NCBI GenBank assembly: GCA_003142855.1
Contig: PLNW01000136.1
Location: forward strand, 62,001-126,000
Origin: Myxococcales bacterium
GTDB taxonomy: Bacteria > Myxococcota_A > Polyangia > Fen-1088
Direction: 5' to 3'
Length of the DNA stretch: 64,000 bases
In this document: positions 1 to 64,000 of the stretch, in pieces
Numbering within the stretch: the first letter of the stretch is position 1
How the letters are laid out: each line of letters opens with the position of its first letter
Translations under genes and position numbers: made by a program
Notes under the pieces: model-generated
Databases searched by the model: none
The model's input: only the letters and a program-made list of their open reading frames with translations
What the model was told of the DNA's origin: nothing

Positions 1-72
1 GTCGAGCGCCGCGCGCGACAGGCGCTCGCGCACCTCGCGCTCGAACATGGCGATGCGCAAGGCACGCGCCAT
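1..72 (-). CDS. 5' end of an unidentified gene, cut by the window edge
   Basis: On the minus strand an ATG at 72 opens a frame that runs off the left edge (MARALRIAMFEREVRERL...). Only 24 codons are visible, helical and Arg-rich, so no family can be named. There is no clear Shine-Dalgarno sequence, and the frame stays open upstream of the ATG, so the start may lie further out. It would be co-directional with the membrane protein gene ending at 220. Confidence 0.3.
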   Translation of the reverse strand, partial: MARALRIAMFEREVRERLSRAALD

Positions 73-219
73 GGGGCGAAGAAGAAGTGATTGCCCGGCG
101 CGCTTGGGACGCGCCGGGTTCTCGGCTGCTGATGCGGAACACGACTCTGTAAGGCTATGTCGTGCCATGTAGATAGATGTAGGATAAAGCGAAAGCGCCG
201 AGACACCAAATTTTCTGAT

Positions 220-966
220 CTACGAGACTTCCACCTTCGCTTCCGGATCGAACGGATTGGTCCGCACAGCGAGGGAGAAGAGGTAGGCGTACGTAGACCG
301 CAGATGCTGCATGTGTCGCAGCCACTCCCTGACCAGCCAGTCGTAGGCGCGTTTTATGTCGTTCTCGAGGTGCATGCGATCCGCGTCGGGCAAGTTGGCC
401 ACGCTGGGCCGATGGGCCAGCTCGTCAGCCAGGTGGAACACCGACCACAGCATCTCGGTCAGGGTCTCGTGCTCAAGCAGGTTGGGGTTCTCAAGCAGGC
501 GCAGCAAGAAGTCGCGCTGTTGTTCAAGCGTGATCTTCAACAGAGCCAGATCGCCCCGGCCTGCCTCGATCGCAGGTTCGTGGCCTCGCAGCACGGTTTG
601 CATTTTCGCAAAGTGCGCTTCAGTCCAAGCCCCGTCGATCCTGAGATGTTTGCGCACGTCTTCCGCTCGCCCGTCGAACGCAGAAAGCAGCCGTAGCAGC
701 GGGGTGCCGACGTGACTGAAGAAGACACCGACGGCCACGTTCAGCTTTCTCCGATTCGCCTGGCGTTCACGTGCATTGAGCAGCTGATCAAAGACGAGGG
801 TGGCCATCACCGCCTGCACGAACAGGAAGGCGACGTCCATCAGCAGGTAGAAGACGATGTCGTGGGCGTTGCGGAAGATGACCCAGTGGAGCGCATAGGC
901 CGCTGCCGACGGCAGCAGCAGCAAGACGGCGAGTAGGATCTTGTGGCGTGATTCGCGGCTTTTCAC
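220..966 (-). CDS. Two-helix membrane protein of unknown function
   Basis: Encodes 248 residues. Two hydrophobic segments (about residues 9-28 and 36-58) form an N-terminal membrane hairpin, followed by a soluble, charged, helical domain of about 190 residues with no motif I recognise. The most likely topology puts the helical domain in the cytoplasm, because Arg/Lys residues directly follow the second helix. It starts back to back with the Ser/Thr kinase gene on the other strand, with about 90 bases between the two starts. I do not recognise the family; it could be a sensor or scaffold, but nothing in the sequence shows that. Confidence 0.7.
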   Translation of the reverse strand: MKSRESRHKILLAVLLLLPSAAAYALHWVIFRNAHDIVFYLLMDVAFLFVQAVMATLVFDQLLNARERQANRRKLNVAVGVFFSHVGTPLLRLLSAFDGRAEDVRKHLRIDGAWTEAHFAKMQTVLRGHEPAIEAGRGDLALLKITLEQQRDFLLRLLENPNLLEHETLTEMLWSVFHLADELAHRPSVANLPDADRMHLENDIKRAYDWLVREWLRHMQHLRSTYAYLFSLAVRTNPFDPEAKVEVS

Positions 967-1058
967 CGGGCCAGGTTACATCGAAGTGGGGCCGGCGTGA
1001 TAACATGAACCCTGGCTGTCGGTGAGTATCTCCGGCGCCTCGATGACTGGGAGGCTAC

Positions 1059-3296
1059 GTGGAACGACCCTCCACACAACGCAACCGCACCGACACGGGC
1101 AGCATGCAACCCATGCTGCCGCCGGGCGAGATCATCCCGAACACGCGCTATCGCATTGTCACCCGTGTGGGCGCGGGTGCCATGGGCGCGGTCTATCTGG
1201 CCGAGCATGTGGACCTGGAAAAGCGCGTGGCGCTCAAGACGTTGCACGCGGCCAGCGCACGCGACCCCAAGGCCATCGAACGCTTTCGTCAAGAAGCCCG
1301 CGCAGCCTCGAAGATCGGCAATCCCAACATCTGCGACGTCACCGACTTTGGCGAGTTGCCGGACGGCCAGGTCTTCTTCGTGATGGAGTACATCGACGGG
1401 CCGAGCCTGCGCGCCGAGATAGAGCAGCACGGGCGCATCGGGATCGAGCGGAGCATCGCGATCTTGCGCCAGGTGTGCAAGGCGCTGGGGGCGGCCCATG
1501 GCAAGGGCATCGTTCACCTGGACGTGAAGCCTGACAACATCATGCTGGCGGCAAGGGACCGCCGGCACGACCTGGTCAAAGTCGTGGATTTCGGCATCGC
1601 CGGCCTGGTCAGCGCCGAGCCCGCCCCCGCGGGCAGGCCCGCCGAGGAGAAGTTGGTCGGTACGCCTGACTACCTGGCTCCCGAGCGCATCCGCGGCAAG
1701 CCCTACGATCACCGCGCTGACGTCTATTCGCTGGGGGCCATGGCCTACGAAATGCTGACCGGCGTCTGCCCCTTCTGGGACAAAGACGTCATGACCACGG
1801 TGGCCAACCACCTCACGCAAAAGCCCCAGCCCCTGCGCCAGCGCGCGCCCGAGGCCAAGATCTCGGCGGAGCTGGACACGCTGGTGTTGCAGATGTTGGA
1901 AAAGAATCCGGCGGGGCGACCGCAGAACATGGCGGTGGTCGAGGCCATGCTGTGCGATGCCCAGATCGCGGCGCACGTGCAGACAGAGTGGGACGACCTG
2001 GAACTGCCCGAGGTGGACGAAGCCTGGCGGAAGAAACTGGCCGACCATATGCCGTCTCCGCGCTCCCGCCGCTTGCGCCGTCTGGCCTTGGGTCTTGCCG
2101 TGGTGGCCATCCTGGGATTGGGCGCAGCGCTGTTCTTTGGTCTGCGGCGGCCCAAGGAGATCGTCGCGTACACGCCGGTGTTTGTCGAGATCACCAAGAC
2201 CGACGAGGCTGAAACCGTGGCGCCATTTCTGCGCAAGGCCGCCGCTGCCGCCGAGGCCGAACACTACTTGCAGCCGGTCGAAGCATCCGCCCTGCGCAAC
2301 ATCGAAGGGGCGGAGCAGGAGGCGCATCGCTTGGGCACGACCTCGGGGGGAGCCGCTTCTTTGCGCCGCATTTATGGCAATCAGTTCCGCAGTCTGGGCA
2401 ATGCTCTCCTCGCAGCGGGTCTTTCCGACCTGGCAGAACTGCGTTTTCGCGAAGCCCTGCGCTTCCTTCCCGGCGACACCGAGCTGCGCGCGCGCGTGGC
2501 GCAAGCCGCGGATTCCCACCGCGTGGGAGAAGAGACAGCGGGCTCGGCGCTGAAACCGTCCCATGAAGACCCCGTTCGCAGCGCTGCCGCGAACCTGTTC
2601 GCAGCGATGATCAGCGGTCATTTCACCGCGGCCCGGACCCACCTGGCGAAGCTGCTGGAGGTGGACAAGCAAGGAACCCAGGTTGCCCGCTTGTCGGATG
2701 AATTCCGCAGACGGGCGCAGGAGCAATGGGACAGCGGCAAAAAAACCGATGCCAGGCCCTACTATCAGGTCGTTTCCGAGCTTGATCCCAAGGATCTCGT
2801 CGCGCAGGAAAGGGCGAAGAGCCCTTCTTCCGCGGAGACCGAAGCATCCGCTGAGAGCACGCCTGAGTCGGGCAAACCCGTACGCAAGAAAACCGGCGCC
2901 GAGACACCCGAGGAGTCACCACGCGACCATGTTCGGGCCTCGCGCACCGCCAGCGAAGGACGGGAGGCCCTGTCGCAAGGCAACCTGGATCGTGCCCAAG
3001 ACGCCTTCGACCGCGCGGTTCGCGCTGACCCTGCCAATCCCGAGGCGGTCGCCGGATTGGCCGAGGTGGCCTTTGAACGCGCCCGCTACGTGGAGGCTTT
3101 GGACTACGCCCGAAGGGCGGTTGCCTTTCGTCCCAAGACAGCCCGCTACCAAGTCATCTTGGGTGACGCCTACTTCAAGCTGCTGCGCTACGATGAAGCC
3201 TTGGCATCCTATCAGCGCGCCAGCACGCTATCGCCCCAGGATGAGGGAGTGAAGGCCCGCATCGCTCGCGCGCAGGCGAAACTGGGGAAAATCTAG
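1059..3296 (+). CDS. Membrane-anchored Ser/Thr protein kinase with C-terminal TPRs
   Basis: 745 residues. The kinase domain covers about residues 28-300: glycine loop GAGAMG near residue 38, the ATP lysine in VALK (K60), catalytic loop HLDVKPDN at 153-160 and DFG at 177-179. The catalytic loop has Leu instead of Arg before Asp, so this is a non-RD kinase, whose activity usually does not depend on activation-loop phosphorylation. One transmembrane helix lies near 338-360, followed by a long extracytoplasmic part ending in tetratricopeptide repeats (about 620-745). The layout fits a PknB-type signalling kinase whose exported TPR domain binds a partner. The start could be Met16 at 1104. Its stop codon overlaps that of the convergent PEGA gene. 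Confidence 0.93.
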   Translation: MERPSTQRNRTDTGSMQPMLPPGEIIPNTRYRIVTRVGAGAMGAVYLAEHVDLEKRVALKTLHAASARDPKAIERFRQEARAASKIGNPNICDVTDFGELPDGQVFFVMEYIDGPSLRAEIEQHGRIGIERSIAILRQVCKALGAAHGKGIVHLDVKPDNIMLAARDRRHDLVKVVDFGIAGLVSAEPAPAGRPAEEKLVGTPDYLAPERIRGKPYDHRADVYSLGAMAYEMLTGVCPFWDKDVMTTVANHLTQKPQPLRQRAPEAKISAELDTLVLQMLEKNPAGRPQNMAVVEAMLCDAQIAAHVQTEWDDLELPEVDEAWRKKLADHMPSPRSRRLRRLALGLAVVAILGLGAALFFGLRRPKEIVAYTPVFVEITKTDEAETVAPFLRKAAAAAEAEHYLQPVEASALRNIEGAEQEAHRLGTTSGGAASLRRIYGNQFRSLGNALLAAGLSDLAELRFREALRFLPGDTELRARVAQAADSHRVGEETAGSALKPSHEDPVRSAAANLFAAMISGHFTAARTHLAKLLEVDKQGTQVARLSDEFRRRAQEQWDSGKKTDARPYYQVVSELDPKDLVAQERAKSPSSAETEASAESTPESGKPVRKKTGAETPEESPRDHVRASRTASEGREALSQGNLDRAQDAFDRAVRADPANPEAVAGLAEVAFERARYVEALDYARRAVAFRPKTARYQVILGDAYFKLLRYDEALASYQRASTLSPQDEGVKARIARAQAKLGKI

Positions 3297-4291
3297 AACG
3301 TACGGGTCAGGCCGAAGCCCAGCGTGGTCGCGCCCGAGCGTGGTGCGAGGTAGAGAAAGACCCCGCCCAGGGTGGCTGCTGCCGCGCCGGTGCCCACCAT
3401 GGCCGCGCCCCACCACTTGGTAGAACGAACCCAGGGACAGTGGCCGTAGGGATCTTTCTCGCTGGCACTGCATGCGATCTCGTCGCGGTCGAAAGCCATC
3501 GTGATGATGCCACTGACCAGCAAGACCACCCCACCGGCCAGGGTGGCAAGACCCACGGTGCGATGGGGGAAGTGCGAAGGGATCGCCACCAAATCCAGGT
3601 CCATGCCCTCGTCCACGCCACCGACCGCCGTGAGGGTCCGCTCCAGAGTGTTGTAGCCGCGCATGAGCAAGCGCAGGTGGTGCACGCCGCCAGCCAGTTC
3701 CACATCGAGTGGCGTAACACCGACGATCTTGCCGTCTATCTCCACGGTGGCCGATGTCGGGCGGGATCTGACGACAAAGCGGGCCGGCGCTCGCGCCACG
3801 GTTTCCAGTCTTTCGCGCAGCGCCGAGGCTGCCAACCCCATCTTCTCGCCGGCTTCTTCGACCCCGCAGGTTTCGCAGCGTTCGCGGTTGCTGGCCAGCA
3901 CGGCGCCGGTTCGCCCGTTGATGATGTCCATGGTCACCACGTAGGTCTTGTTGTTTTCGCTGACCTTGGCACCGATGAGGTAGCTGGCGGACAGCGCGGA
4001 GGCCATGGCAGGAAAACAGGAGGCATCGCGACAGCTGGCCAGGGCCAGCTGGGGACCGACCAGCTTGTTCTGGACGTCATCCTCCGACAGCACTTCGAAA
4101 TGGACGGCAGACAGGCCTTCGTACAGGCGCCGAGCGAAGAGTTGTTGAAGGACCTTGGGAATCTTTCCCTCGAACTCCAAACGGACCACGGCCACCCTTT
4201 GGGTGGCGCTTGCCTCCGGCTGGGCAAGGGCCGGGGACGCAAACACCGTGCTGAGGCAGAAGAGGGTGCAAAGGCGCACCAGGGTCAACAT
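3293..4291 (-). CDS. Exported PEGA-domain protein with C-terminal membrane segments
   Basis: 332 residues when started at the ATG at 4291, which puts a normal signal peptide (ending near ASPALAQ) at the N-terminus; the frame is open for 53 more codons upstream, but these look non-coding. The first half resembles the curli-assembly/TolB-like fold seen in Myxococcota proteins that scan a short peptide for a cysteine pair (CETCGVEE). A PEGA domain (about residues 190-250: ATVEIDGKIVGVTPLDVEL) follows, typical of surface-layer or kinase-associated proteins. Two hydrophobic segments close the protein. Convergent with the kinase gene; their stops share a CTAG, so both terminate in the same four bases. 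Function beyond envelope location is inferred. Confidence 0.8.
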   Translation of the reverse strand: MLTLVRLCTLFCLSTVFASPALAQPEASATQRVAVVRLEFEGKIPKVLQQLFARRLYEGLSAVHFEVLSEDDVQNKLVGPQLALASCRDASCFPAMASALSASYLIGAKVSENNKTYVVTMDIINGRTGAVLASNRERCETCGVEEAGEKMGLAASALRERLETVARAPARFVVRSRPTSATVEIDGKIVGVTPLDVELAGGVHHLRLLMRGYNTLERTLTAVGGVDEGMDLDLVAIPSHFPHRTVGLATLAGGVVLLVSGIITMAFDRDEIACSASEKDPYGHCPWVRSTKWWGAAMVGTGAAAATLGGVFLYLAPRSGATTLGFGLTRTF

Positions 4292-4373
4292 CAGAGGCAC
4301 ATTGTACAAGGAACCGGCCCGCGGAACATCATTGCTGCTAGGATATTCAAAACCTTGGCGACGGAGGTCTGGC

Positions 4374-4889
4374 TTGAAACGAAAATGCAGTCTCTGCGCG
4401 ACGCTGGCGATGCTCCTCGGGGTGACGGGGGCCGGATGCCGTGAATCCAATCCGGCCTATGTGCGGACGGTCGACGCCGCGAAAGAGAGACACTCAACAG
4501 CCAGTGCCGATCTGGCGGCACCGGCGGACAAGGTCAGCGTGGACAGCGAGTTTGCCGACCGTGCCTTGCCGAACCTGGACGGTCGCTCTGCGGAGGTGGC
4601 GACGGACACGAGCGTCGCCGATGCATCGCCAGACGAGTCGGCAGGCCTGCCCGACGCTTCAATGGATGGAACAAGTGAGGCTGGGGCTGATTCCCTGCTT
4701 GATGCCAGCGATGCCCGGATTGCAGGGGACGCCGTCGATGCCCCACCGGGGATTGGGGACGTCGGAGGTGCGGGGCTGGACACGAACGTAGGCCAGAGTG
4801 TCGACGTGGCTGTGAGCATGGACGTGGAAGGGGATCTAAACCCGGACGTGGAAGGGGATGCGGGCGTGGACGTGGACGCCGGGGATTGA
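4374..4889 (+). CDS. Acidic Asp-rich lipoprotein
   Basis: 171 residues from a TTG start at 4374 that is preceded by GGAGG at a spacing of six bases. A short Lys/Arg start, a hydrophobic stretch and VTGAGC form a lipoprotein signal, though the residue three before the cysteine is Gly rather than the usual Leu. The mature part is a low-complexity acidic chain, full of Asp, Ala, Ser and Val, with an imprecise repeat DVEGD near its end. Such Asp-rich tails are common as stalks of myxobacterial lipoproteins, but here no folded domain follows before the stop, so the protein may be a truncated stalk. Divergent from the PEGA gene. Confidence 0.6.
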   Translation: MKRKCSLCATLAMLLGVTGAGCRESNPAYVRTVDAAKERHSTASADLAAPADKVSVDSEFADRALPNLDGRSAEVATDTSVADASPDESAGLPDASMDGTSEAGADSLLDASDARIAGDAVDAPPGIGDVGGAGLDTNVGQSVDVAVSMDVEGDLNPDVEGDAGVDVDAGD

Positions 4890-4898
4890 GCACCCATG

Positions 4899-6698
4899 TC
4901 AGAATCGGCAGTGCTCCTTCAGCTCTTCAAAGCGGGCGTCCGAGGGCATTAGGTTCTCCAACTCGGCGAAACGCAGTTGCACCCGCTCGGAGGCTTGCTT
5001 GTCGCAGGCCCAGACCGCGTCGATGTACGAGCGCCAGCCGAGATAGCCGCGCGCCTGCGGGTCGGACTTCGCTTCGGCCAGCATCCATGGTGCCAGCGCG
5101 TCTGCAGGCGAGTTGCCGACAAGAGATGGCGCCCAGAGTTCCCCCGCGGGCACGAGTTGCTTGCGCAGTTCCAGGGGCATCACAACATCCGGCTCGATGC
5201 GCACGGGCCGGCTTGCGTCCAAGGCGCGCAACGCCTCGACGGAGAATTCTCCTTGGCGGTAGGCCTCGATGCTAGCCGCCAGGTCGGGCTCGGCCAGTGA
5301 CACCCGCTCGGCATAGCCAGGCCCGCCCACGAAAGCCAGATGGGCCCAGGCCACGTCAGGCCGGCGCGCTTCCACCAAGCGCTGGTACCCGACCAGGAAC
5401 GCGGTTTCGAAGTGGTTGGTCAGCAGGGCCGCTCGCGGCGGCAGATGCGCCAACATTTGGCCGGTCGCTGCGTCGGCCGCGGTCGAGTCGCGCAGACCTG
5501 GGTACTGGTTCGGTTGGGGAAAGCGGCTGATTGCCAGCACGAGCAGCAGCCCAGCCAGCAGCGGGCGCAAACGCGTGAGGCGAAACACCGTCAGGCCAAA
5601 CAAGATGGCGGCCCCGGAAAATACCGCAACCAACGCAAAGGCAACTCCCAGGTAACCGCGGTTGTCGGGATTGGCCGGGGCCAGACCGCCAATCAGGGCT
5701 GCCACCATCGAGCCTGCCGCTGCCACCAACAAGGCAAGCCCTGGGCCGCGCGAACGCGCACGCCGGAGCAAGAAGTAGAGGCCAGCGGGCGCGAGCAAGG
5801 CAAAGACCTCGCCCAGCTCCTCCAGGGGAAGAAACGGCAGATCTTCGGGCGTCGCTTGCCCTTGCACCACGGCCTGCTTGACCGCGAAGGTGTGCGCCGA
5901 AACCACCCACCACAGACCGCGGAGCGAGCGGGCGTCGCCCCACACCACGTTGTTCGCGCCGTGATCAGGCGCGCCGAAGAGCGCGGCCGCGCGCAGGGGC
6001 AGATACGCGTGGATCGCCATGCCGGCCAAGAAAGCCAGCAGGGCCAGACCAATCAGGCGACCGCGATTCTCGGCCAGCAAGGGCAGCGCGGCCACCACGG
6101 CGCCCAGGCCGATCAATCCCGCGAGCAGCGAGTGGTTGGCCACGCCCAGACCGATGAGCACCGCAGCCAGCAGCGCGAGCCGGGCATCGCGGCCGCGCGC
6201 CGCACGCACAGCCAGCCACAGTGCCGCCAGCGACAGCGCGGTCTGCAAGGCGTAGACCTCGGCCCGGTTGCACACGATCACCACGCCAGGCGCGAAAGCA
6301 AACATCACGGCAATAGCAGCAGCGGCCAGCACACGCGTGACGGGATTCAGTTTCTCCTCGGGGTCGAGCCAATCCGCCGCATCCAGGCTCAAGGCGTAGA
6401 CCAGGAGCGCGGCCAGCGCACCTGCCACGGCTTGCGAGAGGGCCGCTCGAAAGGCGACGTTGCCCAGCGGCAACAGATCGAAGAACTTCCCCCACAAGAG
6501 GGCCGTTACCTCGCCCGGCGGATGCGCCACCCCCAGGCCAAAGGTAGCCGCCGCCAGCTCGGCCGAATCGAGGAAATAGGGGGCAGGCGCAGCAGCCAGG
6601 GCGTAGGCCACGAAGGCCAGCGCGGCCACGAGCAAGGCGCCCCAGGCGCGTAGTATAGTCGCGTGGGGAGCCGGCGAGCTTCGCTCGCCGCGGACCAT
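4899..6698 (-). CDS. DUF2723-family polytopic membrane protein, probable glycosyltransferase-C-like
   Basis: About 599 residues. The N-terminal half has a dozen hydrophobic helices and the hallmark DUF2723 start, PYFLDSAELAAATFGLGVAHPPG near residues 40-62, where the acidic residue after the first helix and the HPPG loop are typical. DUF2723 proteins are related to GT-C glycosyltransferases such as the O-mannosyl-transferase-like TMEM260. The C-terminal 200 residues form a soluble domain that may bind the acceptor. The only ATG that fits (6698) lies inside the 72-nt repeat at 6661-6732; TTG at 6635 or GTG at 6629 are the alternatives outside it. The gene points away from the sigma-54 regulator. 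The transferred sugar is unknown. Confidence 0.85.
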   Translation of the reverse strand: MVRGERSSPAPHATILRAWGALLVAALAFVAYALAAAPAPYFLDSAELAAATFGLGVAHPPGEVTALLWGKFFDLLPLGNVAFRAALSQAVAGALAALLVYALSLDAADWLDPEEKLNPVTRVLAAAAIAVMFAFAPGVVIVCNRAEVYALQTALSLAALWLAVRAARGRDARLALLAAVLIGLGVANHSLLAGLIGLGAVVAALPLLAENRGRLIGLALLAFLAGMAIHAYLPLRAAALFGAPDHGANNVVWGDARSLRGLWWVVSAHTFAVKQAVVQGQATPEDLPFLPLEELGEVFALLAPAGLYFLLRRARSRGPGLALLVAAAGSMVAALIGGLAPANPDNRGYLGVAFALVAVFSGAAILFGLTVFRLTRLRPLLAGLLLVLAISRFPQPNQYPGLRDSTAADAATGQMLAHLPPRAALLTNHFETAFLVGYQRLVEARRPDVAWAHLAFVGGPGYAERVSLAEPDLAASIEAYRQGEFSVEALRALDASRPVRIEPDVVMPLELRKQLVPAGELWAPSLVGNSPADALAPWMLAEAKSDPQARGYLGWRSYIDAVWACDKQASERVQLRFAELENLMPSDARFEELKEHCRF

Positions 6699-6732
6699 CG
6701 CGGGAGGGGTTGGGAACCCTTTCAGGGTTCCC
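6661..6732 (-). repeat. 72-nt double-hairpin element, copy 1
   Basis: Read on the minus strand, the element begins with GGGAACCCT-GAA-AGGGTTCCC (9-bp stem, 3-nt loop), continues through a linker ending in GCGATGGTCCG, forms CGGCGAGC-GAA-GCTCGCCG (8-bp stem) and ends GGCTCCCCACGC. It is the same length as the copies at 22518 and 29440. The linker ATG is the best start codon of the DUF2723 gene, so the element contributes the 5' end of that gene and its leader hairpin. Confidence 0.85.
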
Positions 6733-6791
6733 AAGTGAAGCTGTCGTTGGCTGTCCACCCGGTTCCTCGACTTTATGTTACCGTCAGGGGC

Positions 6792-8312
<1,521 letters not shown>

Positions 8313-8340
8313 CCCGGCTTCGCCGCCGGAGCATGAGTAA

Positions 8341-9879
8341 ATGAACCTCTGGCAGCGCCTGCTCGATCTGACCAAGGCAGGCCCTTTCACTGGCCCGGGC
8401 ATGAGTCTGCTGACGGCGCTGGGCACGCTAGCCGTGCTCATCTTTCTGCGCCGCCGGCTGCCGCGCGAGAACCGCGATCACGGCGGCGTGTTGCAGATTT
8501 TTCTGGTGATTGGCGCATCGCTGGCCCTGCTGCGCCTGGGCTTGCTCGCGGTAGGTGGCGGGCACCTGGCCTTTGGTCGGGTCATGGCCGTGCTGTCCAC
8601 CTTCTTCGTCGCCATGGGCGCGGTGGGCACGCTAGTCATGGCCATGTTCGAGATCCTTCCGGCACGTGCCAACGTGCATTTTCCGCTCCTGCTGCGCGAT
8701 CTCATCCTGGTTCTGGCCTTTGTGGTGGTGCTCTTCGGCGTGCTCGGGCAGAGCGGCGTCGATGTCACCTCGATGGTGACCACCTCGGCCGTGCTCACCG
8801 CCATCCTGGGTCTCGCGTTGCAGAGCACGCTCACCAACTTGCTGGCCGGCATCCTGCTGCACATGGACCGCTCACTGGGCGTGGGCGACTGGGTGCAGTT
8901 CGGAACCCGCAAGGGACGCATTGCCGAGATTCACTGGCGCTCGACCGTCCTGCGCACCACCGATGGCGACACCGTCATCATTCCCAATGGTCAGCTCACC
9001 GCGCAGGAGGTGCACAACTATTCGCGGCCATCGCCCAACCATCGCGTGTGGCTGAAGATCGGTCTACACTACCGCCACCCGCCCAACCAGGTACGCAAGG
9101 TGTTGGTCGAGGCCGCGCGCGAGACGCCGGGCGTGCTGACCTTCCGCGCGCCTGACTGTTTTCCGGTCGAGTTCGGCGACAGCTCCATCGTCTATGCCTT
9201 GCGCTACTGGATAGACCAGTTCGACCAAGCGTCCGAGATCGAGGGCGAGGTGCGCACGCGCCTCTGGTACGCGGCCGAGCGCGCGGGCCTGGAGATTCCG
9301 TTCCCCATTCACACCGTGATCATGCAAGGCGCGCCAGCGGCCGAGGCTGAACAACGGACGCCCCAGGAACTGGCCGCGCGCGTTTCGGCGTTGCAGCAGG
9401 TGGATTTGTTCGCCACGCTGGAATCCGCCGAGCGGGAGCTGCTGGCGCGCGGTCTTCGCCACCGGCCCTTTGCCGCGGGCGAGGCCATGATTCGCCAGGG
9501 CACGCCCGGCGATTCCATGTTCATCATCGCGCGCGGCGAGGTTGATGTGTCGCTCACCCAGGCGGGCATGAACAAGGTCATCGCCCGCTTGGGTCCCGGC
9601 GATTTCGCGGGCGAGATGTCGCTCATGACCGGGGAACCGCGCGCGGCCACCTGCTTGGCTGCCACTGATGTGATGAGCTTCGAATTGGACCACGCCACCT
9701 TCCAGCAGCTGCTCACCACGCGACCGGCCCTGGCCGATCAAATGTCGTCGCTGCTGGCAACGCGGCAGTCGCACATCGAAAAGAAGGGCGACGAGATGAC
9801 TGCGCAGGCCGCAGCCCAGACCGCCGAGCACGAGAGCCATCTGCTACAGCGCATTCGCAGCTTCTTCGAGCTGAAGTGA
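8341..9879 (+). CDS. MscS-family mechanosensitive channel with cyclic-nucleotide-binding domain
   Basis: 512 residues. Four or five transmembrane helices occupy residues 20-170; the last one (SAVLTAILGLALQSTLTNL) is the MscS pore helix, followed by the beta domain (GDWVQFGTRKGRIAEIHWRS, IIPNGQL) and the alpha/beta vestibule to about residue 330. Residues 370-490 form a Crp-type cNMP domain with GEAMIRQGTPGDSMFIIARG and the phosphate-binding-cassette-like segment GEMSLMTGEPRAATC. Channels of this mixed type (bCNG) are known to be gated by cyclic nucleotide more than by tension. Located directly downstream of the sigma-54 regulator, suggesting co-expression. The ATG overlaps no other gene; start is secure. 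Confidence 0.93.
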   Translation: MNLWQRLLDLTKAGPFTGPGMSLLTALGTLAVLIFLRRRLPRENRDHGGVLQIFLVIGASLALLRLGLLAVGGGHLAFGRVMAVLSTFFVAMGAVGTLVMAMFEILPARANVHFPLLLRDLILVLAFVVVLFGVLGQSGVDVTSMVTTSAVLTAILGLALQSTLTNLLAGILLHMDRSLGVGDWVQFGTRKGRIAEIHWRSTVLRTTDGDTVIIPNGQLTAQEVHNYSRPSPNHRVWLKIGLHYRHPPNQVRKVLVEAARETPGVLTFRAPDCFPVEFGDSSIVYALRYWIDQFDQASEIEGEVRTRLWYAAERAGLEIPFPIHTVIMQGAPAAEAEQRTPQELAARVSALQQVDLFATLESAERELLARGLRHRPFAAGEAMIRQGTPGDSMFIIARGEVDVSLTQAGMNKVIARLGPGDFAGEMSLMTGEPRAATCLAATDVMSFELDHATFQQLLTTRPALADQMSSLLATRQSHIEKKGDEMTAQAAAQTAEHESHLLQRIRSFFELK

Positions 9880-10869
9880 CTAGTGTAACGAATTCCACGC
9901 CGCGAGAATCTTCTCGACCGTGGCGTTGCTGTCCAGACGCTGCTCCTCGGGATGGGCGTCGAGCCAAGCGATGGTGTGGCGCATGCCCTCGGCCAGCGAA
10001 GCCGTGCAGCGGAACTCGGGCACGAAGCGCTTGATCTTGGAGTTGTCGAAGACCAATGAGTGCGCCTTGTCGCCGTGCAGCCCGGCGCCGATGGCGGGAT
10101 CCACTTTGGCGATGAAGTCCGACGGGATGTGGACCAGCTGCGCCTGGGTGCCGGCTGCGGCGGCGATGCATTCGTAGACCTGGTTCCACGACATCACTTC
10201 ATCGGAGGTGATGTGAAAGGCCTCGCCCACGGCGTCGGGCCGGCCCAGCAGGCCGAGCAAGCCCTTGGCAAAGTCACTGGCGTGGGTCATCACCCACAAG
10301 GAAGTCCCGTCTCCGTGAAGCGGCAGGGGCAGCCCCTTGCGCATGCGATGCACCGAGGTGAAGTCGATGCCGAAAGCCGTGGGAATCCAGGTATCGCCGT
10401 AGGTGAACGAAGGTCGCACGATGGTCACCGGGAATCCGTGGCGCTGGTGCGCCTCCGTCAGGAAGCGTTCGGTGGCGATCTTTTTCTGCGCGTACTCCCA
10501 GAAAGGGTTTTCCAGTGGCGTCTCTTCGGTGACGACGTAGTGGCGCGGCGGTTTCTGGTAGACCGTGGCCGTGCTGATGAAGACGTATTGTTTGATCTTG
10601 CCGGCGAACATCTCCACATCGGCGGCCGCCTGCGCGGGGTCGAACACGATCCAGTTGACCACCACGTCGAAGGCCTCGGAAGCCAGCGCCTGCGCCATGG
10701 CGCGACGATCGTTGATGTCGCCGTGGATGGTGCGCACGCCCGCGGGCAGCTCGACCCGACGCTGGCCCCGGTTGAAATGCACCACATCGATGTCGCGCTC
10801 AGCGGCCAGGCGTGAGCACGCGGTCGAGATGTTGCCCGAGCCACCGATAAACAGGACCTTCTTGCTCAT
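9880..10869 (-). CDS. NAD-dependent epimerase/dehydratase family protein
   Basis: 329 residues of the extended short-chain dehydrogenase fold. The N-terminal dinucleotide motif is IGGSGNIS, a variant of GxxGxxG, and the catalytic pair YAQKK (Tyr and Lys) lies near residue 140. The middle carries the usual substrate segment PSFTYGD. Such proteins act on nucleotide sugars or similar ligands; the substrate cannot be told from the sequence. ATG at 10869 places the nucleotide fold at the N-terminus; 26 upstream codons that are open are not expected to be translated. The stop abuts that of the MscS gene (convergent, no gap), and the gene is divergent from the MarR-leuCD operon. Confidence 0.88.
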
Positions 10870-10941
10870 GGCCGGATTCCACCACAACCCAGGCGCAGCG
10901 CACAGGGAATAGTGCAGCCAGAAAGATCTTGCGCTTTTATT

Positions 10942-10951
10942 AACCATGGTT
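10942..10951. promoter_or_regulatory. Palindrome at the start of the MarR gene, candidate operator
   Basis: AACCATGGTT is a perfect 10-bp palindrome in an AT-richer stretch between the divergent epimerase and MarR genes and it contains the first possible ATG of the regulator. MarR dimers bind palindromes near their own promoter, so this is a candidate autoregulatory site. A 10-bp palindrome can occur by chance. Confidence 0.3.
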
Positions 10952-11425
10952 CACTATCTACCCATGTCAACCAAGCAGGCCCTGCGCATTCATGCCGCCA
11001 TCGCCTGCTTGCAGCGCCTGACGGATTTGTTTGCGGAGCGGCGCCAGCAGTTGGCCCGCTCAGTGGATCTCAGCGACCAGCAGTGGGCCGTTTTGGAGGA
11101 GATCTCCAGCGAGCATTTCATGCCCAGCCTGTTCGCCAAGCAGCGCGAAAGCTCGGCGGCCGCGGTTTCCAAGATTCTGCGCCAGCTCCTGGGCAAGGAT
11201 CTGGTCTCGGTGCGCCTGGGCGCCCGCGACGGCCGGCAGCGCCGCTACCAGCTGACCGCCAAGGGCAAGCGCTGCATCGAAGGTCTGCGTCGCGAGCGGG
11301 AAACCGCCATTCGGGCGGTGTGGAACGGATTCGACGGCGGCGATCTCGACGCCTTCACCAACTTCGGAACCCGCCTGGCGCAACGTCTTACGCACTACTC
11401 GGAATCAGTCAAAGAAGGGACGTAA
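10946..11425 (+). CDS. MarR-family transcriptional regulator, coupled to leuCD
   Basis: 159 residues (153 if the second ATG at 10964 is used; neither has a good Shine-Dalgarno sequence). The winged-helix core is seen in [13 protein letters not shown], the recognition-helix region [28 protein letters not shown] and the wing [17 protein letters not shown]. The C-terminal helix would form the dimer. The stop codon overlaps the leuC start in TAATG, so translation is probably coupled and the regulator is part of the leuCD operon. This context suggests it responds to a branched-chain keto-acid, malate-type ligand or a related metabolite; the ligand itself is not visible. Confidence 0.85.
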
Positions 11426-12849
11426 TGAAAATGGGAAGGACATTGTACGAAAAGGTCTTCGACAGCCACACGGTGGGCCGCCTGCAGTCGGGACAGTATC
11501 AATTGTTCATGGGGCTGCACCTGATCCACGAGGTGACCTCGCCGCAGGCCTTCAGCATGCTGGAGGAACGCAAGCTCAAGGTGCTGTTCCCCGAGCGCAC
11601 CTTTGCCACGGTGGATCACATCATCCCCACCAACAGCCAGCTGCGTCCCTACCAGGATGCGCTGGCCGAGGACATGCTGCGCGCCCTGGAAGCCAGCGTG
11701 AAGAAGCACGGCATCCGCTACTTCGCGCCAGAGAACGGCGAGCAAGGCATCGTGCATGTGGTGGGCCCGGAGAACGGCCTCACCCAGCCTGGCATGACCA
11801 TCTGCTGTGGAGATTCCCACACCGCCACGCACGGCGCGTTCGGCGCCATCGCGTTTGGCATCGGGACGTCACAGGTGCGCGACGTGCTGGCCACGCAGAC
11901 CCTGTCCATGGACAAGCTCAAGGTCAGGCGCATCGAGGTGAGCGGCAAGCTGGGACCGGGCGTGACCGCCAAGGACGTCATTCTCTTCATTATCAACAAG
12001 CTGGGCGTGAACGGCGGCGTGGGCTTCGCCTACGAATACGCCGGCGACACCATCACACGCATGACCATGGACGAGCGCATGACCGTCTGTAACATGAGCA
12101 TCGAGGGTGGTGCCCGCTGCGGCTACATCAACCCCGACGCGGTCACCTACGACTATCTCAAGGGTCGCACTTATGCGCCCCAGATCGAGACCTGGGATCG
12201 CGCGCGCGCCTACTGGGACAGCGTGAAGAGCGACGGCGACGCCCACTACGACGACGTGGTGAAAGTCCGCGCCCAGGACATCGAGCCCATGGTCACCTGG
12301 GGCATCACGCCGGGCCAGTCGGTCGCGGTGGGCGGAACCATCCCCGCGCCCGAGGCCTTCTCCGTCGACGAGCGCGAGAGTGCCGAGGAGGCCTACAAGT
12401 ACATGGCCATGAAACCGGGCCAGCCCATCAAAGGCCAAAAGATCGACGTGGCCTTCATCGGCTCGTGCACCAACGGGCGTCTCTCGGACTTCGCGGCGGT
12501 GGTCGAGGTGCTGAAGGACGGCAAGCACAAGGTGTCGCCCCATGTGCAGGCCCTGGTGGTTCCCGGGTCGATGCAGGTCAAGCGCGAGTTGCTGGCGCGC
12601 GGCTGGGACAAGATCTTCACGGCCGCGGGCTTCCAGTTTCGCGAGGCGGGTTGTTCGATGTGCCTGGCCATGAACCCTGACAAACTGAAAGGCAACGAGC
12701 TGAGCGCCTCGTCATCGAACCGCAATTTCAAGGGCCGGCAAGGCAGCCCCACCGGGCGCACCCTGCTCATGAGCCCCATCATGGTGGCCGCAGCGGCCAT
12801 CGCGGGTGAAGTGGCGGACGCGCGCCAGGTATTCGGCATCCACGGTTAA
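11425..12849 (+). CDS. leuC: 3-isopropylmalate dehydratase large subunit
   Basis: 474 residues, the usual length of bacterial LeuC. With LeuD it isomerises 2-isopropylmalate to 3-isopropylmalate through a [4Fe-4S] cluster in leucine synthesis. The cluster ligands are seen in [10 protein letters not shown] and [11 protein letters not shown]; the substrate loop [19 protein letters not shown] is intact. The ATG overlaps the MarR stop by one base. A close homologue such as citraconate, dimethylmalate or homoaconitate hydro-lyase cannot be excluded from sequence alone, since neither leuA nor leuB is nearby and a MarR gene heads the operon. Confidence 0.95.
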
Positions 12850-12867
12850 GTGCGAGGAGAATTGGCT

Positions 12868-13479
12868 ATGGACGACTCGAAACGCATTGTGATCAAGGGA
12901 CAAGGCATCGTTCTGCACGGCAACGACATCGACACCGATCGCATCATTCCCGCGCGCTACCTGCGCACGGTTACTTTCGAAGGGTTGGGCGACCATGTGT
13001 TTGAAGACGACCGGGCGCAGCTCAAGCAGCAGGGTCGCGTGCACCCGTTCGACGACGCGAAATTCCGCGATGCCAGCGTGTTGCTGGTCAACAAGAACTT
13101 CGGCTGCGGCTCGTCGCGCGAGCATGCGCCTCAGGCTATCAGCCGCTGGCACAAGGGCATTCGCGCCATCGTGGGCGAGAGCTTTGCCGAGATCTTCTTT
13201 GGCAACTGCGTCTCGCTGGGCGTGCCTTGCGTGGTCGCTGACGCGGCCTCGGTCGAGGCCTTGCAGAAGGCCGTCACGGCGGATCCGACCGTGGCAGTCA
13301 CCGTCGACCTGAAGGACAAGGTTGTCAGTGTCGGCGCGCTTCGCTTCCCGCTGCGCATCCCCGAGGGTGTACGCCAGCAATTCCTCGACGGCCGCTGGGA
13401 CACCACCGGCGAACTGCTGGCCAATCGCGAAGCCATTGTGGCGTTGGCCAAGAAGCTGCCATATCTGTCTCAGTTCTAG
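12868..13479 (+). CDS. leuD: 3-isopropylmalate dehydratase small subunit
   Basis: 203 residues. LeuD supplies the swivel domain that positions the substrate in LeuC. Diagnostic segments are [16 protein letters not shown] near the N-terminus and [17 protein letters not shown], the conserved substrate-binding loop. The ATG at 12868 is chosen because GAGGAGA lies about eight bases upstream; an ATG/GTG-type start further up (12850) would add six residues. It follows leuC by 18 bases in the same operon. The roughly 290 bases after the stop hold no convincing gene, only GC-rich sequence with a short CGCGC-GAA-GCGCG hairpin near 13570 that might act as a terminator. Confidence 0.95.
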
Positions 13480-13765
13480 CCTGAGAGTAGTTACCTATTC
13501 CGCACAGAGGACGCTTGGCGCTGGCGGGCTGATGCCGGGAGCGCTTCTCGGCGGCCGCACGCCAACGGCCGCGCGAAGCGCGCGTCCATGGCGCGCTCGG
13601 CAGACGGGCCCCTCGGCACCCAGCTGCGCTGGTCGCCTGGCCCCTTGACGCTCGCTAGCAACCGAGCGCGGACGCTCGGTGCGCTCGCTTACGCCGCCGA
13701 GAAGTCACTCCCGTCCGCCCGCCTACGCGCCGAGCTCGCTTCTGTTCTGTCGCGTGTCGATGGCA

Positions 13766-15022
13766 TCAGGTCAGCAAGAACCTCAAGAGATCCTCCCAGC
13801 CGTCGTCGAGAATCTCTGCCAGACCGCGGTAGTAGACCTTCACGCCATTCTTTGAATCCCATGGATAGGCCCTCAGTGACAAACCTCCGAATGGCTCCCA
13901 TCTTGTCGACCACCTGGCGATCATGTCGTTTTCGTTGGCCCGCTCATCGGCCCATGATCCATACATTCCATGCATTTCGACGGGATCGAATTTGGTGATG
14001 ACGGCGATCCGTAGCGCATCGCCGTGTCGGCGTCGCATTCCGTAGAGCAGTTGATTGACGTGCGGGTCATCGAACCCGTACCCGACGACGAGCAGGCGAG
14101 GAACCTCCGCGAGCTGCCGACCGAATCGACAATAGTATGTCGAGTATGGCTCGACGAGGAGCTTGTCCGGTTTCTGAAGTCCCGTGATGATTGGACCGCC
14201 GATTGCGGTGCGTTCGGCCTGCGTATGGTTCTCTGGGTCGATCGAACCCCAACTCGAGTAAGCCTGCGCGGGATCGGAATACCAAAACAGGTCCTTGTGG
14301 GTGTAACGCCAGCGCAACGGATCAGGGTCAAGGACGCTCCGGCGGTATCCCAAATGGATGCTTCCGTGGAGGTGCATGACTGTGGGTGTCCTGCCACTTG
14401 GGCGGTCGTCGAATTGCCACAGATCTTCGCCATCAATACGCGAGAACCCCTGCGCATCGGGGCCCGAGTTCAACGCCTGCTCGATGAGAGTGTCGTAGTT
14501 CAGTGTGACCGACGTCAATTTGGTCTGTCCCGCCAAGTCCATCCAGAGCCGCTGAAAAGCAGTCCATGGCCTCCCATCAGCCTGTACCCTGTCCTTGTCC
14601 GTTGCCTTCGCAACGGCGGCATGAATTGCACAATGCACCTCGTGCGCGGCACTCTTCGTGAACGTGCCGTCAAGCAATTCCTTCACCCAATCCTTTGGCT
14701 CCAGCAAGAGCGCCTCCGCAGTTTTCCTCCCGCGGGCATGAGAGTCTTCAAGGGTTGCGAGTGCCTCAAGAATGTTCAGCAGGTTCTCGAAGTTGAACTT
14801 GTCGCCGTGGTAGCGTCTGGCCTGGTCGATCAGGCGGTCCGCAAGAACCTTGCCGCGCTCCCAGGTGGCATCAGGGTCACGCCGGTCGAAGGTCCGCGAA
14901 AGGCACCCCCAGTCCTTGGTGAGATGAGCGACGACATGATCGGTAAGCTCAGTTGTGCTGGGGACACCGAGGTCGACGGCGCCACCAGCGCCGACCAGAA
15001 CTGTGAGCAGGGGTCCAGCCAT
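13766..15022 (-). CDS. SIR2-like domain protein, probable NADase-type defence protein
   Basis: 418 residues. Sirtuin-type NAD-binding features are present in order: LVGAGGAVDLGVP at residues 9-21, LNYD at 174-177, HLHGS at 217-221 (the His of the SIR2 active centre) and VVGYGFDDPHVN near the end of the fold. No separate effector or sensor domain is obvious. SIR2-like proteins in bacteria are frequent antiphage effectors that deplete NAD; many act alone or with a partner. Codon use is less GC-rich than that of leuCD, consistent with transfer. It lies next to a gene remnant and a DUF433/DUF5615 pair. A defence role is inference from the family and neighbourhood. Confidence 0.75.
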   Translation of the reverse strand: MAGPLLTVLVGAGGAVDLGVPSTTELTDHVVAHLTKDWGCLSRTFDRRDPDATWERGKVLADRLIDQARRYHGDKFNFENLLNILEALATLEDSHARGRKTAEALLLEPKDWVKELLDGTFTKSAAHEVHCAIHAAVAKATDKDRVQADGRPWTAFQRLWMDLAGQTKLTSVTLNYDTLIEQALNSGPDAQGFSRIDGEDLWQFDDRPSGRTPTVMHLHGSIHLGYRRSVLDPDPLRWRYTHKDLFWYSDPAQAYSSWGSIDPENHTQAERTAIGGPIITGLQKPDKLLVEPYSTYYCRFGRQLAEVPRLLVVGYGFDDPHVNQLLYGMRRRHGDALRIAVITKFDPVEMHGMYGSWADERANENDMIARWSTRWEPFGGLSLRAYPWDSKNGVKVYYRGLAEILDDGWEDLLRFLLT

Positions 15023-15160
15023 GTTCAGAGCACATCATAGTCGACGGCAATATCAGTGGCGGGCCAGAAATCGGGCACATACGCGACTCGATGGAGTTGT
15101 TGAGCGCGGAGCTTATCCCCTGCGCACCACCAGCGCTGGTCCGGACGGCAATGGTGCCGC

Positions 15161-15225
15161 GACCGTCGACAGGCAATCACCTGATGGACGCCCCAGAGCA
15201 TGGCACGCGTGCGGTCGAGCAGAGC
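15161..15225 (-). pseudogene. 3' remnant of a four-helix-bundle (23S-IVS family) gene
   Basis: On the minus strand these bases translate to LLDRTRAMLWGVHQVIAC and match the end of the intact copies at 39466-39831 and 41510-41875 (LLDRTRAMLWRLGRP); the match continues into their 3' flank (CCGTCGAC and a nearby CACCT). Only the last ~15 codons plus flank remain, with no upstream coding region, so this is a decayed third copy. Confidence 0.6.
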
Positions 15226-15281
15226 ACTGGGTATCCTGTGTGACAGGGGGTGGCACTGATGCTAGCCTTGGAGCCAAGGCC

Positions 15282-15530
15282 ATGACACGCGAGGATTTGC
15301 TTCTCCGCATCAGCGTCGACCCGAACGTGTGCTTCGGCAAGCCCTGCGTGCGCGGCCACCGGATCTGGGTGAGCTTGATCTTGGACCTTCTGGCCAGCGG
15401 CTCAACCACGAGGGAGATCGTGGACGACTACCCTGGCCTAGAGGAAGCCGACATTCGGGCCTGCATCGCCTACGGAGCCGAGATGTCGCGCGAGCGCTTT
15501 GTCGACGTTTCGGTGAAGAAGACGGCGTGA
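15282..15530 (+). CDS. DUF433 protein, probable antitoxin
   Basis: 82 residues. It has the compact helix-turn-helix of DUF433 (ISVDPNVCFGKPCVRGHRIWVSLILDLLASG, then TTREIVDDYPGLEEADIRACIAYGAE). DUF433 genes are typically followed by a DUF5615 PIN-like gene and together behave as a type II toxin-antitoxin module, with DUF433 as the DNA-binding antitoxin. Here the pair overlaps in GTGA (GTG of the next gene, TGA of this one), showing translational coupling. The ATG at 15282 gives exactly the family's usual length. The function is inferred from the family. Confidence 0.88.
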   Translation: MTREDLLLRISVDPNVCFGKPCVRGHRIWVSLILDLLASGSTTREIVDDYPGLEEADIRACIAYGAEMSRERFVDVSVKKTA

Positions 15531-15892
15531 AGTTTAAGCTGGATGAGAACCTTGGACGCCGCAGCGTTCGGGCTCTGCGCGAGGCTGCTCACGACGTGGC
15601 GACTGTGGCCGACCAGAAGATGCAGGCGTCCAGCGACGCAGCGTTGATCGACGTCTGCACGGCGGAAAATCGCTGTCTGGTTACCCTAGATCTGGATTTC
15701 GCAGACCCGATCAGGTTTCCGCCGGCGCGCTTTGCGGGAATCGTGATCCTGCGCTCGCCGGCGATCATCACCGCGTCTGGTCTCGATGTACTGGTCCAGA
15801 CCCTTGTGGCCGCTCTCGCGACGTCAGACCCGGTCGGCAAGCTCTGGGTAGTCGAGCCGGGACGCGTGCGCCAGCACACCCTTGACGAGTAG
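15527..15892 (+). CDS. DUF5615 PIN-like protein, probable toxin
   Basis: 121 residues from a GTG that overlaps the stop of the DUF433 gene. It shows the family signature KFKLDENLGRR at the N-terminus, the central HDVATV and the conserved acidic segment LVTLDLDFADP, which correspond to metal-binding residues of the PIN fold. DUF5615 proteins are predicted Mg-dependent RNases. The C-terminus (GKLWVVEPGRVR) is also typical. Together with the upstream gene it forms a complete toxin-antitoxin-like pair. Whether it is active is not shown. Confidence 0.88.
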   Translation: MKFKLDENLGRRSVRALREAAHDVATVADQKMQASSDAALIDVCTAENRCLVTLDLDFADPIRFPPARFAGIVILRSPAIITASGLDVLVQTLVAALATSDPVGKLWVVEPGRVRQHTLDE

Positions 15893-15976
15893 GGGACTTC
15901 CACGGTCAGTGAGGCAACAGTCGATGGCGCGAAATACAGATTTTCACCCTCAACAGTGGTGTGCATAATCGCTTCC

Positions 15977-17122
15977 ATGGTTCGCGCTTCGTTCAGATAT
16001 CTGGCGGCTGCCTTGCTTGTGGTTCTCGGGGCAGGGTGCAACCTGCTGGATGGCGGCGACGATGACTCCTGGCCTCGGGGGCAGGGATCTGATGCGGGGT
16101 TCGTTACGCGACACATCCGCGATGCGGCTCTTGCGGCTGACGCAGCCGATGGCGGCACCGACGCTGACGATGCGGGGACGGAGGCTAGCGAGGCTGGCGC
16201 TGCTGACCTGGGGATCGCCTTCACGGTGGTGGTGCTGCCCGACACTCAATTCTACTCGTCCAGCCACCCCGAGATTTTCGCAGCCCAGACGCGCTGGATC
16301 GTCGAGCAGAAGTCTGCGCGCAATATTTCAGTGGCGCTTCATGTGGGCGACATCGTCGACGGGGCCAACGACCCAGCTCAGTGGACGGTCGCCAACTCAT
16401 CGCTGCGACTCATGGACGGCCTGGTCCCCTATGTCCTTGTCCCTGGCAACCACGACAGCGACAGCAATCGCGTGGGCTTGATCGACAACTACTTTGCCCC
16501 CACGACCATGCGGTGGATCACCAACACCATGACCACGGGCCAGATCGAGAACAACTTCACTCTGGTCGACATCGGGCCACAGCAGTGGCTGGTCCTGGGT
16601 CTCGAATTCGGGCCGCGCGATGCCGTTCTCACCTGGGCCGATGGGGTGCTCAAGGCTTTCCCGACCAAGCCCGCGATCATCGTGACCCATGCGTATCTGT
16701 ACGGAGACGGAACCCGCTACGACGTCGCGAAGTCGGGGTTGGATTCAAGCCAACCGAATTTCCAGGCTTTCATCCCGCAGTCGTACTACTACACGCCCAA
16801 AGAGGGCAGCAACGACGGGGAAGAGATTTGGCAGAAGCTCATTGTGCCCAACCCGAATGTGCGCCTGGTGTTCTGTGGCCACGACAACGGGGCGGCGCGA
16901 CTGACCAGCCTGCGGCCAGACGGCTCGCGCGTGCACCAGATGCTGTCCGACTACCAGTGGCTCCATGCCGGTACCGCCGACGATCGGGGCGGCAGCGGCT
17001 TTCTGCGGACCCTGGAATTCGACTACAACAAGAAAGAGATTCGCGTGCAGACCTACTCGCCCTATCTCGACCAGTTCATGACCGACGACGCGAACCAGTT
17101 CACGCTCAGCCTGGATATCTGA
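15977..17122 (+). CDS. Metallophosphoesterase lipoprotein
   Basis: 381 residues. A lipoprotein signal ends at LGAGC, then an acidic Asp/Ala linker of about 50 residues leads to a calcineurin-type phosphoesterase domain. Metal ligands are visible in order: VLPDTQFY (D), HVGDIVDG (D), PGNHDSD (N, H), VTHAYLY (H) and FCGHDNG (H). It should be anchored at the envelope surface, where it would cleave a phosphoester of unknown identity. ATG at 15977 is chosen because it starts the signal peptide; seven upstream codons are open. It is separated from the toxin-antitoxin pair by 84 bases and stands alone. Confidence 0.9.
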   Translation: MVRASFRYLAAALLVVLGAGCNLLDGGDDDSWPRGQGSDAGFVTRHIRDAALAADAADGGTDADDAGTEASEAGAADLGIAFTVVVLPDTQFYSSSHPEIFAAQTRWIVEQKSARNISVALHVGDIVDGANDPAQWTVANSSLRLMDGLVPYVLVPGNHDSDSNRVGLIDNYFAPTTMRWITNTMTTGQIENNFTLVDIGPQQWLVLGLEFGPRDAVLTWADGVLKAFPTKPAIIVTHAYLYGDGTRYDVAKSGLDSSQPNFQAFIPQSYYYTPKEGSNDGEEIWQKLIVPNPNVRLVFCGHDNGAARLTSLRPDGSRVHQMLSDYQWLHAGTADDRGGSGFLRTLEFDYNKKEIRVQTYSPYLDQFMTDDANQFTLSLDI

Positions 17123-17248
17123 ACCCTGACGGCCGCAACCAAGACGTGTGAGGTGATTCGGCTAGTCAGCCACCCGCCGCTGAGAACGCAGAGGTGAGAG
17201 GGGAGGCCACAGAGTCGGAGAAAGCGCAGTCATGTTCCCTCGTCCCGA

Positions 17249-17271
17249 AATCTTCGCAAGCCGCGAAGATT
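17249..17271 (-). terminator. Candidate terminator of the flx-hdr operon
   Basis: AATCTTCGC and GCGAAGATT form a perfect 9-bp stem with a 5-nt loop, about 130 bases downstream of the last gene of the minus-strand operon. On that strand the stem is followed by TTCGGG, a weak T-tract, so termination would be imperfect. The surrounding 280 bases between 17123 and 17402 hold no convincing gene. Confidence 0.4.
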
Positions 17272-17402
17272 CTCGACGAAAACGCGATGCCGGCGGAAGG
17301 TCGTCACCGTAGACGTGGTCGTGGCCGTGGCCGAAGTGATCCCTTTGGTTGCGGCCGCAAGGCTGCGATGCGCTCTCTGCGGTTGAGTCCGGATCCGACT
17401 TG

Positions 17403-18233
17403 CTAGAATTCCTGAGGGAGCTGTTGCAGCTGCGCCACCGAGAAAACCGGCCCGTCCTTGCACACGTAGAAGGGGCCGATGTTGCAGCGGCCGCACTGGC
17501 CCAGGCCGCACTTCATCTTCATTTCCAGGGTGGTGAAGATGCTCTCGGCGGCAAAGCCCAGTTCTTTGAACACCGGCAGGGTCAGCTTGATCATGATGGG
17601 CGGACCGCAGGTGATAGCGACGGCGTTGTCGGCCTTGGGCGCTGTCGCGCGCAGCACGGCGGGCACGAAACCCTCGCGGCCTTTCCAGTTGGCGTCGCCC
17701 TTGTCCACCGTGACCACCAATTCGGTGTTGGGCGCCTTGGCCCAGATCTCGCGATCCGCCGCGTACATCAGATCGCCCGGACTGCGCGCGCCGTACACGA
17801 TGGTCAGCTTGCCGTAGTCGGCGCGCTGATTGAGCACGTGACAGATGATGGGCTTGAGCGGCGCCAGGCCGATGCCGCCGCCCGCGATGACGATGTCCTT
17901 GCCTTTCCAGTCAGCGACGGGGAAGGCCTTGCCGTAGGGGCCGCGGAACCCGATTATGGCGCCCGCGTAAAGATGGTGTAGCGCTTCGGTGTGGGCGCCC
18001 ACCCGCTTGGTGGTGACGGTCAGCCGCTCGGGCCTGGCCGGATCGCCGGCAATGACAAAGGTGGATTCACCCTCGCCAAAGGCCGAGATCTCGCCGAACT
18101 GGCCGGGCAGATAGCGGAAGGCTTTGCGTTCGCCCTCGTCGAGCAGTTCGAAGTGGAAGGTGACCGTGTCGGCGGTCTCGTCGATGCGCTCGCTGATGCG
18201 CGCGGGCAGCGGCAGCAAGGGATCACGCAACAC
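17403..18233 (-). CDS. flxA: FlxA-like FAD/NAD(P)-binding oxidoreductase subunit
   Basis: 276 residues. A ferredoxin-reductase-type FAD domain (about 1-95; FRYLPGQFGEIS) is followed by an NAD(P) domain (about 100-225; IVIAGGGIGLAPLKP and CGPPIMI) and a C-terminal cysteine group CGLGQCGRCNIGPFYVC that binds a [2Fe-2S]-type cluster, as in sulfhydrogenase gamma subunits and dihydroorotate dehydrogenase electron-transfer subunits. In the FlxABCD-HdrABC complex known from Desulfovibrio, FlxA is the NADH-reactive subunit. It overlaps the upstream gene by 11 bases and is the last gene of the operon. The gene name is by homology of the set, not by biochemical proof. Confidence 0.85.
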   Translation of the reverse strand: MLRDPLLPLPARISERIDETADTVTFHFELLDEGERKAFRYLPGQFGEISAFGEGESTFVIAGDPARPERLTVTTKRVGAHTEALHHLYAGAIIGFRGPYGKAFPVADWKGKDIVIAGGGIGLAPLKPIICHVLNQRADYGKLTIVYGARSPGDLMYAADREIWAKAPNTELVVTVDKGDANWKGREGFVPAVLRATAPKADNAVAITCGPPIMIKLTLPVFKELGFAAESIFTTLEMKMKCGLGQCGRCNIGPFYVCKDGPVFSVAQLQQLPQEF

Positions 18234-19224
18234 GTTCGGCCTCCTGGTTGATGCGCTTCATGATCTCGAACACGTCGGCGAATAGGTGCCGGTCGAGCGG
18301 GCACAGGTCCACGCAACGGCCGCAGCCGGTGCAGCCAACCAGACCCGGGTTCTGCGTGGGAATGTAGGAGAACTTGTGCAGCACGCGCTGGCGCAGGCGA
18401 CTGGCCGCGACCTGGCGCGGGTTGTGCCCGCCGGCCATGCGGGTGAAATCCGAGCGCTGGCAGTTGTCGACGATGCGCAGACGCTGGATCTCGCCCTTGA
18501 AGGATTCGTCGTCGATGGTGAAACACTGGCAGGTCGGGCAGTACTGCGTACATACGCCGCAGTTCATGCAGGAAGTGCCGAGCTCGCGCCAGATGGGGTG
18601 GTCGAAGTTCGCGTACAGCGCCTTGGGGTCGGGCAGGCCGGTCCACCACTCGGGGCGCGGGCCGGGCCGCAGCGCTGCTAGGGGCACGGCCGTGCCGCCC
18701 GCTACGCTGGCCAGGAATTCCTTGCCACGCGCGCTGCTGGCCTGGGCCACGAAGCCATCCGCTTGCGGGGTCAGCATGACATCGACCGCGTCCTTGTCGT
18801 CGGGACCAAAGCCGAACACGCCGCAATAGCAGGTGGGGCCGGGCTGGCACGCGACGCCGACTAGCAGAAGGCTTTCGCGTCTGGCTTTGTAGTGCGGATC
18901 CACATACGGCGCCTGCAAGAAAGCGCGGTCGAGAAGCAGCAAGGCGCGGGCATCGCAGGGCCGCACCCCGAACACGCTGCCCGGCGTCTGGTCGGGAAGG
19001 GCCGGCTCGATTTCGGCCGGGCCTGCGCCGGCCTTCCAGCGAGCGATTTCTCGCCGGGGTGGCGCAAACAGATCCTTGAGCGGTCGCCGCGGCCGGATGG
19101 GGCCCAGTTCGGGCAACGACTCGACGGTGGCCCAGCGGCCAGCGTCGTTGGGCGCCCAGATCGCGCCGCGCTTGAGAAGCGCCGCTTGAAGTGACTCGCG
19201 CGAAAGCTTCATGCCATCAGCCAC
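18223..19224 (-). CDS. flxB: FlxB-like 4Fe-4S dicluster subunit
   Basis: 333 residues. The N-terminal 200 residues contain a cysteine pair region (VRPCDARALL, CQPGPTCYC) as found in sulfhydrogenase beta subunits. The C-terminal part has two [4Fe-4S] motifs, CMNCGVCTQYCPTC and CTGCGRCVDLCPLD, for electron transfer between the flavin subunit and the Hdr subunits. In the operon it overlaps flxC by eight bases and flxA by eleven, so translation is coupled. A role in the NADH-dependent Flx-Hdr complex is inferred from gene order flxABCD-hdr. Confidence 0.85.
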   Translation of the reverse strand: MADGMKLSRESLQAALLKRGAIWAPNDAGRWATVESLPELGPIRPRRPLKDLFAPPRREIARWKAGAGPAEIEPALPDQTPGSVFGVRPCDARALLLLDRAFLQAPYVDPHYKARRESLLLVGVACQPGPTCYCGVFGFGPDDKDAVDVMLTPQADGFVAQASSARGKEFLASVAGGTAVPLAALRPGPRPEWWTGLPDPKALYANFDHPIWRELGTSCMNCGVCTQYCPTCQCFTIDDESFKGEIQRLRIVDNCQRSDFTRMAGGHNPRQVAASRLRQRVLHKFSYIPTQNPGLVGCTGCGRCVDLCPLDRHLFADVFEIMKRINQEAERVA

Positions 19225-20074
19225 GATGGGGTCCTCCCAGCCAGCTATCAGGATCTTCCGGGTTGAAAAGCAAGAATGGCCACTTGCCGCCCTGCTTGAC
19301 CCCGGTCTCGAAATCGAACAGCTCCTCGACGTCCTCGGCCAGGCACAGATCGAGCAGGTGCATGGGCACGCCTTCGGGGCAGGCGCGCTGGCACTCGCCG
19401 CAGTCGACGCAGCGACCAGCGTGGTGGAAGGCGCGAATCATGTGCCACATGAGATTCGACGACGGCTTGGCGGTCTGCTCGATCCAGCGCGGGGCGTTCT
19501 GGTCCGTCACGCACACCGTGCAGTTGCACAGCGGACAGACCTCGCGGCAGGCGTAGCAGTGGGTACACGGCTCGAATGCCTTTTGCCAGAAGGCAAAGCG
19601 CTCGGCCGGGGTCATGGCCTTGATCTTGGCAATGGTCTCGGCGCGGGTTTTCTCTGGCTTGGGCAGCGTCGAGGTATCGCCGACTGTGACATCGGCCAGC
19701 GGCGAGACATGCATCTCGCAGCGCTGGCAGCGTTCATCCCAGCTCTTGCCGTCGGCTTTCACTCCCGGGCAGGCCACCGCGATGGCCACGATCTGCTCGC
19801 GCGCAAAATCGCCCTCGGTGATGCGCATGCTGACCGCGCGGCCGTCGCAGCCCTTGACCACAATCCCTACCGGCAGCGGCAGGTCGCGGGTCAGGCCGCG
19901 GGCCAGATTCTGCACGCAGCGTTGGTCGAAGATGAGGGTGTCCGCGTCCTCGGGCCGCGTGATGAGCGTGGCCACCACAGCCTTAGACAGTGGGTGCTCG
20001 CGATAGCCGAGCACGGACTTGAGCTTGCCCTCGGCAAACAGGCGCTTGACGGCCTCGCGCAGGGACTGGTTCAC
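19217..20074 (-). CDS. flxC: FlxC-like iron-sulfur subunit
   Basis: 285 residues. It resembles the F420-hydrogenase beta/coenzyme-reducing group: TLIFDQRCVQNLARGL, VVKGCDGRA and an EGDF segment in the first third, a cysteine set (CQRCEMH) in the middle, and a dicluster domain near the C-terminus (CTHCYACREVCPLC and CVDCGECQRACPEG). It would relay electrons in the Flx module. It overlaps the upstream gene flxD by four bases and the downstream flxB by eight. Assignment to flxC rests on its position and domains. Confidence 0.8.
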   Translation of the reverse strand: MNQSLREAVKRLFAEGKLKSVLGYREHPLSKAVVATLITRPEDADTLIFDQRCVQNLARGLTRDLPLPVGIVVKGCDGRAVSMRITEGDFAREQIVAIAVACPGVKADGKSWDERCQRCEMHVSPLADVTVGDTSTLPKPEKTRAETIAKIKAMTPAERFAFWQKAFEPCTHCYACREVCPLCNCTVCVTDQNAPRWIEQTAKPSSNLMWHMIRAFHHAGRCVDCGECQRACPEGVPMHLLDLCLAEDVEELFDFETGVKQGGKWPFLLFNPEDPDSWLGGPHRG

Positions 20075-20502
20075 GACGCCACCCCCTGTCGCGCCATGGG
20101 ATTGCGCCGTCCCAAAGCCCGCACCTTGTCGACGAACTCGGTCACTTCGACCGAGTAGCGCGCGCCCTCGGAGGCTGACAGCCAGGTGAAATGGATGCGT
20201 TCGGGCTCAATGCCGACCCAATCGAGCAAACGGCGAAGCACGGCCAGCTTGCGTTTGGCGTAGCGGTTGCCGCTGATGTAGTGGCAGTCGCCGGGATGGC
20301 AGCCCGACACCATCACGCCGTCGGCGCCCTCTTCCAGCGCCTTGAAAATGAACAGCGGATTGATACGGCCCGAACAGGGCACGCGCACCACGCGCAGGTT
20401 GGCCGGCACCTTCAGGCGCGAGGTGCCCGCCAGATCGGCGCCAGCGTAGCTGCACCAGTTGCACAGAAAGCCGACAATGCGGGGCTGGTACTGGTCGCTC
20501 AT
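20071..20502 (-). CDS. flxD: FlxD/MvhD-like iron-sulfur subunit
   Basis: 143 residues from the ATG at 20502, which overlaps the hdrA stop as ATGA and has GGGGAGG seven bases upstream; an ATG at 20508 would add two residues but leaves no room for a ribosome site. The conserved cysteines that bind the [2Fe-2S] cluster are present: FLCNWCSY, VPCSGRI and GCHPGDCHY. In methanogens MvhD connects hydrogenase to HdrA; in bacteria FlxD connects FlxABC to HdrA. It directly abuts hdrA here, fitting that role. Confidence 0.92.
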   Translation of the reverse strand: MSDQYQPRIVGFLCNWCSYAGADLAGTSRLKVPANLRVVRVPCSGRINPLFIFKALEEGADGVMVSGCHPGDCHYISGNRYAKRKLAVLRRLLDWVGIEPERIHFTWLSASEGARYSVEVTEFVDKVRALGRRNPMARQGVAS

Positions 20503-22502
20503 CACCATGCCTCCCCGAGCAGGCCGGTCAGCTCGTGATAGATCTGCCGACCGGTGAATTGTTGCAGCTCAATGGCGGTGGCCCGGCAGGTGGCCACGCA
20601 GGTACCGCATCCCTTGCAGGTGGTGGTGTTGACCACGGCCTTGTTGCGCTTGGGATCGATCTCGATGGCCTGGTAGGCGCAGACGTCGACGCACATCCCG
20701 CAGGCCGTGCACATCTCGGGCCGCACCAGCGCGATGGAGGGATCGATCTCGACCTCGCCGCGCGCCAAAAAGTGCAGGGCCGCCGCCGCCGCACCCGAGG
20801 CGTGCGCCACGGTGTCGGGTATGTCCTTCGGGCTCTGGCAGGTACCAGCCAGAAAAACCCCGTCGGTGGGCGTCTCGGTGGGGGCCAGCTTGGGATGTTT
20901 CTCGGCGAAAAAACCATCCGCGCTGCGCGGAATGCGCAGCATCTCGGACACCTGCTTGGCCCCCTGGGCCGGGCCCATGGCCGTGGCCAAGATGATCATG
21001 TCGACCGGCACACGCAAGAGCTTGCCCAGCGTGGTTTCCTCGGCCACCACGATCATCGAGCCCTCGGGCGCGTCGGCGTCGGCCTCGCTGGGCACAAGCA
21101 CCTGCCCGGCCTTGCCGCGCACGAAGCGCGTCCCCTCGTGCATGACCCGGTCATAGAATTCTTCATAGCCTTTTCCGAAGGCGCGCATGTCGATGTAGAA
21201 CTCAAACACCCGCGCCGTGGTCTTCTCGCGCAGCAGGTGGGCGAACTTGAGCGAGTACATGCAGCACACGCGCGAGCAGTGCTTGCAGTAGTTCTCGTCG
21301 CGCGAGCCGATGCAGTGAAGGATGCCGACCACGCCGGGCGCCTGGCCGTTCTTCTTGACGATCTTGCCGCTGGTGGGGCCCATGGCGTTGCACAGCCGCT
21401 CGAATTCCAGGCCGGTGTACACCTCGGGGAAGCGACCGTAGCCCCACTGTTTGAACTGACCGGGGTCGACCAGGTCGTAGCCGGTGGCCACGATGATGGT
21501 GCCCACCTCCAGCTCGCGGATGCTGTCCTGATCCTTCATGTTGATGGCGCCCGGCTCGCAGAATTTTTCGCACACCCCGCACTTGCCGCGCACGAAGTAG
21601 TTGCAGTGCTTGCGGTCGATGACCGGCTTGTTGGGCACCGCCTGCGGGAACATGGTGTAGATGGCGGGCCGGAAAGCCATCTTCTCGTCGAACTCCGAGG
21701 GAACTTTCTTCACCGGGCACTTGGTGATGCAGATGCCACAGCCAGTGCACTTGGCGTTGTCCACGCAGGTGGCCTTGCGTCGCACCTTGACCTTGAACTG
21801 GCCCACGCTGCCGCGCACTTCTTCCACCTCGTGATATGTCAGCAGCTCGATGTTGGGGTGCTGGGCCACCTGGACCATCTTGGGGGTCAAGATGCAAGCC
21901 GAGCAGTCCAGGGTGGGGAAGGTCTTGTCCAGCTCGGCCATGTGGCCGCCGATCGACTGGTTGCGCTCGACCAGGTGAACCTGGTAGCCCGCCTCCGCGA
22001 TGTCGAGGGCCGCCTGGATTCCGGCGATGCCACCCCCGATGACGAGCGTGCTGGGCTTGACCTTGGCGCGTCCCGGCTGCAGCGGCCGCATCCAGAGCGC
22101 GCGTCGGACGGTGGCGCGCACGATGGCGATGGCCTTGGCGGTGGCCTGCTCGCGATCCTTGGTCACCCACGAGCACTGCTCGCGGATGTTGGCCATCAGC
22201 ATGAGGAAGGGATTGAGCCCGGCCTGGGCGCAGGCGCGGCGGAAGGTGGGCTCGTGCATGCGCGGCGAGCACGCGGCCACCACCACGCGGTTCAAGCCGA
22301 ACTCTTTGATGTCTTTCTTGATCTGCTCCTGCCCGGGGTCCGAGCACATGAACTTGTACTCGCGCGAAACCACCACGCCGGCCTCGCCCGCCATTTCCTT
22401 GGCCAGCTTTTCCACATCCACCGTGCCGGCGATGTTGGTGCCACAGTGACAGATGTAGACGCCGACTGCGGGCTGGCCGTCTTTGCTGATAGCTTTGCTC
22501 AT
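20502..22502 (-). CDS. hdrA: Heterodisulfide-reductase subunit A
   Basis: 666 residues. The FAD-binding fold is at about 155-190 (VIGGGIAGIQAALDIAEAG). [4Fe-4S] ferredoxin-type motifs occur at CTGCGICITKCP in the middle and CTACGMCVDVCAYQ plus CKGCGTCVATCR at the C-terminus; an N-terminal Cys group (ICHCGTNIAG) and CGVCEKFC are also seen. HdrA is the electron-bifurcating flavin protein of heterodisulfide reductase. As part of FlxABCD-HdrABC it would couple NADH oxidation to ferredoxin reduction or the reverse with a disulfide, possibly DsrC or a small thiol. It overlaps hdrBC by four bases (ATGA). Confidence 0.95.
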   Translation of the reverse strand: MSKAISKDGQPAVGVYICHCGTNIAGTVDVEKLAKEMAGEAGVVVSREYKFMCSDPGQEQIKKDIKEFGLNRVVVAACSPRMHEPTFRRACAQAGLNPFLMLMANIREQCSWVTKDREQATAKAIAIVRATVRRALWMRPLQPGRAKVKPSTLVIGGGIAGIQAALDIAEAGYQVHLVERNQSIGGHMAELDKTFPTLDCSACILTPKMVQVAQHPNIELLTYHEVEEVRGSVGQFKVKVRRKATCVDNAKCTGCGICITKCPVKKVPSEFDEKMAFRPAIYTMFPQAVPNKPVIDRKHCNYFVRGKCGVCEKFCEPGAINMKDQDSIRELEVGTIIVATGYDLVDPGQFKQWGYGRFPEVYTGLEFERLCNAMGPTSGKIVKKNGQAPGVVGILHCIGSRDENYCKHCSRVCCMYSLKFAHLLREKTTARVFEFYIDMRAFGKGYEEFYDRVMHEGTRFVRGKAGQVLVPSEADADAPEGSMIVVAEETTLGKLLRVPVDMIILATAMGPAQGAKQVSEMLRIPRSADGFFAEKHPKLAPTETPTDGVFLAGTCQSPKDIPDTVAHASGAAAAALHFLARGEVEIDPSIALVRPEMCTACGMCVDVCAYQAIEIDPKRNKAVVNTTTCKGCGTCVATCRATAIELQQFTGRQIYHELTGLLGEAW

Positions 22503-23731
22503 CGTCCACCCCCAGTCGCGTGGGGAGCCGGCGAGCTTTGCTCGCCGCGTACCATCGCGGGAGGGTTTGGGGACCCTTCCAGGGTCCCCATGTCAATCGA
22601 GCGGGCCAGCAACTCGCCCAGATCGACGACTTCAAGCACGTCTTGCTTGCCCACCGTGCCCAGGCTGTCAGTCAGCATGAGCACGCAATACGGGCAGGCG
22701 GTGGCCAGCGATTGCGCCCCGACCGCGCAGGCGTCGTTGATCCTCTGCACGCTGAAGCGTTCGGCCACCGGTGTGTCGGACCACATGCGGCCCCCGCCCC
22801 CGCCGCAGCACAGGCTGTCCTCGTGGTGGCGCGACAGCTCGACCAGTTCAACGCCGGGAATCGCTTTGAGCACCTCGCGGGGTGCATCGTAGATTCCATT
22901 GTGCCGGCCGAGGTAGCAGGGATCGTGGTAGGCCACGCGCGCCTTGACCGGTTTTTCCGGCTTGAGCCGCCCGTCGCGAATCAGGTCGCGCAGCAACTCC
23001 GCCACGTGGATGACTTCCACGCCCTTCAGTCCCTCGTAGTTTTTCTTGAAATTCTCCAGGCAGTGGGGCGAGGTCACCACGATCTTCTTGGGCGCGAGGC
23101 CGCGAATCTGTTGGGTGTTCTCGTCGCGCAGCGACTGGTACACGTCGGCGCGGCCACCCTTGTGCGCGGGATCGCCGCAACACTTTTCCTGGTTGCCCAG
23201 GCTGCCCCACTTCACCCCCGCCTTCTCCAGCAAGCGCGCCAGGGTTCGCTGCGCCTTGATGTTGCGCGGATCGTAGGCGTGCGTGCAGCAGGTGTAGAGC
23301 AGGATCTCGCTCTCCTCCGTGTGCGGCCGCAGCCCCACTTCCGAGGCCCAGGCCGTTCGCTTGTCCGGATCGCCAGCCCAGGGGTTGCCATTGCCCGCCA
23401 GACCCGACAGGGCCGATTGCAAAAGCGGCGGCAGGGTTCCGGCCTCGCCCATGATGTTGCGAATGCTGCGCACGATGTCGATGGTCTTCACACCGCGCGG
23501 ACAGCGCTCCAGGCACATTCCGCAGGTGGTGCAGTTCCACAGATCCTCGCCCTCGTAGCCCTCGATGCCGAACTGGGCCAGCCGAATCAGATTGCGCAGA
23601 CGGAAATCACGAAAGTCGCCCCAGGGGCAGACCGAGGAGCAGGTGCCGCACTGGTAACAGTCGTCAAGTGCCTGACCGCCGTTCTCGACGATCATGTCCA
23701 CGACTTCCATGAAGGGTGCGGTTGATTTCAT
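22499..23731 (-). CDS. HdrBC-type fusion (HdrD-like) subunit with repeat-derived C-terminus
   Basis: 410 residues. An N-terminal HdrC-like dicluster domain has CYQCGTCSSVCP and CTTCGMCLERCP; the C-terminal HdrB-like part has two CCG domains (CCGDPAHKG near residue 187, LCCGGGGGRMW near 305), which bind the noncubane [4Fe-4S] clusters that reduce the disulfide. The two subunits are fused, as in HdrD. The last roughly 30 residues (from MGTLEGSPNPPAMVRG on) are encoded by the 72-nt element at 22518-22589, not by the family, so the original C-terminus ended near ARSID. First gene of the operon; divergent from the Rrf2 gene. Confidence 0.92.
   Translation of the reverse strand: MKSTAPFMEVVDMIVENGGQALDDCYQCGTCSSVCPWGDFRDFRLRNLIRLAQFGIEGYEGEDLWNCTTCGMCLERCPRGVKTIDIVRSIRNIMGEAGTLPPLLQSALSGLAGNGNPWAGDPDKRTAWASEVGLRPHTEESEILLYTCCTHAYDPRNIKAQRTLARLLEKAGVKWGSLGNQEKCCGDPAHKGGRADVYQSLRDENTQQIRGLAPKKIVVTSPHCLENFKKNYEGLKGVEVIHVAELLRDLIRDGRLKPEKPVKARVAYHDPCYLGRHNGIYDAPREVLKAIPGVELVELSRHHEDSLCCGGGGGRMWSDTPVAERFSVQRINDACAVGAQSLATACPYCVLMLTDSLGTVGKQDVLEVVDLGELLARSIDMGTLEGSPNPPAMVRGEQSSPAPHATGGGR
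22518..22589 (-). repeat. 72-nt double-hairpin element, copy 2
   Basis: On the minus strand the first stem is GGGGACCCT-GGA-AGGGTCCCC and the second CGGCGAGC-AAA-GCTCGCCG. Compared with copy 1, the first stem has one A-T pair changed to G-C, so pairing is kept. The element supplies the last codons of the hdrBC gene and sits just upstream of the hdrA start, inside a coupled operon. Confidence 0.88.
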
Positions 23732-23894
23732 GCCGGCAACACTTTCGAAAGCGGTTCAAGGCGAAAGGCGCAGAGATCCGCCACCCGGTGCGACGATTCT
23801 CGCCACCACGCTCCGCGAACATCCCCGCGTAACGCAAGATCTTCGGGGACAGTCAGGTAGGGAAGGAAGAGAGCAAGCAAACACATGCAACCTA

Positions 23895-23958
23895 ACGGTC
23901 TGAAATATAGCATCGTGAAACAGAGAAACTAGCCAAATGCGGTCCGCTTTCTGACCGT
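23895..23958. promoter_or_regulatory. Inverted repeat in the flx-hdr / Rrf2 divergent control region
   Basis: ACGGTCTGAAA (23895-23905) and TTTCTGACCGT (23948-23958) are inverted copies with one mismatch in 11 bases, in the 385-base gap (23732-24116) that separates the operon from the Rrf2 gene. A TATATT-like -10 for the operon lies between them on the minus strand. A plausible pair of regulator half-sites, perhaps for the Rrf2 protein. The rest of the gap has no gene I can support. Confidence 0.35.
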
Positions 23959-24116
23959 TTCGAGGTTCACAGCTGCATCTCGACGACCAGATGGTGGCAC
24001 TTGGCGCGTCGTGGTGGTCGGCGAGGCAACCCTGCGAGCGACCTGAAGACAAGATCGAAGGGGGCGTCCACAAGTTGCTCGTCAGCGGGCTGTCCTCGTT
24101 GCATAATCGGACCTCC

Positions 24117-24593
24117 GTGTACCTCTTTCGACAAGTCGACTACGCCATCCGCTGCCTTGTCTATTTGACTCGCACGCGCGACCGTCTGGCGACCAAGAGC
24201 GAGATCGCGAAGGCGACCTCTGCGCCTGATCTCTTTGTTGCGAAGATTCTGCAGCAGCTGGTGCGCGCGGGATTGGTGGCGTCCACTCGGGGCGTGCACG
24301 GCGGCTTCGTTCTGGCGCGGGATCCGGCCAATCTCTCGCTCCTCGATGTCATCGACGTCACCCAGGCCAGGGTGGCGCCGCGTCCCTGTGTCCTCGATCC
24401 GCGCGCTTGCCCGTTTCGCGACACCTGCCCGGTTCATCCGGTGTGGGTGAAGATCCATCGCGCCACCGAGCGCGAAATGCGCAAAGTTAGCTTCGCGTCG
24501 TTGGCTCGTCAGGCGGCGAAGTTGCGCCGGCCGCGCCCACCGCGCCCCCACGGGGCACGGAAGGTGGGGCCCGGTCGGCAGGCCCTTGGGTAG
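24117..24593 (+). CDS. Rrf2-family regulator, probable Fe-S sensor
   Basis: 158 residues from GTG at 24117, where the Rrf2 fold begins (FRQVDYAIRCLVYLTR). The winged helix is seen in KSEIAKATSAPDLFVAKILQQLVRAGLVASTRG and the wing GVHGGFVLAR. Three cysteines in PRPCVLDPRACPFRDTCPVH match the spacing of the cluster ligands in IscR/RsrR/NsrR-type proteins, so it probably senses redox state, iron-sulfur supply or NO. A CATAAT hexamer only ten bases before the GTG would make a very short leader. It is divergent from the Flx-Hdr operon, which it probably regulates (inference). Confidence 0.85.
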   Translation: MYLFRQVDYAIRCLVYLTRTRDRLATKSEIAKATSAPDLFVAKILQQLVRAGLVASTRGVHGGFVLARDPANLSLLDVIDVTQARVAPRPCVLDPRACPFRDTCPVHPVWVKIHRATEREMRKVSFASLARQAAKLRRPRPPRPHGARKVGPGRQALG

Positions 24594-24701
24594 GACGAAC
24601 TCCCGCCCTAGGAACGCGCCCTGGAGAAACGAAAGCGTGACTCCCGAGAGCGAAGCCTCGTCCGAACGGCTTGTGCATGCACTCAGTCACGTAGTAGGAA
24701 G

Positions 24702-27700
24702 ATGGAGGTTGTGGAAAGGGGGACGCCGTCGAGGCCCTCAAGAAAGGCTCCTACCAGCGCGGGATCTATGGATCACTTCAGCGAACGGAAACGAGCCGAA
24801 GAAGCGCTACGGAGCAGCGAGGAGAGATACCGTCGGCTGGTCGAAACCACAGACACTGGCTATGTGATTCTTGACAAGAACGGGAAAGTTCTTGATGCGA
24901 ATCGAGAGTACCTCCGCCTTTCCGGCCACGAAAGACTTGAAGAGATCCTGGGAAGAAGCGTCCTGGAATGGACTGCGGAGGAAGAAAGGGAAAAGAATGC
25001 AACTGCGATCGCGACATGTGTGACCGGTGGCTTGGTCAGGACTCTCGAAATCACCTACGTTGACAAGGCTGGCAAGCGCACCCCGGTTGAAATCAATGCG
25101 ACGGTGGTGGAGACGGAAGGCAGAGAAACGATACTCGCCCTCTGTCGCGATATCAGCGGGCGCAAGCTGGCTGAGGAGAGGCTCAAGCGGGCGCTTGAAC
25201 GATTGGATTTGGCGACAAGTGCCGCGCACATGGGGATCTGGGATTGGGACATCCCCAGGAATGAACTGGTCTGGGATGACCGGATGTATGAACTCTACGG
25301 CATCCGGCGAGGGGACTTTGCCGGCGTCTACCAGGCCTGGCTGGCCCGAATCCACCCTGATGACCACGAGGCAAGCGACCAACACTCGCAGCAGGCACGG
25401 CGCGACGGAAGGGAATACAGCGACGAATTTCGGGTGGTGTGGCCAGATGGAACCGTCCGTCATCTCGGGGCCTACGGCATCGTAACCAGAGACCCCAATG
25501 GCAAACCGTTGCGGATGACGGGCACCAATTTTGACATCACTGACCGCAAACACGCCGAGGAGGCGTTGCGGCTCAGCGAGGGGCGCTATCGTGCGCTGGT
25601 TGACTCCTCCCCCGACGCAATCACACAGTCTGACCTGAACGGCACGATTCTCATGTGCAACCGGCAAACCGCGTTGCTGCACGGATACGAACGTCCGGAA
25701 GATCTGATCGGCACGAGTGTATTCGCACTGTTTCCACCCGATGAACTCCAACGTGCCAACATGAACCTGGAGAAGACCCTGAAGGATGGGGTCATCAGGA
25801 GTGCCATCTATCGTCTAGTCAAGAGGGATGGCTCTCAGTTCGACGCGGAACTAAGCGCGACGGTAATCTCAGATGCGGACGGCAAGCCGTCCTCCTTCAT
25901 GGCCTTGACGCGCGATATCGGTGAGCGCAAACGCATGGAAGAAGCCCTCCGGCAAAGTGAAGAACGCTTCAGCCGACTGGCGCAAGCTGCTTTCGAAGCA
26001 GTTGCCATTCACGACGAGGGCAAAATCTTGGATGCGAACCCGGCTTTCGCCAACCTATTTGGCTATGAGTTTGCGGAACTTATCGGTAAGGACGTTCTGG
26101 ACTTCCCTGCGCCTGAATCACGTGAGATGGTCCGCCGCAAGCTCTTCATGCGTGATGAAAGGCCCTATGAGGCAGTGGGGCTAAGAAAGGATGGCACTAC
26201 CTTCGTGGGCGAGCTCACCGGCAGGCGGATAACCTACCAGGGCCGCGTAGTGAGAGTGACCGCCATTCGTGACATCTCCGAACGCAAGCGTGCTGAGGAA
26301 GCCATTGCCGCTGAAAAGGAACGCCTTGCGGTCACCCTGCGCAGCATTGGCGATGGGGTGATTACGACCGACACCAAAGGCGGTATTGTTCTTATGAACA
26401 GAGTCGCTGAGGACCTGACCGGCTGGACGCAGCACGATGCGCAGGGCCGACCGCTCGCAACCGTCTTTTCAATCATCAATGAAATCACCCGCCAGCCTTG
26501 CGATAATCCCGTGGCAAGGGTTTTTTCGACCGGCCAAGTGATTGAGCTGGCCAATCACACGCTCCTGGTTGCGCGGGACGGCAGCGAGCGGATAATTGCC
26601 GACAGCGGCGCACCAATCAAGGATAGAAATGGCAAGACCATCGGCGTCGTGCTTGTGTTTCGCGATATGACGGAGAAGCAGAAGAGCCTAGCAGCCATGC
26701 AGCGAGCGGCAAAGCTCGACTCGCTGGGCGTTCTGGCTGGGGGCATCGCTCATGATTTCAACAATCTGTTGGGCGGGATTTTCGGCTACATCGACCTGGC
26801 TCGTTCGGTGTCAAAGGATGCCGAAGCCGTCGAGTACCTTGATGCGACGCTGGCCACAATGAATCGAGCGAAGGCGCTTACCCTTCAGTTGTTGACCTTT
26901 GCAAAGGGTGGAGCGCCGATCCAGAAGGCAACGCCGCTGATTCCATTTATCCAGGAAGCCGTGCAGTTTGCGCTCAGCGGGTCGAGTGTCTCGTGCCGAT
27001 TCTATCTTGCCGAGAAGCTGTGGTCTTGCAACATTGACAGGAACCAGATTGGGCAGGTAATCGACAACATCGCTATCAATGCACAGCAGGCGATGCCTAA
27101 CGGTGGGGCCGTTGAAGTGACTGCCGAAAATGTTTCTATTGAGGAAGGGGCGGCCCGTTCGCTGGCCAAGGGCAATTATGTGAAGGTATCGTTCAAAGAC
27201 ACCGGTATTGGCATACCGAAGGAGATTCTGCCTCGCATTTTCGATCCCTTCTACACGACAAAGACGAGGGGGCACGGGCTGGGTCTGGCGACGTGCCATT
27301 CAATCGTGAGCCGTCATGGCGGGTGGATTGATGTCGAGTCGGAGCCGGGCAAGGGCAGCACATTTCACGTGTACTTGCCTGCGTCCACGGAATCCGGTAT
27401 TGCGCGCGAGGCCCCAGTGGTCAAACACCTGGGCGGCGGCACAATCGTGGTTGTGGATGATGAGGAAGTGATACGGACGACGGTGGCGAGGATGGTCGAG
27501 TCGTTGGGCTATCACGTGCTATGCCGAAAGGATGGCGCAGAGGCTGTCGACTTGTATCGCAAAGAAACCCGGGCGGGACATGAGCTTGCCGGGATGATTC
27601 TGGACCTCACCATCCGAGGTGGAATGGGAGGACGGGAAGCGGTGGCAGAGATCCGGAAGCTGGACAGCCGGTTGCCGGTGTTTGTGGCGAGCGGGTACGC

Positions 27701-27812
27701 TGACGACCCTGTGATGCGGAATCCGGCAGAACATGGTTTTACTGCGAGCATAGGTAAGCCATTTAGCATTGCCGAGCTTGCAGAGATGCTGGAGGGGCAC
27801 TTGAAGAAGTGA
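24702..27812 (+). CDS. Multi-PAS hybrid histidine kinase with receiver domain
   Basis: 1036 residues, no transmembrane segment. Five PAS domains in series (about 40-160, 165-285, 290-410, 415-530 and 535-665), many followed by PAC linkers ending in IS.RK. HisKA near 670-735 with phospho-acceptor His in [13 protein letters not shown], HATPase with the N box [15 protein letters not shown] and the G boxes DTGIGIP and GHGLGLA, then a receiver with VVDDEE and phospho-acceptor Asp in [10 protein letters not shown]. Cytoplasmic sensor, signal unknown. The third positions are visibly less GC-rich than in sucCD or flx, suggesting acquisition. ATG at 24768 is another possible start. It stands between Rrf2 and sucC in the same direction. 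Confidence 0.93.
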
Positions 27813-27897
27813 GTGGGCGGGCGCTGGGTCGAGTCTCGCCTCGCACGCCGTGCTTTTCCGTGGCAGGCTGCTAGAGCATTTCCGCTTTGGGTTAGGC

Positions 27898-29082
27898 ATG
27901 AAGATCCACGAGTACCAAGCCAAACAGTTGTTGGGCCGACACGGCCTGCCTGTGCCCCCGGGAATCCCGGTTGTGAGCCGCGACACGTTGGATCAGGCCG
28001 TGCGAGACGTTGTCAGCACGAGCAAGAGCGAGACCGTGGTGGTCAAGGCCCAGATCCACGCCGGCGGCCGCGGCAAGGGCGGCGGGGTCAAGGTGGTCAA
28101 GGGGGCCGAGGCGGCGCGACAGGCGGCCAGCCAGATCCTGGGCATGCGCCTGGTGACCCATCAGACTGGGCCCGAGGGCCGCGTGGTGAAGCGCCTGCTC
28201 ATCGAGGAGGGCGTGTCCATCGCGCGCGAGTTGTACGCGGGCATCCTTGTCGATCGCGGGTGCGGCCGCGTGGTGGTCATGGCCTCGGCGGCCGGCGGGA
28301 TGGAAATCGAAGAGGTTGCCGCGCGTACGCCGGAAGCCATCGTGAAAGAACATGTCGACCCGGCCTTGGGCCTGGCGGCTTTCCAGGCGCGCAAGCTGAG
28401 CTACGCGCTGGGCTTGACCGGTACGGCGGCCCGCAACGCCACGTCGTTTCTGCAGAAGCTGTACCAGGCTTTTGTCGCTCTCGACGCCTCGCTGGTCGAA
28501 GTGAACCCGCTGGTGGTGACCAGCGACGAGCGCGTGCTGGCGCTCGATTGCAAGATGACCTTCGACGACAACGCCCTGGATCGCCACCCCGAGGTCGCGG
28601 CGCTGCGTGATCTCGACGAGGAAGATCCGAGCGAGACCGAGGCGCGCAGCCACGATCTCAACTTCATCAAGCTGGACGGCAGCATCGGGTGCATGGTCAA
28701 TGGCGCCGGCCTGGCCATGGCCACCATGGACATCATCAAGCACTTCGGCGCGTCGCCGGCCAACTTCCTCGACGTGGGCGGCGGGGCGACGCAAGCGAAG
28801 GTGACCGCGGCGTTCAAGATCCTGACCGCTGATGCGGACGTGCGTGGCATCTTCGTCAACATCTTCGGCGGCATCATGAGGTGCGACGTCATCGCGGCCG
28901 GCGTGGTGGGCGCGGTGGCTGAAGTGGGACTGCGCGTGCCGCTGGTGGTGCGGCTGGCGGGTACCAACGTCGAACAAGGGACCAAGATGCTGGCCGAATC
29001 TGGCCTGCCCATCACCACGGCCAGCGACATGGCGGACGGTGCGCGCAAGGTGGTGGCTTTGGTCAAAAGACGGGTGAGCTGA
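27898..29082 (+). CDS. sucC: Succinyl-CoA ligase (ADP-forming) beta subunit
   Basis: 394 residues, close to the usual length. The ATP-grasp domain is seen with [16 protein letters not shown] at the start, [16 protein letters not shown] (nucleotide binding), EVNPLVV and the C-terminal flavodoxin-like domain with [15 protein letters not shown]. Converts succinyl-CoA, ADP and Pi to succinate, ATP and CoA in the citric-acid cycle. The ATG at 27898 is at the conserved start; 16 upstream codons are open but not conserved. Followed after two bases by sucD. Confidence 0.97.
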
Positions 29083-29084
29083 CC

Positions 29085-30035
29085 ATGGCGATCCTCGCTG
29101 ACAGAAGGACGCGTGCGCTGGTCCAGGGCCTAACCGGCGCAGCCGGGACTTTCCACGCCAAGCAGATGCGCGAATACGGAACGCCCATCGTGGGCGGTGT
29201 GACTCCAGGCAAGGGCGGCACCGTGCACGAGCGCTTTCCCGTTTTCGACACCGTCGCGCAAGCGGTGGCCAAGACAGGCGCGAACACCAGCGTGATCTTC
29301 GTGCCCCCGCCCGGTGGCGCCGACGCCATCCTTGAGGCCGCCGATGCGGGCATCGAACTCATCGTGTGCATCACCGAGGGCATTCCCGTCCTCGACATGG
29401 TTCGCGCTAAGCGGGTGCTGGACGCCGGGCTATCTTCATGGGAACCCTCAGAGGGTTCCCAAACCCTCCCGCGAGGGTCCGCCGCCGGCGAAGCCGGCGG
29501 GCTCCCCACGCGTTGCAACCTCGTTGGCCCCAACTGCCCGGGCGTGATCACGCCGGGCGCGGCCAAGTTGGGCATCATGCCCGGCTACATTCACAGGCCG
29601 GGCTCCATCGGCATCGTCTCGCGCTCGGGCACGCTGACCTACGAAGCGGCCTTCCAGATCACCGAGCTGGGACTGGGACAAAGCACCGCCGTCGGGATCG
29701 GCGGCGATCCGGTCAAGGGCATGGACTTTATCGACTGCCTCTCGCTCTTCGAGGAGGATCCGCAGACCAAAGCCGTGCTGCTCATCGGCGAGATCGGCGG
29801 AACGTCTGAAGAGGAGGCCGCGGCTTTCATCAAAGCCAACATGAAGAAGCCGGTCGCTGCCTTCGTGGCCGGCGTGACCGCGCCGCCTGGGCGCCGCATG
29901 GGCCACGCAGGCGCCATCATCAGCGGGGGCAAGGGCCTGGCCTCCGACAAGATCGCGGCCCTGCGCGACGCCGGCATCGCCATCGCGCCCACGCCCGCCG
30001 ACCTGGGCACGACCGTCGCGAAGTTGGTTTGCTGA
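29085..30035 (+). CDS. sucD: Succinyl-CoA ligase alpha subunit with in-frame repeat insertion
   Basis: 316 residues; the family is normally about 290. Normal segments are present: [11 protein letters not shown] and GGVTPGKGG (CoA-binding), IGPNCPG-like [37 protein letters not shown] and [14 protein letters not shown], which holds the phosphorylated His. Between [12 protein letters not shown] and LVGPNCPG about 26 extra residues ([13 protein letters not shown]...GEAGGLPTR) are encoded by copy 3 of the 72-nt element. The insert keeps the frame and lies at the junction between the CoA-binding and ligase domains, so the enzyme may stay active. Follows sucC by two bases. Confidence 0.95.
29440..29511 (+). 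repeat. 72-nt double-hairpin element, copy 3 (inside sucD)
   Basis: First stem GGGAACCCT-CAG-AGGGTTCCC; second stem CCGCCGGC-GAA-GCCGGCGG. Compared with copies 1 and 2 the second stem has three pairs changed on both sides, so pairing is retained. Exactly 72 nt, 24 codons, lying in sense inside the sucD reading frame (in a different frame from copies 1 and 2). Confidence 0.9.
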
Positions 30036-30036
30036 T

Positions 30037-30109
30037 CCGTCCGAATGGGGCGACCGCAAATCGCTCCTACACGGACGGCGCAATCTGGGGCGACCGCGGG
30101 TCGCTCCTA
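30037..30109. repeat. REP-like pair of hairpin repeats downstream of sucD
   Basis: Two direct copies of a 23-base unit, GGGGCGACCGC..TCGCTCCTA, at 30047-30069 and 30087-30109 (40-base period). Each can fold (GCGACC-GCG-GGTCGC in the second). The first lies inside a larger stem CCGTCCG/CGGACGG (30037-30078). The second covers the stop codon of the convergent gene at 30107. REP-type repeats between convergent genes commonly limit transcription. Confidence 0.6.
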
Positions 30110-30976
30110 TCCCCTCGGCTTTTGCGACAGATAGCCGGGCGGCGGCGCGAGCAGGAAAGCGTCAGCAGGCAGGGTCGGGTTGAGGATGCGGTCCCGGACC
30201 TTGATCTCCACGCCGTCGTCGAAATCGCGACCCGGCTCGGCGAAGCGAATGAGCGCAGGAAACGACCGCCCGTCGCTGCGCTGCAGATCTTGGTAGGACA
30301 CACGCCAACGGGCACCGGCGGACGCCGGCTGACCCGCGACCGCGACCACGTCCCAGACGGCGACCGCAGGCACGGGCCGGTGCAGACTCACCCACAACTG
30401 CACGCCGTCGGGTGTCAGCAGGTGCAGCACGTCCGCGCCCCGATCCCACCCGACGTCGAGCGCCTGGCTCCCCTCGGGGAAGAACACGTCGCCCAACAGG
30501 ATGGCGGCCACGGCCTGGGCTGGCAGGGGAATACGAATCAAGGAGGCCACATCATTCGTCGTGGCCAGGCCCTGGCGAAAAGTCTTCTTCTGGTGGTCGA
30601 CGAAGACGAAGGCGCCGTCGTGAACCGCCAGTGCGGCCACCGTGCCCTGCAACGACACCTCGGCCTCAAAGCGCAGATTGCCCCCGCGCTCGACCAGCAT
30701 CTGCACCGTGCCGCGCACGCGCTCGCCGCCCAGCCAGCTGGTGGTGCGCGTCTCCAGATTCAGACTGTGCACAGCCGCCTGGCGCGCGCGCAAGGCCGCC
30801 AGCAGTTCATCGGCGGTGGGAATGGGATAGGTCCGTTGCGCCGGCGTCGTCGACGCACACGAAATGATCAGGAAGCCGACCACGAAAAGCAGCGAACGGC
30901 CGAGAAATCCGCAGCCTGTCTGGAGATTGCCCGCCAGCGCAGGTCGGCCAGCGTGCCCCGTGAGCGGTAGCGACAA
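30107..30976 (-). CDS. LolA/LolB-like lipoprotein
   Basis: About 289 residues from a TTG at 30976; no ATG fits well, and the frame is open to 31159, but the upstream 61 codons are Arg-rich and unlike a protein start, so the start is uncertain. The lipobox is IISC, about 40 residues into the predicted protein. The mature part resembles the LolA/LolB half-barrel or DUF4292 group (LRARQAAVHSLNLETRTTSWLGGERVRGTVQMLVERGGNLRFEAEV, then the strand-rich FVFVDHQKKTFRQG). Such proteins carry lipids or lipoproteins between membranes. Stands just downstream of the TPR lipoprotein gene and probably in one operon with it. Confidence 0.65.
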   Translation of the reverse strand: MSLPLTGHAGRPALAGNLQTGCGFLGRSLLFVVGFLIISCASTTPAQRTYPIPTADELLAALRARQAAVHSLNLETRTTSWLGGERVRGTVQMLVERGGNLRFEAEVSLQGTVAALAVHDGAFVFVDHQKKTFRQGLATTNDVASLIRIPLPAQAVAAILLGDVFFPEGSQALDVGWDRGADVLHLLTPDGVQLWVSLHRPVPAVAVWDVVAVAGQPASAGARWRVSYQDLQRSDGRSFPALIRFAEPGRDFDDGVEIKVRDRILNPTLPADAFLLAPPPGYLSQKPRG

Positions 30977-31162
30977 GCGTGGCCCGGCTTGCGTGGGCGA
31001 CTTGCGTGAGCGCAATCCGCGGAACGCGCTTCGCCTTTCCGCACAACGCACACGAACTCGCTCACCCTCACGCTCTCGCCCACGCAGCCCGCGAACCGGC
31101 CTTTTGGGCGGCCCGCAGTTCCCCGACGGAGGGTGCATATGCACGATCAGCCGCTGCATCCC

Positions 31163-32932
31163 CTACCGCCCTGCCGCGCGCCGGGCTTCGAGGCCGGCCA
31201 GGCTCTCCTCCAACCGTCGCCGCAGGCGCTCCTCGGGTTTCTGGCTCAAGGCCTTGCGATACGTGGCCGCGGCCCGCTCCGGCTCCGATCGTTTTGCATA
31301 GAGATCGCCCAGGTGGGTCAGGATCTCGGCATCGACAGGGTCCAGCCGCCCGGCCTGCTCCAAGAAGAGGCCAGCCTGGTCCAGTTGGCCCGCGCGAAAG
31401 CTCACCCAGCCGAGGCTATCCAGCACCGCGCCCGAACCCGGATCCAGAGCCGCCGCTGCTTGCAGTCGTTTGCGGGCTTTGTCCAAGTCATGGCTATGGT
31501 CGGCGGCAACGAAGCCCCAGAAGTTGAGCGCCTCGACCGAGCCAGGCTTCTTCTTGATGAGCGGCTCCACCAGGTCGAGGGCGCGCTGCCAAGCGCCCCG
31601 CCTTTCTTCGATCATGGCCAAGCTCAGGGTCAGGTGTGCCTGGTCCGGATGGCTGGCCCGCAACGCCTCCAACTTGCGTGTGGCCATGATGGCGTCGCCG
31701 CGTTTCTCGTCGACAAAGGCCAGCGCAATCGCTGCGTCGATCTTCTGGTCTGCATTCTCGCCTGCTGCCGCCGTGGCGCTTTCTGCGGCGCGCGCCGCCT
31801 CGCTGGTTTTGCCGTCGTCGCGCAACAACTCCGCCGCCCGCACCTGCGCCTCGAAAAACAGCGGTGAAGTCTTGGGCACCGCGAGCAGGGTTGCCACCGC
31901 CTCGTCGCCGTGGCCTTGCTCTTTAAGCAGCGCCGCCGCAGTCAACGCCAGCCGCGTCTTGGCGTCGTCGGATAGGCCCGCCTCCTTGGCCTTCTTCACC
32001 AGGGCCAGAGCTCGGTCCAGCCGGCGCGCCGAACGCTCCAGCTCGATGTTCCCTGCCAGAGTATCGGGATCCGAGCCGGCCAAAGGAGAGACGTTGTCGT
32101 CGGCCAACTGCGCCGCGGCCTTGTTGTCGCCGATACTCACCAGAAAGCGCGCGTAGGCTGCCGCGATTTCCATGGCCCCGTCTCCCCTGTCCAGGGCTTC
32201 GCGAAAGGCCCGCCGGGCATCGTCGTTGCGCCCCTGCGCAGCCAAAAGCCACGCCAGCGCGGTGAGCGCCTCGATGTGGTTGGGCTCCACGGCCAGGGTC
32301 TGGCGCAGGTGCGCTTCGCTTTGCTTCATGTCTCCCAGGGCCCAGGCCACGGCCATGAGGCGCATGTGTCCTTGAAGCGACCCTGGTTCCTGGCGACAGA
32401 GATCGGCCAGAGTGGCGGCCGCGGCTGGGACGTCGAGCGCCAGGATCTGCGCCTCTGCCAGTTCGAGAGAAACCGTCTCGGCCGTATCAGGCTGGTCGGC
32501 CAGATCCACCTTGCCCGCCGCTTGCCGCAAGGATTGCACCGCTCCTGCCACGTCACCCTGTGCTTCGCGCAGATGCGCCTCGGCCATCAGGCCATCGGCC
32601 GTGACTTCGATCTTGAACGAGGCCCGGATGGCTGCGGCCGCGTCGGACGGGCGCCCCAGCCGCATGAAGATCTCGGCCAGGTGGGCCTGTAGCTCAGGCG
32701 ATTCATCGTCGAAAACCAGGGCCCGCTGCAACTCCGCGGCGGCGTCTTCCCAACGCTCCTCCTCTTCGTAGAGGAACGCTCGACTGGCGTGCTCGTAGGC
32801 GCTGGCATTCACCGGGCGCGTGACGATCTGCCGGTCGTTGACCAGCTTGGTGATGGGCGGCTGGGTGGCGCAAGCCCCCAGGCACAGCGCCGCCAGGGCA
32901 AGAAGGACATGCCTGGCTTTTCGCGGAATCAC
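31163..32932 (-). CDS. TPR-repeat lipoprotein
   Basis: 589 residues. The signal peptide ends at LGAC, so the protein is lipid-anchored. From residue 45 onward it is a long array of about a dozen tetratricopeptide repeats (for example AFLYEEEERWEDAAAELQRALVFDDESPELQAHLAEIFMRLGRPSDAA), ending with ADLYAKRSEPERAAATYRKALSQKPEERLRRRL. TPR lipoproteins act as scaffolds for envelope complexes, such as pilus, secretion or lipoprotein-transport machines. Next gene downstream is the LolB-like lipoprotein, so the pair may serve outer-membrane assembly (inference). Start codon is secure, as it opens the signal peptide. Confidence 0.88.
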   Translation of the reverse strand: MIPRKARHVLLALAALCLGACATQPPITKLVNDRQIVTRPVNASAYEHASRAFLYEEEERWEDAAAELQRALVFDDESPELQAHLAEIFMRLGRPSDAAAAIRASFKIEVTADGLMAEAHLREAQGDVAGAVQSLRQAAGKVDLADQPDTAETVSLELAEAQILALDVPAAAATLADLCRQEPGSLQGHMRLMAVAWALGDMKQSEAHLRQTLAVEPNHIEALTALAWLLAAQGRNDDARRAFREALDRGDGAMEIAAAYARFLVSIGDNKAAAQLADDNVSPLAGSDPDTLAGNIELERSARRLDRALALVKKAKEAGLSDDAKTRLALTAAALLKEQGHGDEAVATLLAVPKTSPLFFEAQVRAAELLRDDGKTSEAARAAESATAAAGENADQKIDAAIALAFVDEKRGDAIMATRKLEALRASHPDQAHLTLSLAMIEERRGAWQRALDLVEPLIKKKPGSVEALNFWGFVAADHSHDLDKARKRLQAAAALDPGSGAVLDSLGWVSFRAGQLDQAGLFLEQAGRLDPVDAEILTHLGDLYAKRSEPERAAATYRKALSQKPEERLRRRLEESLAGLEARRAAGR

Positions 32933-32999
32933 TACGTCAGGCTACCACAGGCCGGCGCCGAACGACGGTGCTGTCTCGGCTGCGAGACCCGCGACGAGT

Positions 33000-35666
33000 C
33001 TACTTCACGTAGATGTCGGGCTTGGGCGGAGGGAGCATGTTGGGGCTGATGCGAAACCCCGTGTGCGGCGGCTGGTTGTAGGCTGACTGCTCAAACGATA
33101 CCTGCGCCCGGTAGGTCGGATCGTGCATCAGGGTGTAGATCCGGCGCGCGGTCACAGTTGTCGTTGTGTACACACGCAGGGCTGTGTTGAGCGATTCTCG
33201 CCAGACGATCTCCTCGCGCCAATCGCCTAGCAGGTCCGCAGTTAGCGTCGGGGTGTTCTTGGTGCTGTTGTTCCCCGAGCACTGGCTGCAGGTCAGCAGG
33301 GTTCCACCACCGGCCTTGGTGATCGAGTTGGCGTTTTCAAGCTCGCGCCATTCATCGTCGTCCCAGTAGATGACGAAGTTGCTCCCAGGCGACACGGTAA
33401 CTGACGTGGTGCCGTCAGCACACAAGGCGATGTGCTCGGTACACGATCCACAGTAACACGTCGCGCTGGTTTCATTGCCCGGGCCGACATATTCGGCACG
33501 GCCACGGTTGGAGTCAATACCGGGTTCCGTGGTCTTGAAATAGAACGAGCAAGTCGCACCGTCATGAGCATCCATGCCCCCTTCGCCTTCGTGAATCGAG
33601 AACACGGCGATTCCCATGCCGGGAACCAGCTCACCCACGTCCATGGCATCGCCATGGCCCATTCCCGACTGGCACTTCAAGGTTCCGGCGCTGTCGATGG
33701 TGGTTTGGCCGGTGATGATCTCTTGTCCACCGTCGTTGTCCGTGTCTGCCGCCATTTCTGAGTGGTCGCCAGCGCCATTGGTTTGCAAACTGGTAATGCT
33801 GTCGTAGATCCAGTTTTGCGCCAACACCCCATTCCGGAAAGTTAGCGCGGACACCGTCAGGCGCGTGTAGTACCCACGGCCCTGGATAATGCTCGGCCGC
33901 CCATTCGCAACAGCGGCACCGCCGCCAGCGGGGAAATCCTTCGCGAACGCCATCCCGCCGTTGAAACGGTCGACCCGGTTGCCGTAGCTGTCGCCCCAAT
34001 CGCCCACTGTACCGCGAGGCACCGGATAGTCGATCGTCGCCAGTTCCCTGCCGGTCGCCCCATCGAACACCGTGATCCATTCAGGCCCAGTCAGAATGTA
34101 GCCGGATGTGTTGCGGTACACAGCACTGTTGTCGGCGCCTGCGGCACTGCCCATGCTCAGATAGTTGCCAAGTCCGTCCTTGGTTCCTGGTGCGGTCTTG
34201 CACGCCACTTCCGCTTTCCCGTCGCCGTCGAAGTCGTACACCGAAAACTGCGTGTAGTGGGCACCGGCGCGAATGTTCGGTCCCAGATCGATACGCCACA
34301 GGCGCATGCCAGCCAAAGTATATCCATCAAGAAAGACATCGTCGGTAATGCCCGACTCAGCATTGTCTTTCAAGTTCGACGGATCCCACTTGAGCACGAT
34401 GTCTAGCTTGCCGTCACCATCGAGATCGCCCGAGCTGCCATCGCCCGCACTGTACGTAGCAGTAGCCGTAGTGGGAGGCGCGGTAATAGGTATGCTCAAG
34501 TACTGCTGCGACCAGGGCGTGACTGCTGCAGACTGCGCCCCCTCGACCCCTTTGAGCACGGCGCTCACCGCGTAGCTCGAGGTGGATGTACCGGCCGCGT
34601 CCAAATAGTTCGTGCTGTCGGTCACGTTTATCAGCTTGGCGCCGTTCTTGTAGAGGTTGTACGAAGTGTCGCTGTCAGTTCCGGTGTACTCGTAACCCAT
34701 CATGCGCCAACCAACATAGACGCCGTTGGTGACGACAACTGCCACCAATCCGCGATCAAGGTTCTCCATCTGGTAGTGGCCGACCACGGTGCTTGCCGTT
34801 TTCCCACCTGCTGTCGTGACACCACCTGTGGTCGTCACACCGCCGGTGACGCCGCCGGTCTTGGTGGTCACGCCGCCGGTGATGATTCCGCCCACGCTCG
34901 TGATGCCGCCTAGGGTGACAACCCCGCCGGTGCTGGTGGTCACGCCGCCGGTGACACCGCCGGTCTTGGTGGTCACACCACCGGTGATGATTCCGCCCAC
35001 GCTGGTGATTCCGCCCACGGTGATGCCGCCCACGGTGATGCCGCCCACGCTGGTGATTCCGCCCACGGTGATGCCGCCCACGGTGATGCCGCCCACAGTG
35101 GTGATGCCGCCTGGGGTGATAGCCCCGCCGCTGCTGGTGGTCACGCCACCTACGGTGGTGACTCCGCCTACGGTGATGCCGCCGCCCACGGTGGTCACTC
35201 CGCCTACTGTAGTAATTCCGCCCACGGTGATGACCGCGCCGCTGCTGGTGATCACTCCACCGCTGGGGCCAGTCATCCCCCCGAGGGGGCTAGTCGCGCC
35301 GCCAATCGGGTTGGTCATCCCGCCGGTGGAAATGGTCGTCTCGCCACCCAGGCCACCACTGCTGCCACCAGCGCCACTGATTCCACCAGTGCTCATGCCG
35401 CCACCACCGCCCGTCGAGCCACCGCTGCCCAACGGAGGACAGAAATCCTTGCTCGCAACGCAATGGCCGGAGCTGCACAGGTACTGGCCGGCCGTGCACT
35501 GGGGTCTCTTGCTCAGATCGAAACAGACGTCCAGATTGGGAGCCTTGCTGCCGCAGATGAAGCCGTCAGGGCATGTGCCGTCGCTCGCGCACTTGGTCTT
35601 GCCATCCTGGTAGTTGGGGCCGCACGCGGCCACGAGCACCAGCAAAGATATCGCTAATCGCTTCAT
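33000..35666 (-). CDS. PL11-type rhamnogalacturonan lyase lipoprotein with repeat linker
   Basis: 888 residues. Lipobox VAAC at residues 12-15, an N-terminal Cys-rich segment (about 20-80) found in many myxobacterial surface lipoproteins, a Gly/Thr/Val-rich repeat linker (about 90-290) and a C-terminal polysaccharide-lyase domain of family 11 (from about 295). Telling PL11 parts are VAVVVTNGVYVGWRMMGYE, the calcium-type loops DGDGKLD and DFDGDGKAEVACKTAPGT, TGYI-like, and HGDAMDVGELVPG. Rhamnogalacturonan lyases cleave the rhamnose-galacturonate backbone of pectin. The ATG at 35666 has AGGAGA upstream. Surface pectin degradation is inferred. Confidence 0.9.
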   Translation of the reverse strand: MKRLAISLLVLVAACGPNYQDGKTKCASDGTCPDGFICGSKAPNLDVCFDLSKRPQCTAGQYLCSSGHCVASKDFCPPLGSGGSTGGGGGMSTGGISGAGGSSGGLGGETTISTGGMTNPIGGATSPLGGMTGPSGGVITSSGAVITVGGITTVGGVTTVGGGITVGGVTTVGGVTTSSGGAITPGGITTVGGITVGGITVGGITSVGGITVGGITVGGITSVGGIITGGVTTKTGGVTGGVTTSTGGVVTLGGITSVGGIITGGVTTKTGGVTGGVTTTGGVTTAGGKTASTVVGHYQMENLDRGLVAVVVTNGVYVGWRMMGYEYTGTDSDTSYNLYKNGAKLINVTDSTNYLDAAGTSTSSYAVSAVLKGVEGAQSAAVTPWSQQYLSIPITAPPTTATATYSAGDGSSGDLDGDGKLDIVLKWDPSNLKDNAESGITDDVFLDGYTLAGMRLWRIDLGPNIRAGAHYTQFSVYDFDGDGKAEVACKTAPGTKDGLGNYLSMGSAAGADNSAVYRNTSGYILTGPEWITVFDGATGRELATIDYPVPRGTVGDWGDSYGNRVDRFNGGMAFAKDFPAGGGAAVANGRPSIIQGRGYYTRLTVSALTFRNGVLAQNWIYDSITSLQTNGAGDHSEMAADTDNDGGQEIITGQTTIDSAGTLKCQSGMGHGDAMDVGELVPGMGIAVFSIHEGEGGMDAHDGATCSFYFKTTEPGIDSNRGRAEYVGPGNETSATCYCGSCTEHIALCADGTTSVTVSPGSNFVIYWDDDEWRELENANSITKAGGGTLLTCSQCSGNNSTKNTPTLTADLLGDWREEIVWRESLNTALRVYTTTTVTARRIYTLMHDPTYRAQVSFEQSAYNQPPHTGFRISPNMLPPPKPDIYVK
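34789..35400 (-). repeat. Degenerate tandem repeats in the lyase linker
   Basis: A 600-base stretch built from short, imperfect repeats of CACGGTGATGCCGCC-type bases, encoding about 200 residues of GG(I/V)T-containing units (for example TVGGITVGGIT). It forms a flexible stalk between the lipid anchor and the lyase domain. Such stretches can change length by slippage or recombination. Confidence 0.85.
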
Positions 35667-35683
35667 GACATCTCCTGCTTCGT

Positions 35684-36625
35684 TCAATAAGTTCCAGCCA
35701 CGCTGGCGCCAGCGAATCCTTGACCCAGCATCGGGGTCAACGCCACAGAACCGCTTGGCTTGGCATCGAGCGTGAAGAGCACGATTGCGGTTCCGATACC
35801 CGCGGCCCCCAAGCCGTAGCCAACCCACTGCAGTGCTGCGTAGGTCTTGCCAGCGTTTTGATCGTCCCGATTGTACTGCGACGCAGTCGACGAGAAGTTG
35901 CTCAAGGCCAGCGCCGTGAAGACCCCGCCCGCGATCAGGCCGGCGACGCCAACGCCTCCTGCAACCCAGGCCAACGTGCGGTAGGACCGAGCCGGGGGCT
36001 GGGCAGCGGTCGTGACAGCAGCCGTCGGCACGGCACTGCTTGGCCCCTGAGAAACCGCCGACGCAGAAGGTTCTGCGGCCGGCTGAAACGCTGCTGCCGC
36101 GACCGGCGGGAGTGGTGTCGCAGGCGGCGCAGGAGAAGGTCCAGGAGCATAGGACGGCGGCGCTGAAGCATAGGGAGGCGCGATCTCGGTAGCTGGCGCG
36201 CGCGGCTCGGACGCCGGCGCCGCGGGCGCCACGCTCGGGGCATGGAGACGGTCACGAAGCTTCTCCATCTCGGCCATCCAGCCCTCGACCTCGCTGCGAT
36301 CTTCGGGGGTGATGTCGGTCTCGCGCCGCAGATACTCGCGCAGGTTGGACAGCGCTGGTTCGGGCCGGCGCAGATAGTAGTAGCAGGCCCCGAGATTGCG
36401 CGTGAACACCAGCAACTCCGGGTGGTCGCTGCTCAGGCTGGAAAAGAGCTTGGCCGCCTGCTCATACTGGCCCTCCTTGTAGAGCTGCTTGGCCTGCTTG
36501 GCCTTGGCCGTTTCCTTCGCCGTCAAGCCAGCCGCCAGGGCGCTCCCTTCGCAAAGCGGCGCTGACAGGCACAGCGCAGAGCCAATCGCGATCCCCAATG
36601 AAAGTCTGGCTAAGAAACGAAGCAT
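35684..36625 (-). CDS. TPR protein with signal peptide and C-terminal membrane helices
   Basis: 313 residues from ATG 36625, which has AGGAGA about 12 bases upstream. A signal peptide (LSLGIAIGSALCLSA) is followed by TPR-like helices (AKQAKQLYKEGQYEQAAKLFSSLSSDH...), a Pro/Ala-rich linker and two hydrophobic segments near the C-terminus (LAWVAGGVGVAGLIAGGVFTALAL and LGAAGIGTAIVLF). This layout is typical of kinase-associated proteins in Myxococcota. The frame is open back to 36739, but those codons are the N-terminal piece of a duplicated kinase (see 36665-36739), not part of this protein. Downstream is the PL11 gene 17 bases away; co-transcription is likely. Confidence 0.83.
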   Translation of the reverse strand: MLRFLARLSLGIAIGSALCLSAPLCEGSALAAGLTAKETAKAKQAKQLYKEGQYEQAAKLFSSLSSDHPELLVFTRNLGACYYYLRRPEPALSNLREYLRRETDITPEDRSEVEGWMAEMEKLRDRLHAPSVAPAAPASEPRAPATEIAPPYASAPPSYAPGPSPAPPATPLPPVAAAAFQPAAEPSASAVSQGPSSAVPTAAVTTAAQPPARSYRTLAWVAGGVGVAGLIAGGVFTALALSNFSSTASQYNRDDQNAGKTYAALQWVGYGLGAAGIGTAIVLFTLDAKPSGSVALTPMLGQGFAGASVAGTY

Positions 36626-36664
36626 TGGTCTTCCTGTCTCCTCTTGGTGGTAGCAGGCAAGTCC

Positions 36665-36739
36665 TTCCCCAAACCCGCCTTCGCCGAGCAGCCGGACGAC
36701 GCGGTAGTTACCGAAGAGTTGGCCTGCTTCGAGAGGCAT
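36665..36739 (-). pseudogene. Truncated copy of the Ser/Thr kinase 5' end
   Basis: Reads MPLEAGQLFGNYRVVRLLGE then GGFGE, 23 of 25 residues identical with the start of the kinase at 38272 (MALQAGQLFG...). Similarity also extends upstream of the start. The copy breaks off after GGFGE and leads to a frame that continues into the TPR gene. Confidence 0.8.
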
Positions 36740-36910
36740 GGATATTCCTTGGGTAGGTTACTCCCGGCGACAGCTCCGACAAAGTGATTCTGGGTCCGCC
36801 CCGCCATCCGACAACCGGCGCCAGGGCCTGTCCCTGGGCTGCATCGGGTGCCGTTGGGCCGAGCCTGCCAGGTCAGGCGGCAGGCCAGTGACTCGAAGAG
36901 GACGCCCGAC

Positions 36911-38272
36911 CTAGTGAACGACCCAGGGGTTTTCCGTTTTTCTGTTGTCGATGGGGGGTGGTGTGGCAGACGCGCGCACGCGTCGCTTCGGGCTGGGCCG
37001 CACCCCATTCACGACCGAGGGCACGCCTGCGTCCGGAGGCCTTGCGGCGGACAGAGCCCTCGTCAGCTCGGTTGGGACCGCCCCGCCATTGGCTTCGCGG
37101 GTCACTGCGGCGTCCGCGACCTCAACTCTCAGCGTGGCCGGCGTCGGTCTTGGTGCAGATTCGCGGCCGGGTCGCACCAGCAAGAATAGTACGAGCCCGG
37201 CCACTGCCGCTCCCGCGATTGCGAAGATCGGCCAGCGCCTAGTTCGCGAGGCCTGCAACAGCACATCGTCGCCGGCTGTTGTCCCCACCTCGCCGGTGGC
37301 ATGCGAGAATGTCGTGATCGACGGAACAGCGACTGTGCGCTCGACACCTGGCACACGGCCTCCGCCAACCGCCAGCAGCTCTCCCGAGGGCGACAGGCGA
37401 CCCAACAGGTCCGCACCCGCTTCGCCCCGCAGCGCGCCCAGGAATGCTTCCATGCTGTCGAAGCGGTCATCGCGCGTCCGCGACAGCGCGCGCTTGATCG
37501 CCGCCTCCACATGCGCCGGCACATCGCCTACCAACTCGCCCACGGGCGTGGGCGTCGCCGTCAGATGCATCACCAGCATCTCGGTCCCCGATGCCGCCAC
37601 ATACGGCGTCCGTCCCGCTAGCATCTCGTACATGATGGTCGCGAAGGAATAGATGTCCGAACGCAAGTCCACGTCCGCGCTGTCCTTGCACTGCTCCGGC
37701 GACATGTACGCCGGGCTGCCCATGATCAGTCCGGCTTGCGTCCGCATGGTTCCACCCGTGCCGCCTGCGCGCTTTATCTTGGCGATTCCAAAGTCCAGTA
37801 TCTTCACCCGCTCGCCACCGGGCGCGGCAGCATCGGACACGAGAAACAGGTTCTCTGGCTTCAGATCACGGTGCACGATTCCGGCGGCGTGGGCCGCTGC
37901 CAAGGCCGACCCTGCCTGGCGCGCGATCTCCAGGGCCTGCGGCAGGGCAAGACGGCCTTTGTCCGCCAGGCGTTTCTGCAGCGACACCCCTTCGAGAAAC
38001 TCCATCAGGATGTAGGGCGCGCCCTCGGCCGTCACTCCGGCGTCGAAGACTTCGATGATGTTGCGATGACGGATGGCACTGGCCGCCCGCGCTTCGTTGA
38101 GAAAACGCCGGACCAACTCCGCATCCTGCGCCAAGGTCTTGTGCAGGACCTTGACGGCGGCGCGACGCTCGATGAGCGGGTTCTCAGCGAGATACACCTC
38201 CCCGAACCCGCCTTCGCCGAGCAGCCGGACGACGCGGTAATTGCCAAAGAGCTGGCCTGCCTGCAGCGCCAT
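36911..38272 (-). CDS. Membrane-anchored Ser/Thr protein kinase
   Basis: 453 residues. Kinase domain about 12-275: glycine loop GEGGFGEVY, lysine K41 (AAVKVL), catalytic loop HRDLKPEN at 134-141, DFG at 160-162 and APE-like SPEQ. It is a canonical RD kinase with a long activation loop (GGTGGTMRTQAGLIMGSPAYMSPE). A single transmembrane helix lies near 348-366 (IFAIAGAAVAGLVLFLLV), leaving a short Pro/Arg-rich tail outside. PknB-type regulator of unknown input. A fragment of its 5' end has been copied 1.5 kb downstream in front of the TPR gene at 36625. Confidence 0.95.
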   Translation of the reverse strand: MALQAGQLFGNYRVVRLLGEGGFGEVYLAENPLIERRAAVKVLHKTLAQDAELVRRFLNEARAASAIRHRNIIEVFDAGVTAEGAPYILMEFLEGVSLQKRLADKGRLALPQALEIARQAGSALAAAHAAGIVHRDLKPENLFLVSDAAAPGGERVKILDFGIAKIKRAGGTGGTMRTQAGLIMGSPAYMSPEQCKDSADVDLRSDIYSFATIMYEMLAGRTPYVAASGTEMLVMHLTATPTPVGELVGDVPAHVEAAIKRALSRTRDDRFDSMEAFLGALRGEAGADLLGRLSPSGELLAVGGGRVPGVERTVAVPSITTFSHATGEVGTTAGDDVLLQASRTRRWPIFAIAGAAVAGLVLFLLVRPGRESAPRPTPATLRVEVADAAVTREANGGAVPTELTRALSAARPPDAGVPSVVNGVRPSPKRRVRASATPPPIDNRKTENPWVVH

Positions 38273-38350
38273 GCGTTCTCGGGCTTCAGGGTACTCCTGG
38301 CCATCGCGTGAACAAGTGAATTCTGAGCCTTGGCGCCGTCTGCGTCGGCA

Positions 38351-39268
38351 TCAGGGGTGATGGGCCACAGGCTTGGCGAGGTCGCGCAGCACAGGGCTTC
38401 CCTTGCTGCGCAGCTCTTCCAGGGCCTTGGCATCGGTCGGATCGCTGGAATCGGTCAGGCAGGAAAGCATCTCGGCTGCGTCTTCTGCCGGTGTGCTCGG
38501 CGCCAGCACCAGCTCCCGCCAAGGCCGGGCCGGTGCTGACAGCGGCACGGGCTTGGAACGCGGGGCAAGTTGCTGGCGGCACAGGGCCACGCCCGTGGCC
38601 GCCACTACGCCTGGGTTCGCATCCTTGCTCGCCTCGCGCAGGGCCGACGACGTGCGCGCACCGCTGGGCGGCAGGACCAGGATGGCAGCGCGGCGTATGT
38701 CAGACAAAGGATCGTGCATGAGAGCGGTGAGGTCGTTCCTGCCAGCGCAGATCGCGTTGGCGTCGGCCAAGCTTTGCAGGGCAGCCAGCCGCACCTCGAT
38801 TGCACGATCCTGCCTGCCAGCCGTCGCGGCCAGAACCCGACACGCGCGCTCAGCGACCTCATCCGGCACTTCCCACGCGTCGAGAAGACCTGCATCGGCG
38901 TCGCCCAGCAACACGCCAGTGGTGCGCAGGGCGCGTTCGCCAAGCTGCGTGTCGCTCGAATTGCACTGAGCCAGCACGCCGTCGAGCAGCAACAGGCGCT
39001 CCGGCAAGTAGACCACGCTGTCGAGCGCGGCTAGGGCCAAGCTGCGATCCGGGTCAGCCAAGGCCTTCGCCAGTCGTGCCGCACCGATGCGCGCTGCCCA
39101 CCGGCCCAGCTCGGCGCGATCACCGCGTTCGGCCGCTTTGCGCAGCCCTTGCAGGGGCACCTCCAGCAGCCCGGTGCGGCGGTTGTAGGATGGACGCTCG
39201 GCCGCAACGCTCGGTGCGATGAGCAGCAACGACAGGCCCAGGACCCAAGCTGTGGCGTTGTGTTGCAT
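38351..39268 (-). CDS. Exported HEAT-repeat-like protein
   Basis: 305 residues from ATG at 39268. A signal peptide (LGLSLLLIAPSVAAE) leads to helical repeats of the HEAT/armadillo type, such as LAKALADPDRSLALAALDSVVYLPERLLLLDG, EVRLAALQSLADANAIC, LSDIRRAAILVLPPSG and NPGVVAATGVALC. It probably binds a partner protein in the periplasm. The open frame upstream of 39268 overlaps the repeated flank of the four-helix-bundle gene and is not coding. It is downstream of no other gene in the same direction closer than 78 bases to the kinase start side, so the operon relation is uncertain. Confidence 0.8.
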   Translation of the reverse strand: MQHNATAWVLGLSLLLIAPSVAAERPSYNRRTGLLEVPLQGLRKAAERGDRAELGRWAARIGAARLAKALADPDRSLALAALDSVVYLPERLLLLDGVLAQCNSSDTQLGERALRTTGVLLGDADAGLLDAWEVPDEVAERACRVLAATAGRQDRAIEVRLAALQSLADANAICAGRNDLTALMHDPLSDIRRAAILVLPPSGARTSSALREASKDANPGVVAATGVALCRQQLAPRSKPVPLSAPARPWRELVLAPSTPAEDAAEMLSCLTDSSDPTDAKALEELRSKGSPVLRDLAKPVAHHP

Positions 39269-39321
39269 CGGGGGATTCACGCTAGCTGAGCTCAAGCCGC
39301 CGTGCAATCTCCGACGGTTGG

Positions 39322-39868
39322 AGGCGGCGGAGCCGGAGGCCGTGGGCCGGTGGGCCGGGACCGGATCCGGATTCGGAGCCGGGAACGGCAGACCGCGGTG
39401 TTGGCACGAATCTGTGGGCCAAGTGTGGGCAGACGCCGCCATTCGAGGCAGCAAGGAGAGACAACATGGAAAACGCCACAACCTGCTCCGCACCGAACCC
39501 GAAAACCGGAATCGAGGGGCTCGATGCATATCGCATAGCCATCGAGTTCTACCGACTTCTGCGTCAGTCCACACGCGGCCGACGCGGTCACGTCATCGAT
39601 CAATCGTACCGCGCCGCCGAGTCGGCGATCCTCAACATCGCCGAGGCATACCCGATGCCCGGGGCTGATCGGGCACGCCGGTTCCGCATCGCCGGGGCCG
39701 AGGCGGCCGAGTGCCATGCCGGTCTCGACCTGCTGGAGATCCGAGGCGAGCTGAAAGGCCCGGCGCTGTCAGAGCTGCGCGCGCTCCTCGACCGCACACG
39801 CGCCATGCTCTGGCGATTGGGACGACCATGAGGCGATCACCGTCGTTGGGCGCCGGGTACGTCACCGG
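39322..39868 (+). repeat. Left arm of a 0.55-kb inverted duplication
   Basis: This stretch is repeated in inverted orientation at about 41488-42018. The match begins in GGCGGCGGAGCCGGA, includes a CGGATCCG-containing GC-rich leader, the whole four-helix-bundle gene and about 40 bases beyond. Bases inside the gene are nearly identical; flanks have more substitutions (for example AGTGTGGGCAGAC versus GTGGGGGGCGAAC). Confidence 0.85.
39466..39831 (+). CDS. Four-helix-bundle protein (23S rRNA-IVS family), copy A
   Basis: 121 residues of the S23/IVS four-helix-bundle family (PF05635, TIGR02436). Hallmarks are GLDAYRIAIEFYRLLRQS, IDQSYRAAESAILNIAEAY and the C-terminal SELRALLDRTRAMLWRLGRP. Proteins of this family were first found in intervening sequences of bacterial 23S rRNA and include the Avd factor of diversity-generating retroelements, but here there is no rRNA or reverse transcriptase nearby; free-standing copies have no known function. 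It differs from copy B at one residue (Ala versus Val in AESAILN). AAGGAGAGA lies just before ATG 39466, so the start is secure. Confidence 0.9.
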   Translation: MENATTCSAPNPKTGIEGLDAYRIAIEFYRLLRQSTRGRRGHVIDQSYRAAESAILNIAEAYPMPGADRARRFRIAGAEAAECHAGLDLLEIRGELKGPALSELRALLDRTRAMLWRLGRP

Positions 39869-39968
39869 CGCCCCGGCGAGCGGTAGCGAAAAGTGGAGCG
39901 AAGCTCTGAAAGGATCCGCGTGCAGTGTCTTGGCCGGCTGGCGAACCGGCCTCAGATCCTGTCGTCCC

Positions 39969-40304
39969 TCATCTGCGGGAGACGCGGAAAACCTCCTCCA
40001 GAATTCGCCGAGCGCGCTCAACGTCGACCGGCGGGCGGTCGCGAAGAAGCCGGACGATCACGCCGATCTCGGCGTCCTGCGGTGTCTGACGTGTCTCGAT
40101 GATCTCGTCCAGGCTGCTCTCGAGAGCATCTGCCAGTTTCTTGGCCACCGCGATGGAAGGGGTGGCGATCCCGAGTTCCAGCCGCGAGACGTATTTGTCA
40201 GCGATGTGGGCTCGCTCGGCGAGTTCACGCTGAGTGAGCCCGCGCCGCTCCCGAGCGGCACGAATCTGCCGGCCAAAGGCCACACGCAGCGTCTTCTCCC
40301 GCAT
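39969..40304 (-). CDS. XRE-family helix-turn-helix regulator
   Basis: 111 residues from ATG at 40304. A phage-repressor-type domain covers about residues 8-60 (FGRQIRAARERRGLTQRELAERAHIADKYVSRLELGIATPS), followed by a C-terminal helical part with no known effector (EIIETRQTPQDAEIGVIVRLLRDR and ARRILEEVFRV). Probably a dimeric regulator of its own promoter and perhaps of the divergent lipoprotein. It lies inside the segment bounded by inverted copies of the four-helix-bundle gene. Confidence 0.85.
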   Translation of the reverse strand: MREKTLRVAFGRQIRAARERRGLTQRELAERAHIADKYVSRLELGIATPSIAVAKKLADALESSLDEIIETRQTPQDAEIGVIVRLLRDRPPVDVERARRILEEVFRVSRR

Positions 40305-40380
40305 GTCGATCTTCCAATTCGACGGTAGGCGGAAAGCCCAGCCGCGGGGAACCACCGGGAGTGAGATTTTCCTTCCGCAC

Positions 40381-40396
40381 AACTATACCTACTGTT
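40381..40396. promoter_or_regulatory. Dyad operator candidate for the XRE regulator
   Basis: AACTATACCTACTGTT is an imperfect dyad: half-sites AACnnTA and TAnnGTT, with ten of 16 symmetric positions matching. On the minus strand it contains TATAGT, a good -10 hexamer for the XRE gene 80 bases away. The 309-base gap 40305-40613 holds the divergent starts of the XRE and lipoprotein genes and nothing else I can identify. Confidence 0.4.
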
Positions 40397-40613
40397 AGAC
40401 TCATCTCGTCGGGTGTTCCCATCATGGGTAGAGATGTCGTGCTGATGATCGAGCCAAGTAAAGAGGTTGTCGTTGCGTCGATTGCCGTTGGACATGCACA
40501 TCGGAGCACGCCCACCCGACTGGCCCCCGACGTGCGCCGTAGCCCGAGCCGCATCGCTGCTGGCGAAAATGACTGACCGCCGACCGTCCACGCAAAAGCA
40601 AAGGAGAAGTCAG

Positions 40614-41351
40614 ATGACCCAGACCCGTCACTTCCTGATTACGACCACCTTGACCTTGGCCTTGCTTGCAGTGGGCTGCGCGACCGCGCCGCCACCGGTG
40701 GCAGCCTACACACCCCAGTTCACCTACGCGTACCCGGCGCTGGGGGAGGTGCCAGCGTCAGATGTCACCATCGCGATCGTGCGACCCCTCGACGCCAAGG
40801 GCCTGACCAAAGCTACTTCAATTGGACACCAGAATGCTGAGGCCTTCACCGCTGCGATGACGGCACAGTTCCAGGAGATGTTCAACAAGAAGGGCTTCAA
40901 GCAGAGTGGTCCTTTCGACGATCTGAACTCCATGACGTTTCCTGATAAGAAAGGGGCAGATCTGTCGCTCACACCCGAGGTGAGCATCGACGTTACGATC
41001 CCGAAAGTCACCGCCGACGCGCGGCAGGCTATTCCTGGAGTGAGCGACGTGAAGATTGTCGACAAGTACGCTGGTCCGTGCACCGCTTCGGGCTTTGTCT
41101 CGTTCGTGCTTCTCGAACCGATTTCGGGCCAGAAGCTCTGGGTCAAAAAGGTCGATGTTCCGCCAACTGCTGTCGACTGTACGGGCGAGCAGGCCGAAGG
41201 TGACTACACCCTCTTGCAGAACGGCGTGGGGCGCGCCTTGGAGAAGGTCTATCAGGTGGTCATGAAGAAGGCATGGGACTACCTATCGCCTGAAGAAATG
41301 ACCCTCATGAAGAAGCAGTCGCAGGAACTTCGGACGAAGAAGGTCTACTGA
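40614..41351 (+). CDS. Lipoprotein with weak resemblance to the HpaA family
   Basis: 245 residues from ATG at 40614, with AAGGAG ten bases upstream. A lipoprotein signal ends at LAVGC (Cys22). The mature protein has a mixed alpha/beta pattern with the segment FTAAMTAQFQEMFNKKGFKQSGPFDDLNSMTFPDKKGADLSLTPEV, which recalls, loosely, the adhesin/haemagglutinin HpaA (PF05211) of Helicobacter. That resemblance is from memory and uncertain. It is divergent from the XRE gene and lies within the inverted four-helix-bundle duplication; both features might be a coincidence of location. Confidence 0.75.
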   Translation: MTQTRHFLITTTLTLALLAVGCATAPPPVAAYTPQFTYAYPALGEVPASDVTIAIVRPLDAKGLTKATSIGHQNAEAFTAAMTAQFQEMFNKKGFKQSGPFDDLNSMTFPDKKGADLSLTPEVSIDVTIPKVTADARQAIPGVSDVKIVDKYAGPCTASGFVSFVLLEPISGQKLWVKKVDVPPTAVDCTGEQAEGDYTLLQNGVGRALEKVYQVVMKKAWDYLSPEEMTLMKKQSQELRTKKVY

Positions 41352-41473
41352 GCGGCGAAGACGGACCGCTGCATAGGTGCCTTCGACATATTCACCAGTG
41401 CGCCAAAGGATCTGGTGATCGGCTCTGTTTCCGGCCGCTGGTCCCGGGGCGCGCCACACCGGCCGCAGGGCGA

Positions 41474-41515
41474 CCGTGAGGTGTCCGGCGCCCGTCGACG
41501 GTAATCACCTCACGG
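41474..41515 (-). terminator. 10-bp hairpin over the stop of four-helix-bundle copy B
   Basis: CCGTGAGGTG (41474-41483) and CACCTCACGG (41506-41515) form a perfect stem around a 22-base loop and cover the stop codon of copy B. Copy A has no such stem, only a diverged counterpart (ATGAGGCGA). Possibly a terminator or a structural end of the repeated unit. Confidence 0.4.
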
Positions 41516-42018
41516 CCGGCCCAATCGCCAGAGCATGGCGCGGGTGCGGTCGAGGAGCGCGCGCAGCTCTGACAGCGCCGGGCCTTTCAGCTCGCCTCGG
41601 ATCTCCAGCAGGTCGAGACCAGCGTGGCACTCGGCCGCCTCGGCCCCGGCGATGCGGAACCGGCGTGCCCGATCAGCCCCGGGCATCGGGTATGCCTCGG
41701 CGATGTTGAGGATCACTGACTCGGCGGCGCGGTACGATTGATCGATGACGTGACCGCGTCGGCCGCGTGTGGACTGGCGCAGAAGTCGGTAGAACTCGAT
41801 GGCTATGCGATATGCATCGAGCCCCTCGATTCCGGTTTTCGGGTTCGGTGCGGAGCAGGTTGTGGCGTTTTCCATGTTGTCTCTCCTTGCTGCCTCGAAT
41901 GGCGGCGTTCGCCCCCCACGGCCCAAGATTCGTGCCAACACCGCGGCCTGCCGTTCCCGGCTCCGAATTCGGATCCGGTCCCGGCCCACCGGCCCACGGC
42001 TTCCGGCTCCGCCGCCGC
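41488..42018 (-). repeat. Right arm of a 0.55-kb inverted duplication
   Basis: Inverted counterpart of 39322-39868. The arms are separated by about 1.6 kb that carries the XRE regulator and the lipoprotein gene. The near-identity of the arms would permit recombination that inverts the middle segment. Confidence 0.85.
41510..41875 (-). CDS. Four-helix-bundle protein (23S rRNA-IVS family), copy B
   Basis: 121 residues, identical to copy A except Val for Ala in AESVILN. The start is ATG 41875 with the same AAGGAGAGA ribosome site; the frame is open for 38 more codons in the GC-rich leader shared with copy A, but these are not conserved as protein. Both copies have intact reading frames despite diverged flanks, which indicates recent duplication or selection for the protein. 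Located between the lipoprotein gene and the phosphodiesterase gene. Confidence 0.9.
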   Translation of the reverse strand: MENATTCSAPNPKTGIEGLDAYRIAIEFYRLLRQSTRGRRGHVIDQSYRAAESVILNIAEAYPMPGADRARRFRIAGAEAAECHAGLDLLEIRGELKGPALSELRALLDRTRAMLWRLGRP

Positions 42019-42028
42019 TAGGCGGACG

Positions 42029-43495
42029 CTAGCGAGCCAGTTCGACGCTGCGACCAGAAAGGCCGGCAGGCACGGGCAAGTCCAGCGCTGAAAGTATCGT
42101 GGGAAAAAGATCGGCCGTGCACAAGGGGCGATCGCTCGCCCACCGCGCGTTGACCGCGGCCGGCACCAGCATGTGGTCGCGTTCCAGCGCCCCGTGCGAA
42201 CCGTTGTGCGGCTGGTACTCGAAGCGCGAGCGCAGGTCGAAGCCCGCCCGGGCGCACACAACAAGATCGCCAGCGCGGGGCGAACGAAAGAATTCCACCA
42301 GCTGCCAGGGTGTATCGGGGAACTGCGTGCCGGCGGTCAGGGCAGCCACCTCGTCACGGGTCATGCGATCGGGCAGGACACCGTAGCCCAGCGGGTTCTC
42401 ACCCTCGACGGAAAACCCGATACGGGCCGACGCGGGCGCGTCGTCGGCCGAATTCCCCCGCGCATCGACCACCGCCCTACCCGCGTTTCCCGCCAAAACA
42501 TAGACCCCAGGTGCGCGTCGGTAGATCACATGGGCGATAGCGGGATGGGCAAGCAACGCGGCCACCAGATCAGCGGGTTTCTTGCCGGCCGCCTCGAAGT
42601 CAGGTCGCTCCTGCCAGCCGGTCTCGCCCTGCAAATAGAGGTTGGCCATCGAGTTTCCCGAAACCATGGCCGCCGCCTGCGCCGAGAACAGGTGACGCCA
42701 CAGTTTGGGATAGACCAACGTGCGCGGATAGAGAGGCCGCATGAGGTCGTCGATGTCCACGTGGGTGTGAGTTCCTGTCTGACCGTGGTCCGAGGTGATC
42801 ACCATCAGCGTGCGCGCCAAGCTACCGCGCCGACGCAACTCCTCGATCAGCCGACCCAGGCTGGCATCAAAGCGGCGGTAGGCTTCGTAGCTTTGTTCAG
42901 TCAGTGGTCCGAAGCGATGCCCCAATTCGTCGATGGCAGGAAACACGGCATACACCGACGGGAACCCGCGCTGCCAGGCGCGCCCCACCGCCGCCTCCGC
43001 CTGCAAATTCGACGCGTACCAGTCGGTGGTGGCCAGCGCTTTGACAAAGCTCGCGCCCTTGGAAAAACGGGTCATGCGCGCGCGTGACGGGCAGCCGCGC
43101 ACGAACCAGGTGTTCACGTCGGCCAGGCCGGGTACGTGGTGAAAAAGCGTGCGCACAGTCGCTGGGATGTCGCGTTCCAGTTTGGCCGAGCGCCAGGGTG
43201 CCATGTACGAGCGCGTGCGAAAAAGAAAACGGCCGCGCCTACCCACGGGGCGCTCGGCCCAGCGAATACCGGGAAGGTTGGCGCGCCCCGGATGCAGGCC
43301 GGACAGCAGAGGCAAATGCGCCGGGCCGCTGACCGTGGGAAACACCGAAGTCGCGGGCCGCAAGCCACCGCACTCGACGAAGTGCTGGCGCAGATTCGGC
43401 ATCTCGCCTGCCAGCGCCAGACGTTCCAGCACATCCCAGCGCGCCCCGTCGGCCAGAATGGCGAGCACGCGATCGAAGCGAGTCGGCTCTGCCAT
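42029..43495 (-). CDS. Alkaline-phosphatase-superfamily phosphodiesterase
   Basis: 488 residues of the type I phosphodiesterase/nucleotide pyrophosphatase fold. The N-terminal metal motif is ILADGARWDVL, the nucleophilic Thr is in VFPTVSGPAHLPLLSG (near residue 54), and later ligands are FPAIDELGHRFGP and SDHGQTGTHTHVDI. No signal peptide or membrane helix is seen, so it is probably cytoplasmic or needs an unusual route. The substrate is likely a phosphodiester of a nucleotide or lipid head group. It is divergent from the GH113-like gene, with 82 bases between starts. The start is secure because the fold begins directly after it. Confidence 0.9.
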   Translation of the reverse strand: MAEPTRFDRVLAILADGARWDVLERLALAGEMPNLRQHFVECGGLRPATSVFPTVSGPAHLPLLSGLHPGRANLPGIRWAERPVGRRGRFLFRTRSYMAPWRSAKLERDIPATVRTLFHHVPGLADVNTWFVRGCPSRARMTRFSKGASFVKALATTDWYASNLQAEAAVGRAWQRGFPSVYAVFPAIDELGHRFGPLTEQSYEAYRRFDASLGRLIEELRRRGSLARTLMVITSDHGQTGTHTHVDIDDLMRPLYPRTLVYPKLWRHLFSAQAAAMVSGNSMANLYLQGETGWQERPDFEAAGKKPADLVAALLAHPAIAHVIYRRAPGVYVLAGNAGRAVVDARGNSADDAPASARIGFSVEGENPLGYGVLPDRMTRDEVAALTAGTQFPDTPWQLVEFFRSPRAGDLVVCARAGFDLRSRFEYQPHNGSHGALERDHMLVPAAVNARWASDRPLCTADLFPTILSALDLPVPAGLSGRSVELAR

Positions 43496-43577
43496 CGCGC
43501 CGGTCTACCATGGATTTTCATTTTTCGTCCGACCTGCGAAGGGCGAAACGCGCGCGCCCACGGTAGACTGGGCAGCC

Positions 43578-44684
43578 ATGGTTTCCCGTCCAGCCCTCGC
43601 GGCCCTGACTGGGCTTGGTCTGATCGTCTTGCTGGCCGTGGCCTGGCGAATTCCCGTGGCGCGCTCGCTGCCGGCACACAGCCAGGCGGGCGAGTCCCCC
43701 AGCTCCGCGTCGGTTGAGACCGCACCAGGACCAGAAGCGGCCGATGTCAAACAGCGCGGGGTGGCGCTGGGCCTGTTCGCCGAGGACGTCAGCTTTTCCT
43801 ATGCGCCCTTGCTGCAAGAGATCGCGGCCCTGGGCGCGACCCATGTTTCGTTAGTCGTGCCCCTGTACCAAAGCAACGGAGCCTCGACCGGGTTGAAGCT
43901 GCACACGCGACTGTCACCGACCTTGGAAGCCATCGCGGATGCCATCCGGCTTTCGCGCCGGGCCGGCTTGGAGGTCACCCTGTTCCCCATCGTGCGACTC
44001 TCCGAACCGCGCAACTCCAAGGAATGGCGGGGCACCCTGGCGCCCGCGGATCGGGACGCGTGGTTCGCCAGCTACGGCGCCCTGCTGGCTGACCTTGCCT
44101 CGCTGGGGGCGCTGACCGGCGCCTCGCGCCTGGTGGTGGGCAGTGAGCTCTCGTCGCTGGACGGCGATCTCGCGCGCTGGCGGCCCCTGGTTGAACGCAT
44201 CCGCGCCCTCTTCACGGGCACGCTCATGTACTCCGCCAACTGGGACCACTATCAGGACGCACGGCTCTATGACCTGGTGGACGAGATCGCCGTGGTCGCC
44301 TACTTCAACCTGCGCGAGAAAGACGGTCCCAGCGACGTGCCTGCCCTGACTGCGCGCTGGCGTAGCTTGCGGCGCGAGATCGAGTTCAATCTGAGCGCCC
44401 ACGCCAAGCCGTTCGTGTTGAGTGAATTGGGATACCGCTCGCGCACCGGCGCGACCGCTGCGCCCTGGGACGAAGTCCAAGGTGGCGTGCCCGACGTGGA
44501 CGAGCAGACGCGCGCCTTCCAGGCCTTCCGACAGGCTTGGACCGCACGCGGGCAGACCCCTTCGCGCTTGGCCGGCCTGTACGTGTGGAACTGGTACGGC
44601 TACGGCGGTCCAGAGACCACCAGCTACACCCCGCGCGGCAAGCCCGCTGCCGAGGTTGTCCGCCAGATTCTAGACGAGATGTAG
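43578..44684 (+). CDS. Exported GH113-like glycoside hydrolase
   Basis: 368 residues from ATG at 43578, which opens a signal anchor (ALTGLGLIVLLAVAWRI); an upstream frame back to 43149 lies over the neighbouring gene and is not used. The domain begins near residue 60 with GVALGLFAEDVSFSYAPLLQEIAALGATHVSLVVPLYQ, typical of the GH113 TIM barrel, followed by VTLFPIVRL, VVGSELSSLDG (acid/base Glu candidate) and FVLSELGYRS (nucleophile Glu candidate) and the ending YVWNWYGYGG. GH113 enzymes are beta-mannanases, though this family member could act on another polymer. Exported across the inner membrane. Confidence 0.85.
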   Translation: MVSRPALAALTGLGLIVLLAVAWRIPVARSLPAHSQAGESPSSASVETAPGPEAADVKQRGVALGLFAEDVSFSYAPLLQEIAALGATHVSLVVPLYQSNGASTGLKLHTRLSPTLEAIADAIRLSRRAGLEVTLFPIVRLSEPRNSKEWRGTLAPADRDAWFASYGALLADLASLGALTGASRLVVGSELSSLDGDLARWRPLVERIRALFTGTLMYSANWDHYQDARLYDLVDEIAVVAYFNLREKDGPSDVPALTARWRSLRREIEFNLSAHAKPFVLSELGYRSRTGATAAPWDEVQGGVPDVDEQTRAFQAFRQAWTARGQTPSRLAGLYVWNWYGYGGPETTSYTPRGKPAAEVVRQILDEM

Positions 44685-44697
44685 CGGCGCCCGTTTT

Positions 44698-46020
44698 CTA
44701 GTCGGGCGGAGTGAATTCAGTCTCGGGCGCAAGCTCGGGCGCAGACTCGGCCGCAGGGGCGCGCGGCGCGCCGGGGGACCAGAAGGCCCACTGGAGTGAC
44801 GCCCCACCCTCCAACACAGTGGCGAAATTCCACACGCCGGCAAGAACGCGCAGCTCGGCAGCGAGCGCGAGGGTGTTGGTGAAGTGGTAGGCCACACCGC
44901 CGCCCACTCCGACCGCAAGGGGACCGCCGCTCACGGTATCGCTGTTTATAAAGCCGCGGCTGGCATCGGGCGCCACGTAGAGACGAAAAGCTGTGCCGTA
45001 GCCCAGGTTGCCGGTCCCGAATATCTGCAGGTTGCTCGCGGGCCCGAAGAGTCTGTCGGAAAACAGATAGGCACGACCGAGCACCGCCCAGGCAAAAGTC
45101 TTCGGCCCTTCGGCTTGGAGACTCCCAGAACCGGTCTGCGTGTACACGAACTGCAGGCGCCCCTGCAAGGAGAACGCGATGTGATCGGTCCACTGGTAGC
45201 CAATTTCGGGCAGCAGGTGCAGGATGCCGCCCGTCGCCCACCCGGTCGCCCTCGCTCCCGTGTAGACGTCCTGCCATCGGGTCGGGAACCAGCCGTAGCC
45301 TGAGCCCATGCCCATCGCCACCCACGCTCTGCCCGCGGGCCGCCGATGGACTTCATGGCTCTCCCCGTTTTCGGCCGCCCGCTCCTTCTGAATGCGGGCC
45401 AGCGGGTCCTCGTCCGCCACCGGCTGGTCTTCCACGCCGGTTCCCGTGCCTGAGCTGGCTTTCCGAATGAGCACGATGTTCGGACTCTCGTCGTTGCCAC
45501 TGGAGGCCACCATCTTGTTGTTCCCGTTGTACGCCTGGACGTAGAACTGCAACGAGTTGCCCCGTACCTCACCAGCCTTGATGGTAACCACGTACCAACC
45601 CTTGGGCGAGCGGGTCGCATCTGTCGTGGAAAAGTGCTCAGTGCCCGAGGGCCGGTAGGAGACCACAACCGATCGGGTGGCCAAGACAGGCTTGACCGCG
45701 CAGCGGATGGTGAGTTCGGTGTTAGCCGGCACCTCGGAAGCAATGGGGCAATGGAGCGGATGCGGGAGGCGGGATGGCAAATCGGGCTCGGGCGGCGGCT
45801 CCGGCTTTTTCGCTTGCGCCGCCTTGGCGGAATCCGCTGCTTTGGCGTTCTTCTTGCTGTCGCTCGATGATTTCGCGGCGGACTTCGATGCGAACCTCTT
45901 CTGCGAGGCGGGCGCAGAAGCAGGCTTCGCGGTCTTTGACGACGTCGCGCACGCGGGCGCGAGGAGCAGCAAAGCGCAGCTACCGAAGAGACAATGTCGA
46001 ATAATCAGTTTCAAGCCCAC
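44698..46020 (-). CDS. Lipoprotein with C-terminal outer-membrane beta-domain
   Basis: 440 residues. Signal peptide with lipobox LLAPAC near residue 24, an Ala/Lys/Ser-rich linker to about residue 75, a beta-sandwich-like domain (about 85-190: TELTIRCAVKPV, VVVSYRPSG, GNSLQFYVQAYNGNNK) and a C-terminal barrel-like domain with alternating strands (AWVAMGMGSGYGWFP, DHIAFSLQGRLQFVYT, LGYGTAFRLYVAPD, VAYHFTNTLALAAELRV). Similar lipoproteins are common in Myxococcota genomes; the function is unknown. The gene lies downstream of a Fur-box-like sequence (46109-46123). Confidence 0.8.
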   Translation of the reverse strand: MGLKLIIRHCLFGSCALLLLAPACATSSKTAKPASAPASQKRFASKSAAKSSSDSKKNAKAADSAKAAQAKKPEPPPEPDLPSRLPHPLHCPIASEVPANTELTIRCAVKPVLATRSVVVSYRPSGTEHFSTTDATRSPKGWYVVTIKAGEVRGNSLQFYVQAYNGNNKMVASSGNDESPNIVLIRKASSGTGTGVEDQPVADEDPLARIQKERAAENGESHEVHRRPAGRAWVAMGMGSGYGWFPTRWQDVYTGARATGWATGGILHLLPEIGYQWTDHIAFSLQGRLQFVYTQTGSGSLQAEGPKTFAWAVLGRAYLFSDRLFGPASNLQIFGTGNLGYGTAFRLYVAPDASRGFINSDTVSGGPLAVGVGGGVAYHFTNTLALAAELRVLAGVWNFATVLEGGASLQWAFWSPGAPRAPAAESAPELAPETEFTPPD

Positions 46021-46108
46021 GATGGCCCCTTTGCGGATGATGGTTTGTGATTTTGTCTTGCCGCTCAGTCGCTCCCTCGAGCCGGCTCACCTGGTTCGAG
46101 GCAAGCCA

Positions 46109-46123
46109 TGGTAGTCATTATCA
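46109..46123 (-). promoter_or_regulatory. Fur-box-like sequence upstream of the 46020 lipoprotein
   Basis: On the minus strand TGATAATGACTACCA matches the 7-1-7 Fur consensus TGATAATnATTATCA in 12 of 14 positions, about 90 bases before the start of the lipoprotein gene. Based on the enterobacterial consensus; relevance for this organism is unknown. Confidence 0.3.
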
Positions 46124-46210
46124 ATATGTTTGGCTGCGCGGTTTGGTTTGATTGCCCGCCGCCAGGTCAAAAGCATGTGGGCTTTTCCCGACGAGGGCCA
46201 CCGGGAACAA

Positions 46211-47893
46211 TTAGCGGCCGCTAAGCTGATCGATCCTTTTCTCGATGAGCGCGCGGTCAGGCGCGCTGGGCAAAGCCTTGAGATAGAGTTTGAAGTGGCG
46301 CACGGCCTGGGCCGCATTGCCGGACTGGGCATAGGCCATGCCGAGACCGCGCTGGCTCTGAGCATCCTTGGGATTCAACTTGAGCGCCTCTGAGAAGGCT
46401 GCAATAGACTCGGGCAAGGCGCCATTGAGGAGTTTGGCATTCCCGCGCTGGTAGGCCTCGGCCGCTTCCTGTGTCCTGTTGGCGGCAGGCTGGGCTACGG
46501 GCGTGGCGCTTCCTGCTGGCTTCTTCTCGGGCGGCGACGCAGCCGGCTCGCTCGGCGCTTTCACCTTTTCGGCAACAGGTTTCTCGACGGCTGGCTTGGG
46601 GGAAGCCACCGGCCTTGCGGCGACAGGGCGTTCAGCAGGCGCCGGCTTCTCAGCCGCGACCTTCTTTTCCACGGGCCGCGGCCTTTCCGCCGTCGGACTT
46701 GGTGCGAGAGCGGCCTTCTCTCGCCGGGCCGGCCTCTCAGCCGGCGCAGCGACTTTCTCGGCCGCTGCCGGCTTGCTCTCGGCCGGGTCCCGAGGCTTCT
46801 CGGCCAGCGCCGGGGCCTCAGGCTTCTCCGCAACCGCCGGCTGAGGCTTGACCGGTTCCACGGCTGCAACGGGAAGGGCCGACTTCTCGACGGCCGCCGG
46901 CTGCGTAGGCGCAGCGGCCTTGTCCGACCCGACCACCGCCCTGACCGGGACCGGCTTCTGTTCCGACCCGGCCTGCTTCTTGCCACCAACTCCGAAGACG
47001 ACCACGCCCACCGCCGCCAGCACCACGACGCCCACGCCGCCAGCAGCCAGGTAGAGCTTGCGCTGGCCGCCTTTCAGGCGCGCCACCGTTGCCACCGAGG
47101 GCGCTGAACCCGCCCATTCCGGGACGGCCTCGGACCCACCATCGCCCTCGGCTCCTTTTTGCCCTCTGTCGTTGGCTCGCTCAGTGGGTGGCTCATTTGC
47201 AGGTTTGGGCGCGGCGCCTGCTTCCCAGGTTGGCTCAGCGGCAGGGGGTGCTGCCGCGGCCACGGCACCACCTGCCGGCGCCACGCTGCTCTCGAATGAT
47301 ATGTCCACATCCACGGCACCCGGAGCGGGCCCACTCGCGTCGGCCACGGGCTTTTCCGGGAAGCGCACAGGCGCGTCCATTGAGCCGGGAGCGGGCGGAA
47401 CCATGGTCGAGGCGACCGCGAACTCCGCAGTCTCGACTCGACGCTTGTTGGCCGCTACGGCGCTGGCCGCAGCGTAGGCTGCGGGCTTGGCATCGCCGCG
47501 AGCAACACCGAAGCCTGGTGGCGGCGCGGCTGATCCCGGCGAGATGGATTTGTCAGTGGCTGCGGGCTTGGCATCCCCGCGAGCAACACCGAAACCTGGC
47601 GGCGACGCGGCTGATCCCGGCGAGATGGATTTGTCAGTGGCTGGAGTGCCCGGCCGCGAAGGCACGGCGGCTGACGGGCCACCAGGCTTGACTGGGACTC
47701 CCGGCACAAGGCCGCCCGTCCACATGAGGGTCTTGGCGGGCGAGGCCGACTTGCCCGCACCTGGGCTGCCGATCGCGGGGCCTGCCGTGACAATGGCCCT
47801 GCCACAGGATTGGCAGAGGATGACCGACTGTATCACTCCCGGCTTGGCGGCCGGAAGTGGGGCTTGGCAATAGGGGCACTTTGTTGGTGTCAT
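46211..47893 (-). CDS. Zinc-ribbon membrane protein with Ala/Lys/Pro linker and TPR
   Basis: 560 residues. The N-terminal zinc ribbon has CPYC at 6-9 and CQSC at 27-30, the MJ0042-type finger common in myxobacterial proteins. A repeat-containing, low-complexity region follows, then a transmembrane helix near 285-308 (KLYLAAGGVGVVVLAAVGVVVFGVG), a Pro/Ala/Lys-rich extracytoplasmic stalk and a C-terminal TPR pair (about 455-560: AAEAYQRGNAKLLNGALPESIAAFSEALKLNPKDAQSQRGLG). The topology is like that of AglT/AgmX-type gliding or division proteins, but this is only an analogy. The ATG overlaps the stop of the upstream lipoprotein gene by four bases (coupled). Confidence 0.88.
   Translation of the reverse strand: MTPTKCPYCQAPLPAAKPGVIQSVILCQSCGRAIVTAGPAIGSPGAGKSASPAKTLMWTGGLVPGVPVKPGGPSAAVPSRPGTPATDKSISPGSAASPPGFGVARGDAKPAATDKSISPGSAAPPPGFGVARGDAKPAAYAAASAVAANKRRVETAEFAVASTMVPPAPGSMDAPVRFPEKPVADASGPAPGAVDVDISFESSVAPAGGAVAAAAPPAAEPTWEAGAAPKPANEPPTERANDRGQKGAEGDGGSEAVPEWAGSAPSVATVARLKGGQRKLYLAAGGVGVVVLAAVGVVVFGVGGKKQAGSEQKPVPVRAVVGSDKAAAPTQPAAVEKSALPVAAVEPVKPQPAVAEKPEAPALAEKPRDPAESKPAAAEKVAAPAERPARREKAALAPSPTAERPRPVEKKVAAEKPAPAERPVAARPVASPKPAVEKPVAEKVKAPSEPAASPPEKKPAGSATPVAQPAANRTQEAAEAYQRGNAKLLNGALPESIAAFSEALKLNPKDAQSQRGLGMAYAQSGNAAQAVRHFKLYLKALPSAPDRALIEKRIDQLSGR
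47481..47642 (-). repeat. Two tandem 81-bp repeats in the zinc-ribbon protein gene
   Basis: The units start at 47481 and 47562 and differ by a few bases. Each encodes 27 residues of the form SISPGSAA.PPGFGVARGD followed by AKPAATDK. Period 81 bp keeps the frame, so copy-number change would vary the linker by 27-residue steps. Confidence 0.9.
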
Positions 47894-48612
47894 TTGGCAG
47901 GTGAAGCTGGTGAGGGTGGAGGAGGCGAACCGACTGTCTGCGCTGGTGAAGACGGAGGCGGCGGTGATGGTGCCGGCGACGGGGCCGGTGCCGGTGGCGG
48001 CAACGGTGCCGGCGACGGGGCCGGAGTCGGTGCCGGCGCAGGTGGCGGGGGCGGCGGCGCTGTCGGCCCGCCGTCGGAGAGAGCCCTACCGATCAGTCTG
48101 TCGAGCGAGTCGTCGACTACGTCGCTCTTTAGGACTTCCTCGGCACGGCTGATTAGCGTGCCCTTCTCGGCGTCGAAGAGAAGGACGAGGATCTTGACCG
48201 GACCCTTCTTCTTACCCTTGCCCACGCGCTCCATCTCGGCCCACAGCAGACGATCGCCACCCAGCAACTTGGCCACCTTCGCGTAGCATTCGTCATTGGC
48301 CTGGACACACTCGGCCTGACCCTGCGCCGTTTCCATGCTGATCGCGGCGACCGTTCGGTCGTCCACGCCGAGCACCTGGGCCCTGACCAGCTTCTCGTTG
48401 AGCGCGGTGGCCGCGTTGGGCAACAGGAACCTTTCGGCCGGCAGCAGAACGAGCTTCACCTTTTTGGGTGGCGGTGCGGGCGGCGGCGGCGGCGGCGGCG
48501 GCGGCGCGACCCGGACCGGCGCCTCGGGACCTCGGCGGGGCACACAGGCGACTGGGGCGCTCAGAATCAGTCCGAACACCAGGAAGATCTTGACTGTTGA
48601 GTTCACGGTCAT
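47890..48612 (-). CDS. Proline-rich lipoprotein
   Basis: 240 residues from ATG at 48612. Lipobox PVAC near residue 22, a run of prolines, a central alpha/beta domain of about 130 residues (KVKLVLLPAERFLLPNAATALNEKLVRAQVLGVDDRTVAAISMETAQ, then KVAKLLGGDRLLWAEME and ILVLLFDAEKGTLISRAEEVL) and a Pro/Ala/Ser tail with repeated PAPSPAP. The central domain resembles those that detect a cysteine-containing segment (CVQANDECYAKV) in TolB-like or curli-family lipoproteins such as the gene at 3293. Stop overlaps the start of the zinc-ribbon gene (ATGA), so both are one operon. Confidence 0.78.
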   Translation of the reverse strand: MTVNSTVKIFLVFGLILSAPVACVPRRGPEAPVRVAPPPPPPPPPAPPPKKVKLVLLPAERFLLPNAATALNEKLVRAQVLGVDDRTVAAISMETAQGQAECVQANDECYAKVAKLLGGDRLLWAEMERVGKGKKKGPVKILVLLFDAEKGTLISRAEEVLKSDVVDDSLDRLIGRALSDGGPTAPPPPPPAPAPTPAPSPAPLPPPAPAPSPAPSPPPPSSPAQTVGSPPPPSPASPAK

Positions 48613-48776
48613 CTCCAGGGGCTGAATATACCCCTCATCCACAATTTGGGGGGCTATCTGCATCGCCTTCTATCACCCCCGACGGCGGCGGGCGTGGCCC
48701 CCATTATGTCAAGCTCGGGCGATCCATTCCAGTCGTCTGCACGAATCGCAATTCCTGAGCAAGCGCAGGGAGGCCG

Positions 48777-49604
48777 CTAGCGGAGTTGTCGCGGCTGAGA
48801 ACCAAGCAGCGCCCGCGCGTTTTCCCAGAAGAGATGGCGCTCGCGTTCCAGACCAAGATCCAGCGCTCGGGCCAGACGAAGCGTCTCAGCCTGGCTGGTC
48901 CAAGGCGAGTCGGTTCCGAAAAGGATGCACTCCGGCGGGTGGGCGGTGAGAAACTCACGCCCCCGCTGAGGGCCGAGCTGTTCCAACGACATGGAGATCT
49001 CCATGTAGACCGGCTTGCCGAGGAGGTGGCGCTCGACTTCATCCCAGTCGTCCCACGCACCGGTGTGAGTCGCCACGAATTTGAGGTTGGGAAACTTGTC
49101 GAGCAGACGGACGATGCGCACGGGATCGGCCCTGCGGTCGCGTGGGAATGCGAAGTCAAATCCCGTGTGACAGACGACCAGCAGGCCAATCTGCTCCAGC
49201 ACGCGAAAGAAGTGGAAAAGCGCGGGGTCGTCGAGCTCGAAGTCCTGGTAGTAGGGGTGCAACTTGATGCCAGGCAGCCCCGCTTGCGCCACCAACTGTG
49301 CCTTGCCCACCGGATCCGGTCCCTTGGGATGGACCGAGGGAAGCGGGATAATCCTCTGTGAGGCGATCTCGCGCGACCACTTGAGAATGGGCGCAAACTG
49401 TTCGGGTTTGGTTGCAATGGAGCAAACCACCGCGCGCTCGATGCCTGCACTGTCCATGGAAGCCAGCAAGGAGGAGACCTTCCCATCGAGGAAGGCCTTG
49501 GCATTGCCTTCCTTCTCAAGGTGCGCGATGGCCCGTTCGGCCAGGGCATCGGGAAAAGCATGCGCGTGAAAATCGATGATTCCATCCAGGGCTGGGTCGT
49601 TCAT
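48777..49604 (-). CDS. Amidohydrolase-family (ACMSD-like) TIM-barrel protein
   Basis: 275 residues. Metal-binding motif DFHAHAF at residues 11-17, then GIKLHPYYQ, CHTGFDFAF, THTGAWDDWDE and FGTDSPW near the end, the order expected for amidohydrolase-2 (metal-dependent hydrolase or decarboxylase) proteins such as ACMSD. The substrate is unknown. Located alone, divergent from the response regulator with a 260-base control region that contains an inverted repeat. The ATG at 49604 puts the metal site at the N-terminus as usual. Confidence 0.9.
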   Translation of the reverse strand: MNDPALDGIIDFHAHAFPDALAERAIAHLEKEGNAKAFLDGKVSSLLASMDSAGIERAVVCSIATKPEQFAPILKWSREIASQRIIPLPSVHPKGPDPVGKAQLVAQAGLPGIKLHPYYQDFELDDPALFHFFRVLEQIGLLVVCHTGFDFAFPRDRRADPVRIVRLLDKFPNLKFVATHTGAWDDWDEVERHLLGKPVYMEISMSLEQLGPQRGREFLTAHPPECILFGTDSPWTSQAETLRLARALDLGLERERHLFWENARALLGSQPRQLR

Positions 49605-49641
49605 GGCGATTCCTTCGACTCAGGATCACGCTCGCACGGGC

Positions 49642-49688
49642 GTCAATTTTGTGCCGGTTTTCTGCGAGAAATCTGTCATAAAATTGAC
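49642..49688. promoter_or_regulatory. Perfect 9-bp inverted repeat in a divergent promoter region
   Basis: GTCAATTTT (49642-49650) and AAAATTGAC (49680-49688), with 29 bases between, in an AT-rich patch between the amidohydrolase and response-regulator genes. A plausible regulator binding pair, with no gene named. Confidence 0.35.
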
Positions 49689-49866
49689 ATCGCGCATCGC
49701 GTCTCTGCTCGGTGAGGTGCGCACACTGTAGCGCCTGAGTCCGCAAACTGGCGCTTCTTGGCCAACTTGACAATGCCGCATTGCATTCTATCGGCCCCAA
49801 CCTCCCGACATCTCTTGAGTCAGGATTGTGCATGACATTTGCTTGGTATTGGAGATCACGGATTCA

Positions 49867-50586
49867 ATGCCATCAAGCGGCAACAGGGAATTCCTGACCA
49901 GGTTCATCGCTTCGACCAGGAGGAGGCTTGAACGAGCGGAGAAGGTCATCGCTTCTCCCGAGCATGCAGACGGCAGGGCCTTGGCAATGGACATCCACTT
50001 GATTTGGGGTGAGGCCGCGATGCTCGACCTGCCCAAAATCGCACAATTGGCCCGAGAGGCGGAGGCGGCCGCTCGGCGTCTGGGCACGCAAGATATGGCC
50101 GAAGCTCGTATTGCCTGCGCCGCAGCTGTTCGCGCCATGCGCGAAGGGCTGGACGACGAGGAGGCACGCTGGACCGCGCAGCATGAATCGGAGCACGCCC
50201 TCGAAGGGCGTCCTTGCCGCGTCCTCGTGGTGGACGACAGCCCATTTGCCGCGCGGGCTTTGTCCCACGTCTTCGAACGCAACGGGTTCGAGGTCCGCAC
50301 CGCTACGACCATCAGCGAAGTGCTTGACCTGTGCGCGACGTTCGGACCGAGCATCCTCGTGACCGACGTGCAGATGCCCTGCCTGGACGTATCGGAACTG
50401 TGCGACCGTTTTCGCGAGGCCACGCAGGGCCAGCGCACGGGGATCGTTCTGGTTTCCGCCCGTTCGGATGTCGAGCTGCAGGACTGCCTGCACGCCACGG
50501 GCGCCGACGACTTTGTTCCCAAGTGCGCCGGCACGAATGCCGTGGTGAACCGCGTGCTGGCCCTGTCGAAGGACATTTCGAGCTAA
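49867..50586 (+). CDS. Response regulator with an N-terminal Hpt-like domain
   Basis: About 239 residues (252 if the GTG at 49828 is used; GGAG lies 12 bases before ATG 49867). The first 110 residues are helical and resemble a histidine-phosphotransfer domain, with His in MDIHLIWGEAAMLDL in place of the usual HxLKG. The rest is a receiver domain with VVDDS (acidic pocket) and phospho-acceptor Asp in ILVTDVQMP, then VSARSD and a Lys in VPKCAG. No output domain is seen, so it may pass a signal within a phosphorelay. Convergent and abutting with the large kinase gene. Confidence 0.82.
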   Translation: MPSSGNREFLTRFIASTRRRLERAEKVIASPEHADGRALAMDIHLIWGEAAMLDLPKIAQLAREAEAAARRLGTQDMAEARIACAAAVRAMREGLDDEEARWTAQHESEHALEGRPCRVLVVDDSPFAARALSHVFERNGFEVRTATTISEVLDLCATFGPSILVTDVQMPCLDVSELCDRFREATQGQRTGIVLVSARSDVELQDCLHATGADDFVPKCAGTNAVVNRVLALSKDISS

Positions 50587-53500
50587 CTACGCCCGCAGCG
50601 GCCAGCTCAGATCGCGCAAACGACTTCGGCCGATTTCGCCGAGCGCGATGCGCATATCCGACAGCCTGATGCGCTTTTGGGGGTTGCGGCGCAGACCCAT
50701 GGACAGGAGGTCGGCAAGCGCTGCCGCCTGACGGTGTTTGCGCAGCCAGCGCAACGATTCAGGGCCCTCTTCGTGGGTCAGATGAGCGGTAATGATCGCG
50801 GGCAGACTGTCTCCGCCAAAGAGTGTGATTCCGGTCAACATCTCATAAGCCAGACAGGAAAACGCGTACACGTCCGTGGCCAGGGGGTCTACGCGATCGC
50901 CGAAGCTCGCGGTGTCCCAAATCTCGGGCGCGCCATAGTACGGGCTGCCGCAGCCGGGGCGCACCTTGCGACCAGCCAAGCCGAAGTCCACCAGCACCGG
51001 AGCGGCCGGCCGGCCGCGCGTCTGCAGGCCGATTTCGTTTGGGTAGCGCAAGATCACGTTGGAGGGCTTGACGTCCAAGTGGCCGATGCCCGCGCCGTGC
51101 ATCGCCTCGAGACCAGCCGCAACTCCGTCGAGAACATCCAGTGCCCTGGGCATGGACATGGCTCGCTTGTCGAGCAGACGTTCCAGCGTGGGGCCTTGCA
51201 CCAGCTCCATCACCAAAATAGGCTTGGGTTTGGCGCCGGCGTCGAAGGTGACAAAGCCGGCCAGGTTCTTGTGGCCGGGCAAGGTGAGAAGCGCGCCCGC
51301 CTCTTCGCGGAAAAGACGAAGGAACTCCTCTTCGGACAGTGTGTGAGCCGCAGCGCCGGTGTACGCGGGCACCTTCAGTGCGAAGTTCTCGGCCGTTTCT
51401 TCGTGGCGCTCCTCGGCCCGGCGGGCGACAAAAACCGATCCACCGGCGCCGGAACCGATGGGGCGCAGCAGGTAGAATCCACCGAGGGTGCGGCTGGGCG
51501 GCAGCCACGACGGCAAGGGAAGCTGGCGCCCCACCTTCACGATGTGGGCCATCTCGTCGGTGGCTGACAGATCGCGCGGCAGGCGCCCGATGCGCAGGAG
51601 CACGCGGCCGACCACTTCGGCGAAGAGCGGCGGCAGATCCTGGCTCACGGCCTCGGCAGCGACTGCGGCGGCAGCGCCCATGCCCTCATCTTTCTCCAGC
51701 AAGGCGCGTTCAACCCAGGCATCGAGCTTGCGCAAACCCCGCGTCGATGACGACGGAAAGAAACCCTCGCGCAGACCTGTCCGTCGTGTGGCGCCGGCAA
51801 TGAGACGAGCCGCGTAGGTGATGGCCCCGGCCAGTCGGTCGAGCGCGGTGCCGTCGTCACCGCGCCGCAAGTCGGACACGCACTGGGCATCGGTGAAGGC
51901 CTCGAGCGCACCCGTGATGCTGAGCAGACCACGGCGCAGGCCTTCGACGCGCGCCGAACTACCCGACGGCAGAGCCTCCGCGACACCGCGCAGGCCTTGT
52001 ACCAAAGCCGACTCATCCGCGTGGCGGCCGCTGCGCTCGCCGACCAGCAGAGCCACCTCGGCCATGGCCGCGAACAACTCTCTGAACTCTGGCACCATGC
52101 ACGCCTCGGCCAGACAGCGAAAGTCCACGGCGCTTCGTACGCACCAACACGCGGCAATGAAGGCGTCGGACAGCTCGTACACCTGCTCGCGCACCACCGC
52201 GTCCGCCGCGCGGGCCAGGATGGCGCATGTCAGCCGACGCAGCGGCGTGACCGTGTCGCCGCGCACCCGCTCGCACAACATGCGGAAGGTGTGCGTGCAA
52301 CGGCTGCGCACAGGAATCGACGGCTCGTCCTGGGCGCCGAATTCTGCGTCCACGAGGTGGAGCAAGGTCCGCAGCTGACGAAAACGAAGCGTCACGTGCG
52401 GGATGGTTTTCTCGACCAGGGGCTGCTGTTCGCGACCGAGCAGCCAGCTTCCCATGAGCCACAGCATGTCGGCCAACGGGCCGTCGGGGCCTGGATCCTC
52501 GCGGCTGCGAACCGTAAGCAGATCGGAAAGTGTGGAGGTCTGCAGAAGCCCGGCGTCCAATTCACGCAGGGCGCGGAACAGGGCTCGCCGATCCGCCGAC
52601 GTGGAGTCGCCGGTATTCTCCAGGGTGGAAATCGCCTGATTGGCTGCGGCCAGTGCCGCGTCGGCGGCCGGGCCAAGATCGCCTCCTTCAGCGAAGACGT
52701 GCAAGGCAGCCGCGAGTGTGGTGCGCAACGTGGGTTTCGGGCTGGCTGCACTCATGTCCAAGTCGTCCATGAGCGCCTGGACGAGGGCCACGGCCCCGTC
52801 ATCATCGGTCGGCGCGGTCGCGCGAAGGGTCTGCACAGCACTGAACGCCGCCTGCGCCCCGATGGGATTGCCCGAATGCTCTTCGTGCAGATCGACGAGC
52901 GCCTCGATGGCCTCGATGCCACCCACCAGGACCAGCTTGGTCAGAAGCTCCTCCGACGCCTCGGGCTCCTCTTCCACCGCGCGCGAAAGGCCGAAGATCA
53001 TCACCGAAGCCACGCCCGGATCCTTGGCTGTGATCTCGCCGGCCAGGATCTCCAAACAGCGCGCCAGGGCCTTGTCGGGATCGTGCGCAACCGTGGCGGC
53101 CAGCGAGGTGGCGGCGCGCCGCCATTCGCTGGAACCCAGGTGGGGCTGAAGGTCACGATCAATCTCTTCTGCGCGCATGGGCACAGCCGCGGCCAGCAGT
53201 CCACGCGCGGCGGCCACGTGACGCCACACCAGCGACTCGCGATCGCCGATGAGCCGGCTCCACGCCGCGCGAACCATCGGGCGCTCGAAGACCCGCACGC
53301 CGCTGTCATCCCCCTCCTCGGCACGACGGGCGGCCTCGCGCGCGGCCCGTTCCAACAGGCGCCCGGCCAAGCGGCGAGAAGGCAAAGCGCCGAGAGAATG
53401 AGCCGTCAGCCATTCGCGTTCCAACTCGGGGCGCGAGATGAGCGCCAGGGCCAAAGTATTCGCGCCGGTACCCGCCGCGATGGGCAGGCGCAGCGAAAGC

Positions 53501-53916
53501 GCCACACGCGCGCGCACCAGGGCACCTCCGAGGGCGCGCGGCGACGCCAGAGCAAGCGAGGTCGCGAGGGTCACGAATGTGGCCGCGTCTCCCTCGTGCA
53601 GGGCCGTCAACACCCGCCGACCTAGCTCGCGCTTCTCGGGCCCAGGAGGCAAGGCCCCTGCCAGCTCGAAAAGCGCAGCCATGGCCACAGGCCGTGAGAG
53701 GAAGCTCATGTCGTCGAGAAGCCCGCTCGACACAGCCACCCGCACGCTGTTCAGCAGGGGCTCGGTGGCCAGGCCTTCGAGCGGCGTGGGTTGCTGATCT
53801 GAAGCCGCCACTGCCAAGCTGGCCAAGCCCTGCCGCCACAGTGCTCGCCGCTCCTCCACGCTTTCCCGCGTGTGGATCTGCGCAAGCCCTGCCAGGTAGT
53901 CGTGGGTGCCGTGCAT
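50587..53916 (-). CDS. Very large protein kinase with C-terminal catalytic domain
   Basis: 1109 residues from ATG at 53916. The first 800 residues are helical, with HEAT-like stretches (AALFELAGALPPG, LVGGIEAIEALVDLHEEH). The kinase domain is at the C-terminus (about 805-1080): glycine loop GSGAGGSVFVA, Lys in FALKVPAY, catalytic loop HLDVKPSN near residue 944 (non-RD, as in the kinase at 1059), DFG in LVDFGLAG and APE motif GAPEIW. Most bacterial kinases of this class have the catalytic domain at the N-terminus, so this order is unusual. No transmembrane helix is obvious, so it is cytosolic. A role in protein scaffolding plus phosphorylation is inferred. Confidence 0.88.
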   Translation of the reverse strand: MHGTHDYLAGLAQIHTRESVEERRALWRQGLASLAVAASDQQPTPLEGLATEPLLNSVRVAVSSGLLDDMSFLSRPVAMAALFELAGALPPGPEKRELGRRVLTALHEGDAATFVTLATSLALASPRALGGALVRARVALSLRLPIAAGTGANTLALALISRPELEREWLTAHSLGALPSRRLAGRLLERAAREAARRAEEGDDSGVRVFERPMVRAAWSRLIGDRESLVWRHVAAARGLLAAAVPMRAEEIDRDLQPHLGSSEWRRAATSLAATVAHDPDKALARCLEILAGEITAKDPGVASVMIFGLSRAVEEEPEASEELLTKLVLVGGIEAIEALVDLHEEHSGNPIGAQAAFSAVQTLRATAPTDDDGAVALVQALMDDLDMSAASPKPTLRTTLAAALHVFAEGGDLGPAADAALAAANQAISTLENTGDSTSADRRALFRALRELDAGLLQTSTLSDLLTVRSREDPGPDGPLADMLWLMGSWLLGREQQPLVEKTIPHVTLRFRQLRTLLHLVDAEFGAQDEPSIPVRSRCTHTFRMLCERVRGDTVTPLRRLTCAILARAADAVVREQVYELSDAFIAACWCVRSAVDFRCLAEACMVPEFRELFAAMAEVALLVGERSGRHADESALVQGLRGVAEALPSGSSARVEGLRRGLLSITGALEAFTDAQCVSDLRRGDDGTALDRLAGAITYAARLIAGATRRTGLREGFFPSSSTRGLRKLDAWVERALLEKDEGMGAAAAVAAEAVSQDLPPLFAEVVGRVLLRIGRLPRDLSATDEMAHIVKVGRQLPLPSWLPPSRTLGGFYLLRPIGSGAGGSVFVARRAEERHEETAENFALKVPAYTGAAAHTLSEEEFLRLFREEAGALLTLPGHKNLAGFVTFDAGAKPKPILVMELVQGPTLERLLDKRAMSMPRALDVLDGVAAGLEAMHGAGIGHLDVKPSNVILRYPNEIGLQTRGRPAAPVLVDFGLAGRKVRPGCGSPYYGAPEIWDTASFGDRVDPLATDVYAFSCLAYEMLTGITLFGGDSLPAIITAHLTHEEGPESLRWLRKHRQAAALADLLSMGLRRNPQKRIRLSDMRIALGEIGRSRLRDLSWPLRA

Positions 53917-54104
53917 GCGCCGCGACCTGCTAGCGTACCAGTGTCGGAAGAAAATGAACAAGCCGACGTCGAGCCGTCGAATCTATGCTTTGCGGCAAAT
54001 GACCCGGCGTTGGAGCGCTCTGCGGCCTCCCTTCTCCCCTCCGTGTTCTCAGCGGCGGACGGCTGTGCAGCCGAAATCGCTCACGACATCCGCGGTTGCA
54101 ATGC

Positions 54105-54776
54105 TTAGCCTTTTCCCATTTCGGCTTCCACCCTTGCCACCAAGGATCGGGACGCGAAGAGCGATCTTCTTACGACTGCAGCCAATCGGCGCACCTGCTG
54201 CGATGTTTTGTGCAAGTGGCTGGCCACGCGGTCCGGCACCGGCAAGGACTGCAGCAGCTCCTTGCAAAAGCGCGGATGGTGGCCTCCTTCCTGACCGGCG
54301 GCCAGCGCAGCCTGCACGGGTTGCGACAGCAAGAAAGGAACCAAACCCGCAGCCTCGAACCCAGTCCGCCCGCGGAGAACGAAGAACTCGGTGCTTGCGA
54401 CTACCGCATTCCCGCCTGGGCGCAGGCGAAAAAGCGCCTCATCAATCAGCGCCACTTGCCGAAGGTAGGGCCGCAAGCGCGAGATGATGACGTCACCAGC
54501 CTGCACCCGACGCTTGGCGCTGCCCATGCTCGCCGGCGGCACTGGATCGTGTCGAAACACCACGAAGCCCTCGTAGGCGTGCGTGGTATCGAGAATGAGA
54601 ACCGCGCCCGGCGACTTCCACGATCTTGCGGAGACGTTCTCCGCGACGATGTCCACCAGGTCGGACAGGCAGCACCGTGCGACGACCTCGACGTGCCGGC
54701 GGGGATCGAAGCGCTCCGGCGCCAGCACGAGCCCGTCGCCCAGGTCGGCCACACGGCGCAGAACGGGAATGCCCAT
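54105..54776 (-). CDS. Type I restriction specificity (HsdS)-like half-protein
   Basis: 223 residues, about half of a normal HsdS (400-450). It begins with MGIPVLRRVADLGDGLVLAPERFDP and the TRD-like segment that includes AGDVIISRLRPYLRQVALI and STEFFVLRGR, and ends in a coiled coil (SQQVRRLAAVVRRSLFASRSLVARVEAE) as HsdS conserved regions do. With only one target-recognition domain it might recognise a half-site and act as a dimer. The stop of the HsdM-like gene lies four bases upstream of its start codon, in one operon. No HsdR gene is present in the window. Confidence 0.78.
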   Translation of the reverse strand: MGIPVLRRVADLGDGLVLAPERFDPRRHVEVVARCCLSDLVDIVAENVSARSWKSPGAVLILDTTHAYEGFVVFRHDPVPPASMGSAKRRVQAGDVIISRLRPYLRQVALIDEALFRLRPGGNAVVASTEFFVLRGRTGFEAAGLVPFLLSQPVQAALAAGQEGGHHPRFCKELLQSLPVPDRVASHLHKTSQQVRRLAAVVRRSLFASRSLVARVEAEMGKG

Positions 54777-54779
54777 GGT

Positions 54780-55991
54780 TCAGGCGCCCCCTTGCACAAT
54801 CTCGAAGCGGCGCCGAACCAGCGGCGTGGCCTGCCCAAGGTCATGGTCAATCGCCGTGCCATTCGCTGCGTACGCGAGTCGCCCGCGATGGTCTTTGCCG
54901 TCACGTTCGCTGATGAAAAACAGGATTTCTTCGTCGCGAAAGTGACGGGTCGGCTTGGGACGCTTGCTGCCGATGACCACGCAGGCCTTCTGGCTGGTGT
55001 GGGGTCGAAAGGTGTTCCTGCCCAGGCCGAGCACCGCCACCACGGCCACACGTTCGAGCAACCAGGAACGCAAATACGCCCATTGCTCGGCGCCAACCTT
55101 GTTGTGAGGAAGCACAATGGCCAGGCGTCCCTGCGGCTTGAGAAGTTCCACGCAGCGTTCGAGGAACAAGACATCGCGTTCGACGCGATGGCCGCGCGCA
55201 AGCTCATAGGAATCGGCGTAGTCGGAGCCCACGTCCCCGGCAAAGGGCGGATTGGTCAGCACAACGTCGAAGCCGCGAAATCTTGGCTCTTGCGCGCGCA
55301 TGAGGTCTTCCAAGAGCGGGGCTGGCTTGGCTCGGCGCTGGCGCTCCGGGCGCCTCAGACTGTCGACCTGCATGACCCGCGCAGTCTCCTGATCACTGGC
55401 GGCCAACATCACCCGGGCAACCCGCAGGGCCCGAGGATCTTGATCGAAGCCCCACACCGAGCAGCGGGGCTCCTGCAAAAGGGCGTGGCGAAGAAAGCCG
55501 CCCGAGCCGCAGGCCGGATCGACCACGCGCTCGCCGGGCGCGGGCTTGACCATGGCGACCACTTCGGCGATCACATGCCGGGGAGTGAAGTACTGGCCCT
55601 TCTGGCCTTTGGCGGCCCTTGTGACCATGAACTCGAAGATGGCATCGAGCCCGACCAAGTCATCCGCGAGCAAGCGCACCCGATTCAGCACCGAGGCACA
55701 GCGCACGAGCTCGGGCCCACTCAGGCGAGTCGTGGCCCCGGGCTCAAGAATCCCGCGCCATCGCTCGCCGGCCGCCCGCAACAGCCGGTTGACTTCGCAC
55801 ACGGCTCGGTCATCGCGCTGCCGCGCAAGAAAGGCTGCGCGGGCCCCGTCCCTTTCGTGCGCCAGCTTCGCCACAAGCAGCTTCAACGCCTCTTCGAAGG
55901 CGTCTTCACCGCTGTGGGCGCAGATGATCTCGTCGAGTCGAAGCGCCGCAGATTCCCAGTCGCCGTGACGAAACCCATGCCGTCTGGTCAT
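54780..55991 (-). CDS. Type I DNA N6-adenine methyltransferase subunit (HsdM-like)
   Basis: 403 residues from ATG at 55991; open codons further upstream to 56477 do not look like protein. Helical N-terminal part, then the SAM motif I in VVDPACGSGGFLRHA (near residue 160) and catalytic motif NPPF in VVLTNPPFAGD (near 250), preceded by the typical GQYFTPRHVIAEVV. It would methylate adenine N6 in DNA together with the HsdS-like protein. Shorter than usual HsdM by about 100 residues. Function as a solitary methylase or immunity unit is open. Confidence 0.9.
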   Translation of the reverse strand: MTRRHGFRHGDWESAALRLDEIICAHSGEDAFEEALKLLVAKLAHERDGARAAFLARQRDDRAVCEVNRLLRAAGERWRGILEPGATTRLSGPELVRCASVLNRVRLLADDLVGLDAIFEFMVTRAAKGQKGQYFTPRHVIAEVVAMVKPAPGERVVDPACGSGGFLRHALLQEPRCSVWGFDQDPRALRVARVMLAASDQETARVMQVDSLRRPERQRRAKPAPLLEDLMRAQEPRFRGFDVVLTNPPFAGDVGSDYADSYELARGHRVERDVLFLERCVELLKPQGRLAIVLPHNKVGAEQWAYLRSWLLERVAVVAVLGLGRNTFRPHTSQKACVVIGSKRPKPTRHFRDEEILFFISERDGKDHRGRLAYAANGTAIDHDLGQATPLVRRRFEIVQGGA

Positions 55992-56712
55992 GGGGCAACC
56001 GCAACTCCACCGGCGAGACAGATGCAGAAGAACCGTTCCATGCGGGCGGTTCACTCTAGCAGAGACCCTGCCGTCGCAATTCGCCATTCTCCGTCGATGA
56101 TACCCGGCTTGCTGACGCGCGTGTAGGACAGCGTCTGACACTGCGCCGCGGTTCTGACGTACATCGGTTTCAGCATCGCGTCTGACTGCTGCCAGGTCGT
56201 GCGGCGGGTACGCTGTCAACTGTGAAAAACATGTTGTTGGTCGGAGGCAACGGCCGCATTCGCTCGACCGCGCGCAGCCCGCGCGATGTCGGCGGCTGCC
56301 GGAGCCTGGAATCGGCCAACAGATACCTCCGGCCGAGACCAAGTTGGCTGCAGGCAGGCTGCCCGGCGTCCCTATCCCTCCCCCCCACCCCAATAACCCC
56401 GACCCCAAGTGACGCCCGGCAGTTTGTGTGCGACATCCGTCCCGACCAGCTCCTATGCCCCGTGCGGAAGGCCTCAACCGCTTCTCCGCACGGCGGCTAG
56501 GAGTGTTCCGCTCTCCCTCCCGTCTCCGATCTCAAGGAACCGGCTCTCTCACAACCTCCGTGGTTTAGGGACCGGGGACGGGAGGGAGAGCGGACTACTA
56601 CGCCTACCTCAGTTCTTCGATTCGTCGACGGCCGACGATCCGGCCCGCTGACTGCGCCGTCGGGCCGGCTTATCGGCCGGCTCTCGGAGGCGAATCCGGT
56701 GCGGCATTGCTA
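55992..56712. other. ORF-poor 720-base gap between HsdM and CPBP genes
   Basis: No gene can be supported here. Open frames (such as 56222-56500 on the plus strand) have poor composition for this genome, with PTPITPTP runs and no ribosome site. It contains two strong hairpins (56460-56594). The bases near 56670 also have the self-complementary GCCGGC twice. It may be a decayed gene, a mobile-element edge or a structured RNA. Confidence 0.7.
56460..56594. other. Two strong hairpins, structured element of unknown type
   Basis: Hairpin 1: CCGTGCGGA (56460-56468) with TCCGCACGG (56485-56493), 9 bp around a 16-base loop. Hairpin 2: an 18-bp perfect arm at 56507-56524 paired with 56577-56594, loop about 52 bases with further small complementary pieces (AACC and GGTT). 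Adjacent, in a non-coding stretch, so a structured RNA or mobile-element terminus is possible. No T-tract follows. Confidence 0.6.
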
Positions 56713-57717
56713 TCAGAGCGCCACCTTCGCGTTCCGCTTGTGCCGCCGCCAAAAGGCAAAGGCCAGGCCGGTGACGGCTAGCACCCAGACGCCGAAGAGC
56801 ACGGCTGAGGTGTAGGGGAATGCCAGCCGGACCGACGAGTCGGGCGTGAGCCGCGTGGGCAGCTCATGGCGATGGTCGAGAGCGAGCAGGTCCATGAGCA
56901 CGGCCACCGTTGCGTGCACGAGAAACCCTGCCCAGATGCTTCGAGTCTTCATCGACAGCGAGCCCAGCACGACGCCGGCCACCAGGGCCCCGCAGGCCTC
57001 AAGGTACGGCTTGGGGAAGTGAATCATCACGTAGGGGCAGACCATGAAAAAGATGGCGTTGCTGCCCAGAGCACGTGATCCCCGGACCCAGAAGCCGCGA
57101 AAGAACACTTCGAGGGCGAAGAATTGGCCCACGTAGAGCGCCTCCCAAACCGCGAGGTCGAGCCAGGAGCGAGACGCCAAGTGGTACATGGGATAGAAAG
57201 TCCCGAAGTCGCCCATGTGAGCGACCAGCGCCAGGACGGGAATCACCAACGCCAGGCAGAGCAGATAGATCCACGCGTGTTCCATAAACCCGCGCACGCG
57301 CAGGCCCAGATCAAGAGGATTCTCCTTGAACAGCAACGGCCAAACCGCCAACGGCAACAGGTAGGCCGAGTAGCGCGACAGGCCCCAATAGATGCGCCAG
57401 TAGAGATCCTCGTACAACCAGACGCGAAGGGTTCCGGGATGGTCCGCGTCGTATCGCTGCAACGCCGGCACGATGTGGGCGTCGAAGAACTCGAGGCTGC
57501 CAAAGTAGTTGATGAGGATGAGACAGAACGCGGCCAGCACCAGGGTTGCGGGCGTGCGCGGGTCGAGGCGTCCCCCTCGATTCTGGCGATGGACCGCCGC
57601 TGCGGCGTCAAGGGTCGCCCAGGTGTCGCGGAAAAACCAGACGATGATGGGCGCAAGGCCAGCCAGCAGGACGACCGAGATTCCGAACTGGCTGAGCGGG
57701 CTGTTGAGGGTGTTCAT
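56713..57717 (-). CDS. CPBP-family intramembrane protease-like protein
   Basis: 334 residues with about eight membrane helices. The ABI/CPBP motif is LEVFFRG near residue 210 (the usual EExxxR with Leu in the first position), followed by the His motifs MIHFPKP and FLVHATVAVLMDLLAL. CPBP proteins are Rce1-like proteases or self-immunity proteins. The change of the first Glu reduces certainty about catalysis, although the second Glu, the Arg and the two His are kept. The ATG lies near the small gene at 57812 on the other strand; the 720-base non-coding stretch is downstream. Confidence 0.88.
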   Translation of the reverse strand: MNTLNSPLSQFGISVVLLAGLAPIIVWFFRDTWATLDAAAAVHRQNRGGRLDPRTPATLVLAAFCLILINYFGSLEFFDAHIVPALQRYDADHPGTLRVWLYEDLYWRIYWGLSRYSAYLLPLAVWPLLFKENPLDLGLRVRGFMEHAWIYLLCLALVIPVLALVAHMGDFGTFYPMYHLASRSWLDLAVWEALYVGQFFALEVFFRGFWVRGSRALGSNAIFFMVCPYVMIHFPKPYLEACGALVAGVVLGSLSMKTRSIWAGFLVHATVAVLMDLLALDHRHELPTRLTPDSSVRLAFPYTSAVLFGVWVLAVTGLAFAFWRRHKRNAKVAL

Positions 57718-57811
57718 CCGTACCGGGGCTGGTTATCCCGGATTTCCCTGGTTCCCACAACTGACGCGTATGCGTTGACCCAGCCGCCGGACCGTGGCAA
57801 GAGATCGCATC

Positions 57812-58114
57812 ATGCCGGTAATCAAGTCGATCAAGGACGTTGTCGTGGGTCAAGCCATGCGATTGGCGGGCAGCCCCCGCGTGGCCAAGTTCGCCAGCGA
57901 TCCCCGCCTGATGAACGTGGCCATGAAGGCCCTCAGCCTGGGCGGCACGCTCAAGTCCGGAATGGACCGAGCTGGAGGCGTGGCAGCCGGAGTCCTCGGC
58001 TTGGCCACGCAGCAAGAGGTCGCCAACCTGCGCGCTACCATTCAGCAGTTGGAAGACACGGTGTCCACACTGGAGGCCAAGACGGCCGCAGCCAGGACCC
58101 AACCTGCCCCCTAG
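57812..58114 (+). CDS. Small helical/coiled-coil protein
   Basis: 100 residues from ATG at 57812 (AAGAGATCG upstream; a GTG at 57794 would add six residues). An amphipathic helical N-terminus (VIKSIKDVVVGQAMRLAGSPRVAKFASDPRLMNVAMKAL) with a Gly-rich middle and a C-terminal coiled coil (LATQQEVANLRATIQQLEDTVSTLEAKTAAA). It resembles phasin-like small proteins in outline but no family is confirmed. It lies between two minus-strand genes, and its codon use follows that of real genes here. Confidence 0.7.
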   Translation: MPVIKSIKDVVVGQAMRLAGSPRVAKFASDPRLMNVAMKALSLGGTLKSGMDRAGGVAAGVLGLATQQEVANLRATIQQLEDTVSTLEAKTAAARTQPAP

Positions 58115-58120
58115 GTGTTT

Positions 58121-59473
58121 CTACTGCGGGCAGTTCGGCGCGAGGCCGAGCCGAGGCAACCCGAAACATATGTGGGTCTGGCCAGAGCCGCTGAGGCCGT
58201 AGCAACGGGGGGCCGCCCAGCAAGTCTGTCGGTCGGTGCCGGGTTCACAGGCCGCCACCCAACGCCCCTGTGGCTGGCTGACGTAGTCGATCTCGAAGCT
58301 CGTTCCAGCCAGTGTCTCAGCCCCGATCACTCCATCGACCTGAGCGCCCGAGGGGAAATCCTCGTTGATGTTGCTGATGAGGTCGCTGGTATCGCTGACA
58401 ATGGCCGCAGGCAGGTCCGATCCGATCTCGAGATAGGCGGCAGCCGGCAAGGCCACACCCCCGCTGACGTCGCAAGGCTGAAAGCAACCGCCGTTGTTCT
58501 GGTTGGCCAGCGTCCATTCGATGCGGCGACCGCGCGCCAGCTCTGCGCAGGCCCCGGGCCACGCATCGCCCGAGTCGCCGTCCACCAGAGCCAAGCGCGA
58601 CACGGTCACCCAATGCGCAGGAATCGGATCCGTGGTGAGGGGCGAGTAGAGTGCCGGCTCCCCGGCTCCGAGCGGCACCGGCACCTGGCCACTCAGGCGC
58701 TGCCAGGCGCTCGCGCTCAGCACCAAGGGACCATGTCCCGTACTAAGCGCCAGAAGAAGATTGGTTCCGGAGGCTTGCAGCTCGACCTCTCCAGTCTTGC
58801 AGTTTTGCGCCGGCCCGTCGGGAGAGAATGCAGGAGGGTTGGCGCACACCCGCAGGACGACGCGGCTTGAGGGCAAACCCGGCAACCCGTTTCCCGAGGC
58901 AGTGGCCGCTGCCGTGCTTCCGCGCAAGCTGAATCTCATCACGGCGTATCCGTTCGCTGCCAGATCGGAATCACTGGCAGGAAGGTTACTGTAGATGGTC
59001 ATGGTGGCAGGCGTGGCAGGCTGAGCGGGGACTCGCGGAAGCGCGAAGGCCACAGAGAAGTTGAGCAGGATATCGCCGCCTAGAACTGCCGCCACCTGGG
59101 TGCTGGCATCACCCACCGCGCCCGCACAGAGATCGAAAAGGGTCACGCCGCGAAACGAGGCCCGCAGAGGCGCACTGGTGTCCGAAACGCCCAGCAACTG
59201 GATGTCCCCGGTGTAAGCCGTCGGTTCAGTCGTGGGCGACGGACAGACTCCGCGGCTCAGGCTGGACAGCAAGGAACCGGTGTCGATGACGAGCAACGGG
59301 GAGTCAGAGCCCACGGCGACCTTGGCCAGCGTGGCCCCCAAGTCTGGCCCGCCAGACGCGGTTGGCGCTCGTTGCAGCTCGATGGGACGGGAGTCGTACT
59401 CGAACACCGGCCCCTCGCTGCAGCCAGCGAGAGCGAAGATCAGAGGAAGAGTGCCGAGCAGTCGCACAAACAT
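58121..59473 (-). CDS. Aspartyl-protease-like lipoprotein
   Basis: 450 residues. Lipobox LAGC (Cys18), so it is lipid-anchored. The mature part resembles a retropepsin-like fold: LLVIDTGSLLSSL near residue 60 has the DTG of aspartyl proteases, and the second lobe-like segment AIVSDTSDLISNINEDF and GVIGAETLAGTSFEID is near the C-terminus. Cys-rich (CAELARG, CFQPCDVSGG and CWAAPRCYG). Whether it is catalytic is not known; it may be a structural protein. It begins three bases after the stop of the FadL-type gene, in one operon. Confidence 0.72.
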   Translation of the reverse strand: MFVRLLGTLPLIFALAGCSEGPVFEYDSRPIELQRAPTASGGPDLGATLAKVAVGSDSPLLVIDTGSLLSSLSRGVCPSPTTEPTAYTGDIQLLGVSDTSAPLRASFRGVTLFDLCAGAVGDASTQVAAVLGGDILLNFSVAFALPRVPAQPATPATMTIYSNLPASDSDLAANGYAVMRFSLRGSTAAATASGNGLPGLPSSRVVLRVCANPPAFSPDGPAQNCKTGEVELQASGTNLLLALSTGHGPLVLSASAWQRLSGQVPVPLGAGEPALYSPLTTDPIPAHWVTVSRLALVDGDSGDAWPGACAELARGRRIEWTLANQNNGGCFQPCDVSGGVALPAAAYLEIGSDLPAAIVSDTSDLISNINEDFPSGAQVDGVIGAETLAGTSFEIDYVSQPQGRWVAACEPGTDRQTCWAAPRCYGLSGSGQTHICFGLPRLGLAPNCPQ

Positions 59474-59476
59474 GAT

Positions 59477-60919
59477 CTAGAAGCTCACCGTGGTCATGAG
59501 CGCCAGCGTGTGCTGCAACATCTTATAGCTGCCGGCCGCGGTCGGGAGCGCCTGGCCCGCCAGGCGCGTCTGGCACGCGGGTGAGGAGAGATCATAGGCC
59601 GCCTGCTCACAGGCTGCGGCGGCAGCCGGGTTGAACACCGAATTGCTGACCGTCACGGGCACCATCCAGGTCAGCGCATAACCAGCCGCGATCCGCAGGT
59701 GGCGCCCGAGTGTGAACTCGGCGGCCAGCGCGGGCTCAAACTTCAGCCCGTCTACCGCGGCTGCATTCACGTTGGCTTCGGGCACAGCCGAGGTTTCCAT
59801 GCGCAGCGTCCCACTCCAGCGAAACCAGCGCAAGGGTGCGTGCACGAGACGCGCTCGCAGGTCCCAGCTATCCTGGAAACCGCGGTACAAGACCAACTGA
59901 TCCGCCAGGCCGTTGGCCCGAAGTCCGTTGCCGCTCGGGCCGACGAGGCGGATCGTGATCCGATCATATTCGCCATAGCGAACCCAACGCACGATCCCTA
60001 CCGCATCCAGGTGCGGGGTGGCGTGCCATGTGACCCCCGCTGTGAAGATATCGGGCAGGTGGTAGCGCATCTCGCTCGACACGCAGGGGCTGTGTCCGAC
60101 TGCAGAACAAAGATCGCGGGTCGCCGCCGTCGCAGGAGGTGTGACCTGGCTGCGTTCCATGGCCAGCTTGACGGTCCCGTCGCTGCCCAAAGGAGCGCTG
60201 GAGTAGGCCAGGCCCACTTCCCAGGCGGCCCGGCGAAAGTGGATGCCTCCCACTACGAAATAGGACGGCGCCTGAGTTCCGTCCGTCGCTAGGTCGTAGC
60301 GGGCCGCCGCGTTGGGATCCTCCACCGACGGGCTACCCAGTGCCGTGTCCTCGTCGAACACCAGATGGCCGTAGCTGAAGAGCAGCCCCGGCGCGACACC
60401 GACTTGCAACGAATCCGTGAGTTCGATGGCTAGCCCGGAAACCAGGGCGAGTTGTCGAGAGTCGACGCTCACCAGGTGATAGCGCGTGGGCGTTGCCACA
60501 TTGAAGCTGAGCTTCTGAGAAAATGGCGTGTAGGTGGCGATGGCCAGGGCGAATCGCCGCGCCACGCCCGCGCCCACCCCGAGAAAGCCCGCGGGGCCCG
60601 GTGGCCAGGCCATGGGCTGCTCGAGGCCACGGCCGGACGCCGATGGAAAACCACTTGTGCCGCCCGGCAGCCCCGTCGATGGCTCGATCGGGGCCCGATT
60701 AACCGTGACCTGGGTCGCGCGCAGTGAAGCCCCGAACATGAACTGATTGCCCTGGAGAAGGCCCAAGGCAGCCGGATTCCAGTACACCGCCGTCAAATCG
60801 CCGGTGGTGGGTCCGGAGAAGCCGAGACTGCCCACATGCGGATCGTCCAGCGGGCCAGCCAGCGCTGGCGTCGCAACAAGCAGCAAGGCCGCGGTCATGA
60901 GAATTCGACGGTAATGCAC
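59477..60919 (-). CDS. FadL/OmpP1-type outer-membrane transporter
   Basis: About 480 residues from GTG at 60919 (VHYRRILMTAALLLVATPALAG, a signal peptide with paired Arg); ATG at 60967 or 60898 are possible. The mature N-terminus carries the FadL-type segment SLGFSGPTTGDLTAVYWNPAALG, where the NPA plug signature is clear, followed by ATYTPFSQKLSFNVATP and VAPGLLFSYGHLVF strands. FadL channels take up long-chain fatty acids or aromatic compounds across the outer membrane. Operon with the aspartyl-protease-like lipoprotein. Substrate unknown. Confidence 0.85.
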   Translation of the reverse strand: MHYRRILMTAALLLVATPALAGPLDDPHVGSLGFSGPTTGDLTAVYWNPAALGLLQGNQFMFGASLRATQVTVNRAPIEPSTGLPGGTSGFPSASGRGLEQPMAWPPGPAGFLGVGAGVARRFALAIATYTPFSQKLSFNVATPTRYHLVSVDSRQLALVSGLAIELTDSLQVGVAPGLLFSYGHLVFDEDTALGSPSVEDPNAAARYDLATDGTQAPSYFVVGGIHFRRAAWEVGLAYSSAPLGSDGTVKLAMERSQVTPPATAATRDLCSAVGHSPCVSSEMRYHLPDIFTAGVTWHATPHLDAVGIVRWVRYGEYDRITIRLVGPSGNGLRANGLADQLVLYRGFQDSWDLRARLVHAPLRWFRWSGTLRMETSAVPEANVNAAAVDGLKFEPALAAEFTLGRHLRIAAGYALTWMVPVTVSNSVFNPAAAAACEQAAYDLSSPACQTRLAGQALPTAAGSYKMLQHTLALMTTVSF

Positions 60920-61066
60920 GGCGCCTAGGTGTCCACAGTATCGCGAGCGCAGGCCCCAGTCGACCATCCGCATCTCGTCGCGCGTGCGGCGTTGCTCTGA
61001 GCACCGCAGCGTTGACCACCCGCCTGCGGTGTTTCCAGTAGGAACAAACACGAAGGAGCAGCAGTC

Positions 61067-61339
61067 ATGATAACCGGTCATCGCCACATCGAACCCGCCG
61101 AGAACCCTCCAGAGCGCGAGGCTGCCAACAAGATCCAATTGGCGAGCAGACTCGACCGGCATCTTGCGCAGGCTGCCAAGCTGGCCTCGGAGTACGGCGT
61201 ATCGCCCGATGCCTTTGCCGCAGCAGCGTGGCATGCGTACCTGCACGCCTCGCCGGCCCTAGCCGAACACATCGAGCGACTCCAGTTCATGGCCAGCATC
61301 GAAGAATTGCGTACCGCCGGCCGGCTGGCCAAGGCGTAG
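61067..61339 (+). CDS. Small helical protein of unknown function
   Basis: 90 residues from ATG at 61067, with AAGGAG nine bases before, a good ribosome site. Helical, rich in Ala (LASRLDRHLAQAAKLASEYGVSPDAFAAAAWHAYLHASPALAEHIERLQFMASI). No recognised family. It lies in the plus direction between minus-strand genes, in a 435-base gap that also carries the FadL gene promoter, and its stop is 15 bases from the stop of the EnvC-like gene. Confidence 0.7.
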   Translation: MITGHRHIEPAENPPEREAANKIQLASRLDRHLAQAAKLASEYGVSPDAFAAAAWHAYLHASPALAEHIERLQFMASIEELRTAGRLAKA

Positions 61340-61354
61340 GGCTCTGATACCAGG

Positions 61355-62155
61355 CTAGCGCCTGGGCAGATCACGAACCACGTCACGCGGGTCGACTGAT
61401 CGGCGGATGCGCCACAACTCAAGTGAAATCACGGCGGCGCCATCCAAGTTCCGGCCGGCCAGGCCGAGAACCTGCCCTAGCTCGACCGGTTCGCCAGGAG
61501 CAACCACCACACCGCGCAGGCCAGACAAGACGCTGACCCATCCTGCTGGGTGTTGCGTCACCACGGCGTACCCGCCCTGGGGCAGGTTCTCCACGCGGCG
61601 GATCACACCGGCAGCCACAGCGCGCACGGGTTCGTTCAGTCGGGCCAGCAACTCGATTCCGTCACGACGCAACTCGGTCCCCGTGGGCCCGTCGCGACGG
61701 ATGCCAGGCACGCCCACCATGGCCCCGCGCACCGGGCGGGCAAATCGGCGAAGGGATTCGCCCGCGTCTGCAAGTGGCTCCACCCGCTGGCTGCGTGCCC
61801 GGTCAAGTGCCACCCGTTCGGCACGCACATGCGCAAGCTCTTCAATCAGGGTGCGAGTTTCGGAGAGACCCTTGCCGAGTGAGGTCAGCGCCAGATCAGC
61901 TGCTTCCGCGTCTTCCCGTCGTGACTCCGGACTACTCATGAAGCCCAGCTCGCGTCGGCGAGCGAGCCGGTAGGTCAGCAGCGCCTGCTCGCGCACCCTG
62001 GCTTCCGCCCCATCCTTCTGACCTTTCAGTACCTCCTGCCGCGTAGCGAGGCGTTGGGCGAGTCTTGCACCCTCGTCGAACGGTTCGTCCTGCGCCGCTG
62101 CGGCTGGCATCAGGAACAGCAACCAGACAAGCACCTTGAAATGGAAACTAGGCAT
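61355..62155 (-). CDS. EnvC-like murein-hydrolase activator with degenerate LytM
   Basis: 266 residues from ATG at 62155, which opens a signal peptide (VLVWLLFLMPAAAAQ). A coiled coil spans about 25-130, then a LytM (M23) domain. The zinc ligands of an active M23 enzyme are missing: the place of YAHL reads VSVLSGLRG and the final HFE reads SLELWR. Degenerate LytM proteins such as EnvC act by opening amidases, driven by FtsEX. Here it follows ftsX with an eight-base overlap, exactly the gene arrangement of an FtsEX partner. Confidence 0.88.
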   Translation of the reverse strand: MPSFHFKVLVWLLFLMPAAAAQDEPFDEGARLAQRLATRQEVLKGQKDGAEARVREQALLTYRLARRRELGFMSSPESRREDAEAADLALTSLGKGLSETRTLIEELAHVRAERVALDRARSQRVEPLADAGESLRRFARPVRGAMVGVPGIRRDGPTGTELRRDGIELLARLNEPVRAVAAGVIRRVENLPQGGYAVVTQHPAGWVSVLSGLRGVVVAPGEPVELGQVLGLAGRNLDGAAVISLELWRIRRSVDPRDVVRDLPRR

Positions 62156-63050
62156 CGAGCCAGCCCGGCACAGGAGTGGAGAGGTAGCCAAGCACCCAAC
62201 CAAGCATAGGAGCAGCCAAGAGACCCACGGCGGACTCCCACAAGCCCAGAGAAAACCCCGCCGGCGTCGATGCAATGCCGAGTGCACTTTCGACCGCAGT
62301 CAGCAGTGCGGGCCAGGCGAGGCGCAGAACCACCAGCGCGGCGAGCGCACCCGTCAACCCCGCGGTGGCAAGCGCGATGTTCGCGGGCAGCCGAATATTC
62401 GCCGCAGTCTCGCCGAGAATCACCAGGACCTGCGCCTGCCGCCGTCGGCTTTCCCTCCCGCGCAAAACCGTGCCGACGAGAAACGAGAGGGCCGCGATGC
62501 CCGCGGCCAGAACCACGGCCCAGCCCAAGCGTTGGCCGAAGCGAACCCAGGCGCCAAGACGTGCCACGCCATCTGTCATGGCATCCACATCCGCCACCCC
62601 TGCCAGTCCGCGCAGGCGTCGAGACAGTTCCGCTGCCCGTTGCGGCAGGTCCACCGAGGCTGCAAGCGCGACTTCGATAGAGCGCGGGAAGTAGCCGGGT
62701 TCGAGATCGTTCATCCACGAGCCTGTACCCGACGACGGCCGTGCCGCATCCCGCAGCCGCGCGAGGGCTTCGGCCGGTTCAACCAAGCGCACGCGAGCCA
62801 CGCCCGGCCGCCGCTGCAGCAGGTCGGTCAGCTGAACAACTTGGTCCGGTTCCATCTCGTCCCGCAGGAAGGCGATCACATGCACACTCTGACCCACGGT
62901 GTTCATCCAGCCTCGCGTCGCGCGCAGCCCCAGGACGGTTGCGCCGCTGACAAGTCCGAGGACCAAGAACGAAGTGGCCGCGGCCCACAGGGCACGGCGC
63001 TGAGATGCGGACTGCCGCCGTGCTCGGCGCAGGATCCAGGCGACAGTCAT
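62148..63050 (-). CDS. ftsX: Cell-division ABC permease FtsX
   Basis: 300 residues. N-terminal helix (ALWAAATSFLVLGLVSGATVLGL), a large extracytoplasmic loop (about 50-165, with VHVIAFLRDEMEPDQVVQLTDLLQRRPGVARVRLV), then three helices typical of FtsX (VVLAAGIAALSFLVGTVLRG, LATAGLTGALAALVVLRL, AVGLLAAPMLGWVLGYL). FtsX transmits ATP hydrolysis by FtsE to the periplasmic EnvC-like partner and thereby to amidases. Overlaps ftsE by four bases and the EnvC-like gene by eight, so all three are coupled. Confidence 0.92.
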   Translation of the reverse strand: MTVAWILRRARRQSASQRRALWAAATSFLVLGLVSGATVLGLRATRGWMNTVGQSVHVIAFLRDEMEPDQVVQLTDLLQRRPGVARVRLVEPAEALARLRDAARPSSGTGSWMNDLEPGYFPRSIEVALAASVDLPQRAAELSRRLRGLAGVADVDAMTDGVARLGAWVRFGQRLGWAVVLAAGIAALSFLVGTVLRGRESRRRQAQVLVILGETAANIRLPANIALATAGLTGALAALVVLRLAWPALLTAVESALGIASTPAGFSLGLWESAVGLLAAPMLGWVLGYLSTPVPGWLDA

Positions 63051-63829
63051 GACGACTCCTCGCCCGAGGAGCGGCGGGCGGATGACCGAATCGCTTGGGA
63101 CGACTCAGCGTTCTTGGGCTCGCTCTCGCCGGCAAAACTAACCGGCGCGGGCACGAGACCGATGGCTGGCGCGCCGGCAATGCGGCCACCTTCCAAGTGA
63201 ACTCGCCTGCCACCCGCATCCACCAGCATCTGAGAGAAGTCGGGATCGCAAGTGGCGCACAAGACAGCGCAACCCCGCTCGCGAGCCCAGACAAGTGCGC
63301 GAACGATGCCCTCGCGGTCGTCTCCGCCCATACCCGCAGCCGGCTCATCCATCACGACCAGTGGCGGGGGGCCTACCAAAGCGCGTGCAAGTGCGACCAG
63401 GCGTTGCTGGCCCGTGGACAAAGACCGGGCCAGTCGGTCTTCCCAGGCCGAATCAGCTACCATGGCCAAAGTCTCGCGCGCGTCTGCCTCAGCCGAATCG
63501 ATCGGCTCGCCGCGAACGGCCAGGGCCAGCATGATATTCTCCAGCACGGTTTCGTCCGGGATGAGCAAGGGCTCAGGTGGCAGATATCCAACGTTGCGGC
63601 GAACATAGGGCAGCGACGACGCCTGCAGGCCGACGATGTTGTGCTCCGCTATCCAGACGGAACCCGAGTCTGGGGCTCGAGCTCCGGCTGCCACGGCCAG
63701 CAGGGAACTCTTGCCCGAACCGGTCAGCCCCTGCACAACTACCAACTCACCGAAAGACACTCCGAGTGTCACATCTTGGAGAGCCGGGCTACCCGCACGC
63801 AGGTAGGAAACGCCTTCGAGCCAAATCAC
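63047..63829 (-). CDS. ftsE: Cell-division ABC ATPase FtsE
   Basis: 260 residues. Walker A GLTGSGKSS near residue 38, signature LSTGQQRLVALARALV, Walker B PLVVMDEPAAG and the H-loop replaced by CDPDF (no His after ATC). The C-terminus has an extra Glu/Ser-rich tail of about 30 residues not in standard FtsE. As the first gene of ftsE-ftsX-envC it should power septum splitting. The absence of the switch-loop His could lower ATPase activity, a detail worth testing. The start is ATG 63829, where the ABC fold begins. The 170 bases to the window end show nothing certain. Confidence 0.92.
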   Translation of the reverse strand: MIWLEGVSYLRAGSPALQDVTLGVSFGELVVVQGLTGSGKSSLLAVAAGARAPDSGSVWIAEHNIVGLQASSLPYVRRNVGYLPPEPLLIPDETVLENIMLALAVRGEPIDSAEADARETLAMVADSAWEDRLARSLSTGQQRLVALARALVGPPPLVVMDEPAAGMGGDDREGIVRALVWARERGCAVLCATCDPDFSQMLVDAGGRRVHLEGGRIAGAPAIGLVPAPVSFAGESEPKNAESSQAIRSSARRSSGEESS

Positions 63830-64000
63830 AGGGTGATCTTAAACGAGAAGCATGAGGGTCGATAGTTTACGGCTCGGCGGTCATCGGTCTCGCTGTGGAA
63901 GACGTGATGTAACGTATGGTCATCTCATTTCTTTCCACAGGCAGACCCACGTCCAGAAGTGGCCGGATGCAAAGGCGAATCTTGATGAAAACCACAGACT

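Follow-up and report, generated by a model that had tools for sequence, protein, structure and literature searches.

The window analyzed here is a stretch of 64,000 nucleotides from a Myxococcales genome of 6.0 Mb in 166 contigs, which is 93.95% complete with 8.23% contamination. Our subject is a gap of about 720 bases in it, running from the start of an N6 DNA methyltransferase gene (55991) to the stop codon of a CPBP/CAAX-type intramembrane protease gene (56713), both of which lie on the minus strand. The latter encodes a CPBP/Rce1-like protein, whose similarity to archaeomyxosortase MrtA (62.8 of 200 bits) stays below the threshold. On the other side, the methyltransferase and its 223-aa partner had been called an HsdM/HsdS pair in the earlier note; the first half of this name agrees with the Pfam assignment, N6_Mtase, while the partner is without a match in Pfam or NCBIfam at E 0.01, and its name HsdS, going by resemblance, is putative. 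The best NCBIfam score at the pair (54105-55991) belongs to MAD2 of the methylation-associated defence system, with 149 of 720 bits, far under the cutoff. Re-examination of the sequence confirms in the gap the two hairpins reported before, with their positions. The larger one, HP-A, has a perfect stem of 18 bp (56507-56524 / 56577-56594) enclosing 52 bases, and this stem grows inward to 21 pairs with one mismatch. The smaller one has a 9-bp stem CCGTGCGGA/TCCGCACGG (56460-56468 / 56485-56493), which is lengthened outward by CTCCTA/TAGGAG to make up the whole of HP-B. Together with a long arm with a G-rich cap, P3/P4, and a distant 3' motif, they form the element described below, whose parts are collected in Table 1.

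Table 1. Parts of the element and neighbouring genes in window coordinates; for the parts of the element, the strand is the likely one (g1, the genus of the window; g5, a second genus).
Feature	Positions	Strand	Details
HP-A, long hairpin	56507..56594	minus	arms 56594-56568 and 56533-56507, loop 56567-56534; kept in 9/9 aligned copies
HP-A invariant segments	56526..56551	minus	TGAGAGAGCCG 56551-56541 (loop); GAGATCGG 56533-56526 (start of 3' arm)
HP-B, second hairpin	56450..56503	minus	9-bp core and 6-bp extension; in 7/7 g1 genomes
P3/P4 arm	56331..56447	minus	closing helix P3 56447-56439 / 56339-56331; inner helix 56422-56411 / 56370-56359
G-rich P4 cap, predicted G-quadruplex former	56374..56407	minus	ViennaRNA with quadruplex option
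3' conserved motif TGTCCTACACGCGCGTCA	56113..56130	minus	core common to g1 and g5
CPBP/CAAX-type intramembrane protease gene	56713..57717	minus	constant upstream neighbour; Pfam PF02517, E 1.2e-8; orthologues
N6 DNA methyltransferase gene	54780..55991	minus	downstream neighbour; Pfam PF02384 (N6_Mtase), E 3.3e-29
223-aa partner gene	54105..54776	minus	HsdS in the earlier note; beside the methyltransferase in 7/7 g1 genomes

Both hairpins are genuine and far outside what chance would give. HP-A is the sole hairpin in the window scoring at least 12, and three local shuffles of single bases yielded 2, 0 and 0 such hairpins, with a top score of 14 against 18 in the real sequence. Another 332,631 bases of this genome hold just five hairpins that score at least 13. 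The region 56440-56620 folds more stably than 200 of 200 shuffles on either strand, with z of -7.25 for the plus and -5.72 for the minus strand. In addition, no terminator-like site with a T run is found on either strand of 55900-57000, and the locus thus lacks the hairpin followed by a T run that marks a canonical intrinsic terminator.

In the genomes searched, the element is found in two related genera: g1, the genus of the window, with seven species-level genomes including its own, and g5, with three. When 59 relatives were searched at the DNA level, 12 genomes gave a match, including all seven of g1 and all three of g5, while the two others are weak partial matches (G008, E 0.006; G039, E 0.0095) and are set aside from the count. 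When HP-A alone is searched, 12 of the 18 family genomes match at E 1, nine of them at the locus and the rest weakly (G009, G013 and G016, E 0.24-0.51). The class-wide search with model R1 returns 13 of 317 genomes at E 0.1, among which nine are again the locus; the other four (G021, G255, G279 and G280) are rejected as other hairpins or weak matches, and the loop motif is missing in G021, G279 and G280. A pattern scan of genome contigs gives 14 stretches, of which eight, all from g1 or g5, form HP-A. Within its own genome HP-A is single-copy. Model R1, run on both strands of 382,241 bases (the window and 16 of the 20 fetched stretches of G000, that is, all but the four shortest, L126, L127, L131 and L133), finds only the locus itself, and two matches of 17-18 bases to the arms (L046 and L047) form no HP-A-like hairpin and are rejected as copies.

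HP-A lies 3' of the protease stop codon in 6 of 7 g1 and 3 of 3 g5 genomes. The distance from the stop is 3-6 nt in four of the six intact g1 copies and 108 and 118 nt in the other two, and it is 3, 47 and 49 nt in g5. A segment of about 110 bases between the stop and HP-A (56598-56710) is present in the window and G005, and is absent at nearly the same junction from G001, G002, G006 and G004, the last being the closest relative of the window. In the seventh g1 genome, G003, the 5' arm and loop of HP-A are lost, the 3' arm side is left, and the protease frame runs into the remnant, showing that these parts are either dispensable or misassembled there. The protease gene itself is spread more widely, with orthologues in 16 of 18 family genomes. 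Outside g1 and g5, neither HP-A nor its loop motif follows the CPBP stop in any of the five genomes with enough sequence (g2, g4 and g6); a sixth, G014, offers just 63 bases past the stop. The methyltransferase is found in all seven g1 genomes and is absent from the fetched g5 loci, where the downstream gene is a rhomboid protease.

In six g1 genomes (G003 being omitted for its deletion), the mean pairwise identity of HP-A is 0.938 in the 5' arm, 0.893 in the loop and 0.979 in the 3' arm; it is 0.828 in HP-B, 0.910 in the 5' side of P3 and 0.837-0.897 in the rest of the arm. Such conservation continues through HP-B and P3/P4 as far as 56330 and then falls, to about 0.63 (0.627) just beyond the arm. 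Both TGAGAGAGCCG and GAGATCGG are invariant columns in all nine HP-A sequences, so that the loop carries 11 consecutive bases unchanged across both genera. HP-B has no sequence match in g5, where the closing helix P3 is present and two G-U pairs fixed in g1 are G-C. For the P4 cap, ViennaRNA with the quadruplex option predicts a quadruplex in 7 of 7 g1 genomes. After a variable linker comes a second well-kept patch, at about 56240-56105, which ends in TGTCCTACA..GCGT, a motif roughly 200 bases beyond 56330 and found in all three g5 genomes too. The motif TGTCCTACACGCGCGTCA occurs once in the window, and its three other matches in the genome carry two mismatches each. In a pattern search of 309 genomes allowing one mismatch, nine of the ten genomes of g1 and g5 have the 3' motif at the locus, G001 being missed; the search also gives one match each in 12 of the 299 other genomes, a number to be read beside the several genomes matched by a reversed control pattern.

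No frame of the element carries a coding signature. The differences by codon position are evenly spread, with 158/160/180 in g1 and 15/13/19 in g5, in contrast with 30/19/94 for the CPBP gene between the window and G005, where 94 of 334 third positions differ. Two candidate genes are rejected on these flat counts: a frame of 66-76 codons opposite the element in g5, conserved by eye, and a g1 frame ending at 56500.

The pairing of HP-A is kept between the genera. Pairing at the same site in other genomes, whose lack the earlier note had named as telling against a structured RNA, is found in nine copies. Of their cells, 98.5% are paired and 13 show two-sided changes, and 5 of 23 pairs have changed on both sides between g1 and g5 with pairing kept. 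The paired share, the two-sided cell count and the score are reached by none of 500 shuffles, while the number of such pairs is reached by 58 of 500. Since these compensatory changes lie mostly on one split, g1 versus g5, they amount to few events. Within g1, covariation, including that in HP-B and P3/P4, shows no excess over shuffles. Overall, the proposal of a structured RNA is supported by the conservation, by the compensatory changes that separate the HP-A copies of g1 and g5, and by the missing coding signature.

The element likely lies on the minus strand, as judged from modelled folds. The consensus energy of P3/P4 is -49.2 on the minus strand versus -33.0 on the plus strand, and the outer P3 helix, read on the minus strand, has 14 G-U cells and no A-C cells. 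HP-A and HP-B together fold slightly better on the plus strand and do not discriminate between strands, while the 3' patch folds better on the strand opposite to the element (-33.8 versus -24.4). A pyrimidine-rich 5' arm was considered as a sign of strand and rejected, because such a hairpin reads alike from both strands.

From these sequence comparisons we tentatively favour, at somewhat less than an even chance, a structured RNA that is specific to this lineage and linked with the 3' end of the transcript of the protease gene. On the minus strand, the element would be the 3' continuation of the CPBP message and would be transcribed jointly with the protease gene. HP-A would close the coding part of the message, in some copies from 3-6 nt past the stop codon. 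HP-A, HP-B and the P3/P4 arm would make up a compact 3' domain, about 265 nt long, followed by the variable linker and the second conserved patch. A protein or another RNA may bind the invariant loop of HP-A; as to an antisense target, the exact 12-base complement of GTGAGAGAGCCG occurs nowhere in the genome but at the locus. Such a 3'-UTR RNA might stabilise or end the message, and could also be freed as a small RNA. The distances of HP-A from the stop codon leave no conserved interval in which a separate promoter could sit. We count for this reading the constant position behind the protease gene in all seven g1 (HP-A being whole in six) and all three g5 genomes, the pairing and two-sided cells of HP-A, the identity of 0.83-0.98 in the element versus 0.63 beyond, the even codon-position differences, the minus-strand energy and G-U cells of P3/P4, and the downstream gene that differs between genera. 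Against it we count the plus-strand lean of HP-A and HP-B and the opposite-strand lean of the 3' patch, the few two-sided events with no excess of covariation in g1, the lack of an HP-B match in g5, the half-loss of HP-A in G003, and the five CPBP-bearing genomes of g2, g4 and g6 without the element. A bolder proposal, which we regard as doubtful, is a new RNA class of about 490 nt, restricted to two genera of an uncultured myxobacterial family. It would have a long hairpin with an invariant loop, an arm capped by a quadruplex and, far off, a 3' motif conserved to the same degree as the loop, and would act in trans as a ribonucleoprotein linked to the intramembrane protease.

The main rival, rather unlikely in our judgement, is that transcription of the CPBP gene ends at HP-A and HP-B, acting as a tandem-hairpin terminator without U-tract, and that P3/P4 and the 3' patch belong to the control region of the next gene. 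The earlier view that the hairpins are not a simple terminator therefore holds as far as the missing U-tract goes, and leaves this kind of terminator in play. The nearness of HP-A to the stop codon and the short spacing of the hairpins, like that of the cluster terminators described in PMC8355165, speak for it. Elsewhere in the class, long GC-rich hairpins stand 6-14 nt past a putative open frame (at least 240 nt) at 4 of 4 loci examined in two 13-Mb genomes (L071, L072, L087 and L091, at 1501), and in G009 (g4) an unrelated perfect hairpin of 12 bp lies about 90 nt past the CPBP stop. The four hairpins are possible terminators without U-tract; three of them are also within 40 nt of a putative frame on the other strand. 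A terminator does not need an invariant loop, yet the loop of HP-A is invariant in two genera, which argues for a partner beyond simple termination; besides, such strong hairpins are too few to be the usual terminators of this genome, and conservation reaches well past them. The two roles may also be combined, HP-A of a 3'-UTR RNA doubling as a terminator without U-tract.

We consider it improbable that the element acts in cis on the downstream gene, as its 5' leader or attenuator. In the two copies read for this, those of the window and L009, some 40-125 nt separate the 3' motif from the next gene, but the genera share no target, since a methyltransferase follows in g1 and a rhomboid protease in g5, and the distances to it vary. 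The constant upstream protease, the changing downstream gene and the position of HP-A near the stop are better accounted for by a 3'-UTR RNA element than by a leader. Improbable too is a DNA element, such as a protein-binding palindrome or a cruciform, for which HP-A and HP-B are suited as near-perfect palindromes folding about equally on both strands; it is at odds with the single locus, the asymmetry of the conserved loop and the many G-U pairs that P3/P4 forms on one strand only. The end of a MITE or other mobile element, suggested before and brought to mind by the terminal-looking inverted repeats, is hardly credible, as each genome has one locus, which in all ten genomes of g1 and g5 adjoins the protease gene (with HP-A damaged in G003), searches of plasmids and phages with the element give no match, and the two viral-contig and six non-myxobacterial pattern matches were rejected for forming no HP-A hairpin. 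The earlier suggestion of an origin-like site draws no support from anything seen here.

Other long hairpins were observed in these genomes. The strongest in the sampled sequence is a perfect 21-bp hairpin (CCTCACCCCCAGCCCCTCTCC arm) at L128 6307-6415 in the genome of the window. All three g5 genomes have a second long hairpin with an HP-A-like stem and another loop (L100 2361-2460, L101 2722-2822, L102 2213-2311), about 400-500 nt 5' of a ParA-like gene that is followed by a ParB-like gene, as named by eye from the translations. Upstream of parA in other genera no hairpin of score 13 is seen, a threshold that also misses two of the three g5 hairpins.

The element is a candidate new RNA family. 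The window and the three g5 loci give no Rfam match at gathering threshold, the best sub-threshold match being a miRNA model with 23.6 of 104 bits, and no description of it appears among the papers listed by a literature search. To our knowledge, few RNAs have been described in this bacterial group. If transcribed, the element would be a candidate family exemplified in ten genomes, with an obvious neighbouring gene, and it bears on how transcripts end without U-tracts in GC-rich myxobacteria.

Among known systems, bacterial small RNAs derived from 3'-UTRs are structured and conserved and lie directly 3' of a coding gene, with no conserved promoter between. The element, as a putative RNA, resembles them in all these respects and differs in having no terminal U-tract. 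Hairpin-cluster intrinsic terminators, as described in PMC8355165, are defined on short hairpins with stems of 2-10 bp. Two hairpins, separated by fewer than 15 nt, lie there in the vicinity of a stop codon and need no U-tract. HP-A and HP-B, 3 nt apart and 3 to 118 nt from the stop, agree with this spacing, while the stem of more than 20 bp, the invariant loop and the conserved arm that follows set them apart. Finally, Pxr, the small RNA of Myxococcus xanthus, is likewise a myxobacterial RNA with several predicted stem loops (PMC5684412); the present element is much longer and lies beside a CPBP gene.
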